From positions 1 through 38,836 of the forward strand of contig JASGMC010000009.1 of assembly GCA_030156625.1 (NCBI GenBank): 38,836 bases of DNA, written 5' to 3'. Each line of letters opens with the position of its first letter. The stretch's first letter is position 1. This DNA comes from Methanoculleus sp. (lineage in GTDB: Archaea > Halobacteriota > Methanomicrobia > Methanomicrobiales > Methanoculleaceae). Positions 1 to 38,836 of the stretch are shown here, piece after piece. The notes below the pieces were generated by a model. That model searched no databases. It was not told the DNA's origin and saw nothing but the letters and a program-made list of their open reading frames with translations. A program made the position numbers and the translations under genes.

Positions 1-1134
1 GATCTGCGCAACCGGAGAAACGTCATTTCCCGCGATATCAGCCAGGCGAGGAAGGCGGGGGACGATATCACCGAGCTCCTCGCCGAAGCCGCAGGCCTCC
101 CGGAGCGAATCAAGGAGGCGGAGGCGGAGCGCGAGACGCTCACCGAAGCGGTGCGGTACCGCCTGATGCGGCTCCCGAACATCCTCCACGAAAGCGTGCC
201 TGTCGGCAAGGACGACTCCGAGAACGTCGAGATCCGCCGATGGGGCGAACCCCGGATGCCCGCGTTCGACCTGGAGAACCACGGCGCGCTCGCCGTCGAG
301 CATGACTGGGCGGACTTCGAACGCGCGGCGAAGATCGCCGGATCCGGGTTCTACTTCCTGAAGGGCAGGCTCGCCCTGCTCGATATGGCGCTCCAGCGGT
401 TTTCGATGGATATCCTTGTCGAACGCGGGTATACCCCGATCATCCCGCCCTACATGATGAACCGGGCCGCATACGAGGGCGTGACCGATCTGGCCGACTT
501 CGAGAACGTCATGTACAAGATCGACGGCGAGGACGAGTACCTGATCGCGACGAGCGAGCACCCGATGGCCGCGATGTATTGCGATGAGATCTTCGAGGAG
601 AAGGACCTGCCGCTCCGGCTTGCGGGGCTGAGCCCGTGCTTCCGGCGCGAGATCGGGGCGCACGGGATCGACACGAAGGGGCTCTTCCGCGTTCACCAGT
701 TCCACAAGGTGGAGCAGTTCGTCTATGCCACGCCGGAGCAGTCCTGGGACCTCCACGAGGAGCTGATGGCGAACGCCGAGGAAGTCTTCCAGCGGCTCGG
801 CCTTCCCTACCGGGTCGTCTCGATCTGCACGGGGGATATCGGGACGGTCGCCGCAAAGAAGTACGACCTCGAGGTCTGGATGCCGCGCGAAGAGCGCTAC
901 CGTGAAGCGGTGTCGTGCTCGAACTGCACGGCCTACCAGGCGGTCAGGCTGAACATCAAGGTGCGCGATCCGATCGAGTTCACCTCGAAGCGCTACGTGC
1001 ATACCCTGAACAGCACCGCGATCGCGACCTCCCGCGCGATCCGGGCGATCCTCGAGAACAACCAGAACGAGGACGGGTCGGTCACGATCCCCGAGGCTCT
1101 CAGGCCGTACCTCTACGGCAGCGAGACGCTGTAG
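1..1134 (+). CDS. serS: Seryl-tRNA synthetase, 5' end missing
   Basis: Charges tRNA-Ser with serine in the cytoplasm (class II aminoacyl-tRNA synthetase, common rather than rare methanogen type). The frame is open from base 1, so the gene begins upstream of the window; the 377 residues seen compare with about 425 in the family, so roughly 45 N-terminal residues are missing. The first 50 visible residues are the charged end of the tRNA-binding coiled-coil arm (RNRRNVISRD, KEAEAERETL). The class II core follows: motif 2 is FRREIGAHG followed by FRVHQFHKVEQF, and motif 3 is ATSRAIRAILENNQ near the C-terminus, which ends in IPEALRPYL as usual for SerRS. The GTG at 151 is internal, not the start. 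It converges with the regulator gene ending at 1180. Identification is firm. Confidence 0.96.
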   Translation, partial: DLRNRRNVISRDISQARKAGDDITELLAEAAGLPERIKEAEAERETLTEAVRYRLMRLPNILHESVPVGKDDSENVEIRRWGEPRMPAFDLENHGALAVEHDWADFERAAKIAGSGFYFLKGRLALLDMALQRFSMDILVERGYTPIIPPYMMNRAAYEGVTDLADFENVMYKIDGEDEYLIATSEHPMAAMYCDEIFEEKDLPLRLAGLSPCFRREIGAHGIDTKGLFRVHQFHKVEQFVYATPEQSWDLHEELMANAEEVFQRLGLPYRVVSICTGDIGTVAAKKYDLEVWMPREERYREAVSCSNCTAYQAVRLNIKVRDPIEFTSKRYVHTLNSTAIATSRAIRAILENNQNEDGSVTIPEALRPYLYGSETL

Positions 1135-1179
1135 CGGGACCGGCAACAATCTTTCCGGCAGGTGCAGAACGCCAAACAA

Positions 1180-2307
1180 TTACTTTTTTCGTAACCCGGC
1201 TATCTCGCCCACCAGCATCCTGTAGACCCGGCGCTCCTCGGTGACGTCCTCGTAGGTGACATACTCTGTCCCGTCCGAGAGTTCGACAGGCGAGAAGCGG
1301 ATCGTCTTCTCCTTCCCGTCCCTGCACCGGACCTGAAACGTCCGCAGCCGGGGCCGGCCGGGGCCGGCCTCTCCCCGGTCGGCCTTCCAGGCAGCGATCG
1401 CTTCATGGCGCTGTGTTTCGTCGGGGAACGCCAGCCGGAACCAGTCCTTCCCGGTGGGGATATCCTCAAGCGTGTACCCGAAGAGGTCGGTGAACGCCCG
1501 GTTGAGGTAGGTATAGCGGCCGTCTGAATCGATGATCGCGGCGGCAAACGGCGAGGAGTCGATGACGTCCCGGAACCGCCGCTCACTCCGGCGGAGGTTC
1601 CCTCTTGCACGGCGGCGCAACAGGGCGACAGAGGCCTGATTGGCGAACGCCTCAATGACTTCCCGGTTTGCGAGATCACCCGGCCGGGTGAGTTGGATCT
1701 TTATGCACCCCAATATACCCTCCCTGCAGGAGAAGTTCCTCCCAAACCCCCTGCCGAGCCCGAGTTCGGTCTCGGCCTGCACACAGTGCTCTTCGGGGAT
1801 CTGGTGAAAGAAAGTATCGTAGAGTGAAGGGCTCTCAAAGATCCTGTCCGTGGATACGCCAGAGCCCGATAAGAGCATCTCACTGAGAGGAAATGGTATG
1901 CCGATAAGTTCAGTCCCGATAACACCCTGCAGGCGATCAATCTGTTCTCTGTCCCCTATGACCTCCCTGAACCTGATCTCCCGTTGCTCTGCGTCCAGGG
2001 TGCAGACAAAGATAATGCTGTCGGGAGTGAGATCACGGAGACGATCTCCGATGTAGTGATAGATGTCGACGGAATCTTCCATTTCGATGAAATCCATCGC
2101 AGTCCGGGAGAGGAATAACAGGTTTCGGACCTGCTCCTGTTCGCGCGCGAGGCTCTGCCTGAGTCTGTCGTCGGCGATCTTTCTATCGATTGCAATCGCG
2201 GCCTGCCTGACGAATGCCTCTATGAGTCCCCGGTTCGGCAATTCAGTGCCCGCCTGAATGCTTATCCCGACATCTCCCACGATTCTCCCCCTGGAGACGA
2301 GGCCCAT
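1180..2307 (-). CDS. GAF-GAF-PAS sensor, C-terminal half of frameshifted regulator
   Basis: This is the C-terminal part of one sensory regulator whose N-terminal part is the next entry. It contains the end of GAF domain 1 (residues about 1-45, ending EAFVRQAAIAIDRK), a linker helix, GAF domain 2 (about 60-230, ending EAFANQASVALLRRRA) and a C-terminal PAS domain (about 240-365; FRDVIDSSPFAAAIIDSDG, then NRAFTDLFGYTLEDI). The two GAF ends are clearly homologous, so the reading continues across the break in another frame. The ATG at 2305-2307 overlaps the stop of the upstream frame as TGATG, so coupled translation of a separate polypeptide is possible, but it would start inside a GAF fold. No histidine-kinase domain follows. 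Ligand unknown. Confidence 0.75.
   Translation of the reverse strand: MGLVSRGRIVGDVGISIQAGTELPNRGLIEAFVRQAAIAIDRKIADDRLRQSLAREQEQVRNLLFLSRTAMDFIEMEDSVDIYHYIGDRLRDLTPDSIIFVCTLDAEQREIRFREVIGDREQIDRLQGVIGTELIGIPFPLSEMLLSGSGVSTDRIFESPSLYDTFFHQIPEEHCVQAETELGLGRGFGRNFSCREGILGCIKIQLTRPGDLANREVIEAFANQASVALLRRRARGNLRRSERRFRDVIDSSPFAAAIIDSDGRYTYLNRAFTDLFGYTLEDIPTGKDWFRLAFPDETQRHEAIAAWKADRGEAGPGRPRLRTFQVRCRDGKEKTIRFSPVELSDGTEYVTYEDVTEERRVYRMLVGEIAGLRKK
1184..1189 (+). terminator. T-run terminator after serS
   Basis: A run of six T about 50 nt past the serS stop is the usual form of an archaeal intrinsic terminator. It overlaps the last codons of the convergent regulator gene. Only the T-run is seen; no strong stem precedes it. 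Confidence 0.45.
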
Positions 2308-3242
2308 CAGGTAGGTGTCGATGCCCCTGCAGCCTCCTCAACCTGCTGGCAGTTCTCCTCGGGGACCTCCATGTGCATGAGCCTGTAGAGGGGAGGGGCC
2401 CTGACAAGTTTCAGGTGACGGATGAGCTCTGCCGTATCAGCTTTCGTGATAGGAAACGCCATCCCCTCCACCTTCATTCCTACGAACTGCTCCGTGACCG
2501 CGATGGCGACAGGGTTTCCGACGACGCTTTTTAGAGTGAGTATCTGGTCCGACTCATCGATGATACCGATCCAGACCAGGAATCCCGGAGCAAGAGTGTA
2601 TAATTCCTGTGCAACGTACTGGTAGATGTCGTCGGTCACATCCATGTCCCTGAAGTCCCGACCAGTCCGCGCGAGGAATTCCATGTCGCTGACGTAGCGC
2701 TTCCGCTCGGTGATGTCTTCGAGAACGATAGTGCAACCCTTCTCCCCGTCCTCGAAGGTCGTCGGGATCGCCTGCATCTGATAGAAGAACTCGCTGCCGC
2801 CCTCCCGCATGTAGGGGACGTCGGCGATCACCTGCTCCCGCTCCAGGCCCTCGATCACCGCGAGCGCCTCCGGCGAAGAGACGACGGGGAGAGCGACCTC
2901 CTGGATGGTCCGGCCGATCAGGTCGTCCTTCGACCGCCGGAGATGGCGGAGGCACTGGTCGTTCACCTGGACAATCCGCTGATCGGCATCCAGGATAATA
3001 ATGAGATTCTTCGTGAAGCAGAGGAAGGCGGAGATCGGGACGCGCTGGGCGAGGGAGTAGAGTTTCGCGTTGCCGATCTGCCGCACGTCGACCTTGCCGG
3101 CGATCTGGAGGATCTCAAGGTGCTTCGAGACCGAGTTCCGGGTGACGCCGAGCTGCTTTGCCACCTCGGTGATGGTCATGCCCTTCGGCCGGAATCGGAG
3201 GGCGCGAAGGATCCGATTCGGGAGATCGTGCTCCTCCTGCAT
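2307..3242 (-). CDS. HTH-PAS-GAF regulator, N-terminal half of frameshifted gene
   Basis: Probable DNA-binding sensor regulator of a type common in Methanomicrobiales. I chose the ATG at 3242 (MQEEHDLPNRILRALRF) because a TATA box lies about 25-30 nt upstream, giving a nearly leaderless mRNA. Residues 1-65 are a winged helix-turn-helix (MTITEVAKQLGVTRNSVSKH), about 75-175 a PAS domain (IIILDADQRIVQVNDQCLRH; C-terminal cap ending TIVLEDITERKRY), and from about 180 a GAF domain (FLARTGRDFRDMDVTDDIYQ). The frame stops at 2307-2309 within that GAF. One extra G in the run of four G near 2316 would join it to the downstream frame, giving GGIDTYLMGLVSRGR, which aligns with the second GAF. It is therefore either a sequencing error or a real frameshift. 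It is divergent from the lipoprotein gene at 3443. Confidence 0.75.
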   Translation of the reverse strand: MQEEHDLPNRILRALRFRPKGMTITEVAKQLGVTRNSVSKHLEILQIAGKVDVRQIGNAKLYSLAQRVPISAFLCFTKNLIIILDADQRIVQVNDQCLRHLRRSKDDLIGRTIQEVALPVVSSPEALAVIEGLEREQVIADVPYMREGGSEFFYQMQAIPTTFEDGEKGCTIVLEDITERKRYVSDMEFLARTGRDFRDMDVTDDIYQYVAQELYTLAPGFLVWIGIIDESDQILTLKSVVGNPVAIAVTEQFVGMKVEGMAFPITKADTAELIRHLKLVRAPPLYRLMHMEVPEENCQQVEEAAGASTPT

Positions 3243-3265
3243 AGGAGCGGAGAAGGTACAGCACC

Positions 3266-3274
3266 ATATATACC
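3266..3274 (-). promoter_or_regulatory. TATA box of the HTH-PAS-GAF regulator
   Basis: On the minus strand GGTATATATGG lies 24-32 nt before the ATG at 3242, the spacing expected for archaeal TBP/TFB promoters with transcription starting at or just before the start codon. Confidence 0.6.
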
Positions 3275-3411
3275 TTATCCACGCCGGCATCCGGGATAAA
3301 ACAGCCGGAGCGCACGCCCTTTCCGCCTGATGTGCCCCTCGCAGTGCCGCATAACAGCCCGGAACCGGTGCCTGCCGGCAGCGAAGCATCGTACGCCCCC
3401 CAAAAGAGATA

Positions 3412-3420
3412 CCATATAAC
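3412..3420 (+). promoter_or_regulatory. TATA box of the beta-lactamase-fold lipoprotein
   Basis: CCATATAAC ends 23 nt before the ATG at 3443 and is followed by an A-rich stretch. The spacing predicts a nearly leaderless transcript and supports 3443 over the upstream in-frame start at 3332. Confidence 0.55.
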
Positions 3421-3442
3421 CAAAAAAACCATAAGAAAATCT

Positions 3443-4666
3443 ATGCCCCTCTTTCCCCGCACAAAGCCATATATCCTCCTTCTCATCGGTATCGTCATAA
3501 CGGCGGCCGCCCTCTCCTCCGGGTGCATGCAGAGCGCCGAACCCGTGCAGGAAGCAGGCGACCTCAGCCGGAGCGCCCCGCCCACGGCAGTAGCCTCCGA
3601 TCTCGAGTCGATCGTCTCGGCCGGGGTTGCGAGCGCCGGTGTCCCCGGCACCCTGGTAGAGATCTCGACGCCGGAGTGGACCTGGAACTACGCGGCCGGG
3701 AACGCCTCGCTCTCACCTGTGGTGCCGGCGACGCCGGAGATGCGGTTCATCAGCGCGAGCGTGACAAAGACCTTCACGAGCGTCGCAGTGCAGCAACTCG
3801 CCGAGGACGGAAGACTCTCGCTCGGCGATCCCATCGACCGCTGGCTCCCGGCGGACGTGGCGGAGGAGATCCCGAACTCCTCCACGATCACCGTCCGCCA
3901 ACTCCTCGATCACACGAGCGGGATCGCGGATTACAACGAAGATGCGATCGTTCTCGAAGAGTACGCGAATCCCGATACCCCGATCCCCTACCAGGTGGGA
4001 ATGCGGCAGGGCCTCGATGCGGGCCCCCTCTACCCGCCGGGAACGAACTATACCTACTCGAACGTGAACTACATCCTTCTCACGCTGATCATCGACGAGG
4101 CGGCCGGCGTCCCCTACGAGAACTACGTCACCCGCAACATCCTCGTCCCGGCGGGGATGAACGACACATTCGTCCACCGGACCAACCACATCCCCGGGCC
4201 GCATATGCGGGCACAGGAGAGCGAAGAGGACGGCACCGTCATGGACTTCACCGATCTCTATATCCAGTTCGACCGGGGCGCCGGGGATATCGTGAGCACG
4301 ACGGCCGATCTCAACAGGTTCCACCGTGCCCTCCGCTCGGGTGCGCTGATCGGCCCGGCATCGCTTGCGGCGATGGAGAACACCTCCCCGCAGTCCCAGA
4401 AGATCGGGTTGGTGCCCGGTCTCGGGGAGATGAGCGTCGGATGCGGTTATGGATACTTCACGCAGCAGAACGCATCGGAGGGCCTGACCCTCTACGGCCA
4501 TACCGGCGGATACTACGGTTCGTACACGATACTCTACTACTGGGCCGAGAAGGACACCTACATCGCCATGAACAGCAACTCTGCGGCAAAAGCGGGCGCG
4601 GTGAATGAGGAGGTCCTCGCCCCGGTCCTCCGGTATCTCAAGGAAGGGACGGCGGCCGGGCAATAG
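3443..4666 (+). CDS. Serine hydrolase, beta-lactamase/DD-peptidase fold, lipoprotein
   Basis: A secreted, lipid-anchored member of the class C beta-lactamase / S12 DD-peptidase family, 407 residues. Residues 8-28 form a hydrophobic signal ending in a lipobox (LSSGC, Cys28). The three catalytic motifs are present: S106-V-T-K109 (nucleophile and general base), Y205-S-N207, and H353-T-G-G in place of KTG. In archaea without peptidoglycan such proteins are thought to hydrolyse peptide or ester bonds in envelope or imported compounds; the substrate cannot be read from sequence. The start at 3443 is set by the TATA spacing and by signal-peptide placement. It stands alone between a divergent regulator and a convergent ABC operon. 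Confidence 0.88.
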   Translation: MPLFPRTKPYILLLIGIVITAAALSSGCMQSAEPVQEAGDLSRSAPPTAVASDLESIVSAGVASAGVPGTLVEISTPEWTWNYAAGNASLSPVVPATPEMRFISASVTKTFTSVAVQQLAEDGRLSLGDPIDRWLPADVAEEIPNSSTITVRQLLDHTSGIADYNEDAIVLEEYANPDTPIPYQVGMRQGLDAGPLYPPGTNYTYSNVNYILLTLIIDEAAGVPYENYVTRNILVPAGMNDTFVHRTNHIPGPHMRAQESEEDGTVMDFTDLYIQFDRGAGDIVSTTADLNRFHRALRSGALIGPASLAAMENTSPQSQKIGLVPGLGEMSVGCGYGYFTQQNASEGLTLYGHTGGYYGSYTILYYWAEKDTYIAMNSNSAAKAGAVNEEVLAPVLRYLKEGTAAGQ

Positions 4667-4682
4667 GCCGGCCCGTTCCATA

Positions 4683-4688
4683 TTTTTT
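4683..4688 (+). terminator. T-run terminator after lipoprotein gene
   Basis: Six T's begin 17 nt past the stop, inside a small TTCC...GGAA inverted repeat, and overlap the stop codon of the convergent permease gene. Confidence 0.45.
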
Positions 4689-5388
4689 ACGGAATTGTCC
4701 GGACGATCCGCTCCTTCGTCACCTTCCCGGCAATGAAGCGGGCGAGAGCGAGGAGCGCGAGCCCGACCACCGCAAGGACCGCCTCCGTCGCCGCCGAGAT
4801 ACCCGACCCGGCCGGCACGATCTGCTGGAACAGGACGATCAGGAAGATGAACCCGAATATGAAGACGAACCCGAGGATCTGGTTCTCCCGCATCCCGAGC
4901 GCGAGCTGGGCCGCGCCGATGAGCCCGGCCGAGGCGGCGATCCAGACCGGGACGACGGCCGCGAAGTGAAGGAGGAGCAGGGGTTCGGCGGCGATGGAAA
5001 CTCCGGTGAGACCTGAGATCGCCGCGATGCTCACCGCGGCCGAGAGAAGCATCATCAGGTACGCCGGGACGGTGACCCCGGCCGCCTTTCCCTCCCAGAG
5101 ACGCTGGAGCGAAACCGGGGCGCAGAGGAGCGTCTCGATGGTGCCGTCCCGCTTCTCGCGGAGGAAGGCATCGGCGCAGAAGATGTAGCCCAGAAAGACC
5201 GCGACCGGGAGCGTGATCGTGGCGATGCCGGCGGTAACGGCCGCAGCGTCGCCATCGGCGCCCACAGCAATACTGAGGGCCGACATGACCGGGAACCAGA
5301 TGGAGAAGATGAACGCGGTGATGAGGGCGCTCCGGTTCCGGAGGGCGAGCCTTATTTCGCGGCGGGCGATGACGGCGAGCGTGCTCAT
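4687..5388 (-). CDS. ABC-2 type exporter permease
   Basis: Membrane component of a NatAB-like ABC exporter, 233 residues with about six predicted membrane helices: residues about 20-42, 53-75, 103-125, 133-157, 165-190 and 200-220. The cytosolic N-terminus MSTLAVIARREIRLALRNRS and the loop FLREKRDGTIETLLCAPVS are characteristic of ABC-2 permeases (the REKRxGTxExLLxxP motif). It overlaps the ATPase gene by ATGA (5385-5388), so the two are translationally coupled and form one transporter. The substrate is unknown; relatives export sodium, drugs or peptides. Confidence 0.88.
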   Translation of the reverse strand: MSTLAVIARREIRLALRNRSALITAFIFSIWFPVMSALSIAVGADGDAAAVTAGIATITLPVAVFLGYIFCADAFLREKRDGTIETLLCAPVSLQRLWEGKAAGVTVPAYLMMLLSAAVSIAAISGLTGVSIAAEPLLLLHFAAVVPVWIAASAGLIGAAQLALGMRENQILGFVFIFGFIFLIVLFQQIVPAGSGISAATEAVLAVVGLALLALARFIAGKVTKERIVRTIP

Positions 5389-6317
5389 GCTCCGTCCTCC
5401 ACCCGGCCGACGTGTTCGAGATAGATCTCCTCAAGCGACCGGGACGACCGGCGGACCTCCTCGATCCGGAAGTTGGCGCCGACGAGGGTCGCGACGAGGT
5501 CGGGGGTCGCGCCCGGGTCGGCGAGGGTGCAGTGGAGGGCGTCACCGTCCGGTTCGCACCCGGTGACGAACGGTAGCCCCTCGACGGTCTCGCATGCGCG
5601 GGCACGCTCGCCCGGGTCGGCAAGGGCGACCGTCACGGCCGGGCGGCCGGATGCCGCGGTGAGGTTTGTAACCGAATCGAAGGCCCGGATCCTCCCTCCC
5701 GCAAGGATCGCGACCGTGGAGCAGACCCGCTGGACCTCGTCGAGGTGGTGCGAGTTTAAGAACACGGTCATCTCCTCCCGCCGGGAGAGCTCGATGATAA
5801 GGTCGCGGACCATCCTCTGCGCACCGGGGTCGAGGCCGGAGGAGGGTTCGTCGAGGAAGACCACCTCGGGCCGGTGAAGGATCGCCCGGGCTATCCCGAG
5901 TTTCCGCTTCATGCCGGTCGAGAACGTCCCGACCGGATCGTCCCGCCGGTCGGCGAGATCGACGAGCGTGAGGAGTTCGTCGATCCTCTCCGCGGGATCA
6001 TCGACGCCGTAGAGCCCGGCGTAGTAGGCCAGGTTGTCCGCGGCGCTCATCCGGTCGGCAAGACCGTTGTTCTCGAAGAGCACCCCGACTCGCGCCCGCG
6101 CATCGTCGTCGGCGGTGAGGTCCCTCCCGAGGACCCGGACCTCGCCCGCGCCGGGGGCGAGCAGCCCGAGCAGGATCCGGATGGTCGTGGTCTTTCCGGC
6201 GCCGTTCGGCCCGAGGTAGCCGAAGATCTCGCCGTGCCCGACGGCGAACGAGACGTCGCGGAGGATCTCGCGGCCATCGAAGGACCGCGAGAGGCCCCTG
6301 ACCTCGACGGCGTTCAC
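5385..6317 (-). CDS. ABC exporter ATP-binding protein
   Basis: Nucleotide-binding subunit for the permease encoded directly downstream, 310 residues. Walker A is GPNGAGKTTT near residue 40, the signature is FSTGMKRKLGIARA in place of LSGGQ, Walker B is VVFLDEPSSGLDP, and the switch His is NSHHLDE. A C-terminal domain of about 90 residues (TVALADPGERARACETVEG) is typical of NatA/CcmA-like exporters. I chose the GTG start at 6317 because GGAGGAGGCGGGC lies just upstream and the protein then opens as VNAVEVRGLSRSF. Upstream in-frame ATGs would add a low-quality extension through the intergenic T-run. Confidence 0.9.
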   Translation of the reverse strand: MNAVEVRGLSRSFDGREILRDVSFAVGHGEIFGYLGPNGAGKTTTIRILLGLLAPGAGEVRVLGRDLTADDDARARVGVLFENNGLADRMSAADNLAYYAGLYGVDDPAERIDELLTLVDLADRRDDPVGTFSTGMKRKLGIARAILHRPEVVFLDEPSSGLDPGAQRMVRDLIIELSRREEMTVFLNSHHLDEVQRVCSTVAILAGGRIRAFDSVTNLTAASGRPAVTVALADPGERARACETVEGLPFVTGCEPDGDALHCTLADPGATPDLVATLVGANFRIEEVRRSSRSLEEIYLEHVGRVEDGA

Positions 6318-6446
6318 GCCCGCCTCCTCCTCCGGCACCGCACGGTGCAGGATCGAGAGGGAATGGGGCAGGTATCGGGGGTTATGCGGGGAATACTTGC
6401 CGCATGACCTATGGGAAACATAGGGATAGATCTCCTCGCAGGACGT

Positions 6447-6454
6447 AAAAAAAA
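6447..6454 (-). terminator. T-run terminator after the aquaporin gene
   Basis: Eight A on the plus strand give eight U in a minus-strand transcript, about 150 nt past the aquaporin stop. The rest of the 6318-6606 gap shows no gene. It also holds a TATAAA-like sequence near 6511 with no fitting start codon. Confidence 0.35.
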
Positions 6455-6606
6455 GTAGTTTTTGTGTGGGTTGCGTGGGCTGCCCCCGTGTGTGCGAGGG
6501 TATAAAAAGGTCCGGCATGCCGGGCTGACCGCAAAGTTCCGGTGTGAGCACCCGCGACCTTCCCGTAAAAGGGGGGGGCCGATCCCTGCCGACACGGGGC
6601 GAGTCC

Positions 6607-7350
6607 CTAGCGTTCAGTTTTTGCAGGCTTCGCCACAGCGACCGGACGGGTAATTCCGGCCACCAGGATATAACGCCAGAGGACAGCGGCCAGGACGGCG
6701 CCGATGATGGGTGCGACCCAGAAGAGCCAGAGCTGCATGAGCGCTTCGCCGCCGACAAAGACTGCCGGCCCCAGGCTCCGCGCCGGGTTGACGGAAGCGT
6801 TGGTCACCGGGATCATGACGATATGCACCATCGACAGCGCCAGGCCGATGGGCAGAGCGGCAAATGTCTTCAGTTCCTCAATGCCGGTCACAGCCAGGAT
6901 CACGAAGACGAACAGGAGCGTCATCACTACCTCAACCAGGAACCCGGATGCAAGCGAGTAGCCGCCCGGCGACAATGCACCGTATCCGTTCTGACCAAGC
7001 CCGTCCACGGCGAGCGAGTAGGATGGGTTTCCCACCGCAATGGCAAGAATCACTCCAGCAGCGATGATGGCCCCGATGCACTGGACAACGATGTAGATGA
7101 GTGCTTCCCGCGCTGGCATCTTGCCCGCCGTCAGCACTCCCACGGTGACGGCGGGATTGACATGGCACCCGGAAACGCCACCGATGGCATAGACCATCGC
7201 AAGAAGAACAAGTCCAAAAGCCAATGCTACACCGAGATTTCCGACCACCGGCCCGGCGAGCACTGCACTTCCGACCCCGATAAGCACCAGTGCAAAGGTC
7301 CCGAACATTTCAGCAACGTACTTTTTCATCCCATTTGCAGCCATTTGCAT
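6607..7350 (-). CDS. Aquaporin, AqpZ-like
   Basis: Membrane channel of the MIP family, 247 residues with six helices and two half-helices. Both NPA boxes are intact: CHVNPAVT (NPA 65-67) and SVNPARS (NPA 188-190). The selectivity filter looks more like bacterial AqpZ than archaeal AqpM: Phe45, His176 in MVHIVMIPVTN and Arg191 are present, while the position matching AqpZ Thr183 is Ala185. That pattern predicts water selectivity, with a slightly more hydrophobic constriction (inference). The start at 7350 has GGAG four bases upstream; an internal ATG at 7329 is the alternative. It appears monocistronic. Confidence 0.92.
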   Translation of the reverse strand: MQMAANGMKKYVAEMFGTFALVLIGVGSAVLAGPVVGNLGVALAFGLVLLAMVYAIGGVSGCHVNPAVTVGVLTAGKMPAREALIYIVVQCIGAIIAAGVILAIAVGNPSYSLAVDGLGQNGYGALSPGGYSLASGFLVEVVMTLLFVFVILAVTGIEELKTFAALPIGLALSMVHIVMIPVTNASVNPARSLGPAVFVGGEALMQLWLFWVAPIIGAVLAAVLWRYILVAGITRPVAVAKPAKTER

Positions 7351-7527
7351 TCATCTCCACGGTAATAACAGGCATCCGGGATCCCCCTCCCGAAGGGTGA
7401 CTTCCCTGGATGAGGGGAGTGCATACGCCTGTGCTGGAGCGTGGCTATTAGAGCGACCGGCACACGGAACTATTGTGTGCAGATGTTGTTGTATAGATGC
7501 CATGGAGTGCGGAAAGTCGCCTGATAG

Positions 7528-7538
7528 AATATATATTT
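7528..7538 (-). promoter_or_regulatory. Possible TATA box of the aquaporin gene
   Basis: AAATATATATT on the minus strand is the best TATA match upstream of the aquaporin gene. It would give a leader of about 150 nt, long for this genome, so it is only a candidate. The remaining 7351-7683 sequence has no gene that I can see. Confidence 0.3.
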
Positions 7539-7683
7539 AGTGTTCAAGTTACGCCGTCAATCGGCCCTGCGGAAGAGGCTATGTATCGTGCGGTGTCACC
7601 CCCGCAAGTTAAACAGATAGCGAAATACAAAAGGGGATAAAGCCCACAGTAGCTCTTGTTTCACCAAACAGGACAAAATTAGA

Positions 7684-7732
7684 GTGGGCCCGATGCGATT
7701 CGAACGCACGACCTCCCGGTTATCAGCCGGGT
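7684..7732. repeat. Left attachment site: displaced 3' fragment of tRNA-Ile
   Basis: Reads in minus orientation from the anticodon stem (ACCCGGCTGATAACC) to the acceptor end and matches 21327-21375 at 47 of 49 positions. The two changes fall in the T arm (T-loop TTCGAAT versus TTCAAAT). It has no 5' half, so it is not a functional tRNA. Confidence 0.9.
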
Positions 7733-7753
7733 TTTCCGACGAGGAAACCCCGG
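7727..7753. other. Inverted repeat at the island edge
   Basis: CCGGGTTTTCC and GGAAACCCCGG form an 11-bp stem with one mismatch around the loop GACGA, beginning inside the att repeat and reaching into the island. It could be a recombinase arm site or a terminator; only the symmetry is seen. Confidence 0.45.
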
Positions 7754-7841
7754 GGAATGGCAAACGGGGCGATATTTACGGGGATTTGATACATCGCTTC
7801 TTTCGCGAACCTCACCTTCTGCTAACCCGCATTTGATATGC

Positions 7842-8009
7842 TTACCCCAAGCGGATATAATCCCTATGAGATGCTGAATGCCCTTTTCCCGCTCTCCATT
7901 GTGATGTACGCCAACATCTCATCGCCGTTGGGGAAACTTTCACCAGTACCCACACCTGCACCACGAGTGCCGTGAGCGCACCGACCATCAGCGTATCAAA
8001 AACCGCCAT
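7842..8009 (-). CDS. Possible small membrane protein
   Basis: A 55-codon frame opens MAVFDTLMVGALTALVVQVW, a single hydrophobic helix at residues about 5-25, followed by a basic, Trp/Arg-rich tail. It is too short to be judged by codon use and has no clear ribosome binding site or TATA box. Small one-helix proteins are common in archaeal viruses and plasmids, which is the only contextual support. The rest of 7754-8069 shows nothing recognisable. Confidence 0.25.
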   Translation of the reverse strand: MAVFDTLMVGALTALVVQVWVLVKVSPTAMRCWRTSQWRAGKGHSASHRDYIRLG

Positions 8010-8069
8010 AGCAAACGGATAGCGCCGCTACTGCCCTATTAGCCACGCTTGGACAATATAAACGCACAC

Positions 8070-8306
8070 TTAATGATTAGGATTAGAAATGTCTTCAAGA
8101 ACTTCTCTAATTATATCGGATTTTAATTTTATCAGCTCTTTTTGATTTTCACGTTCTTCTTCCAAGGTTTTTGCTCGCATCAATTGACCTATTAATGCCT
8201 GATTTAAGTTTGGATATTCCCCGCTCTCAACCTTTCCTTCCAGCCACCTGTATAATACATTTGGAATTCGCCCAGATATCGGAGAAGCACCAGATCGTTC
8301 AGTCAT
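8070..8306 (-). CDS. Small ribbon-helix-helix-like DNA-binding protein with coiled coil
   Basis: 78 residues from the ATG at 8306. Residues 10-45 (SGRIPNVLYRWLEGKVESG, then YPNLNQALIGQLMRAK) fit a ribbon-helix-helix fold: a short strand, a helix, a turn and a second helix. Residues 46-75 are a charged helix or coiled coil (LEEERENQKELIKLKSDII). The start is supported by a minus-strand TATA-like element at 8337-8348, about 30 nt upstream. It is divergent from the zinc-ribbon gene at 8405, and the shared promoter holds three evenly spaced heptamers, plausible operators for this protein (inference). The gene is AT-rich relative to the chromosome and probably regulates the element. I do not recognise a named family. 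Confidence 0.6.
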   Translation of the reverse strand: MTERSGASPISGRIPNVLYRWLEGKVESGEYPNLNQALIGQLMRAKTLEEERENQKELIKLKSDIIREVLEDISNPNH

Positions 8307-8336
8307 TGAGTTAAAAAATATCGTGCCGTAAGTCTG

Positions 8337-8393
8337 TTTAATATATGTATGCCGGGTCAATCATATGGCATACGTTTTATACCCATGTATGCC
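8337..8393. promoter_or_regulatory. Divergent promoters with three 20-bp-phased operator heptamers
   Basis: GTATGCC occurs at 8347-8353 and 8387-8393, with its inverse GGCATAC at 8367-8373. The centres are exactly 20 bp apart, about two helical turns. The plus-strand TATA box TTTTATACC (8374-8382) lies between the second and third copies, 23 nt before the ATG at 8405. The minus-strand TATA-like sequence (8337-8348) abuts the first copy. Both genes would be nearly leaderless and both promoters would be covered by a protein bound to the heptamers. Confidence 0.6.
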
Positions 8394-8404
8394 AATACAT
8401 TTAC

Positions 8405-8680
8405 ATGGAATATAACACACGGGATACGGTGATCGCTCGTCTACCTCTCCATCTCTGGAGATGGCTTAAAAGAGTGACGTGCGATGACGAACATTCAAAT
8501 CGGGATAATCACAGGGGTATCGATAGCATGAAAGCTGCTATCTGTTCCCGATGCGGTGCGGATGGCATCAAGATTGGGATTACTTCGCTGCCTGACAGTG
8601 ACGAAGCCTACGAGCAGTACTTCTGCCTGAAGTGCGGGCATGGATTCATGCTTCGGAAAAGGAAGGAGTTTGATTCATAG
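8405..8680 (+). CDS. RHH-like N-terminus plus zinc-ribbon protein
   Basis: 91 residues from the ATG at 8405, chosen because the TATA box ends 23 nt upstream. Residues 8-24 (TVIARLPLHLWRWLKR) resemble the start of the ribbon-helix-helix protein encoded divergently. Residues 47-83 form a zinc ribbon with two CxxC knuckles (CSRCGADG and CLKCGHGF) about 25 residues apart, like the zinc ribbons of TFIIS/RPA12-type proteins and many archaeal viral regulators. An internal ATG at 8528 would make a 50-residue protein of the ribbon alone; the poor linker between the halves makes a degenerate fusion possible. A nucleic-acid-binding role is likely, the exact function unknown. Confidence 0.5.
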   Translation: MEYNTRDTVIARLPLHLWRWLKRVTCDDEHSNRDNHRGIDSMKAAICSRCGADGIKIGITSLPDSDEAYEQYFCLKCGHGFMLRKRKEFDS

Positions 8681-9080
8681 TTACTGCGGGCATGACTTTG
8701 GCATCTGCGTTGCGGCCTCCTGCAATTGGAAGAGCACCAATTTATCGTGTTCAAAACAGACCAAGGGAAAACCAGATAGCCCTTAGTCGAGGATGATGAG
8801 ACCAGCAAAGGGAATCCTAACGCTTCAAGGTAACAAATAGGCCCACACTCCACTAGAGCCCAAAAGAGATCGGCCGTTATACGTAGTCTGTGAGGCTCTG
8901 GTATCATGTCATATGAAGAGGGTTTGTCGGACTAAGTACCGCCCTACATGTAAACTGATGTTTGAGAAGGCGTATCACACGAGGCACCCGAGCGTCATAG
9001 GGACAGGAAGGCGGTGTGACCACCTGCCTTTGCCACCTCCCCCGGCAGCGCATATCCTACTCAGTCCCCGGTGTACTTGC
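8681..9080. other. 400-base gap without a convincing gene
   Basis: Between the zinc-ribbon gene and the ATPase stop codon no frame looks coding for long. The plus-strand frame with LEEHQFIVFKTDQGKTR near 8720-8785 then PLVEDDETSKGNPNASR is interrupted by several stops and could be a decayed gene, but I cannot name a parent. The minus-strand frame at 8608-8907 is open but has no support. Confidence 0.3.
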
Positions 9081-11852
9081 CTACTCAAACTGGGCTTGCT
9101 CAAACCTCAGGACGTTGCTGTTTTCCTTCACAATCCGTTGCAGGGCTTCGTCAAACTCGTCATCGGTTTCAGCATCGATATCGATCCGGATCCGCACCCT
9201 TACATGCGGCTTTGTCGTGAAGTGCTGAACCACCTCGTCAACGAGATCCGAGAAGGCAACCTTTGCATTTACTGGATCAAGCTCCTTCTTGCCGTAGAAT
9301 CGCTTCTTCTTCAGAGGTGGCAGATGCTCCTCTTTTTCCTCCCGCTCTCTTTCCTCTCGTTCCTCCTCTTGCTCTCCCTCAAGATCCTTCTGCAATTGTT
9401 TCTGATACTCCGCAGCGGCCGCGGGCTCGATCAGCAACAGAGAACTATCAAGGATGATCTGAGAACGTCCCCATCCAAAAGTGAAATCGAGGTACTTCCC
9501 CGATTCCTCCCCTGCCGCAGTACCGAAGTACTCGCGGCTCCCGGCACCTGAAACGATGGCCTCCTTAAACACAGACTCATCTTTCAGCCGGGGGAGGTAG
9601 AGATAGAAGCAAGTCTTATGCCAGACCTCCTGTGCGACCGCCTCCGGGATGCCCTCTCTCCAGAACCAGGTCTTCAGCAACGTCTTGAGATGGACGGGCG
9701 CCCACCTTTCAATAATCACTTCGTTCTCCCGCAGAATGCGTTCGATCTCCTGGCTGAACTGCTGTGCTGACGGGTTGATCTGATACCGCTCCCAAGCGAT
9801 ATCCTGCGATGGCCTCCCGTTGGTCAGCTCCTGCCCCGGGACGAGCAGCCAGCGGTACGCCTCACGCACAACGCGCTGAAATATGTTTTTCGCGTTCACC
9901 ATCTGCTCTCTGGCGTTCTCCCCCATGATATTGTCAAGGATTATCCGCCGGGCTTCGTAATCCTTAACGATAGATTCCCAGGCACACCAGATGCGAGCTT
10001 GATCAGAGAGGCGATCGATGGTATCGGCATCGGCTGCAAGGAAGATTAGACGGTTCTGTTTCTGCCGCGGCTGTTCTCCCCGGTTCTTGAGGTACTCGGC
10101 CGCCCACCATTCTGCGGACTTCAACTGATGACGGCCGTAAGCGGCATCCGGTGGGAGCACCACAAACCGCATTCCCCAGTCATCCGGGATATCGGAGCTC
10201 GGTGTGAAGATATGAATACCGGCAAAGAGCCCGGGCCGTACAATGCGGGCAAGCTCGTTGCGGATCCTCGGCAGGATCTCCTCCCGCTCATTGAAGCGGC
10301 GTTTGCGCTCCTCCATCTCACGCCGGAGGTTCGGCCGAGTATCAAACCAGTACCGTTCATTTCCGATGTTCAGATGGTGGAGGCGATCGGAGAGGCGTGA
10401 AAGGGCGTCAGTGAAAACTCCGATCTGCTGAGAAGGCTGGATACTGCCAAGGAGGATCCGCTCCCGCTCAATACCCCGCGTCACCCGGTCCGATATGTTG
10501 GGCGCACTCCCGAGGAAGATGGTGCGCGCCACCCGGCGGCAGGCCTGCACGGCGCCGAATCGAGTATCACGGTTCTCGATCTCGGTCGTTTCCGCCCGAT
10601 CGCCGTCGATATCGCGCTCAACAACCGGGTCCCAGCCTTGTGGGAGGTAGTAGATCATCTCGTTTCGGGTATCGCCATCGTAGAGCGGGAGGTTGCCGGG
10701 CATGATCAGTAGATCATTATTGTTGCTCTCCCAGAGGCGGTAGATCGCTTTTGCCATCAGCTTGAGCACGCCCCGAGTGCGCTGGAAGTTCTCAAGGGAG
10801 GCCCAGTCTTCGTAGAGGCGATCAAAGAGCTCGGGATGGATGGGGTAGGCAGCGACGAGGCGTTGATAGTACCGGCTCTCCTGAGTTTCATGCGGGAACT
10901 GACCGGAGTTGTCGAGATAGGTCTCGGCGAAGGCGCGGCAGACAGCATCACGTGCAACCGGATCTGCGATACTTGAGAAGAGCCGCCGACGAACGATCTC
11001 AAACGCCTCTTCGGTGGCGACGGGCTTCCAGAGCGCCTGCACCCGGCCGAAGTAGTGTTCCAGCGCCCTGAGCACCTGTGCGCCGCGCTCTCCGCCGGCC
11101 TCGATCGCAGACTCAGGGAGTGATGCAAGGAGGACGGCGTTCGGCACCGCCTTGATTGCCTCTGTCAGCGCCTGGACAAACGAGAGGTTGACGTCGTATG
11201 TGCCGCCGGCATAGCTCTTCCCTTCCTCAAACTGCCGGATATAGGCGACCAGTTCATCGATCAGAATGACGCAGGGGGCGTGGGCGGCAAGGAGGCGGGC
11301 AAGTACGTCTTTCCCGGGCGAAGTGCCGGAAGTGTCCGCCTCCCGGACCTGTGCGTATGCAACGTCACCGCCGAGCTGCCAAGCAAGCTCTCCCCAGAGG
11401 GTGCGGACCTCGACGCTGCCACGGCGCTGGGGAATGTGGGGTGCAAGTTTGGTGCCGTCGAGGACGACGATTCGGGCTTTCGGCGGATCGAGCACTCCCG
11501 CGGCATCGAGGATCGGCGGGATGCCAGGCAGCTCGCTTGCGGGCACCGCCCCTTTCGCGAGATGGTAGACCGCGAGCAGGGTATGAGTCTTGCCGCCACC
11601 AAATGCCGTCTGGAGCTGGATGACCGGATCCCCGCCCCGGCCAGAGATGCGCTGCACTACCGATTCAAGCAGGATGCGCATTCCCTCAGTGATGTAGGTC
11701 CGGGCATAGAAGAGCGCGGGGTCACAATATTCAGGGGTGGCGGTACCGTCATGGACGCGCGAGAGGTCAGCAGCAAATTCAGCCTGCTGAAAGGTGCCCT
11801 GCAGCACGTCTTCATGGGGGATGGCGACTTCGCGCCAGGGTTTCAAGGTCAT
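9081..11852 (-). CDS. hmaC: DUF499 AAA-type ATPase of Hma-like defence operon
   Basis: Large ATPase, 923 residues, third gene of the helicase-methylase-ATPase operon. Walker A is FGGGKTH near residues 84-90, and Walker B CVILIDE at about 194-200 is followed by [16 protein letters not shown]. The N-terminus [17 protein letters not shown] and the [13 protein letters not shown] pattern are hallmarks of DUF499 proteins found with DUF1156 methylases in anti-phage loci. The C-terminal 190 residues carry a strongly acidic and basic segment ([14 protein letters not shown], residues about 810-830) before a final alpha/beta unit. The likely role is NTP-driven loading or remodelling on DNA (inference). 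The ATG at 11852 has GGAG nine bases upstream and follows the methylase stop by 36 nt. The symbol follows PADLOC Hma naming, from memory. Confidence 0.85.
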
Positions 11853-11888
11853 GGGTGGATTCTCCAGTCATAAGGTGTCATCACGTTC

Positions 11889-14795
11889 TCAACTCCACTG
11901 ATCGATCCTTCGTTGCGGCCCTTCTCCCCGCCGGTCGGTTGCGGCAGTCTCGATCGGGTGCCAGGTGGTGATCAGCTCGTTATAGGTCCGGGCATCATCA
12001 GCCCAGCCTTTCCGATCGCAGAGGGTGTAGAGGCGGTAGGCGAGCTGACGGATCTGCTGGGAGCGGGCGGGCATCTTTGCGAGGAGTTCACCGGCAGGGA
12101 CCTCCCCGCCGCTCTGGAAGGTTCTGCTCAGATGGTGGAGCGCCTCCCAGACGGGGATCCGGGGATCGGTCTCCAGATCCCAGGTGTTTGGGTATTCGCT
12201 GGCGCGGAGAAGCCGGACCTTGCCGCCGCCAGATGCAAGGACGCCAGCGGAGGTTACGCCGTCAACGGAGGTTCCTTTTGCACGGGCGAGCGTATCAGCG
12301 GTTCCAAATGGCCCTTCCTTCCAGCCGTACTCCTCAAACCACTGGATGCAGAACCGAGTGTCGGGATCGAGGTCACCCTCAGCCTTCGCGAGGTGCTCGT
12401 CGAGAGCCCTGTTGATCAGGATCAGGGCGTCATGGACGGAGAGAGGGGTGCCGTCTGCCTCCAGCACCGCTGGATACCGAGAGTAGACAGCCATACCGGG
12501 ACCGATTGAGGCCTGCGCCAGATCCACAGGCGCGATCGGGGTAGCTCCTTCCTTACCACCAGTCATCTCTTCCAACGCCTCTGGGAGCTCGGCCTTCAGC
12601 GCACGGATGAACTCTGTGCGGGAGATGGGGGCGGCATCTGGGTCGCGCTTGCGGCAGACAAGGACAATGGAGGAGGCAAGGGCATTTGTACCCATACCAA
12701 TTATTCGATATTCCTGTTCGCTTCTCATCGGCCATGTTCCGGTGACTGTGAAACCTGCCTTCAGCACCGCTTCGAGGAATGCCTCCCAACCACGCGAGGT
12801 GGTAACAGCATTCTTCGTTTCTGACTGCTTGAAGGCATAGTAAATTGTTACCGGGAAGGCAGGATGTGCCTGTGCCGCGAGCCGGCGCATCGCCTCAGTC
12901 ATGCCGTCAATAAAGAATTTTTCTGCCATGACTTTTGATCCATGACGGTGGGGTAACGCCACGAGCTCTTCCGCCTTCGGGACAGCCATTGTGGCAAAAA
13001 GTGAGGGACAGCTAGCCTTCAGGGAGCGGCGGAGCCAGACGTAGAAGAAGTCAGAGAGATCGGAATAGCCAATGTTGTCATAGTAGGGGGGATCTGTCGA
13101 GATAATTTTATTAAAGGCAATGTCGTTTTGCGAAGCGTTCCGCATTAATGCTTGTCCTGCGGCGTTATTTGAAAGATATTGTAGACAGTCCATTTGATAG
13201 TTTATATGAGTGATAAACCCACCAACAACGTTCTCGAGAATATTAGCCTCGCCAAAATCCCAAACCATAGGTATTGCTTGACGACTAAAAAGATTCATTA
13301 TTTTTTCATTTCCTGGAACCCATCTTGTGCAGATATTGTTGAAGTCGGCAGCGCGATCTACAGCGAACGCCAGATACATCGCCACCGCATCCGAATACGC
13401 CGTCGCTCCGTCACCGTCAGCCTCCAGTCCCCGGCCATCATCAGGCATCCCAGCAGCAAGTGCATCTGCCTTCACCCGATCGCGTGCCTCACCGATAAGA
13501 TCTGAGAAGGAATTGAGAGCGACGAGCTGGCGAGGAGTGAAGAGAGTCCCCCATTCGTTAAAACCATAGGAATAGCAAGTACCGCCGCTTAACCGCTCCG
13601 GCACAGCGCCAGAGGGGGTCCATGTTGGCCGCGCCTTTCTTGCTATATTCTCCATTTCTGATGTAGGTGAGAGGTAGACGCGACCCCGTCTCCCTTCTGC
13701 GACAATTGCCATCATACGGACTCCCATCCTGCCCGCCTGGCCTTCAGATTTGATATATTTTCCATCTATAGGACTTTCAGAGAAGATGCACCTGAAAGTA
13801 GCCCCTTTTTTACCAGCCTTTGTGCCTAAGCCAACCCTATTAGTATTTGAGGGCGTTCCTATCCGGACATTAAACCGATAGGCATTATTCTCCCTCACCG
13901 GCTCAATGTAGGCTTCTTTGCCCTCTTTATTTGAGAGCCAGAAACTGGAAACAAGCGGCACCTCCACATCCACATACGCGGGATTCGGGCTCTTCACAGT
14001 CCGCGCCCAGAGCCATGCGATCACGGTCAACTCTTCCCCGACATACTTCCGGAGATCCGGCCTTTCAGCCGCCATCTCCTCAGTGATCCGCACCTTCGGG
14101 TAGAGGTGCCCGATTCGTCTCTCTGCCTCATCCCGCATCCACTGTCCGTAGTGCCGGACATCCTCAGCAAGCCCGGTAGCCCCCTGCCATGCATCAAGCC
14201 GCCCCTGCTCGCGGGCCTTTGGATGCCCCGGCGGTCTTCCCGCAAACTTCGGCGGGATCTCGATCATCGCCTTATTGATCAGCACCGCCACCGGATTCAA
14301 ATCGGACGCACATGCTTCAAGCCCTAGCCGTTGCGCCTCCAGCGGGATAGCACCGCCGCCGGCGAAGGGATCATGAAATGCCGGGAGTTTTTCCGGGTTG
14401 AAGAACTCTGCAGCCTGAGGGTGGTTCCTATTCAAGTAGCAGGTCTCCTGCCAGCTCTTCTGGATCTCCGCACGGGCCTGAGCGAGCAGGGTCTCATTGT
14501 CGGTGTTCTTCCACTTTACGAGCTCGCGTATGATCGCAAAGAGTCGCTCCCGCTCGGCCTCCGCCTTCTCCCGGCTCATCCCGCGACCGAGATGCCGCTC
14601 GTAGCCGGGGTCGTTGACGAGCTGCGCAAAGAGCACCGCCCGGGCCGCTGCAAGCGGGCGGCGCGCCCACCAGAGGTGCAGACCGCGAGGGTGGGCACCA
14701 ATCCCGGGCATTTTCTCATATGCACAGGCAGCGCTAATATCCACCAGTGGCAGCGCCACTTCAATCAGTTTTTTTGGGGTTTTGATCGTGGTCAT
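11889..14795 (-). CDS. hmaB: DUF1156 DNA methyltransferase of Hma-like defence operon
   Basis: Adenine- or cytosine-N-methylating DNA methyltransferase, 968 residues. The DUF1156 N-terminus is residues 10-62 ([35 protein letters not shown]). SAM motif I is [17 protein letters not shown] at about 142-158, with acidic partner SDLNPVAV. The catalytic motif DPPYYDN lies at about 566-572 followed by [14 protein letters not shown]. The order motif I then DPPY and the large insert between them fit DUF1156 proteins. It would mark self DNA so the partner helicase and ATPase spare the host (inference from the Hma and BREX/DISARM analogy). The start overlaps the helicase stop (ATGA, 14792-14795), so the two are coupled. 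No separate specificity subunit is visible; recognition must lie in this protein or its partners. Confidence 0.88.
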
Positions 14796-17700
14796 AGTAT
14801 TCTTCCTTGTGATGCATTCAGCTCCGCCCGGGCGAGCAGCGCGGAGAGATCGAGGTTCTTACTCACCTCCGCCCAGTCAGGTTCTTGTGAGAAGGGCTTC
14901 CTGACATAGAACGGGCCTTCATAGTGACCGCCATCAACAATCACAATGGCGAGCACAAACTTCTCGCCCTGATTCAGGGCGTAGAGGATCTCGTTTCTGG
15001 AGACGGTGATTGTCGTCTGGCCCTTCGCCCGGCCCTTCACCTCGATATGCCGCTCTTCGGCGATACTGTCGTCCGAACGGTACCGGATTGACGTAAGATC
15101 CCACCCGCAATTCTCAGCTGAGACATCGACAACCCGGCAACCCCGGCGCTCTTCTGCCTCTCTCACGGCCCGCATCGCCACCGCCTCAATATGGGCCCGT
15201 GCTGCCGCATCGACCGAGGTGACTGCCACCTCCCTTTGCTCAGAAAGCATCCCGGCAGGAATGATGATCGCCGCCCCGACGATCTTCGGAGTTGCCGGGA
15301 CGACGTGGCGCATCGCCTCAAGCTCTTCTGTCCGGGCCTTCAGCCGCTCATTCAGCTCATCGATCGTCCGGCGGACGTTCTCAAGCGTGAGCCGGACATC
15401 TTTGCCAGCGGCGATATCGTCTTTCAGCTTCACGTACCGGTCCGACCAGTAGTTGATCTCCTGCACCAGCCGTTCGCGAACCGCTGCAAGGGTCTTATCG
15501 ACTTCACGCACCCGGCGCTCCCGTACCTCTGTGAAATGGTCCGGGACCAGCCGTTCAGAGGCATAGGCGAGCGTCCGGCGTTCAAGGCCCTCCGTGATCC
15601 AGGGTGCCGAGAGGAACTCCTGCACTTCTGCAGCCGCACTGGGATCGATCGGCTTAAGGTCGAGGTGGGGTGCATACCCGGCATGGGCGGCCTGCCCTGC
15701 CTCATCAAGCGTGACAAACTGCAGCCGGCGCGAGATCACCCGATCTGGCCTACCGCCCTCCAGCACCGCATGATCGATGATCAGCAGTACTTTCGGCGCC
15801 GTGGAGGTATCCGCCGGATCGACAAAGACCGCACCCCGGGTGAGCGTGGGGCGGTACGCTTCCAGAATGAGATCTACCACCGCCTGCATCAACGGATGAC
15901 CGGGATGGATCAGGCTCGCCACCGGCGCTCCCATCCGATCAAGTAGCCGGACATACTGCTTCTCAAAGCAGATCCGCTCATACCGCTTCAGGACGGGATT
16001 GATGTTCCGGCGCTCTCTTCCGCTGATCTGGCGGTCCCGTTCCCTGATCATCGCCGGGACATGGGGGATTTCCCACCGCCCCTCCTCTCGCTGGCGCAAC
16101 TCACCACCAAGAAGGCCAAATGCCTTCGTAAAAAACGACCGGATAAAGTAAGGCTGGAGTTTCCGGGCCTCGGCCTTCTCCATCTCCTCCTTCACGGCAA
16201 AGAGTCGTTCTTCCGTCATGATCTCCTTGCAGAGGGCGTCTCTCTCGATGATAGCCATCAGGTGCGAGGTATCTAACGCGACATCGACGGTCCTGAACAG
16301 TCGCGCGCGGACCTCGGGATCATCTCCATACCGGATCGCCTCGATCAAGAGATCGCGCAGGGACTTCTCCTCAAAGACTCTCCCAAGGATGTCGAATACT
16401 CTGCCCCCAAGCGCCTGCCGCTCGTTCTCCAGCTTCTGAAAGAGCCGCAGGAAAACGTCACCCTCCCGGGTTTCGGACGCCACCATATTCCAGAGATGGC
16501 AGACCTCAGTCTGCCCGATGCGGTGGATCCGGCCGAACCGCTGCTCAAGTCGGTTGGGGTTCCAAGGTAGATCGTAGTTCACCATCAGGTTGGCGTTCTG
16601 CAGGTTGACACCCTCACCCGCGGCATCCGTCGCCACCAGCACCCGGGCATATGGATCATTGCGGAAGATCTCCTGCACCTTTCGCCGCTCCTCACGCCGG
16701 ATGCCGCCGTGAATGGTGACAACTGCCTCCTCCGAACCGAGCAGACTCCGGATCCGCTTGATCAGGTAGTTGAGGGTATCGCGGTACTCGGTGAAGATGA
16801 TCAGTTTCCGCTGCCGCCCCTGAGCATCTCGCATCTCCGGCGTTTCCTGCAGGAGTCTTGATAACTCGTCCCATTTGCGGTCCTCGATGGACAAGACGAC
16901 CTGCCGGGCCTGCTCTTCGAGGCGCTGCAGGGTCCGCACCTCACCCTCAAGTTCCGCGATAGTCCAGGAGGCGGTCGCCTGATCGACCACCTTCTGTTCT
17001 GCCTCTTCGTACTCTTCGGCAGTCAGCTCGTCTTCGTTATCCCAGCCCACCGGCTGAAGAGCCTCTTCTCGGAGGGTATCGGCAAGGCTCCTGCCTCTCA
17101 GGGCGAGTCTCTCCTCTTCGATCCGGCGCTGAAGCCTAGTGCGCCGCCTCTTGAGCGACTGGTAGATCGCCTCCGGGCTGGAGGCAAGGCGGCGCTGGAG
17201 TGAGGTTAGCGCAAAACCGACCCTCCCCTTCCGTGCACCGTCCAGAATGCGATCGGCCTTATTCATCTCCTCTCGGACATACTGTGTCACCGCTTCGTAG
17301 AGGATAGTCTCCTGATCAGAGAGCCGGTACGTAACAGTACTCGCCCGCCGTTCCGGGAAGAGCGGCGTGCCAGCGAAGGTGACAAGTTCTTCCTTGACCA
17401 TCCGGCGCATCAGGTCCGAGACATCCACCTGATGAGCGCCATCGCGGTACCTGCCATAGAACCTGTCTGAGTCGAGGAGTGAGAGAAAGAGCTGAAAGTC
17501 TTCTTCCTTGCCGTTGTGCGGGGTTGCCGTCATGAGGAGGAAGTGCCGGGTATGTGAGCCGAGCAGTCTGCCGAGCTTAAACCGGAGTGTCTCTGAACGT
17601 TTCGACCCGAAATACGTGGCCGACATTTTGTGAGCCTCGTCAACCACTACGAGATCCCACCGGACATGCCTCAGTTTCTCCTGGAGCTCCTCGTTGCGGG

Positions 17701-18328
17701 AGAGCTGGTCAAGCCGGGCGATCAGGAGAGGATGCTCCTCGAAGGGATTACCGCTGCGTGACTGCTGATCGAGCTCGCGGGAGAAGATTGTAAAGTCAAG
17801 ACCGAACTTCTCATACAACTCGTCCTGCCACTGCTCGACCAAGCCACCCGGTGCGACGATCAGGATCCGCTGCGCGTCTGCCCGCATCAGGAGTTCGCGG
17901 ATGAAGAGCCCAGCCATGATCGTCTTGCCAGCGCCGGGATCGTCGGCGAGCACATAGCGGAGCGGAAGGCGGGGAAGCATGGACTCGTACACAGCACTAA
18001 TCTGATGTGGCAGGGGTTCGATGGTGGAAGTGTGGACCGCCATCATCGGATCAAAGAGATAGGCGAGATCGATCCGGTAGGCTTCAGCCGCCAGTTTATA
18101 GTCCTCGGCATTCGCATCAAAGGACCACGGCCGACCAGCTTCTACAAATGAGAGGGTCTGCTCCTCGGTCCGGTAGACCAGTCGCTCTCTCAACTGGCCG
18201 GTCTCGGTTTTGTAGATCAGCGTAATGGCATGATCGCCGACGCGCTCGGCTCTCACCACCCGTACGGGCTTATTGGATTCAATCCCACTGATGAGGGTGT
18301 CTTCTCTAATATCTTCCAGTCTGAGCAT
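14792..18328 (-). CDS. hmaA: SNF2/RapA-type helicase with DUF3883 domain, Hma-like
   Basis: Superfamily 2 DNA translocase, 1178 residues, first gene of the defence operon. Walker A DDPGAGKT (129-136), DEAH box VVVDEAHK (230-233), motif [15 protein letters not shown], and motifs [23 protein letters not shown] near 585-605 show an intact motor of the SNF2/RapA group. The C-terminal 100 residues are a DUF3883 domain with [11 protein letters not shown] then TITVSRNE, related to the PD-(D/E)XK fold; EVKG supplies the E-x-K pair, so nuclease activity is possible but unproven. The ATG at 18328 has AGGAG eight bases upstream. The 402-nt region separating it from the divergent Mrr gene holds the operon promoter. 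Helicases of this class probably scan unmodified foreign DNA (inference). Confidence 0.88.
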
Positions 18329-18730
18329 TGCCTTACTCCTGATCGCTATGGATGTCTCGGGGCATCCGATGATGTATGCATATTGTATGGGGTGGCCTTT
18401 TCAGCAATACCTGCGTACGGTAGTGAGATGGGCGATAGGACATTTAATTAATTTCCCATTAACCCCTTTGAATATCTGCAGAGTGCCATCGGATGATGGG
18501 GGGGAGGATTGTCCCAACCCATCTCCTTTATTCTTCGCTGAATCTTAATTGCTGTAGAGCTCTGTGAATCTATGTATATAGGGCATCTCAAAAGAGTTAA
18601 TTATAGGTCGATATCTTCAATGATGGATCCCTTAAATTCTGGAACACTATCCTGACCCCAATCTCGTCGCACATAATTTCCGAACCCTATAAATCACCTT
18701 TATCCAACCAAATGATAATACAATTGTCTT
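18329..18730. promoter_or_regulatory. Divergent intergenic region between helicase and Mrr genes
   Basis: AT-rich, with no gene that I can see. For the Mrr gene, CCTATAAATC (18689-18698) lies about 35 nt before the ATG at 18731 and fits a TATA box with a leader of about 10 nt. For the helicase operon, minus-strand TACAATATGCATAC (about 18372-18385) and GGAAATTAATTAA (about 18443-18455) are candidate TATA elements; neither is decisive. A CCCATT...GGG-rich patch near 18500 has no assigned role. Confidence 0.4.
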
Positions 18731-19726
18731 ATGAGAGTTCCTGAAGGGTCTAGGGTTATCGATGCGGATAATATGTCTCTCGACGAATGGTTGGACTTAC
18801 TTGCCTCAGAAAAGAATGAAAATATCTTGTTCGTTGACTATATGTTTCCAAACGATACCTGCCGTGACTCCTATTTGGAAACAGTATGCGACCGTGAAGA
18901 AAATGAGGTTAAGTGGCTACTCCGTAAATTTTTAATCCCGTCTGGTTCGTTCAGTAAGGACGAGATCACTCTTTCTTCGTTAATCGATCACATAAAACAG
19001 AACCCAGATAAGGCGGATAAAATAAAAAATCTTGAGTTTTTCAGGAGACTTGTTATTTCTGCATCACAAAAAGGAGAGGGAAGAATACAACCATGGGAGG
19101 GCATTACCTGGGCTCTCGATCTCCTTCCGAATTACCCAAGATACGCGATAAATGCTCTTGAAGCATATTTTGCTGCGCATGTAATGTTTTTACCTGATGG
19201 GAGGATAACAGGATTATCCGATGCTATTGCAATAATTAGGGCGAAGTTTATCCAAAGCGCTTCACCAGAAGAAATATTCTCGAAATTTAGCTCACGAGAG
19301 TTTGAACATCTTGTTGAATCCCTATATCATGCAATGGGCTACCAAACGATACTCACAAAAGAGGTACGTGATGGGGGGAGAGATATTATCGCAAGACAAA
19401 CAGAATTAGGTAAACGTGAAACAGCGTTAATCGAGTGTAAAAACTGGAGGAAAGTGGTTGGGGTAGACCGTGTACGCTCTCTGTTAGGTGTGGTTACAGA
19501 TGAAAAGGCATCCCGAGGAGTTGTTGTAACTTCATCACGATTTACTAAACCTGCCAAAGAGTTTGCGCAAGGAAATAAAAGCCTTGAACTCATCGATGGG
19601 GATCTACTGAAAGTAATGCTGAATGAACACTGCGGAACTAACTGGTCTATCCATGCAAACTATTTGATAATGGAAAGTATAAAGCGGCAGACCAAGCCAG
19701 AGGGATCAACAAAGTACTCCGACTGA
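18731..19726 (+). CDS. Mrr-family restriction endonuclease-like protein
   Basis: 331 residues. The C-terminal half (about 195-300) is an Mrr-cat domain of the PD-(D/E)XK nuclease superfamily: SREFEHLVESLYHAMGY, then GGRDIIA with Asp218 and ALIECKNW with Glu235 and Lys237, then GVVVTSSRFTKPAKEFA. All catalytic positions are present, so cleavage activity is likely. The N-terminal 190 residues are all-helical (DEWLDLLASEKNENILFVDY; WEGITWALDLLPNYPRYAIN) and may sense damage or partner proteins; I do not recognise them. Mrr proteins of this type cut modified or foreign DNA. It is transcribed away from the Hma operon and is markedly AT-rich, consistent with transfer or with a separate acquisition. 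It may be an accessory nuclease of the same system or a stand-alone defence gene. Confidence 0.85.
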   Translation: MRVPEGSRVIDADNMSLDEWLDLLASEKNENILFVDYMFPNDTCRDSYLETVCDREENEVKWLLRKFLIPSGSFSKDEITLSSLIDHIKQNPDKADKIKNLEFFRRLVISASQKGEGRIQPWEGITWALDLLPNYPRYAINALEAYFAAHVMFLPDGRITGLSDAIAIIRAKFIQSASPEEIFSKFSSREFEHLVESLYHAMGYQTILTKEVRDGGRDIIARQTELGKRETALIECKNWRKVVGVDRVRSLLGVVTDEKASRGVVVTSSRFTKPAKEFAQGNKSLELIDGDLLKVMLNEHCGTNWSIHANYLIMESIKRQTKPEGSTKYSD

Positions 19727-19843
19727 AGAGTATATGACTTATCTAAAATTCTTCTGGAGATGAACTCTCTTCTCTGCGAGGTGATAGCACGGCAAAGTCG
19801 TGTTCACTTTCTGATCCCAGTTGGGAGATATGTGGTGGCATAT

Positions 19844-19985
19844 CTCTCCCCTCCATTTTTCCCTTTTTCTTCCCATTTCCCCTCAATTTCTCTTCTCTTC
19901 TCCTATTTTCTCCCATTTCTCCCCCTCAATTCCTCTTCTCTTCTCTTATTTTCTCCCCCATATTCTCCTTTTTCTCTTCGTTTCT
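19844..19985. repeat. Polypyrimidine tract with a two-copy tandem repeat
   Basis: About 140 bp in which the plus strand is almost entirely C and T. Two imperfect copies of a 42-46-bp unit (19879-19920 and 19921-19966) each contain CCCCTCAATT, CTCTTCTCTTCTC and TATTTTCTCCC. Homopurine-homopyrimidine tracts of this length can adopt triplex (H-DNA) structure. The overlapping 107-codon frame (19760-20083) is low complexity and is rejected as a gene. Confidence 0.8.
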
Positions 19986-20134
19986 TCTCCGGAAACGTGC
20001 GGTCAGCTTCAGTAAAAGAGCAGCCCAACCGGATGCTTGGGAGTACCAACAGTGTGGTGAAAACGCACGCACAACAAGACTGATAGATTATCTGCTCTTT
20101 TTGTTGCCACCCTAAACAGCGTAAACAGCGCGCC

Positions 20135-20227
20135 ACGCCACATCGTCAAATCGTCGAGGAGACCTCAGCCCTCTACGGCATCCCGGCGGAGTGTGTGGAA
20201 GAGGTAGTGGCCGCGGTCCCGGCCTGA
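20135..20227 (+). pseudogene. Possible 3' remnant of a lost gene
   Basis: A 30-codon segment ending at TGA 20225-20227 reads with GC-rich, protein-like codons (RQIVEETSALYGIPAE then CVEEVVAAVPA). It has the helical, acidic look of a protein C-terminus and differs in composition from the AT-rich sequence around it. Upstream it degenerates and meets a stop. No start codon fits. It may be the tail of a gene interrupted during island rearrangement; the family is unknown. Confidence 0.3.
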
Positions 20228-20239
20228 AAAATAGTGTTT

Positions 20240-20815
20240 TCAGTTGGTGGAGATGGCCGGGTCATCATCGCCATTGTTTGACTGCGATATTCCAGATGCT
20301 GGGTTCTTATCCTGCTGAGATTGGTTTTGTTGGTTCAATTCGTTAAGGACTTTATCTATCAACTTTGCCTGACGAATGTGTTCTTGCTTCAGTTCAACGA
20401 GGGTTTTTTTCATAAATACTACTTGCCTGAGAGTTGATTGTGCGTCCCGATTAGCCTGACAAACATATTTTTGAAGGTCCATAACCTTCGAGTCCATGTT
20501 GATGTGCTTTTGATCACTGTTCGTATCTTTAACAGTACTGCCTGCAATAGCAAACAGAGCAAAAATCAGACTAAAAACAGTATATACTTCAATCGTTTTT
20601 TCAGGGTCTTGAGTCAGCGGAATAATAGCGAGTATTAACTGTAATATTACAATCACTATGAGTGTTGCAGTCCAGATTTGAAATTTCCCCCATAATCCTA
20701 CTTTCTGGTAATTTCCAATTAATTGTGCAATCAAGATTGCAATTAAAACCACTGCAAATGGATAAACAAGTGGCGACACTGACAGGATCATAGACAGGAA
20801 CGGAATAGAGATCAT
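20240..20815 (-). CDS. Three-helix membrane protein with cytosolic coiled coil
   Basis: 191 residues, unknown family. Three hydrophobic helices at about 12-36, 44-66 and 76-92 are followed by a long soluble tail (95-191) with heptad-like helix LRQVVFMKKTLVELKQEHIR and a Gln/Asn/Asp-rich end (NELNQQNQSQQDKN). The start is ambiguous: the ATG at 20815 and the ATG at 20791 both sit at the same place in two tandem 24-bp repeats, so the N-terminus MISIPFLS may be an added copy. No clear ribosome binding site is seen. It is AT-rich and lies alone near the right end of the island. Membrane proteins with coiled-coil tails are frequent effectors in defence loci, but no such role is shown here. Confidence 0.65.
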   Translation of the reverse strand: MISIPFLSMILSVSPLVYPFAVVLIAILIAQLIGNYQKVGLWGKFQIWTATLIVIVILQLILAIIPLTQDPEKTIEVYTVFSLIFALFAIAGSTVKDTNSDQKHINMDSKVMDLQKYVCQANRDAQSTLRQVVFMKKTLVELKQEHIRQAKLIDKVLNELNQQNQSQQDKNPASGISQSNNGDDDPAISTN

Positions 20816-20834
20816 AGATAGGAACGGAATAGAT
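20787..20834. repeat. Tandem 24-bp repeat at a gene start
   Basis: Two adjacent copies, ATCATAGACAGGAACGGAAT plus AGAG and the same with two changes, cover the start region of the membrane/coiled-coil gene and duplicate its ATG (minus strand) exactly 24 bp apart, keeping frame. Confidence 0.85.
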
Positions 20835-20963
20835 TACTAGGAGAATAAGCCTTCCTGTTTGCTCTCCTTCCCCCTTTTTCGACGAATGCGCGACTCCTGC
20901 TCCCCCCTTCCGTGTTGCCCTCTCATGTACGACCCCTCCCCGCAAATTTTGCCCCTCCGAAAC

Positions 20964-21110
20964 TGTCCGGACACTTTCGGCTATCCGAAACCATGACCGC
21001 GCGCGGCCCATTTACAGCCCCCATTTTGGTTACCACCTCTTTAAGACCCCCCGCACAGAGCATTAGGTAACCCGAAAGTGTCCGGACACATCCGGACATG
21101 TCCGGACACT
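20964..21110. promoter_or_regulatory. Operator-like TGTCCGGACA palindromes upstream of an RHH gene
   Basis: TCCGGACA occurs at 21081, 21091 and 21101, exactly 10 bp apart, inside a nearly symmetric 32-bp block (21079-21110) that includes the perfect palindrome GTGTCCGGACAC. A further copy lies at 20964-20980, and the 17-bp CCGAAAGTGTCCGGACA at 21072-21088 is its perfect inverse. The block ends 27 nt before the RHH start codon. One-turn spacing is typical of cooperative ribbon-helix-helix repressor sites; an iteron-type origin is the other possibility. Confidence 0.65.
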
Positions 21111-21137
21111 AGAATAGAAACGCAGAGAGAGGAGAAA

Positions 21138-21449
21138 ATGGCGAAAAACAAAAAACCCAAGCGAATTAGAGAACGGTTACACGTTACGCTTGATCCGGAG
21201 GTCTACAAACTGATAGAAGATAGCGGCGTTAACGCCTCCCGATTGATAGATAAAGCCGTCACCGCGTTGTTTTCCCGCGTTGACCACGTTTCTATCCTCG
21301 TTTCATCGAAAGAGGCTCAAAAAGAAGTGGGCCCGATGCGATTTGAACGCATGACCTCCCGGTTATCAGCCGGGTGCACCACCAGCTATGCTACGGGCCC
21401 TCATACACTCATATTAGTGCCTATAAATGTTGTACAATCTTCGATTTAA
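21138..21449 (+). CDS. Ribbon-helix-helix protein reading into the tRNA att site
   Basis: 103 residues from the ATG at 21138, which has GGAG four bases upstream. Residues 1-50 are a clear RHH domain: a basic arm MAKNKKPKRIRER, strand LHVTLDPEVYKLIEDS, then NASRLIDKAVTALFS. From residue 64 the frame is simply the antisense of tRNA-Ile and runs to a stop at 21447-21449 beyond it, so the last 40 residues are imposed by the integration site. In an excised circle the frame would instead pass through the att repeat and continue for 34 codons from 7732 to a stop at 7834-7836 (inference). The upstream phased palindromes suggest autorepression. It probably controls island maintenance or excision; no family name can be given. 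Confidence 0.65.
   Translation: MAKNKKPKRIRERLHVTLDPEVYKLIEDSGVNASRLIDKAVTALFSRVDHVSILVSSKEAQKEVGPMRFERMTSRLSAGCTTSYATGPHTLILVPINVVQSSI
21327..21375. repeat. Right attachment site within tRNA-Ile
   Basis: 49-bp direct repeat of 7684-7732 with two mismatches, covering the tRNA from the anticodon arm to the discriminator base plus one flanking base. It marks the right boundary of the island. Confidence 0.9.
21328..21400 (-). tRNA. tRNA-Ile (anticodon GAU)
   Basis: 73 nt on the minus strand. Acceptor GGGCCCG pairs with CGGGCCC, discriminator A; D stem GCAU/GUGC; anticodon stem CCCGG/CCGGG with loop CUGAUAA (GAU); T stem AUGCG/CGCAU with loop UUCAAAU. CCA is not encoded. This is the intact copy restored by island integration. 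Confidence 0.96.
21421..21428 (-). promoter_or_regulatory. TATA box of tRNA-Ile
   Basis: Minus-strand CATTTATAG lies 21-29 nt before the tRNA 5' end, the canonical archaeal spacing. Confidence 0.65.
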
Positions 21450-21800
21450 AGGTTTTGCAAGGAGCCTGCTCCTGAATCGTCTGAGAACGACGCCGGTGGA
21501 GGACAGGCAGGGGCAACAGCGTGAGACGAGATCTATAGGTGATTGCCTTCCCGGAAATGAAGCCGCCGCGCATGGCCGCATCGAGGCGAACATCGACTTC
21601 GCGACTGTCATCACCAGGTTTGTCCTTTTCGGTACGTACGGCGGTCTCCCCACGCCGTGCCGTCTCCGCGGCCACCGGTGCCGGACTCGGCCCGGTGGGA
21701 CTATCCTGCAATACCCGGCATTTTAGCACCGAATTGATTTGGACAGGCATCCAAAGCGCTATGTTGAAAACCGATGATAGAAGTATAGTTGAGTGGAACA
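21450..21800. other. 351-base gap between tRNA-Ile and iorA
   Basis: No convincing gene. A minus-strand frame of 109 codons (21421-21750, opening MPVQINSVLKCRVLQDSPTG) is open and partly protein-like (ETARRGETAVRTEKDKPGDD). It runs over the tRNA promoter and has no recognisable family, so I leave it as a weak candidate. The iorA promoter must lie here, but no clear TATA box is seen. Confidence 0.3.
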
Positions 21801-23570
21801 ATGGCAATACGATACCTACTCGGGAACGAGGGCATCGCTCACGCGTGCCTGGAGGCAAACATCGATTTTGCCGCTGGCTATCCAGGAACGCCGTCCTCTG
21901 AAGTGATCGACGTCCTCCGGGTGCAGGAGGAGCGCCCCTTCACCGTGGAGTGGTCCACGAACGAGAAGGTCGCCTTCGAGAACGCGCTCGCCGCCGCCTG
22001 GTGCGGGGTGCGCGCACTCTGCACCATGAAGCACGTCGGGCTGAACGTAGCGGCCGATCCCCTGATGACGAGCGCATACACCGGGGTGACCGGCGGGTTC
22101 GTCGTCCTCTCCGCAGACGACCCCTTCGCGCACAGCTCCCAGAACGAGCAGGACACCCGGCGCTACGCGCACTTCGCCCGGCTCCCCTGCCTCGACCCCG
22201 CGTCGGTGCAGGAGGCGCACGATATGCTGCGGGACGCCTTCGACCTCTCCGAGGAGTTCGGTCTGCCGGTCATCTTCCGCCCCACCACCCGGATCTGCCA
22301 CTCGAAGGGCGATGTCGACCTCGGAGAGGTCGGCACCGAGCACCGGACCGCCGCCTTCCGCCGCGACCCGAAGCAGTACGTGGTCATCCCCGCGCACACC
22401 CGGGTTCTGCACAAGGTCCTGAACGAGAAACAGCCGGCGTTAAAAGAGCGGCTGGTCGAACTTGGCTATAACCGCCACACCGTCCGGGGCCCGACAGCCG
22501 TTGTCGCGAGCGGCGTCGCCGCCGCCTACGTCCAGGAAGTGCTCCCTGACGACGTCTCGCTCGCGATCATCGGCGCCTACCCCATCGACGAGGAGTGGCT
22601 GGCAGACTTCGTCGACCGGCACGAGAAGGTCCTCGTCGTCGAGGAACTCGATCCGGTCGTCGAGGAGGCAGTGCGCCAGACGGCGACGAAGACGGAGGTC
22701 TTCGGCAAGATGACCGGCACGGTCCCGTACGAAGGGGAACTCACCCCGGCGACGGTCGCCGCCGCCCTCCAGAAGGCGGGCATCACCCCCACGACGACCT
22801 TCCCGGCGGCCGCGCCGGTCCAGGGAGTGCCGCCCCGCCCGCCGATCCTCTGCGCCGGGTGCATGCACCGGCCGACGTTTTACGCGATGCGGAAGGTCTT
22901 CCGCGACGGCATCTTTCCAAGCGACATCGGGTGCTACACCCTCGGGCTCCAGCTCGGGGCGGTGGATACCACCATCTGCATGGGCGCCTCGATCACCGTC
23001 GGGAGCGGCATCGCCCGGTCGGGAGAGGAGCACCCGGTGGTCTGCACTATCGGCGACTCTACGTTCCTGCACACCGGCATACCGGGGCTCCTGAACGCCG
23101 TTTACAATGGCGCCGATATGGTCGTCGTCATCCTGGACAACAGGATCACCGCCATGACCGGCCACCAGCCCAACCCCAACACCGGACTGACCGCCACCGG
23201 TAAGGAGAGCACCCCGATATCGCTCGACGCGATCTGCCGGTCGTGCGGGGTCTCATGGGTCGAGACGGTCGACCCCTACGACCTCCCGGTGCTCCTCGAC
23301 ACCTTCAAAAGAGCAAAAGAGCGCAAAGGCGTCCGGGTCATCATCGCGAAGCAGCCCTGCGTCATCACCGCACGGCGGACCGGGATCCGGCGCAAAGCCT
23401 ACACGGTCGATCCCGAGCGCTGCACGGGCTGCGGGGCCTGCCGGTCGTTCGGCTGCCCGGCTATCGCGTTTGCCGGGAAGAACGCGACGATAACCGATCT
23501 CTGCGCCGGGTGCGGCGTCTGCGCGGACATCTGCCCATCTGGCGCGATCGGCATGGAGGGACGGCAATGA
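21801..23570 (+). CDS. iorA: Indolepyruvate:ferredoxin oxidoreductase, alpha subunit
   Basis: Catalytic subunit of the enzyme that oxidatively decarboxylates aryl-2-oxo acids from aromatic amino acids to aryl-acetyl-CoA, or runs in reverse, with ferredoxin as electron carrier. 589 residues, full length. The N-terminal pyruvate-ferredoxin oxidoreductase domain opens LLGNEGIAHACLEANIDFAA then GYPGTPSSEV. The thiamine-diphosphate domain carries CTIGDSTFLHTGIPGLLNAV and VILDNRITAMTGHQPNPN. The last 55 residues hold two [4Fe-4S] ferredoxin motifs, CTGCGACRSFGCP and CAGCGVCADICP. The ATG at 21801 is preferred over the TTG at 21789 because it gives the family N-terminus MAIRYLLGNEG. It overlaps iorB by ATGA (23567-23570). 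Confidence 0.96.
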   Translation: MAIRYLLGNEGIAHACLEANIDFAAGYPGTPSSEVIDVLRVQEERPFTVEWSTNEKVAFENALAAAWCGVRALCTMKHVGLNVAADPLMTSAYTGVTGGFVVLSADDPFAHSSQNEQDTRRYAHFARLPCLDPASVQEAHDMLRDAFDLSEEFGLPVIFRPTTRICHSKGDVDLGEVGTEHRTAAFRRDPKQYVVIPAHTRVLHKVLNEKQPALKERLVELGYNRHTVRGPTAVVASGVAAAYVQEVLPDDVSLAIIGAYPIDEEWLADFVDRHEKVLVVEELDPVVEEAVRQTATKTEVFGKMTGTVPYEGELTPATVAAALQKAGITPTTTFPAAAPVQGVPPRPPILCAGCMHRPTFYAMRKVFRDGIFPSDIGCYTLGLQLGAVDTTICMGASITVGSGIARSGEEHPVVCTIGDSTFLHTGIPGLLNAVYNGADMVVVILDNRITAMTGHQPNPNTGLTATGKESTPISLDAICRSCGVSWVETVDPYDLPVLLDTFKRAKERKGVRVIIAKQPCVITARRTGIRRKAYTVDPERCTGCGACRSFGCPAIAFAGKNATITDLCAGCGVCADICPSGAIGMEGRQ

Positions 23571-24163
23571 AACCCTCGTTCGATATCCTGATCGTCGGGA
23601 TCGGCGGCCAGGGGACGGTGCTCGCCTCGAATGTCCTCGGCGAGGCATGCATCATCGAGAACCGGACCGTCCGGAGCGCCGAGACCCACGGCATGGCGCA
23701 GCGCGGCGGGTCGGTGGAGAGCCATATCCGCATCGACGGGAAGTTCGGCTCCCTGATCGTGCCGGGGACTGCCGACCTTCTCGTTGCCTTCGACCTCCTC
23801 GAGGCCCTCCGCTACCGCCACTACCTCCCGGCCGCCGGAAGGCTCGTGGTGAACCGGCACCTGGTCGTCCCCACGTCGGTCTACCAGCAGGGCATGGACG
23901 TGCCCGACGAGGAGAGCATCCTCGCCGCGCTCGCCGACCTCGACGTCACCTGCATCAACGCCGCAGGTCTCGCAAAGGAGGCGGGGAGCATCCTCTCGCA
24001 GAACATCGTGATGCTCGGGGCGGCGTCCGGCGACATCCCGCTCCGGCCCGAAACCCTCGAAGAGGCGGTGCGGCGGTGCGTGCCGCAAAAAACCGTCGAG
24101 GTCAACGCCGCGGCCTTCCGGCTCGGCCGGGAAGCGGGAGAGCGGGGTGCCGGGACGCCCTGA
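23567..24163 (+). CDS. iorB: Indolepyruvate:ferredoxin oxidoreductase, beta subunit
   Basis: Gamma-type subunit partner of IorA, 198 residues, usual length. It begins FDILIVGIGGQGTVLASNVL with the glycine-rich loop of the pyruvate-ferredoxin oxidoreductase gamma domain, followed by the signature SAETHGMAQRGGSVESHIRI. It is translationally coupled to iorA by a four-base overlap, consistent with a 1:1 complex in the cytoplasm. Downstream the sequence CTATTTTTGCC at about 24190-24200 may end the transcript. Identification is firm. Confidence 0.95.
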   Translation: MKPSFDILIVGIGGQGTVLASNVLGEACIIENRTVRSAETHGMAQRGGSVESHIRIDGKFGSLIVPGTADLLVAFDLLEALRYRHYLPAAGRLVVNRHLVVPTSVYQQGMDVPDEESILAALADLDVTCINAAGLAKEAGSILSQNIVMLGAASGDIPLRPETLEEAVRRCVPQKTVEVNAAAFRLGREAGERGAGTP

Positions 24164-24254
24164 GCGAGAGCCGCCGGGCTCCCCATACCATCTATTTTTG
24201 CCGTAGAACAGGACGCCGCAACCTGTATTAACCACCCCGCCGAGCTGGTACGCC

Positions 24255-25775
24255 ATGACCGAGCGGGATACAGTTGCAGCACTGAAGCGTCTTGCAGGCG
24301 CAAAGCCCGAGTTCCGGCTCTCGGAACTACAGGAAGACCCGGGTGAAAGGCAGTCACTCGAGCGCCTCGCCGGTGAGATCCGCCCGCACCTCGACGGCCT
24401 CGGCCTCACCCCCAGGTCTGCCGGCGACGATTACGTGATCAGCCGCCTCTCAGCAGACAGGCCGTTCGCGGTCAGCGATATCGGGCGGCTGCGGCAACTC
24501 GCGTTCTTCCGGAACCCGGAGATCCCGGACTACATTCAGCAGCTGGTTGAGGCCTACGTCGGGAGGAAGACCGCCAAGTCCTGGGACGACCCGGCCGTGC
24601 TCGACCGGATGCGCAATGCCATCCTCGTCCAGAAGAGCCAGTACTGGAAAGAGCGGCAGGTGAGTTACCGGAAGGCCTACCCGGTCCTCGGCTACCTGGC
24701 CTACCACGCCCCCGTCTACCTGGTGCAGTTCGAGCACATCTTCTGGCAGGTCATCAGCCGGGGGCTCGCAAAACCCCACATGCGCATCCTCGATCTGGGC
24801 ACCGGGCCGGGAGTCGTGCCGCTCGCCGTCATCGACCTTCTCGGACGGATCGGGAGCGGCAAGGCCGAGATCTACGCCGTCGAGCGCTCGGAAGAGCACC
24901 TCGAGGCTTACAATGCCCTCGTTCCGGCCGCAGCCGCGGCACAGGGAAACGCCGTGCAGGTGCATAAGCCAATCCGCGCCGATATCGGGGCGCTCGACCC
25001 CGGGGACCTGCCCGACCGGATCGATCTTATGGTCTTCTCGAACGTCTTAAACGAGCTCCGCCACCTCGATACCGACCGGCGTGCCGACCTCGTCGCCGGT
25101 CTCGCCGACCGCCTCGCGCCCGACGGGACGATCATCGTCGTGGAGCCGGCGGATCTCGCCAATTCGACCGCCATGCGCCGGACCGTGCGGGCGATCGCGG
25201 ACCGGGGGCTTGCCGTCCACAGTCCCTGCTCGTTCATCCGGGGAACCGCCTGCAACCCCGCACGGTGCTGGACCTTCGAACAGAAGGGCGATATTCGCCC
25301 GACCAGGCTGATGGAGCGCCTTGCAGAGGGAAAAGACGGCTACCGGTTCGTCAACGTCGATATCAAGTACTCCTCCGCGTTCCTGCGAAAGGATGCGAAG
25401 ACGCAGCACGCCTACCGGGTCCCGCCGGGAGCGAAGTTCGCCCGCCTCTCCCACCTCCGCCGGCACCGCGACAAAAAGATCAACGCCGTCGCCGCGCTGA
25501 TGTCCGGCAACCTCGGCGACAGGCGGACGAAGGTCTACAAGGTCTGCGACGGGACGGCGAGAGACCCGGTCTACGCCGTGGTCCCGGCGACCCTCCGCGG
25601 CACGAACCGCGACGCACTCGAGGGTCTCGCCTACGGCGATATCCTCCGGCTCTACGGGGTCCTCGTCCGCTTCAACAAGGACCACGATGCCTACAACCTG
25701 GTCGTCCTGCCGGGAACCCGGATCGAGCCGGTCGGGTGCCCGGGGGGAGCGGGGAGCGAAACAATGAGCACCTAG
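24255..25775 (+). CDS. Rsm22/METTL17-like small-ribosomal-subunit methyltransferase fold
   Basis: 506 residues. SAM-binding motif I is RILDLGTGPGVVPLAVIDLL near 176-195, preceded by the family-typical helix YLAYHAPVYLVQFEHIFWQV. A cysteine cluster Cys325-x7-Cys333-x4-Cys338 (SPCSFIRG, ACNPARCW) matches the Fe-S site known in METTL17/Rsm22. The C-terminal 110 residues (RRTKVYKVCDGTARDPVYAV) look like an added OB-fold-like domain. Relatives bind the small ribosomal subunit during assembly, and catalytic activity is uncertain. Only three of the usual four cysteines are close together here. It stands alone 91 nt after iorB, with TATTAA near 24226 as a possible TATA element. Confidence 0.8.
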   Translation: MTERDTVAALKRLAGAKPEFRLSELQEDPGERQSLERLAGEIRPHLDGLGLTPRSAGDDYVISRLSADRPFAVSDIGRLRQLAFFRNPEIPDYIQQLVEAYVGRKTAKSWDDPAVLDRMRNAILVQKSQYWKERQVSYRKAYPVLGYLAYHAPVYLVQFEHIFWQVISRGLAKPHMRILDLGTGPGVVPLAVIDLLGRIGSGKAEIYAVERSEEHLEAYNALVPAAAAAQGNAVQVHKPIRADIGALDPGDLPDRIDLMVFSNVLNELRHLDTDRRADLVAGLADRLAPDGTIIVVEPADLANSTAMRRTVRAIADRGLAVHSPCSFIRGTACNPARCWTFEQKGDIRPTRLMERLAEGKDGYRFVNVDIKYSSAFLRKDAKTQHAYRVPPGAKFARLSHLRRHRDKKINAVAALMSGNLGDRRTKVYKVCDGTARDPVYAVVPATLRGTNRDALEGLAYGDILRLYGVLVRFNKDHDAYNLVVLPGTRIEPVGCPGGAGSETMST

Positions 25776-25865
25776 GCTCCTGGAGAGGCCCCCTGCCCCA
25801 CCGGATAACAGGCTATTGTAGTTCAATCCAGTAGGAGGGAGAACTGCGTGCCCTGTTACAACTCC

Positions 25866-26189
25866 CATGCACGGATTTCGAGGGAATATCGCGACTGGGG
25901 GAAGGAGCTGACGGGGAGTGCGAGCGCAGCGAGCTTGAGCACTGTTAGGTGCGAGGGGGGTCTCCCCCCCCTCCCCTGTCTCTACCTTATACTTGCATAT
26001 CTGTAACCCCCACCCCACCCGGCCTCCGGCCTCCTCCCCCGCCCCTGAGGGGCGGGGGCAGTGCGTGGCGATAGGCGATGCCCCTACGGGACATCGCTGG
26101 ACCAGACCGAAAGTCTTAGACTGGCGACATTCTGGTAAGAACGGAGCTCGAGCACCGAAGGTGCGTATTCCCCTCGAAATCCGTGCATG
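25866..26189. repeat. Noncoding unit flanked by 24-bp inverted repeats
   Basis: CATGCACGGATTTCGAGGGAA at 25866-25888 and its inverse at 26166-26189 match at 23 of 24 positions, with one G missing on the left. The 324-bp unit has no gene; it holds a strong GC hairpin (26036-26058), another inverted repeat GCGATG...CATCGC (26074-26096) and small palindromes such as GAGCGCAGCGAGC. The size and terminal symmetry resemble a non-autonomous inverted-repeat element (MITE-like), but no target-site duplication is clear. Confidence 0.55.
26036..26058. other. GC-rich hairpin, also present near 38.7 kb
   Basis: CCCCCGCCCC and GGGGCGGGGG form a perfect 10-bp stem around TGA, followed by GGCAGTGCGTGG. Nearly the same hairpin and flank occur at 38723-38752. 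Confidence 0.7.
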
Positions 26190-26309
26190 AGGTTGTGACC
26201 GGCTGTCTGACTCTCATTCCCACCGAATCAAGATGTAAAGCCTCCGATCGGGTTCTCGGCAGGGGCAGGAGTAAGTGTCCTGCCCCCGCAAACCCGCCGG
26301 AAAATGGGA

Positions 26310-27293
26310 CTACGCCCCTCCCCCACCAGCGCGGAACGGGCAGAAACTCCTGAGTGCATAGAGCAGTCCCCCATAGCCGAGGCTGACCGCGACGACCTGG
26401 ACAATCGCCCCGAGCAGCGGAATGAATATGAGGATCTGCAGGATCACGAACCCCAGGACAAAGATCCACGAACGCCCCGGTTTCCATCCCGCCCGGGAAG
26501 CGATGACGTCCCCGAGGGCGTATGCGACAAAGAGCGACGAGAGCATCAGGGCAACGATGAAGAGCAGCCCGCCGACGAGCGCGAGAGGTAGACCGATGAT
26601 CGTGATTGCGACGATGACGAGGCTGATCGCCGATACGATGATCGCAACGAACCCCACGATCGTCAGGACGACGGGGCTCCTCTCGACCTGCCGGACCACC
26701 GCCGCGAACGGATCAGGGAATATCCTGATGAGGAGAAGCCCGAGAATGAGGAACCCGATGGCGGCAAGCACCGAGAAGAGGCCGGGTAGCAGCATTCCCG
26801 GCTCCTCCGGCTCTTCATAGGTCACGTTCCCGGCCGTGCCGGCGTTGTTGAAGGTTCCGCTCGAGACCGTCAGGTTGCGCCGGACCGATCCTGCGTTGGT
26901 GACCTCTCCCCCGGTGATGAATGCGTCGCGCTCGATGACGGCATCCTCCCCGATCCTGACCGTGCCCCCGGTGACGAGAGCGTTCGTTGCGTTCCCGTTC
27001 AGTTCGATCTCGCCCCCGGCGGCGAGCACCTTCCCGCCGACGTCGCCGTTGATGATCAGGGTTCCTCCCGCGGCGATGATGTCGCCGGCGACCGGCGCAT
27101 CCACCGTCACCACGCCTCCGGCAACCGTCAGGCTGTCGACGGGGGCGCTGACGGTCACGGACCCGCCCGAGGCGATCACATCGTCGGGGATGGGGGTGTC
27201 GATCACCTGCTGATCCCCGCCGAGAAAGGTGAGCGCCTGGGTTCCGGACGGGATGAGCAGCAGACCGAGGATGATTATAGCCAGATGCTTCAT
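26310..27293 (-). CDS. Bactofilin-like polymer-forming membrane protein
   Basis: 327 residues. A signal sequence (residues 1-20, IIILGLLLIPSGTQA) precedes a right-handed beta-helix of short repeats at about 30-165, each of the form (V/I)xxGGx(V/I)x(V/I)xx(P/G): ASGGSVTVSAPVDS, VAGGVVTVDAPV, AAGGTLIINGDV, AAGGEIELNGNA and so on. This is the bactofilin/polymer-forming repeat. After the linker YEEPEEPG come about four membrane helices (170-195, 210-245, 250-275, 285-310). The repeats would lie outside the cell if the signal works, as in archaeal surface-associated relatives. Function is unproven; envelope scaffolding is inferred. Confidence 0.78.
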   Translation of the reverse strand: MKHLAIIILGLLLIPSGTQALTFLGGDQQVIDTPIPDDVIASGGSVTVSAPVDSLTVAGGVVTVDAPVAGDIIAAGGTLIINGDVGGKVLAAGGEIELNGNATNALVTGGTVRIGEDAVIERDAFITGGEVTNAGSVRRNLTVSSGTFNNAGTAGNVTYEEPEEPGMLLPGLFSVLAAIGFLILGLLLIRIFPDPFAAVVRQVERSPVVLTIVGFVAIIVSAISLVIVAITIIGLPLALVGGLLFIVALMLSSLFVAYALGDVIASRAGWKPGRSWIFVLGFVILQILIFIPLLGAIVQVVAVSLGYGGLLYALRSFCPFRAGGGGA

Positions 27294-27473
27294 GCGGCGG
27301 GGATAGATCGCTCCCCCTCAAAAAGGTTCGTGCGGAGGAGAGAGTGACAATGGAGAGGCACTGTTCGCGGCCGTTATGGCAGCCGTCCCGGCGGTATGCA
27401 AACGGTGAAGCGGCAGCCGGGATCGGCCCGACGTGCTTTCCGGCATGAAAAATGCGTGGCGGATCTCTGCCCA

Positions 27474-28106
27474 CTAAACGAGCGTCTCAAGGCGGCTCTT
27501 GAGTTCGGCGATCGCCCCGTCCTTCCCGGAAACGTCCGATTCCTGGAGCAGGCGAATGTTCTCCTCGACCGATGTGGCGAGCCACTCGTTCGGGACGCCG
27601 GATGCCGGGAAGAGTTCCAGCCACTCATCGGTTCCGAACGGAATGACCTTGACCAGTTTTCCGAGGATGTTCCAGTCGACGACCCGGTAGTCCTCTCCGG
27701 TGCTGGTATCCGCGACCTGTATCGTCCGGTCCTCGTTGCACTCGATGACCCGGGCGTGGATGACGTAAACACTCACCTCGTCCTTATCGGTGAAGGAGAT
27801 CTGAACCACGTCGCCCGGCTGCGGGCTCTCGGGCACCATGTAGAGGGCGATATCGCCCGGATACATCAGGTCCGGTTCGTACCGGTCTGCAATCCCGATA
27901 TACCCGGTATCGGAAACATAGAGACGGAGGTATTCCTGGTAAAATTTCCGGATGATCCAGTAGACCGCACCCGGGTGCGTCTCCGCCAGTTTCAGGAGAA
28001 GATTGTGGATGGCGCTCGGGATGCTCTCCGGCCGATCCAGCACCTCACGGGCCAGCCTCTCGTACGCTTCTACGACCCCGGCCTCTGTCTGCGTTGCCTC
28101 TGCCAT
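27474..28106 (-). CDS. Conserved protein of unknown function
   Basis: 210 residues from the ATG at 28106 (MAEATQTEAGVVEAYERLAR). A helical N-terminal half (1-85) is followed by a beta-rich half (95-180: IALYMVPESPQPGDVVQISF, then VSVYVIHARVIECNEDRTIQ) resembling a small barrel of the S24/signal-peptidase-like or SH3-like type, and a final helix. No catalytic Ser-Lys pair is evident, so a peptidase is not claimed. The upstream frame to 28301 is open, but its extra 65 residues are low quality and cross the promoter region; GGGGTTG precedes 28106. It is divergent from the gene at 28325. I do not recognise the family. Confidence 0.65.
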   Translation of the reverse strand: MAEATQTEAGVVEAYERLAREVLDRPESIPSAIHNLLLKLAETHPGAVYWIIRKFYQEYLRLYVSDTGYIGIADRYEPDLMYPGDIALYMVPESPQPGDVVQISFTDKDEVSVYVIHARVIECNEDRTIQVADTSTGEDYRVVDWNILGKLVKVIPFGTDEWLELFPASGVPNEWLATSVEENIRLLQESDVSGKDGAIAELKSRLETLV

Positions 28107-28280
28107 TTTCAACAACCCCGGTGCATAATACCGGTAGTAGGATAAAAGTGTTCCTCCGGGCATTTGCGGTGCGTCGTCCTGCCCGGGCCCCGTGCCCATC
28201 CTCTCACCGTCCCGGGAGGAGAGAAACCGCCGGTCACCGCCAGGTTCGGATGCGACTGCCGGAGGGAGAGAACTATAATG

Positions 28281-28289
28281 CTTATATTC
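28281..28289 (+). promoter_or_regulatory. TATA box of the gene at 28325
   Basis: CTTATATTC lies 36-44 nt before the ATG and GAGGT lies ten bases before it, giving a short leader with a ribosome binding site. Confidence 0.45.
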
Positions 28290-28324
28290 GACCGTGACCA
28301 TACAGTAAAGCAGAGGTTATTGAT

Positions 28325-28738
28325 ATGGGTGGCATAAAGGATTCTACGTACCTTGATGTTCAGAAGGCCCTCGCCCGGCGGTTCTCTCCCCAGGACGGGT
28401 GGCAGTTTGCATGGTCTCCTGCCGGCAGTGTGCAGCCGGAATGCGTGCTCTCCCGCCGGGTTGCCGGCAGGACCGAGCGGGTGCTCGTGAACGTGAAGAT
28501 GGCATCCACGGTCCCGGCAGGTGCCGTCGAGGCGCTCAAGGCTGCCGCAAGCGCCGGCAAAGTCGATAAGGCTGTTCTCGTCGTACCCGGCGGGGCGAAC
28601 GTTTCCGGGGTCCCCGAGGGGATCGACGTTCTGGAGATGGGCAACTGGCAGGTCGTCGGCGGCCGCATCGCCTGGTCGAAGAACATCGAGCGCAACGCGT
28701 TCCTCCAGGAGGAACTTGCGAAAAGGGGTCTCGCGTAA
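28325..28738 (+). CDS. Small conserved protein of unknown function
   Basis: 137 residues, soluble. The N-terminal half has a helix (DSTYLDVQKALARRF) and strands around PECVLSRRVAGRTERVLVNV. The middle alternates helix and strand (AVEALKAAASAGKVDK, AVLVVPGGANVSGVPEGID), and the end is helical. The alpha-beta pattern with AVLVVPGGANV recalls restriction-endonuclease-like or Rossmann-type small domains, but I see no full catalytic motif and do not name a function. It has its own promoter and is divergent from the 27474-28106 gene. Confidence 0.75.
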   Translation: MGGIKDSTYLDVQKALARRFSPQDGWQFAWSPAGSVQPECVLSRRVAGRTERVLVNVKMASTVPAGAVEALKAAASAGKVDKAVLVVPGGANVSGVPEGIDVLEMGNWQVVGGRIAWSKNIERNAFLQEELAKRGLA

Positions 28739-29213
28739 AGCACCGGCATCCCATCACAACACTTTTACGACGATTTTCGGCAGGCCCTCCGTCTGAAAGA
28801 GGGGAACGCCGCACTTTCAGTGTCCAAATGCCTGTCCGGTTGCCCAGTCTCAGGCTATTACGGGTATTTCAGGCGGGAGTAAGCGGCGCGGCAACGCATA
28901 CGCGAGGGGGCCGGCCGCTACCTGGCCGGGCACCGGACCCTCTTTCGCCGTGCAGGATCTTAACCATTCGCGCGGCTCCCCTTCCCGGCCGATAATGGCT
29001 GTTTTTGGTGAAAATACGATCCGGAAGGTCCGACAAGTAGACGCGTGTCACAGAAAAGGTATATACCGGAGCGTTGAGCTCTCCAGCGTGGATATCGAAA
29101 TAGATATCCCAATACGCGGGGGCCGCCCATCCATGGTTGACGCCCCGGATGACGCACCCCGCGTGCCCGGAGGCATGACGATCTGGGCTTTCGAACTGTA
29201 AAAGCGTTGCGTC
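28739..29213. promoter_or_regulatory. 475-base gap with the likely promoter of the subtilase gene
   Basis: AAAAGGTATATACC (TATATA at 29060-29065) is a strong BRE/TATA match and would give the subtilase mRNA a leader of about 125-150 nt. Open frames on both strands here (28950-29201 plus, 28869-29399 minus) lack any recognisable motif. Confidence 0.45.
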
Positions 29214-31187
29214 GTGCCTCCACCTATCTACACGGAGGTGAACAATGCAACCAAAAACAATCGGGGGATTGCCCGTCGTTCTGCACTCCTCATCGCGGGA
29301 ATGGTATCCGTGCCGGTGGCGAGCGCACAGACGGGTATCGAAGATTCGTTCGATCTGCAGACCTATCGAGCGAAAGCACTCGAACACGTATCCGCGCAAG
29401 AAGGCATTCCCGTAGGAGAGTTAACCATCATAAACGAGGCTTTTGCCACATTCCCCCTTACGGGCCGGATCCTCTGGGGGGCGAAGATACTGGACGAAAA
29501 GTCGTCCGCCATCTACGGGGTGTATCTGGACGAAGTGGGGAAGATTGCCGATATCGATGCCGTCAAGGAGGCCGAAGCGGCGGAAAGCAACAAACGATAC
29601 GGAAAACTGGATCCGGAGCTTGCGGAGCGCGTCTCGACCATGCGGTCCGACGAGAAGGTCGTCGTCTGGGTCTGGCTGACGGAGCCCTCCATGGACCGAT
29701 CGCGGTTCCAGGGCAACCTGAGCGAGGAGCAGCACCAGGAGCTGCTGAGCCTGCAGAGGGCCGCGTATGCCGCCCACGAAGCGCCGGTGATCGACTTCCT
29801 GAAGGCGCAGGACTCAACGGTAGTCTATGCCAGCCAGTACGCCCCGGTAGTGTTCGCGGAGGTCTCCAGGGAGACGATCCGGGACCTGAGCAAGCGGTCG
29901 GACGTCGTATCGATGGACATCACCCGGGAGTACGAACCTGCGCTCAATAGTGCAGCGCCGACCGTGAAAGCGGACGTCGTCTGGGGGAGGGGGAAGACCG
30001 GCACCGGCATCAAGGTCGCGATTGTGGAAGTGCCGGAGTCAGAGTTGAGTACAAGTTCAAGAATAGAATTCTCAAATCCGTACTTACTTGACGGATCGTC
30101 GTACCGCCCCGATCTGCCCGCGAGTGACCATGCAACCGAAGTCGCGGGTGTCGTTGCGAGCAGCCATTCAACGTATAAAGGTATCTCCTATGGGGTACCG
30201 GCGCTGCTTTCAGCGAATGCCTACTCGGGATCCCCTTCTGATGTTGCCGCTGCAACGGAATGGGCAATAACGCAGGGTGCGAACGTTCTTAGTTGTAGTT
30301 TTGGTGCAAATACATCGAGAGCGATCGATAGTTTCGCTCAATACTTTGACCATGTCGTCTGGAGCAACCACCTGACTGTTGTTGCCGCTGCAGGCAACTC
30401 ACCCGAGACCGGTAATGTAAAGTCCCCGGGCCTCGCGTATAACGTCATTGCCGTTGGTGCTTTTGATGATGGGGACACATCGACCTGGGCGGACGATGCC
30501 ATGCTGGGAGACTCCGGCTATAATGATCCGATATCACAGCACGGCGATCGGGAGAAACCGGAAGTAGCCGCCGTAGGGGCCGGGATGATATCTACTTCAA
30601 CTGCCAGTCCCTGGGTCGGTTATTGCGGTTTTGGAACAAGTTATGCCGCACCGGCAGTATCCGGCGAGGCCGCCCTGCTGATGCACCGGCAGAGCCAGCT
30701 CACGTCCTGGCCGGAAGCCGTCAAGGCGGCCATCATGGCGGGAGCGATCCACAACATCGAAGGTGCCAGCAGGTTGAGCGACCGCGACGGTGCAGGCGGG
30801 ATCGACTGCTCGATCGCCGACGACACCATCGCGAACAACCGCTGGTGGGCGAACACCGTGACCTACGGCGACTTCCCGAAGACCTACGTCCTGAGCGGCA
30901 TCCCCGCCGGGAAGAAGGTCAGGGTCGTCGCCGCGTGGGACTCGCATCCGCCGGATTCGCACCCCCCTTACGGCACGATCAACGATCCGCTGCAATCCGA
31001 TTTTGACCTGATCATCTACGATCCTAACGGCGAGCAGGTTGAAGTCTCGTCGTCCTACGACAACAACTACGAGATCGGCCAGTTCGAGACGGAAATGAGC
31101 GGGAACTACCAGGCGAGGGTTGTCAGATACCGGTTCGACGGCGCATCCGAGCGTCTCGCGCTGGCCTACAGCATCAGCGACCCCTGA
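29214..31187 (+). CDS. Secreted subtilisin-like (S8) protein with Glu at the Asp position
   Basis: Up to 657 residues. An N-terminal signal (RRSALLIAGMVSVPVASA) is followed by a prodomain of about 210 residues (VVVWVWLTEPSMDRSRFQGN) and an S8 domain from about 255. His306 lies in DHATEVAGVVAS, the oxyanion Asn in AAAGNSPE, and the nucleophile Ser476 in GTSYAAPAVSG. The usual Asp of VAVIDTG is replaced by Glu272 in KVAIVEVPES. The C-terminal 100 residues form a beta-sandwich (FDLIIYDPNGEQVEVSSSYD) of the P/pre-peptidase type. The start is uncertain: GTG 29214 and GTG 29238 are in frame, but the best ribosome binding site (GGAGG) precedes ATG 29245, which is out of frame, so a one-base error near 29255-29270 is possible. 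It precedes a lipoprotein cluster. Confidence 0.82.
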   Translation: MPPPIYTEVNNATKNNRGIARRSALLIAGMVSVPVASAQTGIEDSFDLQTYRAKALEHVSAQEGIPVGELTIINEAFATFPLTGRILWGAKILDEKSSAIYGVYLDEVGKIADIDAVKEAEAAESNKRYGKLDPELAERVSTMRSDEKVVVWVWLTEPSMDRSRFQGNLSEEQHQELLSLQRAAYAAHEAPVIDFLKAQDSTVVYASQYAPVVFAEVSRETIRDLSKRSDVVSMDITREYEPALNSAAPTVKADVVWGRGKTGTGIKVAIVEVPESELSTSSRIEFSNPYLLDGSSYRPDLPASDHATEVAGVVASSHSTYKGISYGVPALLSANAYSGSPSDVAAATEWAITQGANVLSCSFGANTSRAIDSFAQYFDHVVWSNHLTVVAAAGNSPETGNVKSPGLAYNVIAVGAFDDGDTSTWADDAMLGDSGYNDPISQHGDREKPEVAAVGAGMISTSTASPWVGYCGFGTSYAAPAVSGEAALLMHRQSQLTSWPEAVKAAIMAGAIHNIEGASRLSDRDGAGGIDCSIADDTIANNRWWANTVTYGDFPKTYVLSGIPAGKKVRVVAAWDSHPPDSHPPYGTINDPLQSDFDLIIYDPNGEQVEVSSSYDNNYEIGQFETEMSGNYQARVVRYRFDGASERLALAYSISDP

Positions 31188-31196
31188 ACCCACTTA

Positions 31197-31201
31197 TTTT
31201 T
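31197..31201 (+). terminator. T-run after the subtilase gene
   Basis: CTTATTTTTGC begins a few bases past the stop. It may end the subtilase transcript before the lipoprotein genes. Confidence 0.35.
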
Positions 31202-31228
31202 GCGTTATGTGTAAACGGAGGAACTGCA

Positions 31229-31795
31229 ATGAAATTGCGTACTTACTCATGCATCACAACGATAATCCTCGCCATCCTCGCGAGCGCCGGGTGTCTGGGT
31301 CCGGTTGAGACCAATACAACCGCAAATATCACGGTAGAACCCACACTGGAGCCCTGCGAAACGTGCACCGTCCCTGAGGACTTCTGCGGACCGCCCGGGG
31401 TCTGCCCGGGGGAGCCGGTGAACGAGGTCTACGTCTTCACCGACAGGAACGTCTACCGGATCGGGGAGGTGGTGGAATTCGGCATCGCCAACTGCGGCGA
31501 TGAGTCGGTGGAATTCGGCAGCCCACGCCCATGGTGGATTGACAGATGGGTCACGAACGAGTCAGGATGCATGCCGGGCAATTGCACCGGCGGCACGTGG
31601 GAGCTCGTCGGCAATGCAGGATGTGCTCCGACCGTGGTGTGCTTCCTCGACCCCGGAGAGAACTGGAGGGGGCGTTGGGATACTTCAGGGGCGAACCGAA
31701 GTGAGACCATATACATGGTGGCGGACAACCTCACTCCCGGGACACACTGCATCTGGTACGAAGGCGGCTACGCCAAGGAGTTCGAGTTTGTGTGA
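31229..31795 (+). CDS. Cys-rich lipoprotein, tandem copy 1
   Basis: 188 residues. A signal of about 20 residues ends in a lipobox (ILASAGC), so the mature protein is membrane anchored and exported. A conserved block PCETCTVPEDFCGPPGVCPG with five Cys precedes an Ig-like beta domain (EVYVFTDRNVYRIGEVVEFG, IANCGDESVEF) that ends GTHCIWYEGGYAKEFEFV. GGAGG lies nine bases before the ATG. It is the first of three tandem paralogues. The family is unknown to me; the fold suggests a secreted inhibitor or adhesin-like domain, and proximity to a subtilase gene is suggestive only. Confidence 0.8.
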   Translation: MKLRTYSCITTIILAILASAGCLGPVETNTTANITVEPTLEPCETCTVPEDFCGPPGVCPGEPVNEVYVFTDRNVYRIGEVVEFGIANCGDESVEFGSPRPWWIDRWVTNESGCMPGNCTGGTWELVGNAGCAPTVVCFLDPGENWRGRWDTSGANRSETIYMVADNLTPGTHCIWYEGGYAKEFEFV

Positions 31796-31873
31796 CGGGT
31801 GAAGCGGGCAGCTCCTGGCCATTACGCAGCCCGAAGGGTCCCGTTTACCAGGAAACATAAGGATATGCACACA

Positions 31874-32524
31874 ATGAAACTACGGATTCACGCATTCATC
31901 GCGACGATAACCCTCATCGCCGTCCTCGCGAGCGCCGGGTGTCTGGGACCGGCCGACACCGCCGTAAACGTCACACTAGAGCCCACACCGGAGCCCTGCG
32001 AGACCTGCACCGTCCCCGAAGGCTTCTGCGGACCGCCCGGGGTCTGCCCGGGGGAGCCGGTGGACGACATCTACGCCTTCACCGACAGGAACGTCTACCG
32101 GATCGGGGAGGTGGTGGAGTTCGGCATCGTCAACTGCGGCGATGAACGCAAGGCGTTTAGCAACCCAACTCCGTGGTGGATTCATCAGTGGGTCACGAAC
32201 GCGTCCGGGGCAACTCATCAGGGGAAGTGCGGCGACCCGGCGGTGGGGAACTGCACCGGCGGCATGTGGGTGATGATCGCCCTCAGCGGAGTATGTCATA
32301 CAGGTCAGACGGTGTACCTCAATCCCGGGGAGAACTGGACGATGCAGTGGAATACTACGGATTGGTGGGATACTGCATGGACGAGAGGGGACGTCGTAAA
32401 ACCGTTTCGGTATCGGATGAGGAGCGACGGGTCTTCGTACCAGATCAGCGACGACCCTCTTACTCCCGGGATATACCGGGTATGGTACTATAACAACGCA
32501 TCCAAGGAGTTCGAGTTCGTGTGA
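31874..32524 (+). CDS. Cys-rich lipoprotein, tandem copy 2
   Basis: 216 residues from the ATG at 31874 (MKLRIHAFIATITLIAVL), chosen by alignment with copy 1; ATG 31865 is an alternative. The lipobox is VLASAGC. It shares the block PCETCTVPEGFCGPPGVCPG and the domain DDIYAFTDRNVYRIGEVVEF with copy 1. The middle differs: GKCGDPAVGNCTGGMWVMIA and a longer loop WDTAWTRGDVVKPFRYRM. The noncoding 79 bases between copies 1 and 2 resemble the start region of copy 3, so the duplication included the intergenic sequence. Its stop overlaps the GTG of copy 3. Confidence 0.8.
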   Translation: MKLRIHAFIATITLIAVLASAGCLGPADTAVNVTLEPTPEPCETCTVPEGFCGPPGVCPGEPVDDIYAFTDRNVYRIGEVVEFGIVNCGDERKAFSNPTPWWIHQWVTNASGATHQGKCGDPAVGNCTGGMWVMIALSGVCHTGQTVYLNPGENWTMQWNTTDWWDTAWTRGDVVKPFRYRMRSDGSSYQISDDPLTPGIYRVWYYNNASKEFEFV

Positions 32525-33201
32525 CGGGTGAAGCGGATAACTCCGGCCCCCGGAGAACCAAGGATGCTATTCCCCTATCCATCGCGACGATAGCCGTCAT
32601 CCTCGTCCTTGCCAGCGCCGGGTGCCTGGAACCGGCCGGCCCGGTCGTAAACACCACCTCGGAGCCCACACCGGAGCCCTGCGAGACCTGCACCGTCCCC
32701 GAGGGATTCTGCGGACCGCCCGGGGTCTGCCCGGGGGAGCCGGTGAACGGCGTCTACGCCTTCACAGACAGGAACGTCTACCGGATCGGGGACGTGGTGG
32801 AGTTCGGCATCGTCAACTGCGGGGATGAGCCGGTGGAGTTCGGCAGCCCACGCCCATGGTGGATTGAAAGGTGGATCACAAATGTATCCGAGGGCACGCC
32901 GGGGAACGATACCAGCGACACATGGGAGATCATCGGCGGTCCGAACTACGTGCCAACAATGGAATGGCCTCTCCACCCCGGAGAGACGGCGATAGTGCGA
33001 TGGAACACTACAGGCTGGAATACTCCCGAATGGAACGCTGCAATGTGGAACAGGAATATTACAACGTGGAATTCCACAGAGATAAGAGTTAAACTGGAGC
33101 GGTGGAGAGTTCACCCGGTGGACGACAGTGTCACCCTTGCCCCCGGAACGTACCGGATACGCTATGGGCGCAACTTCACCAGGAAGTTCGAGTTCGCATG
33201 A
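32521..33201 (+). CDS. Cys-rich lipoprotein, tandem copy 3
   Basis: 226 residues from a GTG that overlaps the stop of copy 2 (GTGA, 32521-32524), implying translational coupling. The first 15 residues (MTGEADNSGPRRTKD) are a translated version of the intergenic sequence found after copy 1; the normal MKLR start has been lost by a small deletion. The signal and lipobox (IAVILVLASAGC) and the block PCETCTVPEGFCGPPGVCPG are intact. The C-terminal half carries four WN repeats (RWNTTGWNTPEWNAAMWN) that the other copies lack. Function is unknown. The 144 bases after it to polB hold nothing visible. Confidence 0.75.
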   Translation: MTGEADNSGPRRTKDAIPLSIATIAVILVLASAGCLEPAGPVVNTTSEPTPEPCETCTVPEGFCGPPGVCPGEPVNGVYAFTDRNVYRIGDVVEFGIVNCGDEPVEFGSPRPWWIERWITNVSEGTPGNDTSDTWEIIGGPNYVPTMEWPLHPGETAIVRWNTTGWNTPEWNAAMWNRNITTWNSTEIRVKLERWRVHPVDDSVTLAPGTYRIRYGRNFTRKFEFA

Positions 33202-33345
33202 AGGTGTTGAGCAGGCAACGCCGATCCCGATCCCCGCTCACGCTGTTTTCCGTGCGTAGAAAGAGCCAGCACGAACAGGGAGCGCAGGGCCCCGGTCAGC
33301 CAGGCCACGCCATCGCCGGTTCGGGGAAGGCCCGGACCGGGAAGG

Positions 33346-35784
33346 TCACATCCCGAAATCGAAGAGCGTCGTCCGCGAAGGATCGACGTCGTGCCAGTCC
33401 CACCCGAGCGGCTCGATGATCCGTGAGATCGGCCCCTTGAGCGTCTTCTCGAGCATCGTCTCCCAGTCGACGACGAACTCCGGCGGCACCTGGTCGGCGT
33501 ACTCGAAGCAGACCACGTCTGTGCGCGGGTACTTCGCCGTGACGGTCTTGATGTAGACGCGTTTGGGCTTGCTGCCCCGCTTGAAGTCGGTCCCGAGGTA
33601 CATGTTCGAATACTTGGCGCCCCGGATATGAGCGTCGTCGTTCTCGTAGTTCTCCAGGTTCTTCCCGATCCCGCCGGGAATACCTGCCTCGTCGAGGGAG
33701 TACTCCCCGCGGCGGTACTTCCTGATGACGTCGCGCAGGTATGCCTGCACGTCGCTGAAGGCGTCCCCGCGGAGGATCATCTCGAGGACGGCGCGCTGCA
33801 CCTCCCGCGTGATCTGCGGGGAGTCGCTGCGCCGGATCTCGAAGCCGACGACGTCCACCTCGTCGACGTCCTTGCCCTCCTTCCAGATCAGGTGCCCGGC
33901 GTAGCGCTTCTTTTTGCCGGCCTGGAAGAAGCGGCGGTAGACCTTCTCGAACTTGATGGAGAAGTAGTGCGTATCGGCGTTCAGTTCGGCTTTCGCGAAG
34001 TCGCCGTAACTCGCGTTCAGCCGCGCCTCGATCTCCCTCGCCCGCGCGATGGTCTCCTCGAGACCCGCCGGGGGAACCTCGACCATGCAGGAGTCGGTGT
34101 CGCCGTAGATGACCGTGTAGCCGAGATCAGTGATGACGTCGCGGGTGTGCCGGATGATCGCCCGGCCGACCGACGTGACCGCCGACCCGATCTCGCGGTC
34201 GTAGAGCCTGAACCGGGTGTAGCCCGAGACCCCGTAGTAGGAGTTCATAAGCACCTTCAGGACGTTCTGCTGGAGATCGTAGAGGACGTACTCCGACGAT
34301 CCGAAGGGGTACCGGTTACGAAGCCGCTTGCGTTCGTCGCGCTCCTCGAGAAGTTCGGCGATGATGCTCCTCGTTAACCCGTCCGGCTCCCGGGCGAACC
34401 GGATGCCGTTCGGTGCCCGCAGTTCACCGTCGGGGTTCTTCGTCTCGGGCGAGGCGTTGATCGTCATCATCGCCATCGGGTAGAGCGATTTCAGGTCGAG
34501 GACCACCACATTCTCCCGGAGGCCCGTCGCGGGCTCAAAGACGGTCGCCCCCTCGAACTCGTCTCCGGCGGCAAGCCCTTTTGAGGGGAGGACGAACGTG
34601 CCCGATGCTTTCCGCAGAACGTAAATGTCGATGACGTTCGAGGAGTTCAACGTCCTGTCGAGCGGGCACCCGACATACCGGGCGATCTCCCGGTAAAACT
34701 CGATGATGTTGTTCTTTTTATCGATCCCGACGCAGAGCTCGACGTCACGGCAGTTGTACTCCACGAGCCGGGCCGGGTCGGACCGCCAGAGCGAGGTGAT
34801 CGTCCCGCTGTAGCGGACTTTCGTCTCTCCGAGTTCCTCCACGGCGATCGCATCGAGCCGGTAGGACTCCTTCTGGGCCTGATGCATCTTCCGGTAGGCG
34901 GAAAGAAGGTCGAATACCGCCCTCCCGCGGACGGCGTTCCGTTCGGTCTGCCCCGGCAGGCGCGCGAGGTCCTCGGGCCGGAGACCGAGCGCCGCCATCC
35001 GCTTCAGGATGTAGGGAATATCGAACTCCACGAAGTTCCAGCCCGAGAGGATATCGGGGTCGCGCTCCCTGACGTAGGCGATAAGCCCGCGGAGCATCGA
35101 GACCTCGTCGGGGTACCCGACGACCCGGTGCCGCTCGTTGATACGGAGGTCGGGTGCGTCGCCCGGCGCCGCGCCGGGCTGCCAGAGGAGAGTCGTGTAG
35201 TCGTTGTCGAACGAGTCCCAGCAGGTGACGCAGATGATCGGGTCCCGCTCGGGCTCGGGGAACCCCTGCTCGTCCACGCACTCGATATCCATGATGCAGG
35301 TGCGCGCGGGAGCCGCAACATCGGACGGTGCGAGTTCGCGATAGTCGATCACGGAGGCGCCGGCGGGGAGCTCCACGCCGGCACGGAGGCCGCAGTCTAT
35401 CATGAACCGGGTGGCAAACGGGATATCGGCCTCGTAGTGCTGCCGGAACAGGTCGCGGGCGTCACGGACGTCGCCGGGGCGCCGGGTGTAGAGGCGGCGG
35501 AGCGGCTCGCCGCGAATGGAGCGGTAGGCCGTCCCGGGCTCCGGTTCGACCACCTGCGGGAGGGATCTGCCGTCCACCTGATCGGCGGGCGCGTAGAAGT
35601 AGGGCCGAAATCCGGTCACGTCGATCTTGACCGCTCTCCCTACGGCGTCCCGGCCGAAGATGTGGATGACCGGGATATCGGCGCCGACGCTGTATTCCAC
35701 CTGGTGAATGCCGACCCGGACCTTCCCGAAGTCCTCCAGGGTGGCCGGGGTGCTTATGCGAGACGCCAGCACCTGATCAGACAT
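33346..35784 (-). CDS. polB: Family B DNA polymerase
   Basis: Replicative or repair DNA polymerase with proofreading, 812 residues. Exonuclease motifs: Exo I MDIECVDEQ, Exo II GWNFVEFDIPYILK, Exo III YNCRDVELC. Polymerase motifs: A DLKSLYPMAM, B KVLMNSYYGVSGY, C VIYGDTDSCMVE, and KKKRYAGH. All catalytic Asp and Glu residues are present. I chose the ATG at 35784 because it overlaps the mdh stop by 8 bases and starts the family-like MSDQVLASRISTPATL; the frame is open further upstream to 35943 but only inside mdh. It is the second gene of an mdh-polB operon. Confidence 0.94.
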   Translation of the reverse strand: MSDQVLASRISTPATLEDFGKVRVGIHQVEYSVGADIPVIHIFGRDAVGRAVKIDVTGFRPYFYAPADQVDGRSLPQVVEPEPGTAYRSIRGEPLRRLYTRRPGDVRDARDLFRQHYEADIPFATRFMIDCGLRAGVELPAGASVIDYRELAPSDVAAPARTCIMDIECVDEQGFPEPERDPIICVTCWDSFDNDYTTLLWQPGAAPGDAPDLRINERHRVVGYPDEVSMLRGLIAYVRERDPDILSGWNFVEFDIPYILKRMAALGLRPEDLARLPGQTERNAVRGRAVFDLLSAYRKMHQAQKESYRLDAIAVEELGETKVRYSGTITSLWRSDPARLVEYNCRDVELCVGIDKKNNIIEFYREIARYVGCPLDRTLNSSNVIDIYVLRKASGTFVLPSKGLAAGDEFEGATVFEPATGLRENVVVLDLKSLYPMAMMTINASPETKNPDGELRAPNGIRFAREPDGLTRSIIAELLEERDERKRLRNRYPFGSSEYVLYDLQQNVLKVLMNSYYGVSGYTRFRLYDREIGSAVTSVGRAIIRHTRDVITDLGYTVIYGDTDSCMVEVPPAGLEETIARAREIEARLNASYGDFAKAELNADTHYFSIKFEKVYRRFFQAGKKKRYAGHLIWKEGKDVDEVDVVGFEIRRSDSPQITREVQRAVLEMILRGDAFSDVQAYLRDVIRKYRRGEYSLDEAGIPGGIGKNLENYENDDAHIRGAKYSNMYLGTDFKRGSKPKRVYIKTVTAKYPRTDVVCFEYADQVPPEFVVDWETMLEKTLKGPISRIIEPLGWDWHDVDPSRTTLFDFGM

Positions 35785-36643
35785 CGAATCTCCTGCAGAG
35801 AGCCCGGACGAACGCTCCCGCCTCCGCCATCTTCGCACCCTCCCACTCATCGAGTTCCCACTCCTCGATGCCGAGGATTCCTTCGCGGCCGATCCGGGCA
35901 GGAACACCGAGGGAGCAGCCGGAAAGACCGTATTCCCCGTCAAGCACGCACGAGCAGGGGAGGATCTCGCGCCGGTCGTCGAGGACGGCGCGAATCAGCA
36001 TGGCGATGTGGTATGCGGGGCCAAAGACCGTCCCCCCTTTGCCGCTGATCACCTCCATGCTCGCCCCCCGCATCCGGGAGAGGATTGCTTCGCGCTCTTC
36101 GAGGCCGACATCGGCGCCGGTCTTCGAGAAGAGCGGCACCTGGTGCTCGCCGTGCTCGCCGAGCACCCAGGCGGGACCCGTGACCCCCGCCTCGCCGAGG
36201 AAGCGGGCAAAGCGGGCGCTGTCGAGCTGGCCGCCGAAACCGATGCACCGTTGCCGGTCGATACCCATCATCTTCCAGAGGCCGTAGTTGTTTGCATCCA
36301 TGGGGTTGGTGACGGTGATGACGACCCCGGGGAACCCTCGCAGGAGCTCGCTGCAACGCTTCGCCACGGGGATATTGGCCTCGAGGAGGTCCGCCCGGGT
36401 CTTGATCCCGGGCGTCCTCGGGGTGCCTGCCGCAAAGACGAAGATATCGGCGTCCCGCATCGCCGCCGTGTCGGTGGAGACCGTGACATCGATGCCCGTG
36501 TGCTGCAGGTCGAGCACCTGTGCCCGGAGAAGGGGCTCGTATACGTCATAGACGACGATCTCGTCGACGAGACCGAGCGCGGCGGAGATAAATGCCGTCT
36601 CGCCCCCCACCTTCCCTACACCTAGAATTGCGAGCGAGGTCAT
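35777..36643 (-). CDS. mdh: Malate dehydrogenase (LDH/MDH superfamily)
   Basis: Interconverts malate and oxaloacetate with NAD(P)H, 288 residues. The dinucleotide loop is ILGVGKVGGETAF at the N-terminus, with Asp in VYDVYEPLL binding the adenosine ribose. Catalytic residues: NPMDANNYG (the NPVD motif), the Asp/Arg pair in GGQLDSARFARFL, and His in VLGEHGEHQVPLFS. It is shorter than bacterial MDH (about 310) but close to archaeal LDH-like forms. The ATG at 36643 has a TATA-like element about 26-34 nt upstream. In methanogens the enzyme serves the partial TCA pathway. It overlaps polB by eight bases, an unusual partner. Confidence 0.9.
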   Translation of the reverse strand: MTSLAILGVGKVGGETAFISAALGLVDEIVVYDVYEPLLRAQVLDLQHTGIDVTVSTDTAAMRDADIFVFAAGTPRTPGIKTRADLLEANIPVAKRCSELLRGFPGVVITVTNPMDANNYGLWKMMGIDRQRCIGFGGQLDSARFARFLGEAGVTGPAWVLGEHGEHQVPLFSKTGADVGLEEREAILSRMRGASMEVISGKGGTVFGPAYHIAMLIRAVLDDRREILPCSCVLDGEYGLSGCSLGVPARIGREGILGIEEWELDEWEGAKMAEAGAFVRALCRRFDV

Positions 36644-36668
36644 GGTATCGGTCCTATGTGGATAACGG

Positions 36669-36677
36669 TAAATATTG
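36669..36677 (-). promoter_or_regulatory. TATA-like box of mdh
   Basis: CAATATTTA on the minus strand lies 26-34 nt before the mdh ATG, fitting a nearly leaderless transcript. Confidence 0.45.
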
Positions 36678-36811
36678 TGCGCGTGAAGGTGCCCTGCTGC
36701 ACGGAGAATAACGATCCGGCAAGGGCAAAGGGACATCTCGCCTCATTCCATACCGGAATCCGGGCTCCGGAGAGCGGAGCTCAATCGTTCTTCACCAGTA
36801 CACTTGGCGCG

Positions 36812-36829
36812 AGAGTATAATAATACTCT
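36812..36829 (+). promoter_or_regulatory. pyrD promoter: TATA box inside a palindrome
   Basis: AGAGTAT and ATACTCT are perfect inverses separated by AATA and contain the TATA element TATAATAAT. The block ends 17 nt before the pyrD ATG, so a dimeric regulator bound here would block TBP. Confidence 0.55.
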
Positions 36830-36846
36830 ACTCCCACCTTTTTTCA

Positions 36847-37734
36847 ATGGTTGCGCTTTATCCAGGCCCCATCGAGGTCGGCGGCATCCGGTTGAAGAAC
36901 CATCTTCTGCTGGCGGCCGGCATCCTCGGAACCACCGGGGCGTCGCTCGCGCGTATCCTGCACAACGGTGCAGGCGGCGTGGTCACGAAATCCATCGGGC
37001 CGAGCCCGAAAGAGGGGCACCCCGGACCCTGCCTGATCGTCGTCGACGGCGGTATCATCAACGCCATGGGCCTGCCGAACCCCTCGGCCGCGTTCGCGGA
37101 TGAACTGGCCGCCCTGCAGGGGGAGCCGGTGATCGCGAGCATCTTCGGGGGGACGCCGGAGGAGTTCCGGACGGTCGCCGGATGGTTTGCCAGCAGGGCC
37201 TCCGGGCTCGAGCTGAACCTCTCCTGCCCCCACGCGGAGGGCTACGGGGCGGCGATCGGGAGCGACCCGGCTCTCGTGGAGGAGTGTACCCGGGCGGCGG
37301 CCTCCCTCGGGGTCCCGACCTGGGTGAAACTCACACCGAACGTCGCCGATATCGGTGAGATCGGGGCGGCCGCGGAGCGCGGCGGGGCGGATGCGATCGT
37401 TGCGGTCAACACCCTGAAGGCGATGCGGATCTCGACGGCTCTCCGCCGCCCGGTGCTCGGGAACCGGTTCGGCGGGCTCTCGGGAAAGGCCATCTTCCCC
37501 GTCGCGGTCCGGTGCGTCTACGACCTCTACGAGGCATGCTCCATCCCCATCGTCGGGTGCGGCGGGGTCTCCACCGCCGACAACGTCGTCGAGATGATGA
37601 TGGCGGGAGCGAGCGCCGTCGAGATCGGGAGCGCGGTCATCGACGATATCGGCATCTTTGGAGCAATTGCAAACGATCTTTACAGCCACGACGGCATCGA
37701 CGCACGCGAGATCGTGGGGTGCGCCCATGCATGA
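36847..37734 (+). CDS. pyrD: Dihydroorotate dehydrogenase, catalytic subunit
   Basis: Oxidises dihydroorotate to orotate in pyrimidine synthesis, 295 residues, class 1B type (FMN enzyme that works with PyrK). N-terminus LKNHLLLAAGILGTTGASLA; Lys in GGVVTKSIGPSPKEGHPGP; catalytic Cys in LNLSCPHAEGYG; FMN-binding TWVKLTPNVADIGEI; and phosphate-site motifs IVGCGGVSTADNVVEMMMAG and AVEIGSA. It is promoted from a TATA box embedded in a palindrome and overlaps pyrK by eight bases, forming a two-gene operon. Confidence 0.95.
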   Translation: MVALYPGPIEVGGIRLKNHLLLAAGILGTTGASLARILHNGAGGVVTKSIGPSPKEGHPGPCLIVVDGGIINAMGLPNPSAAFADELAALQGEPVIASIFGGTPEEFRTVAGWFASRASGLELNLSCPHAEGYGAAIGSDPALVEECTRAAASLGVPTWVKLTPNVADIGEIGAAAERGGADAIVAVNTLKAMRISTALRRPVLGNRFGGLSGKAIFPVAVRCVYDLYEACSIPIVGCGGVSTADNVVEMMMAGASAVEIGSAVIDDIGIFGAIANDLYSHDGIDAREIVGCAHA

Positions 37735-38491
37735 GCAGATGCCCGCCGCCGTTACGATAACGGAGATCGTAAAGGAGACTCCGTCGATCAGGACGTTCGT
37801 CTTCGACCGCGAGGTCGCCGCCCGGCCGGGCCAGTTCGTGATGGTCTGGGTGCCGGGCGTGGACGAGATCCCGATGGCCCTCTCCTCCCCGTCCTCGATC
37901 ACCGTCCAGAAGGTCGGGGACGCGACCGCCGCCCTCTTTGCCATGCACGAGGGCGACCGGATCGGTATCCGGGGTCCGTACGGGAACGGGTTTGCCGTAT
38001 CCGGGCGGACGCTTACCGTCGCCGGCGGCGTCGGGGCCTCCCCGCTGCTGCCGCTCGTCACGGCCGGGCAGGTGGACACCTTCCTCCTCGGTGCGCGGAC
38101 GGCCTCCGAGCTCCTCTTTGCAGACAGGATACGCGACGCGGCAACATTGATGATCGCTACCGACGACGGCACCGCGGGTCATCACGGGTTCGTGACCCAG
38201 CTCATGTCAAGGGTGGACCTCGCCGACTTCAACCATGTCTGCGTCTGCGGCCCCGAAGTCATGATGGCGGCGGTGCTCGCCGTCCTCGACCGGGAAGGGT
38301 GCGTGGAGCGGGGACAGTTCTCCCTGCACCGCTACATGAAGTGCGGAGTCGGCCTCTGCGGATCGTGCTGCACCGACCCCCACGGCCTGCGGGTCTGCAG
38401 GGACGGCCCCATATTCTCCGGCGACGTCCTGCTCGGGAGCGAATTCGGGCGCTACACGCGCGACGCGAGCGGGAGCAGGCACCGGGTCTAA
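37727..38491 (+). CDS. pyrK: Dihydroorotate dehydrogenase electron-transfer subunit
   Basis: Carries electrons from PyrD to NAD+ or another acceptor through FAD and a [2Fe-2S] cluster, 254 residues. The ferredoxin-reductase FAD domain is residues 1-95 (RPGQFVMVWVPGVDEIPMAL). The nucleotide domain opens TVAGGVGASPLLPLV. The iron-sulfur loop near the C-terminus is KCGVGLCGSCCTDPHGLRVC, with the Cys-x4-Cys-x2-Cys...Cys spacing. I use the ATG at 37727, which overlaps the pyrD stop; the ATG at 37739 is an alternative giving MPAAVTITEIV. No other pyrimidine gene follows. Confidence 0.93.
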   Translation: MHEQMPAAVTITEIVKETPSIRTFVFDREVAARPGQFVMVWVPGVDEIPMALSSPSSITVQKVGDATAALFAMHEGDRIGIRGPYGNGFAVSGRTLTVAGGVGASPLLPLVTAGQVDTFLLGARTASELLFADRIRDAATLMIATDDGTAGHHGFVTQLMSRVDLADFNHVCVCGPEVMMAAVLAVLDREGCVERGQFSLHRYMKCGVGLCGSCCTDPHGLRVCRDGPIFSGDVLLGSEFGRYTRDASGSRHRV

Positions 38492-38836
38492 TGGACCATT
38501 TCATCTTATTTTGCGCTATCTGGTGTTGGTCGTCGCTCCAGGATCACGGGTAGCCTTTTTTGCGCGAAACCATGTGAATGGAGTGGGGTGCGGTCATGCT
38601 GCACGGATGAAGACGACCTCTTCTCTGTCAGGCTCGCCCCCACCCCGCCCGCGCTCCGCGCTCCTCAGACGCACCTGCGGTGCTTGAACTCCTGCCGTTC
38701 GCTACGCTCCCGGCAGTCGTTCCCCGCCCCTCGGGGCGGGGGCAGTGCATGGAGATATCCGGTGGGAAGCCGTGCATGGTTCTTCTCCGGGATCTTCTCC
38801 ATGAAGTGGACCGTGGGGATATCGCCATTGGGGGAG
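38492..38836. repeat. Palindrome-rich noncoding region sharing a hairpin with 26 kb
   Basis: No gene to the window end. Stem CCCCGCCC / GGGCGGGG at 38723-38742 is followed by GGCAGTGCATGG, almost the flank of the 26036-26058 hairpin. Smaller palindromes (GCGCTCCGCGC, CACCTGCGGTG, CTGCCG...CGGCAG) precede it. The layout suggests a dispersed extragenic repeat family. Confidence 0.55.

Follow-up and report, generated by a model that had tools for sequence, protein, structure and literature searches.

The integrated element and the array at its end

The window, i.e. the complete stretch of 38,836 nt of Methanoculleus sp. DNA analysed here, carries an element integrated into a tRNA-Ile(GAT) gene (21327–21400, minus strand). 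Its borders were defined from the sequence and by comparison with an unoccupied site. One copy of the attachment site (att) lies within the tRNA gene (21326–21375), the distal copy, which is the original tRNA 3' end, is found at 7683–7732, and the element interior occupies 7733–21325. The two copies share a 50-bp core, are 13,643 bp apart and show two mismatches within 45 bp. The near-identical strain Methanoculleus sp. SM3-B2 (L037) has the exact empty site, with flanks of 100% identity over 1,254 bp and 99.93% identity over 2,875 bp that join in the 50-bp core. Since the distal att is identical to this empty site and the tRNA-side copy differs from it at two bases, the 3' half of the tRNA gene must have come with the element. 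The insertion is recent, as the flanks are 99.9–100% identical to the empty-site strain.

As cargo, the element carries a complete HMA defence system, consisting of the HmaA helicase (14792–18328), the HmaB adenine methylase (11889–14795) and the HmaC AAA+ ATPase (9081–11852), all on the minus strand and all full length according to sequence matches (E = 0). Together with an adjoining Mrr-type restriction endonuclease on the plus strand (18731–19726, also a sequence match), the system spans 9081–19726.

At the tRNA end of the element, a 103-aa ORF (21138–21449, plus strand) crosses the att copy at 21326–21375. It encodes a ribbon-helix-helix (RHH)-like domain, RLHVTLDPEVYKLIEDSGVNASRLIDKAV, with the beta-strand RLHVTL at aa 13–18 and helices at aa 20–29 and 33–45, followed by about 40 residues that are read from the antisense strand of the tRNA-Ile gene. 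The protein itself matches RHH_3 with E = 0.012, below the Pfam cut-off, and a Pfam search found no match to the N-terminal domain PF07935. The AF2 monomer model shows both helices, with a pLDDT of about 90 there, and no assigned strand; Foldseek searches of RHH monomer models against PDB and BFVD gave nothing or meaningless matches. The RHH assignment therefore relies on the motif, the predicted helices and the family, in which the member L105 passes the CcdA cut-off (25.6 vs 22.4) and the family RHH profile (A1) matches CcdA in the PDB with E = 0.0017.

Upstream of this ORF we found a short array of palindromes. Three plus-strand copies of the octamer TCCGGACA start at 21081, 21091 and 21101, so that the initial annotation was right in describing three copies at an exact 10-bp phasing, here at 21079–21108, ahead of a gene for an RHH-like domain. 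In terms of 10-bp units, which have no strand, the array consists of box 1 (TGTCCGGACA, 21079–21088), box 2 (CATCCGGACA, 21089–21098) and box 3 (TGTCCGGACA, 21099–21108), all recognised from the sequence and by family comparison; the block 21077–21110 is an inverted repeat of 88%. A third perfect TGTCCGGACA palindrome is located at 20964–20973, within 20957–20980, where 20964–20980 is an exact 17-bp reverse complement of 21072–21088. This is the match that had been described as a distant inverted copy. The match is real, but the octamer is nearly self-complementary, and the site is better termed a fourth palindrome. Every unit being palindromic in itself, there is no difference between "direct" and "inverted" copies. 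The distances between the centre of the fourth palindrome and those of boxes 1, 2 and 3 are 115, 125 and 135 bp.

As the initial annotation had proposed, the arrangement is not a product of chance. The octamer occurs nine times in the window vs 2.1 times expected, a count reached in 0 of 100 shuffles, and a triple of identical octamers at 10-bp spacing is present once and in 0 of 200 shuffles. The whole 2.16-Mb assembly contains six copies of TGTCCGGACA, three of them at this locus. The array is preceded by a TATA-like element (CTCTTTAAGA, 21037–21046, plus strand), the predicted promoter of the ORF judging from its sequence and from TTTAW clustering in the family, and by a CCGAAA flank (21072–21077, plus strand) that adjoins the first box and, on inspection, recurs in the family. 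It is followed by the Shine-Dalgarno sequence AGGAG (21130–21134, plus strand). Further upstream, a tandem 24-bp duplication (20786–20833) lies at the start of a 191-aa ORF on the minus strand (20240–20815).

The RHH ORF as one half of a split integrase

Since the last 40 aa are read from the antisense strand of the tRNA, a search with all 103 aa mostly returned tRNA genes. It was repeated with the RHH part (aa 1–63) and then with a 20-sequence profile. Relatives were detected in 62 of the 232 genomes from the order; further ones came from Archaeoglobus-like genomes, which belong to the same phylum. We compared 81 loci, the window and 80 relatives. A convergent tRNA gene follows directly downstream in 70 of them, representing 17 kinds by anticodon; the RHH ORF is open into this tRNA gene in 60 of the 70 and broken in the other 10. 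In ten loci the tRNA end recurs as a partial second copy 1.5–13.6 kb upstream, and in two of these ten an ORF matching PF16795 (archaeal phage/suicidal integrase) is situated just inside it. Further catalytic partners were added by a PF16795 search.

In all five elements whose RHH frame is intact (L178 and L204–L207; att core 28–47 bp), the RHH ORF and the catalytic ORF, int(C), are in one frame across the att core, so that both are a single gene in the excised circle. Unsplit versions of this gene exist as well: RHH-integrase ORFs are present at L180 (396 aa, Pfam 1.4e-21), L229 and L234 and on the plasmids pT26-2, pGE2 and pTN3. Profile A1 recovers int(N) in the relatives that have an in-frame int(C), and one unsplit integrase (P0002) matches the RHH region of the window in a tblastn search against the element (E = 1.5e-4). 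The RHH gene is therefore almost certainly int(N), the N-terminal half of a suicidal archaeal integrase of the SSV/pT26-2 type (PF16795), and not the ordinary island repressor gene for which it had been taken; it has been fused across the tRNA gene.

No PF16795 int(C) in the same frame was detected in the element interior, elsewhere in the window or in its genome, and the window contains no convincing remnants, so we classify the gene as an orphan int(N) and not as an integrase. We infer that int(C) was lost very recently or that the element moved with help in trans. The same genome harbors a second orphan int(N) (L156; G000:C32:848-1027) at a tRNA-Val(CAC) gene, with an array of TATGGCCATA boxes at a lag of 20.

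Some family members use tRNA genes differently. A few of the Archaeoglobus type meet a tRNA gene on the same strand instead of a convergent one, and at L166, L168, L175 and L176 int(N) runs into the 5' side of the same-strand tRNA, which suggests a second mode of tRNA use. We also noticed a Methanosarcina-like integrase (L242, G345) with a pT26-2-like catalytic part and an apparently different, non-RHH N-terminal domain; N-terminal modules of such integrases appear to be swapped.

Phased boxes in the family and their relation to the RHH domain

Pairs of palindromic 10-mers were scored in all 81 start regions at all lags from 8 to 33. High-scoring pairs were confined to lags of 10 (13 loci), 11 (2), 20 (18), 22 (4) and 32 (1). 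Shuffled sequences gave close to none and 160 random positions in the same loci none at all. The strict two-box score was reached by 30 of the 81 loci, a number that undercounts arrays unlike the frame TRT....AYA used for detection. The box words include TGTCCGGACA, TGTGCGCACA, TGTACGTACA, TATGGCCATA, TGTATGAACA and TGTCATGACA. In the Archaeoglobus-type members L273 and L276 (also L169 and L175), whose strand reads RMT(I/V)W, the TGT....ACA boxes are replaced by GGACGTCC words, perhaps another specificity class. The start regions of pT26-2 and pGE2 contain phased GTGGGCC repeats, and that of pTN3 contains one GTGTACGTACAC box. The unsplit ORF of L180 was considered as an arrayed integrase and rejected, as there is no clear array upstream of it. 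The initial annotation had named a missing array beside a conserved gene as evidence against its reading. We find that the array accompanies the family, although many decayed members have no clear one.

Most arrays are situated between a TATA-like motif and the Shine-Dalgarno sequence. TTTAW clusters 36–40 bp before the first box (about 38 bp) and 57–63 bp before the last. In archaea the distance from the TATA box to the transcription start is usually about 25 bp. The boxes would thus begin some 10–15 bp past the predicted start, a position at which protein binding would obstruct initiation or elongation. The position is also related to the att site: the spacing between the centre of the last box and the tRNA 3' end shows a phasing near 10–10.5 bp (28 clusters, R 0.46, p 0.003; 9 clusters, p 0.04). 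A distal box, in contrast to the array, is rare. It is present in just 4 of about 55 loci (the window, L106, L138 and L139), always 112–115 bp upstream of the first array box, and looping to a fourth copy, which the initial annotation had envisaged, was rejected as a general mechanism for this reason. Control of other operons of the elements by the RHH protein was rejected too, since such boxes are scarce in the rest of the elements.

If the RHH protein reads the array, its DNA-contacting residues and the boxes are expected to change together. We compared the half-site TGTnn with the second beta-strand residue in 42 protein clusters. Histidine was associated with CC (14) or GG (4) half-sites in 18 of 22 cases, N or K with GC in five of nine, and S, T or Y with AC or AT in seven of nine. 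The mutual information was 1.01 bit (permutation p = 5e-5; the loci are related, and p-values uncontrolled for ancestry are indicative), and a partial Mantel test controlling for identity outside the strand gave p = 2e-4. Among the histidine proteins, an R ahead of the strand goes mostly with CCGG boxes and a Q, P, T or A at this position with GGCC. The integrase of pTN3, which was outside the fit, combines an RLYITL strand with the GTGTACGTACAC box at its start, as a Y predicts. L143 and L177 are exceptions. In weak, decayed homologues that had been held out, the rule fitted three of the six loci that had scored boxes and to which it could be applied; we therefore rejected a strict code and claim a statistical association.

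The box sequence follows the adjacent RHH protein and not the host. In the genome of the window (G000), RLHVTL is accompanied by CCGG boxes and ARHITL by GGCC boxes, and G036 has CCGG and ACGT arrays at different elements. Moreover, elements at different tRNA genes have the gene and the array in common. Judged from sequence comparison, cooperative binding of RHH proteins to the phased array, as was suggested from the window, is the best reading: the array accompanies the gene family and covaries with the RHH beta-strand, and the RHH domain very likely binds it. We consider it very improbable that the array is the target of a different regulator, encoded by the element or the host, and that the neighbouring RHH gene is a coincidence. 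Any binder of the array is a prediction, but the box sequences follow the RHH protein within one host, and the pair of gene and array is retained across integration sites.

A probable operator, possible arm sites and the fate of the severed half

What would the RHH domain of an integrase do at such an array? We favour the explanation that the array is the operator of the integrase itself, probably bound cooperatively by the RHH domain both before and after the split, so that int is autoregulated. In the excised circle, the RHH domain, the att core and the tyrosine-recombinase domain would lie in a single ORF, and the expression of the integrase would be limited by RHH dimers that occupy successive 10-bp boxes just past the predicted transcription start. 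Integration into the tRNA gene would cut the ORF. Int(N), i.e. the RHH domain with its tRNA-antisense tail, would remain under its own promoter and operator and would probably maintain repression there, also on related incoming elements, while the catalytic half would be stranded at the far end and often lost, as in the window. RHH binding, repression and action in trans are the steps of this model that we infer. Site sequence and protein appear to change together across archaea, which suggests that the leftover half still binds the array and controls its own promoter.

The main alternative is that the array consists of arm-type sites. As lambda Int does at its arm sites, the intact integrase would bind it through the RHH domain, loop out the roughly 220 bp that separate it from the att core and so assemble the recombination complex, and any effect on transcription would be secondary. 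The phased distance between array and tRNA 3' end, which is kept despite differing start codons and protein lengths, fits such a role; an operator alone would not need it. Also, the int(C)-less element of the window has retained att, array and int(N), and its insertion distinguishes the genome from the near-identical strain with the empty site; a helper integrase that depends on these sites in cis would lead to this pattern. However, the phasing test is weak after allowing for relatedness, and the position of the array is tied to the TATA-like motif as well. According to PMC5495485, Int-pTN3 recombines in vitro on a 43-bp att without helpers, and a review (PMC8371274) states that Int-pT26-2 likewise needs none. 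A purely cis-acting site, finally, does not predict coding constraint on int(N) where int(C) is missing. We therefore regard it as unlikely that the array serves mainly as arm sites; it is possible that it serves as operator and arm site together.

This constraint also bears on the alternative that the array, a promoter or repeat feature in decay, no longer has a function and that int(N) is a pseudogene left by integration. Such decay would agree with the broken int(N) ORFs (10 of 70) and with the scarcity of int(C), which most genomes with int(N) lack or have in broken form (int(C) was detected in 19 of 231 genomes vs the RHH profile in 62 of 232). It would not agree with the perfect 10-bp phasing, the covariation with the protein or the recurrence of arrays in two archaeal groups and three intact plasmids. 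In addition, int(N) is under purifying selection without a detected int(C) partner in four pairs of relatives, in which amino-acid changes are fewer than expected (Fisher p = 1e-4, 1e-3, 0.005 and 0.04; two of the four comparisons have one sequence in common), and at L153 stop codons interrupt the int(C) beside the distal att, whereas the int(N) is uninterrupted and constrained. It may be that the constraint is partly older than the loss of int(C), but it favours a present role of Int(N), and decay of the whole unit appears very improbable.

The operator model has a bearing on the known puzzle of suicidal integrases, namely why an enzyme should be maintained that destroys its own gene when it acts. 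Should the N-terminal half that is cut off function as a repressor at an operator of its own, splitting would serve regulation and be more than damage. We can tentatively extend this to a genetic switch, in which the freed RHH repressor might lock the resident element and silence related incoming integrases; pairs of array and RHH domain might then diversify like phage immunity groups, and int(C)-less elements such as the HMA carrier might keep int(N), array and att for this purpose or for mobilisation in trans. The findings suggest that int(C)-less elements with defence genes as cargo may move with such help, and they extend split integrases to mesophilic methanogens.

MetJ and CopG are RHH autorepressors that act on arrays of short palindromes spaced by about one helical turn. 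The integrases described here resemble RHH autorepressors of the CcdA/CopG/MetJ type in combining an RHH-like domain with their own upstream short palindromes about one helical turn apart, but the domain is the N-terminus of a recombinase and becomes free-standing only through splitting of the gene. With lambda integrase they share a separate N-terminal domain, here predicted to bind DNA, and tandem sites near attP; the fold is different, the array is about 220 bp from the core, and the related Int-pTN3 needs no arm DNA in vitro. The integrases of SSV-type fuselloviruses have the same PF16795 catalytic domain and are also split on integration, whereas the N-terminal domain of the SSV5 integrase is PF07935 and not RHH.

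The closest counterparts are the suicidal integrases (PF16795) of the pT26-2 and pTN3 plasmid families from Thermococcales. They have the att core inside the gene, are split on integration into tRNA genes, contain an RHH-like N-terminus by motif (weak CcdA/BrnA matches in pT26-2 and pGE2, RLYITL in pTN3) and display phased repeats or a single box at their start. In contrast to the hyperthermophiles stressed in the literature, the hosts are Methanomicrobiales and Archaeoglobi here, and the copy in the window has no int(C). Int(N) and int(C) have been considered inactive pseudogenes, and multimerisation was assigned to the N-terminal part (PMC8371274). This review does not mention an RHH domain, nor did a term search find one in PMC5495485, PMC6972569 and PMC4158269. 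In the open-access literature we found no report of an RHH domain or an array in archaeal integrases; subscription journals, above all the 2020 paper on Int-pT26-2, may hold one. The N-terminal domain of the pT26-2/pTN3 type, so far mainly characterised as poorly conserved and multimerising, would thus gain a testable DNA-binding role. The predicted sites include those of two plasmids whose integrases were already purified and assayed.

A search of IMG/VR with the RHH protein, an unsplit integrase and the pTN3 and pT26-2 integrases gave no matches. The ArcVen-P3 provirus of Archaeoglobus has an SSV-like integrase that is split, with int(N) at one end and int(C) at the other, and a term search of its description (PMC4158269) returned neither an RHH domain in int(N) nor an operator array. 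RHH-like genes do adjoin the split integrases of Archaeoglobus pleomorphic proviruses, namely gp31 of AvPV1 (BK065155.1) and gp17 of ApPV1 (BK065154.1).

Follow-up and report, generated by a model that had tools for sequence, protein, structure and literature searches.

What is the small ribbon-helix-helix (RHH) gene that runs into the antisense of a tRNA-Ile gene at one end of an att-flanked island of about 13.6 kb in a methane-making archaeon? The gene lies in a 38,836-nucleotide stretch of Methanoculleus sp. DNA (assembly GCA_030156625.1, contig JASGMC010000009.1), here called the window. The original prediction took it for a regulator gene that contains attP and has its C-terminus swapped by integration. 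We present here evidence that this open reading frame (ORF) is very probably int(N), the 5′ half of a suicidal (class I, SSV-type, PF16795) tyrosine-integrase gene split by integration. The att sites and the empty site are seen for the window itself and the layout of such a gene is seen in relatives, from which the split in the window is inferred.

RHH gene and att sites

The gene, its upstream region, and the two att copies comprise the following features (no strand is given for repeats and att copies).

21138–21449, + strand: RHH ORF, start codon ATG at 21138, stop at 21447–21449, 103 amino acids
21138–21326, + strand: int(N) domain, CcdA-like RHH, residues 1–63 (profile matches and AF2 model)
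21327–21449, + strand: ORF tail; residues 64–88 are antisense of tRNA-Ile, residues 89–103 are chromosomal flank
21327–21400, − strand: tRNA-Ile (gat) (ARAGORN)
21326–21375: right att copy, from the element as far as the crossover
7683–7732: left att copy, native tRNA-Ile 3′ half in displaced position, identical, flank included, to the empty site in L005
7733–7836, + strand: 34-codon extension and stop in the excised circle, at the site of int(C) in relatives; of chance length, without similarity to int(C)
21079–21108: predicted operator, three contiguous 10-bp near-palindromes, TGTCCGGACA CATCCGGACA TGTCCGGACA (repeat analysis)
21037–21048, + strand: TATA-like sequence, CTCTTTAAGACC, picked out by eye and putative; a similar stretch lies upstream of many relatives
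20957–20980: further TGTCCGGACA palindrome in the spacer between the RHH gene and a divergent gene (repeat analysis)

A strong Shine-Dalgarno (SD) sequence (AGGAG, 21130–21134) lies upstream of the ORF. An RHH fold is suggested by weak profile matches: the ORF core matches Pfam RHH_3 at an E value of 0.0031, CcdA is matched by 9 of 20 homologues of the core (best E value, 1.6e-5), and a profile comparison gives the CcdA structure 2adl at 0.013. The AF2 model of the core, of medium confidence (mean pLDDT, 68), contains helices only, at residues 20–28 and 33–45, and gave no significant match in Foldseek. ARAGORN places the 3′ end of tRNA-Ile exactly at the start of codon 64, which confirms the prediction that from this codon on the ORF is the antisense of the tRNA.

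The two att copies are identical at 48 of 50 positions. In L005, a Methanoculleus isolate record that shares aquaporin (Aqp) and IorA proteins at 100% identity with the flanks of the island, the tRNA-Ile gene is uninterrupted, and its 3′ flank and 3′-half sequence are those of the left copy; the right copy differs from this empty site at 21344 and 21352. The left copy is therefore native, and the right copy arrived with the element. By this sequence comparison the att junction is real, with the crossover within 21353–21375, around the anticodon. The 3′ half of the window tRNA-Ile is element-derived, and residues 64–103 of the ORF were acquired through integration. The att site lies inside the coding frame of the RHH gene, which integration interrupts at the tRNA, so that the att copies and the empty site support the prediction of an attP within a gene whose C-terminus is exchanged. 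A weak match at 7655–7683 was considered as a relic of an older int(N) at the left att and dropped, because in L005 these bases belong to the native flank of tRNA-Ile. In the relatives L013, L046, L049, L050, L052, and L134, degenerate additional copies of the 3′ half are visible by eye just beside the tRNA-Ile gene and are likely scars of earlier insertions at the same site.

When the ends are joined in silico, with 7683–7732 as the second att copy, the RHH frame stays open across the repeat and then for 34 codons to a stop at 7834, as predicted. The caution that came with that prediction, that such a run is not rare by chance, was well founded: at least 34 open codons follow 50.5% of 76,472 start points in the window and 125 of 470 start points within 7733–8069. 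Compared with nine int(C) starts, the extension (FSDEETPGNGKRGDIYGD...) shows no significant similarity, with 103 to 489 of 500 shuffles scoring equally well, and conservation of the circular extension thus fails for the window. A reading of the tail as a linker stub of int(C) was dropped on the same nine comparisons. Because the run is ordinary in the window and lacks int(C) similarity, the predicted protein with two forms, of 103 and 113 residues, is a description of an element that was damaged or rebuilt.

The array at 21079–21108 forms 13 of 15 pairs (P = 0.002 against shuffles; scored as L089) and ends 29 nt before the RHH start codon. Similar arrays were detected at P ≤ 0.01 at 14 of 51 loci, versus 1 of 47 control regions further upstream; the other 37 of the 51 loci missed this threshold, and two of the three array units are visible by eye at other loci. 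Operator-like arrays, TATA-like sequences, and SD sequences are retained upstream of many int(N) copies.

RHH homologues at tRNA genes

Searched with the complete ORF, 61 genomes gave mostly tRNA antisense, and several matches consisted of the RHH core followed by a different tRNA. The genomes were therefore surveyed with the RHH part only, using a profile (A1) of 20 RHH cores, which matched in 37 of 61 genomes. To count distinct loci, broken pieces were merged, matches sharing the same 70-nt stretch of the core were taken as one, and the six weakest matches (G025:C31, G057:C1:680416, G001:C1:602952, G031:C69, G029:C1, and G036:C27) were left out. With this profile, whose seeds were found with a query including the tRNA tail and so are nearly all tRNA-adjacent, 53 of 61 distinct RHH loci are located no more than 200 nt upstream of a tRNA 3′ end; the tRNA is antisense in all 53. 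Thirteen tRNA types are represented: Val (three anticodons), Met, Thr (three), Asn, Ala (two), Arg, Ile, and Lys. Among the other eight loci, L138 is fused to an integrase and the second copy in L075 lies at a displaced att copy. A control with the ordinary RHH family PF01402 found a tRNA at 0 of 30 loci (match plus about 1.5 kb on each side). A wider search of the phylum found an antisense tRNA within about 50 nt at 11 of 15 loci read, a same-sense tRNA at L229, L230, and the stronger L235 match, and no tRNA at L228.

These counts bear on the simplest alternative, that the gene is an ordinary CcdA antitoxin-like or CopG regulator adjoining a tRNA by chance. CcdA and RHH_3 are indeed its closest profile families, and it shares with CcdA/CopG-type repressors the repeated palindromic sites upstream. 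It differs from them in that no co-directional toxin partner follows 3′ of the ORF, where tRNA-Ile and chromosome come next, and in that the N-half is joined via attP to an integrase in relatives. Given an arrangement common to most homologous loci and absent from the control, we give a chance overlap practically no credence.

Intact RHH frames remain open through the first 45 nt of the tRNA antisense in 33 of 39 cases, versus 23.0 expected (SD, 2.9). Most intact homologues thus do not end before residue 64, an outcome that would have counted against the original prediction, and the excess of open frames fits an origin within a longer protein. Stops occur in several int(N) copies. The int(N) copies at L102 (tRNA-Val cac) and L114 (tRNA-Val gac) are 88% identical, which indicates that the target can change while the N-half stays. 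The genome of the window holds a second int(N) of the same family (L112; G000:C32:845–1030), which runs into tRNA-Val(cac).

Relatives with both integrase halves

L138 is an unsplit RHH-integrase ORF of 425 to 434 amino acids, in the order RHH, degenerate tRNA-antisense-like stretch, and PF16795 integrase (1.5e-21). When 150 Methanomicrobiales genomes were searched with the integrase portion of L138, 18 contained relatives, and at most loci read the integrase ORF starts in a tRNA-antisense peptide. Of 16 extended stretches examined, 11 elements had both att copies. All 11, spanning 2.5 to 17.7 kb, have the order displaced att, int(C), cargo, N-half, and tRNA.

Joining the ends in silico gave a single frame across att in 7 of the 11 elements. 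Five of these are RHH-integrase frames, in G133 (505 aa), G102 (388 aa), G074 (495 aa), G041 (501 aa), and G056 (483 aa), and two, in G059 (411 aa) and G037 (407 aa), carry another N-domain. The joined halves are out of frame in G046 and G142, the G033 element is a relic, and that of G060 is decayed. With another N-domain in G059 and G037 and none recognised in G142, the RHH is not universal. A homologous N-half in frame with PF16795, the mark of an SSV-type integrase, is thus present in relatives, whose native full-length product is about 390 to 505 residues.

The original prediction of a stand-alone regulator, with native forms of 103 and 113 residues, attP in the regulator gene, and no integrase half, has in its favour that the far side of att in the window island holds no integrase and that the joined frame does give 113 residues. 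Against it stand the same-frame integrase beyond att in those seven elements and a 34-codon tail that matches nothing and has a length expected by chance. We regard the stand-alone regulator as quite improbable; the likeness to archaeal viruses with attP in the integrase gene, which had also been suggested, came closer to the truth.

Of the 37 genomes with RHH matches, 30 have int(N) without a PF16795 match and seven have both. Either int(N) is under selection, or the end at the tRNA is simply the part of a decaying element that disappears last.

Sister integrases L167-L168 (G059), L171-L172 (G037), and L149 (G101) have a different N-domain before att, AbrB-like by eye; two of these that were tested had no Pfam match. 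N-domains seem to have been exchanged in front of att among sister integrases.

The G074, G041, and G133 elements (L176, L179, and L165), 16 to 18 kb long and with both integrase halves, are provirus-like. The G074 element encodes RecT (1.2e-21) and an ATPase that matches a packaging entry of PHROGs (1.3e-18), and proteins of 320 to 330 amino acids without a family in G074 and G041 may be capsid proteins. The elements of G056 (L125, 3532–6147) and G060 (L178), in turn, have about 2.5 to 2.6 kb between the att copies, with little besides the two integrase halves. Among viral contigs, none of four queries (the window ORF, L138, L143, and A3, an alignment of int(C)) picked up a relative; two records from the phage collection and two from the plasmid collection matched, in the integrase part only.

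Cargo of the window island

The island carries the following further genes.

9081–11852, − strand: HmaC AAA+ ATPase (PADLOC HmaC, 1438.1 bits)
11889–14795, − strand: HmaB DNA methylase (PADLOC HmaB, 1577.1 bits)
14792–18328, − strand: HmaA helicase (PADLOC HmaA, 1973.7 bits)
18731–19726, + strand: Mrr-type restriction endonuclease (Pfam Mrr_cat, 8.2e-33)
20240–20815, − strand: divergent gene, predicted by eye to encode a membrane/coiled-coil protein

HmaA, HmaB, and HmaC occur together at high score, which identifies an Hma defence system as defined in PADLOC; what sets it apart here is that it is carried as cargo between att copies, on an island that ends in int(N). HmaC matches in seven other relatives are not near any listed int(N) match, and there is no general linkage of HmaC to int(N). 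The divergent gene has a weak homologue, G009:C8:10437–10775 (24% identity; E value, 3.1e-7), likewise divergent to an int(N), and the RHH gene and the divergent gene are possibly a conserved two-gene module. Two small genes at 8070–8680, of no recognised family, lie directly after the left att, at the position of int(C) in relatives.

PF16795 has no match anywhere in the genome of the window, so that the catalytic half seen in relatives is absent from the other att of this element. All PF00589 matches in this genome are on other contigs and none is in the island; a comparison of int(C) proteins with the window gave nothing convincing. A decayed int(C) in the island was dropped as a candidate, since matches up to an E value of 10 were at chance level. 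With no int(C) detectable, the island is called a derivative that has only the int(N)/att end, and not a complete member of the family; it has lost int(C) or never had one. Most likely it descends from an element, possibly viral, that carried an integrase and, while gaining the Hma cargo, lost its int(C) end or had it replaced. Excision would need an integrase supplied in trans. PMC8371274 reports that SSV2 and TKV4 are excised in this way by a complete integrase, and it is possible that a related full-length integrase could mobilise the window island.

Relation to known integrases

The SSV-type suicidal integrases of pT26-2, pTN3, and SSV, as covered by PMC8371274 and PMC6972569, share with the relatives of the window element an attP inside the integrase gene, a tRNA target, the int(N)/int(C) split, and the PF16795 catalytic half. 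They differ from the present family, in which the N-half in Methanomicrobiales relatives is a CcdA-like RHH with an upstream palindrome array, and the window element itself lacks int(C). The free plasmids pT26-2 (GU056179) and pGE2 (NZ_MN477947) have the same layout of a CcdA/RHH-like N-terminus, a tRNA-antisense-like linker, and PF16795; their integrase N-termini match CcdA weakly (E values, 0.026 and 0.013, respectively), and profile A1 likewise (0.022 and 0.016). They differ in being Thermococcales plasmids, and by tblastn they are matched only by the integrase part of L138.

As far as the literature on suicidal and archaeal integrases was searched, no description of an RHH N-half was found. 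The available text of PMC8371274 contains neither RHH nor ribbon-helix-helix, that of PMC6972569 neither RHH nor ribbon, and those of PMC12934983 and PMC9608457 mention RHH proteins apart from integrases. The suicidal integrase is a known kind; within the scope of this search, the RHH N-half, the operator array, and their spread in Methanomicrobiales relatives are new. The idea that int(N) is expressed has precedent: PMC8371274 reports that in S. solfataricus P2 only the int(N) of two integrated elements is transcribed and that the T. nautili int(N) is preceded by the integrase promoter. What would be new is a repressor domain at this position.

Proposed role of int(N)

In the circle formed by an element of this kind, a single gene encodes an N-terminal RHH domain, attP as the antisense of the tRNA 3′ half, and the catalytic domain. 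Recombination of attP with the tRNA gene splits it: the regenerated tRNA keeps the promoter, the predicted operator, the start codon, and the RHH domain beside it, and int(C) comes to sit at the far end behind the displaced tRNA fragment. The RHH domain would dimerise and bind the array of 10-bp repeats, serving the full-length enzyme for arm-type DNA binding and for dimerisation. Left by itself once integration has occurred, it would repress its own promoter and that of incoming relatives. We propose tentatively, as a possibility that we hold to be rather doubtful, that after integration the former integrase gene encodes a repressor of itself: int(N), still expressed from the original promoter, would bind the triple 10-bp array, shut that promoter, and block the full-length integrase of incoming relatives at the same operator.

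The N-domain may instead act only in DNA binding and dimerisation, with int(N) left as an inert remnant beside an essential tRNA, an account to which we give about even odds. PMC8371274 assigns control of multimerisation to the N-terminal part of the SSV integrase and terms the halves pseudogenes, and the stops in several int(N) copies point the same way. The regulatory sequences kept before many int(N) copies, and the genomes that hold int(N) with no PF16795 match, argue against an inert remnant; so does a pairwise dN/dS below 1 in all finite pairs (0.14 to 0.78), a value that does not separate selection before integration from selection after it.

The identification of int(N) accounts for a class of small ORFs in methanogens that terminate in tRNA antisense, and it makes int(N) a marker for past insertions at tRNA genes, here that of a defence island. 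PMC8371274 calls paradoxical the archaeal retention of integrases that destroy their own gene. If the repressor proposal is true, int(N) would be retained for repression in genomes that lost int(C), and islands like the Hma cluster would ride on int(N) as integrase-less passengers. A DNA-binding N-half that stays with its promoter and operator would give a simple switch for directionality and immunity.
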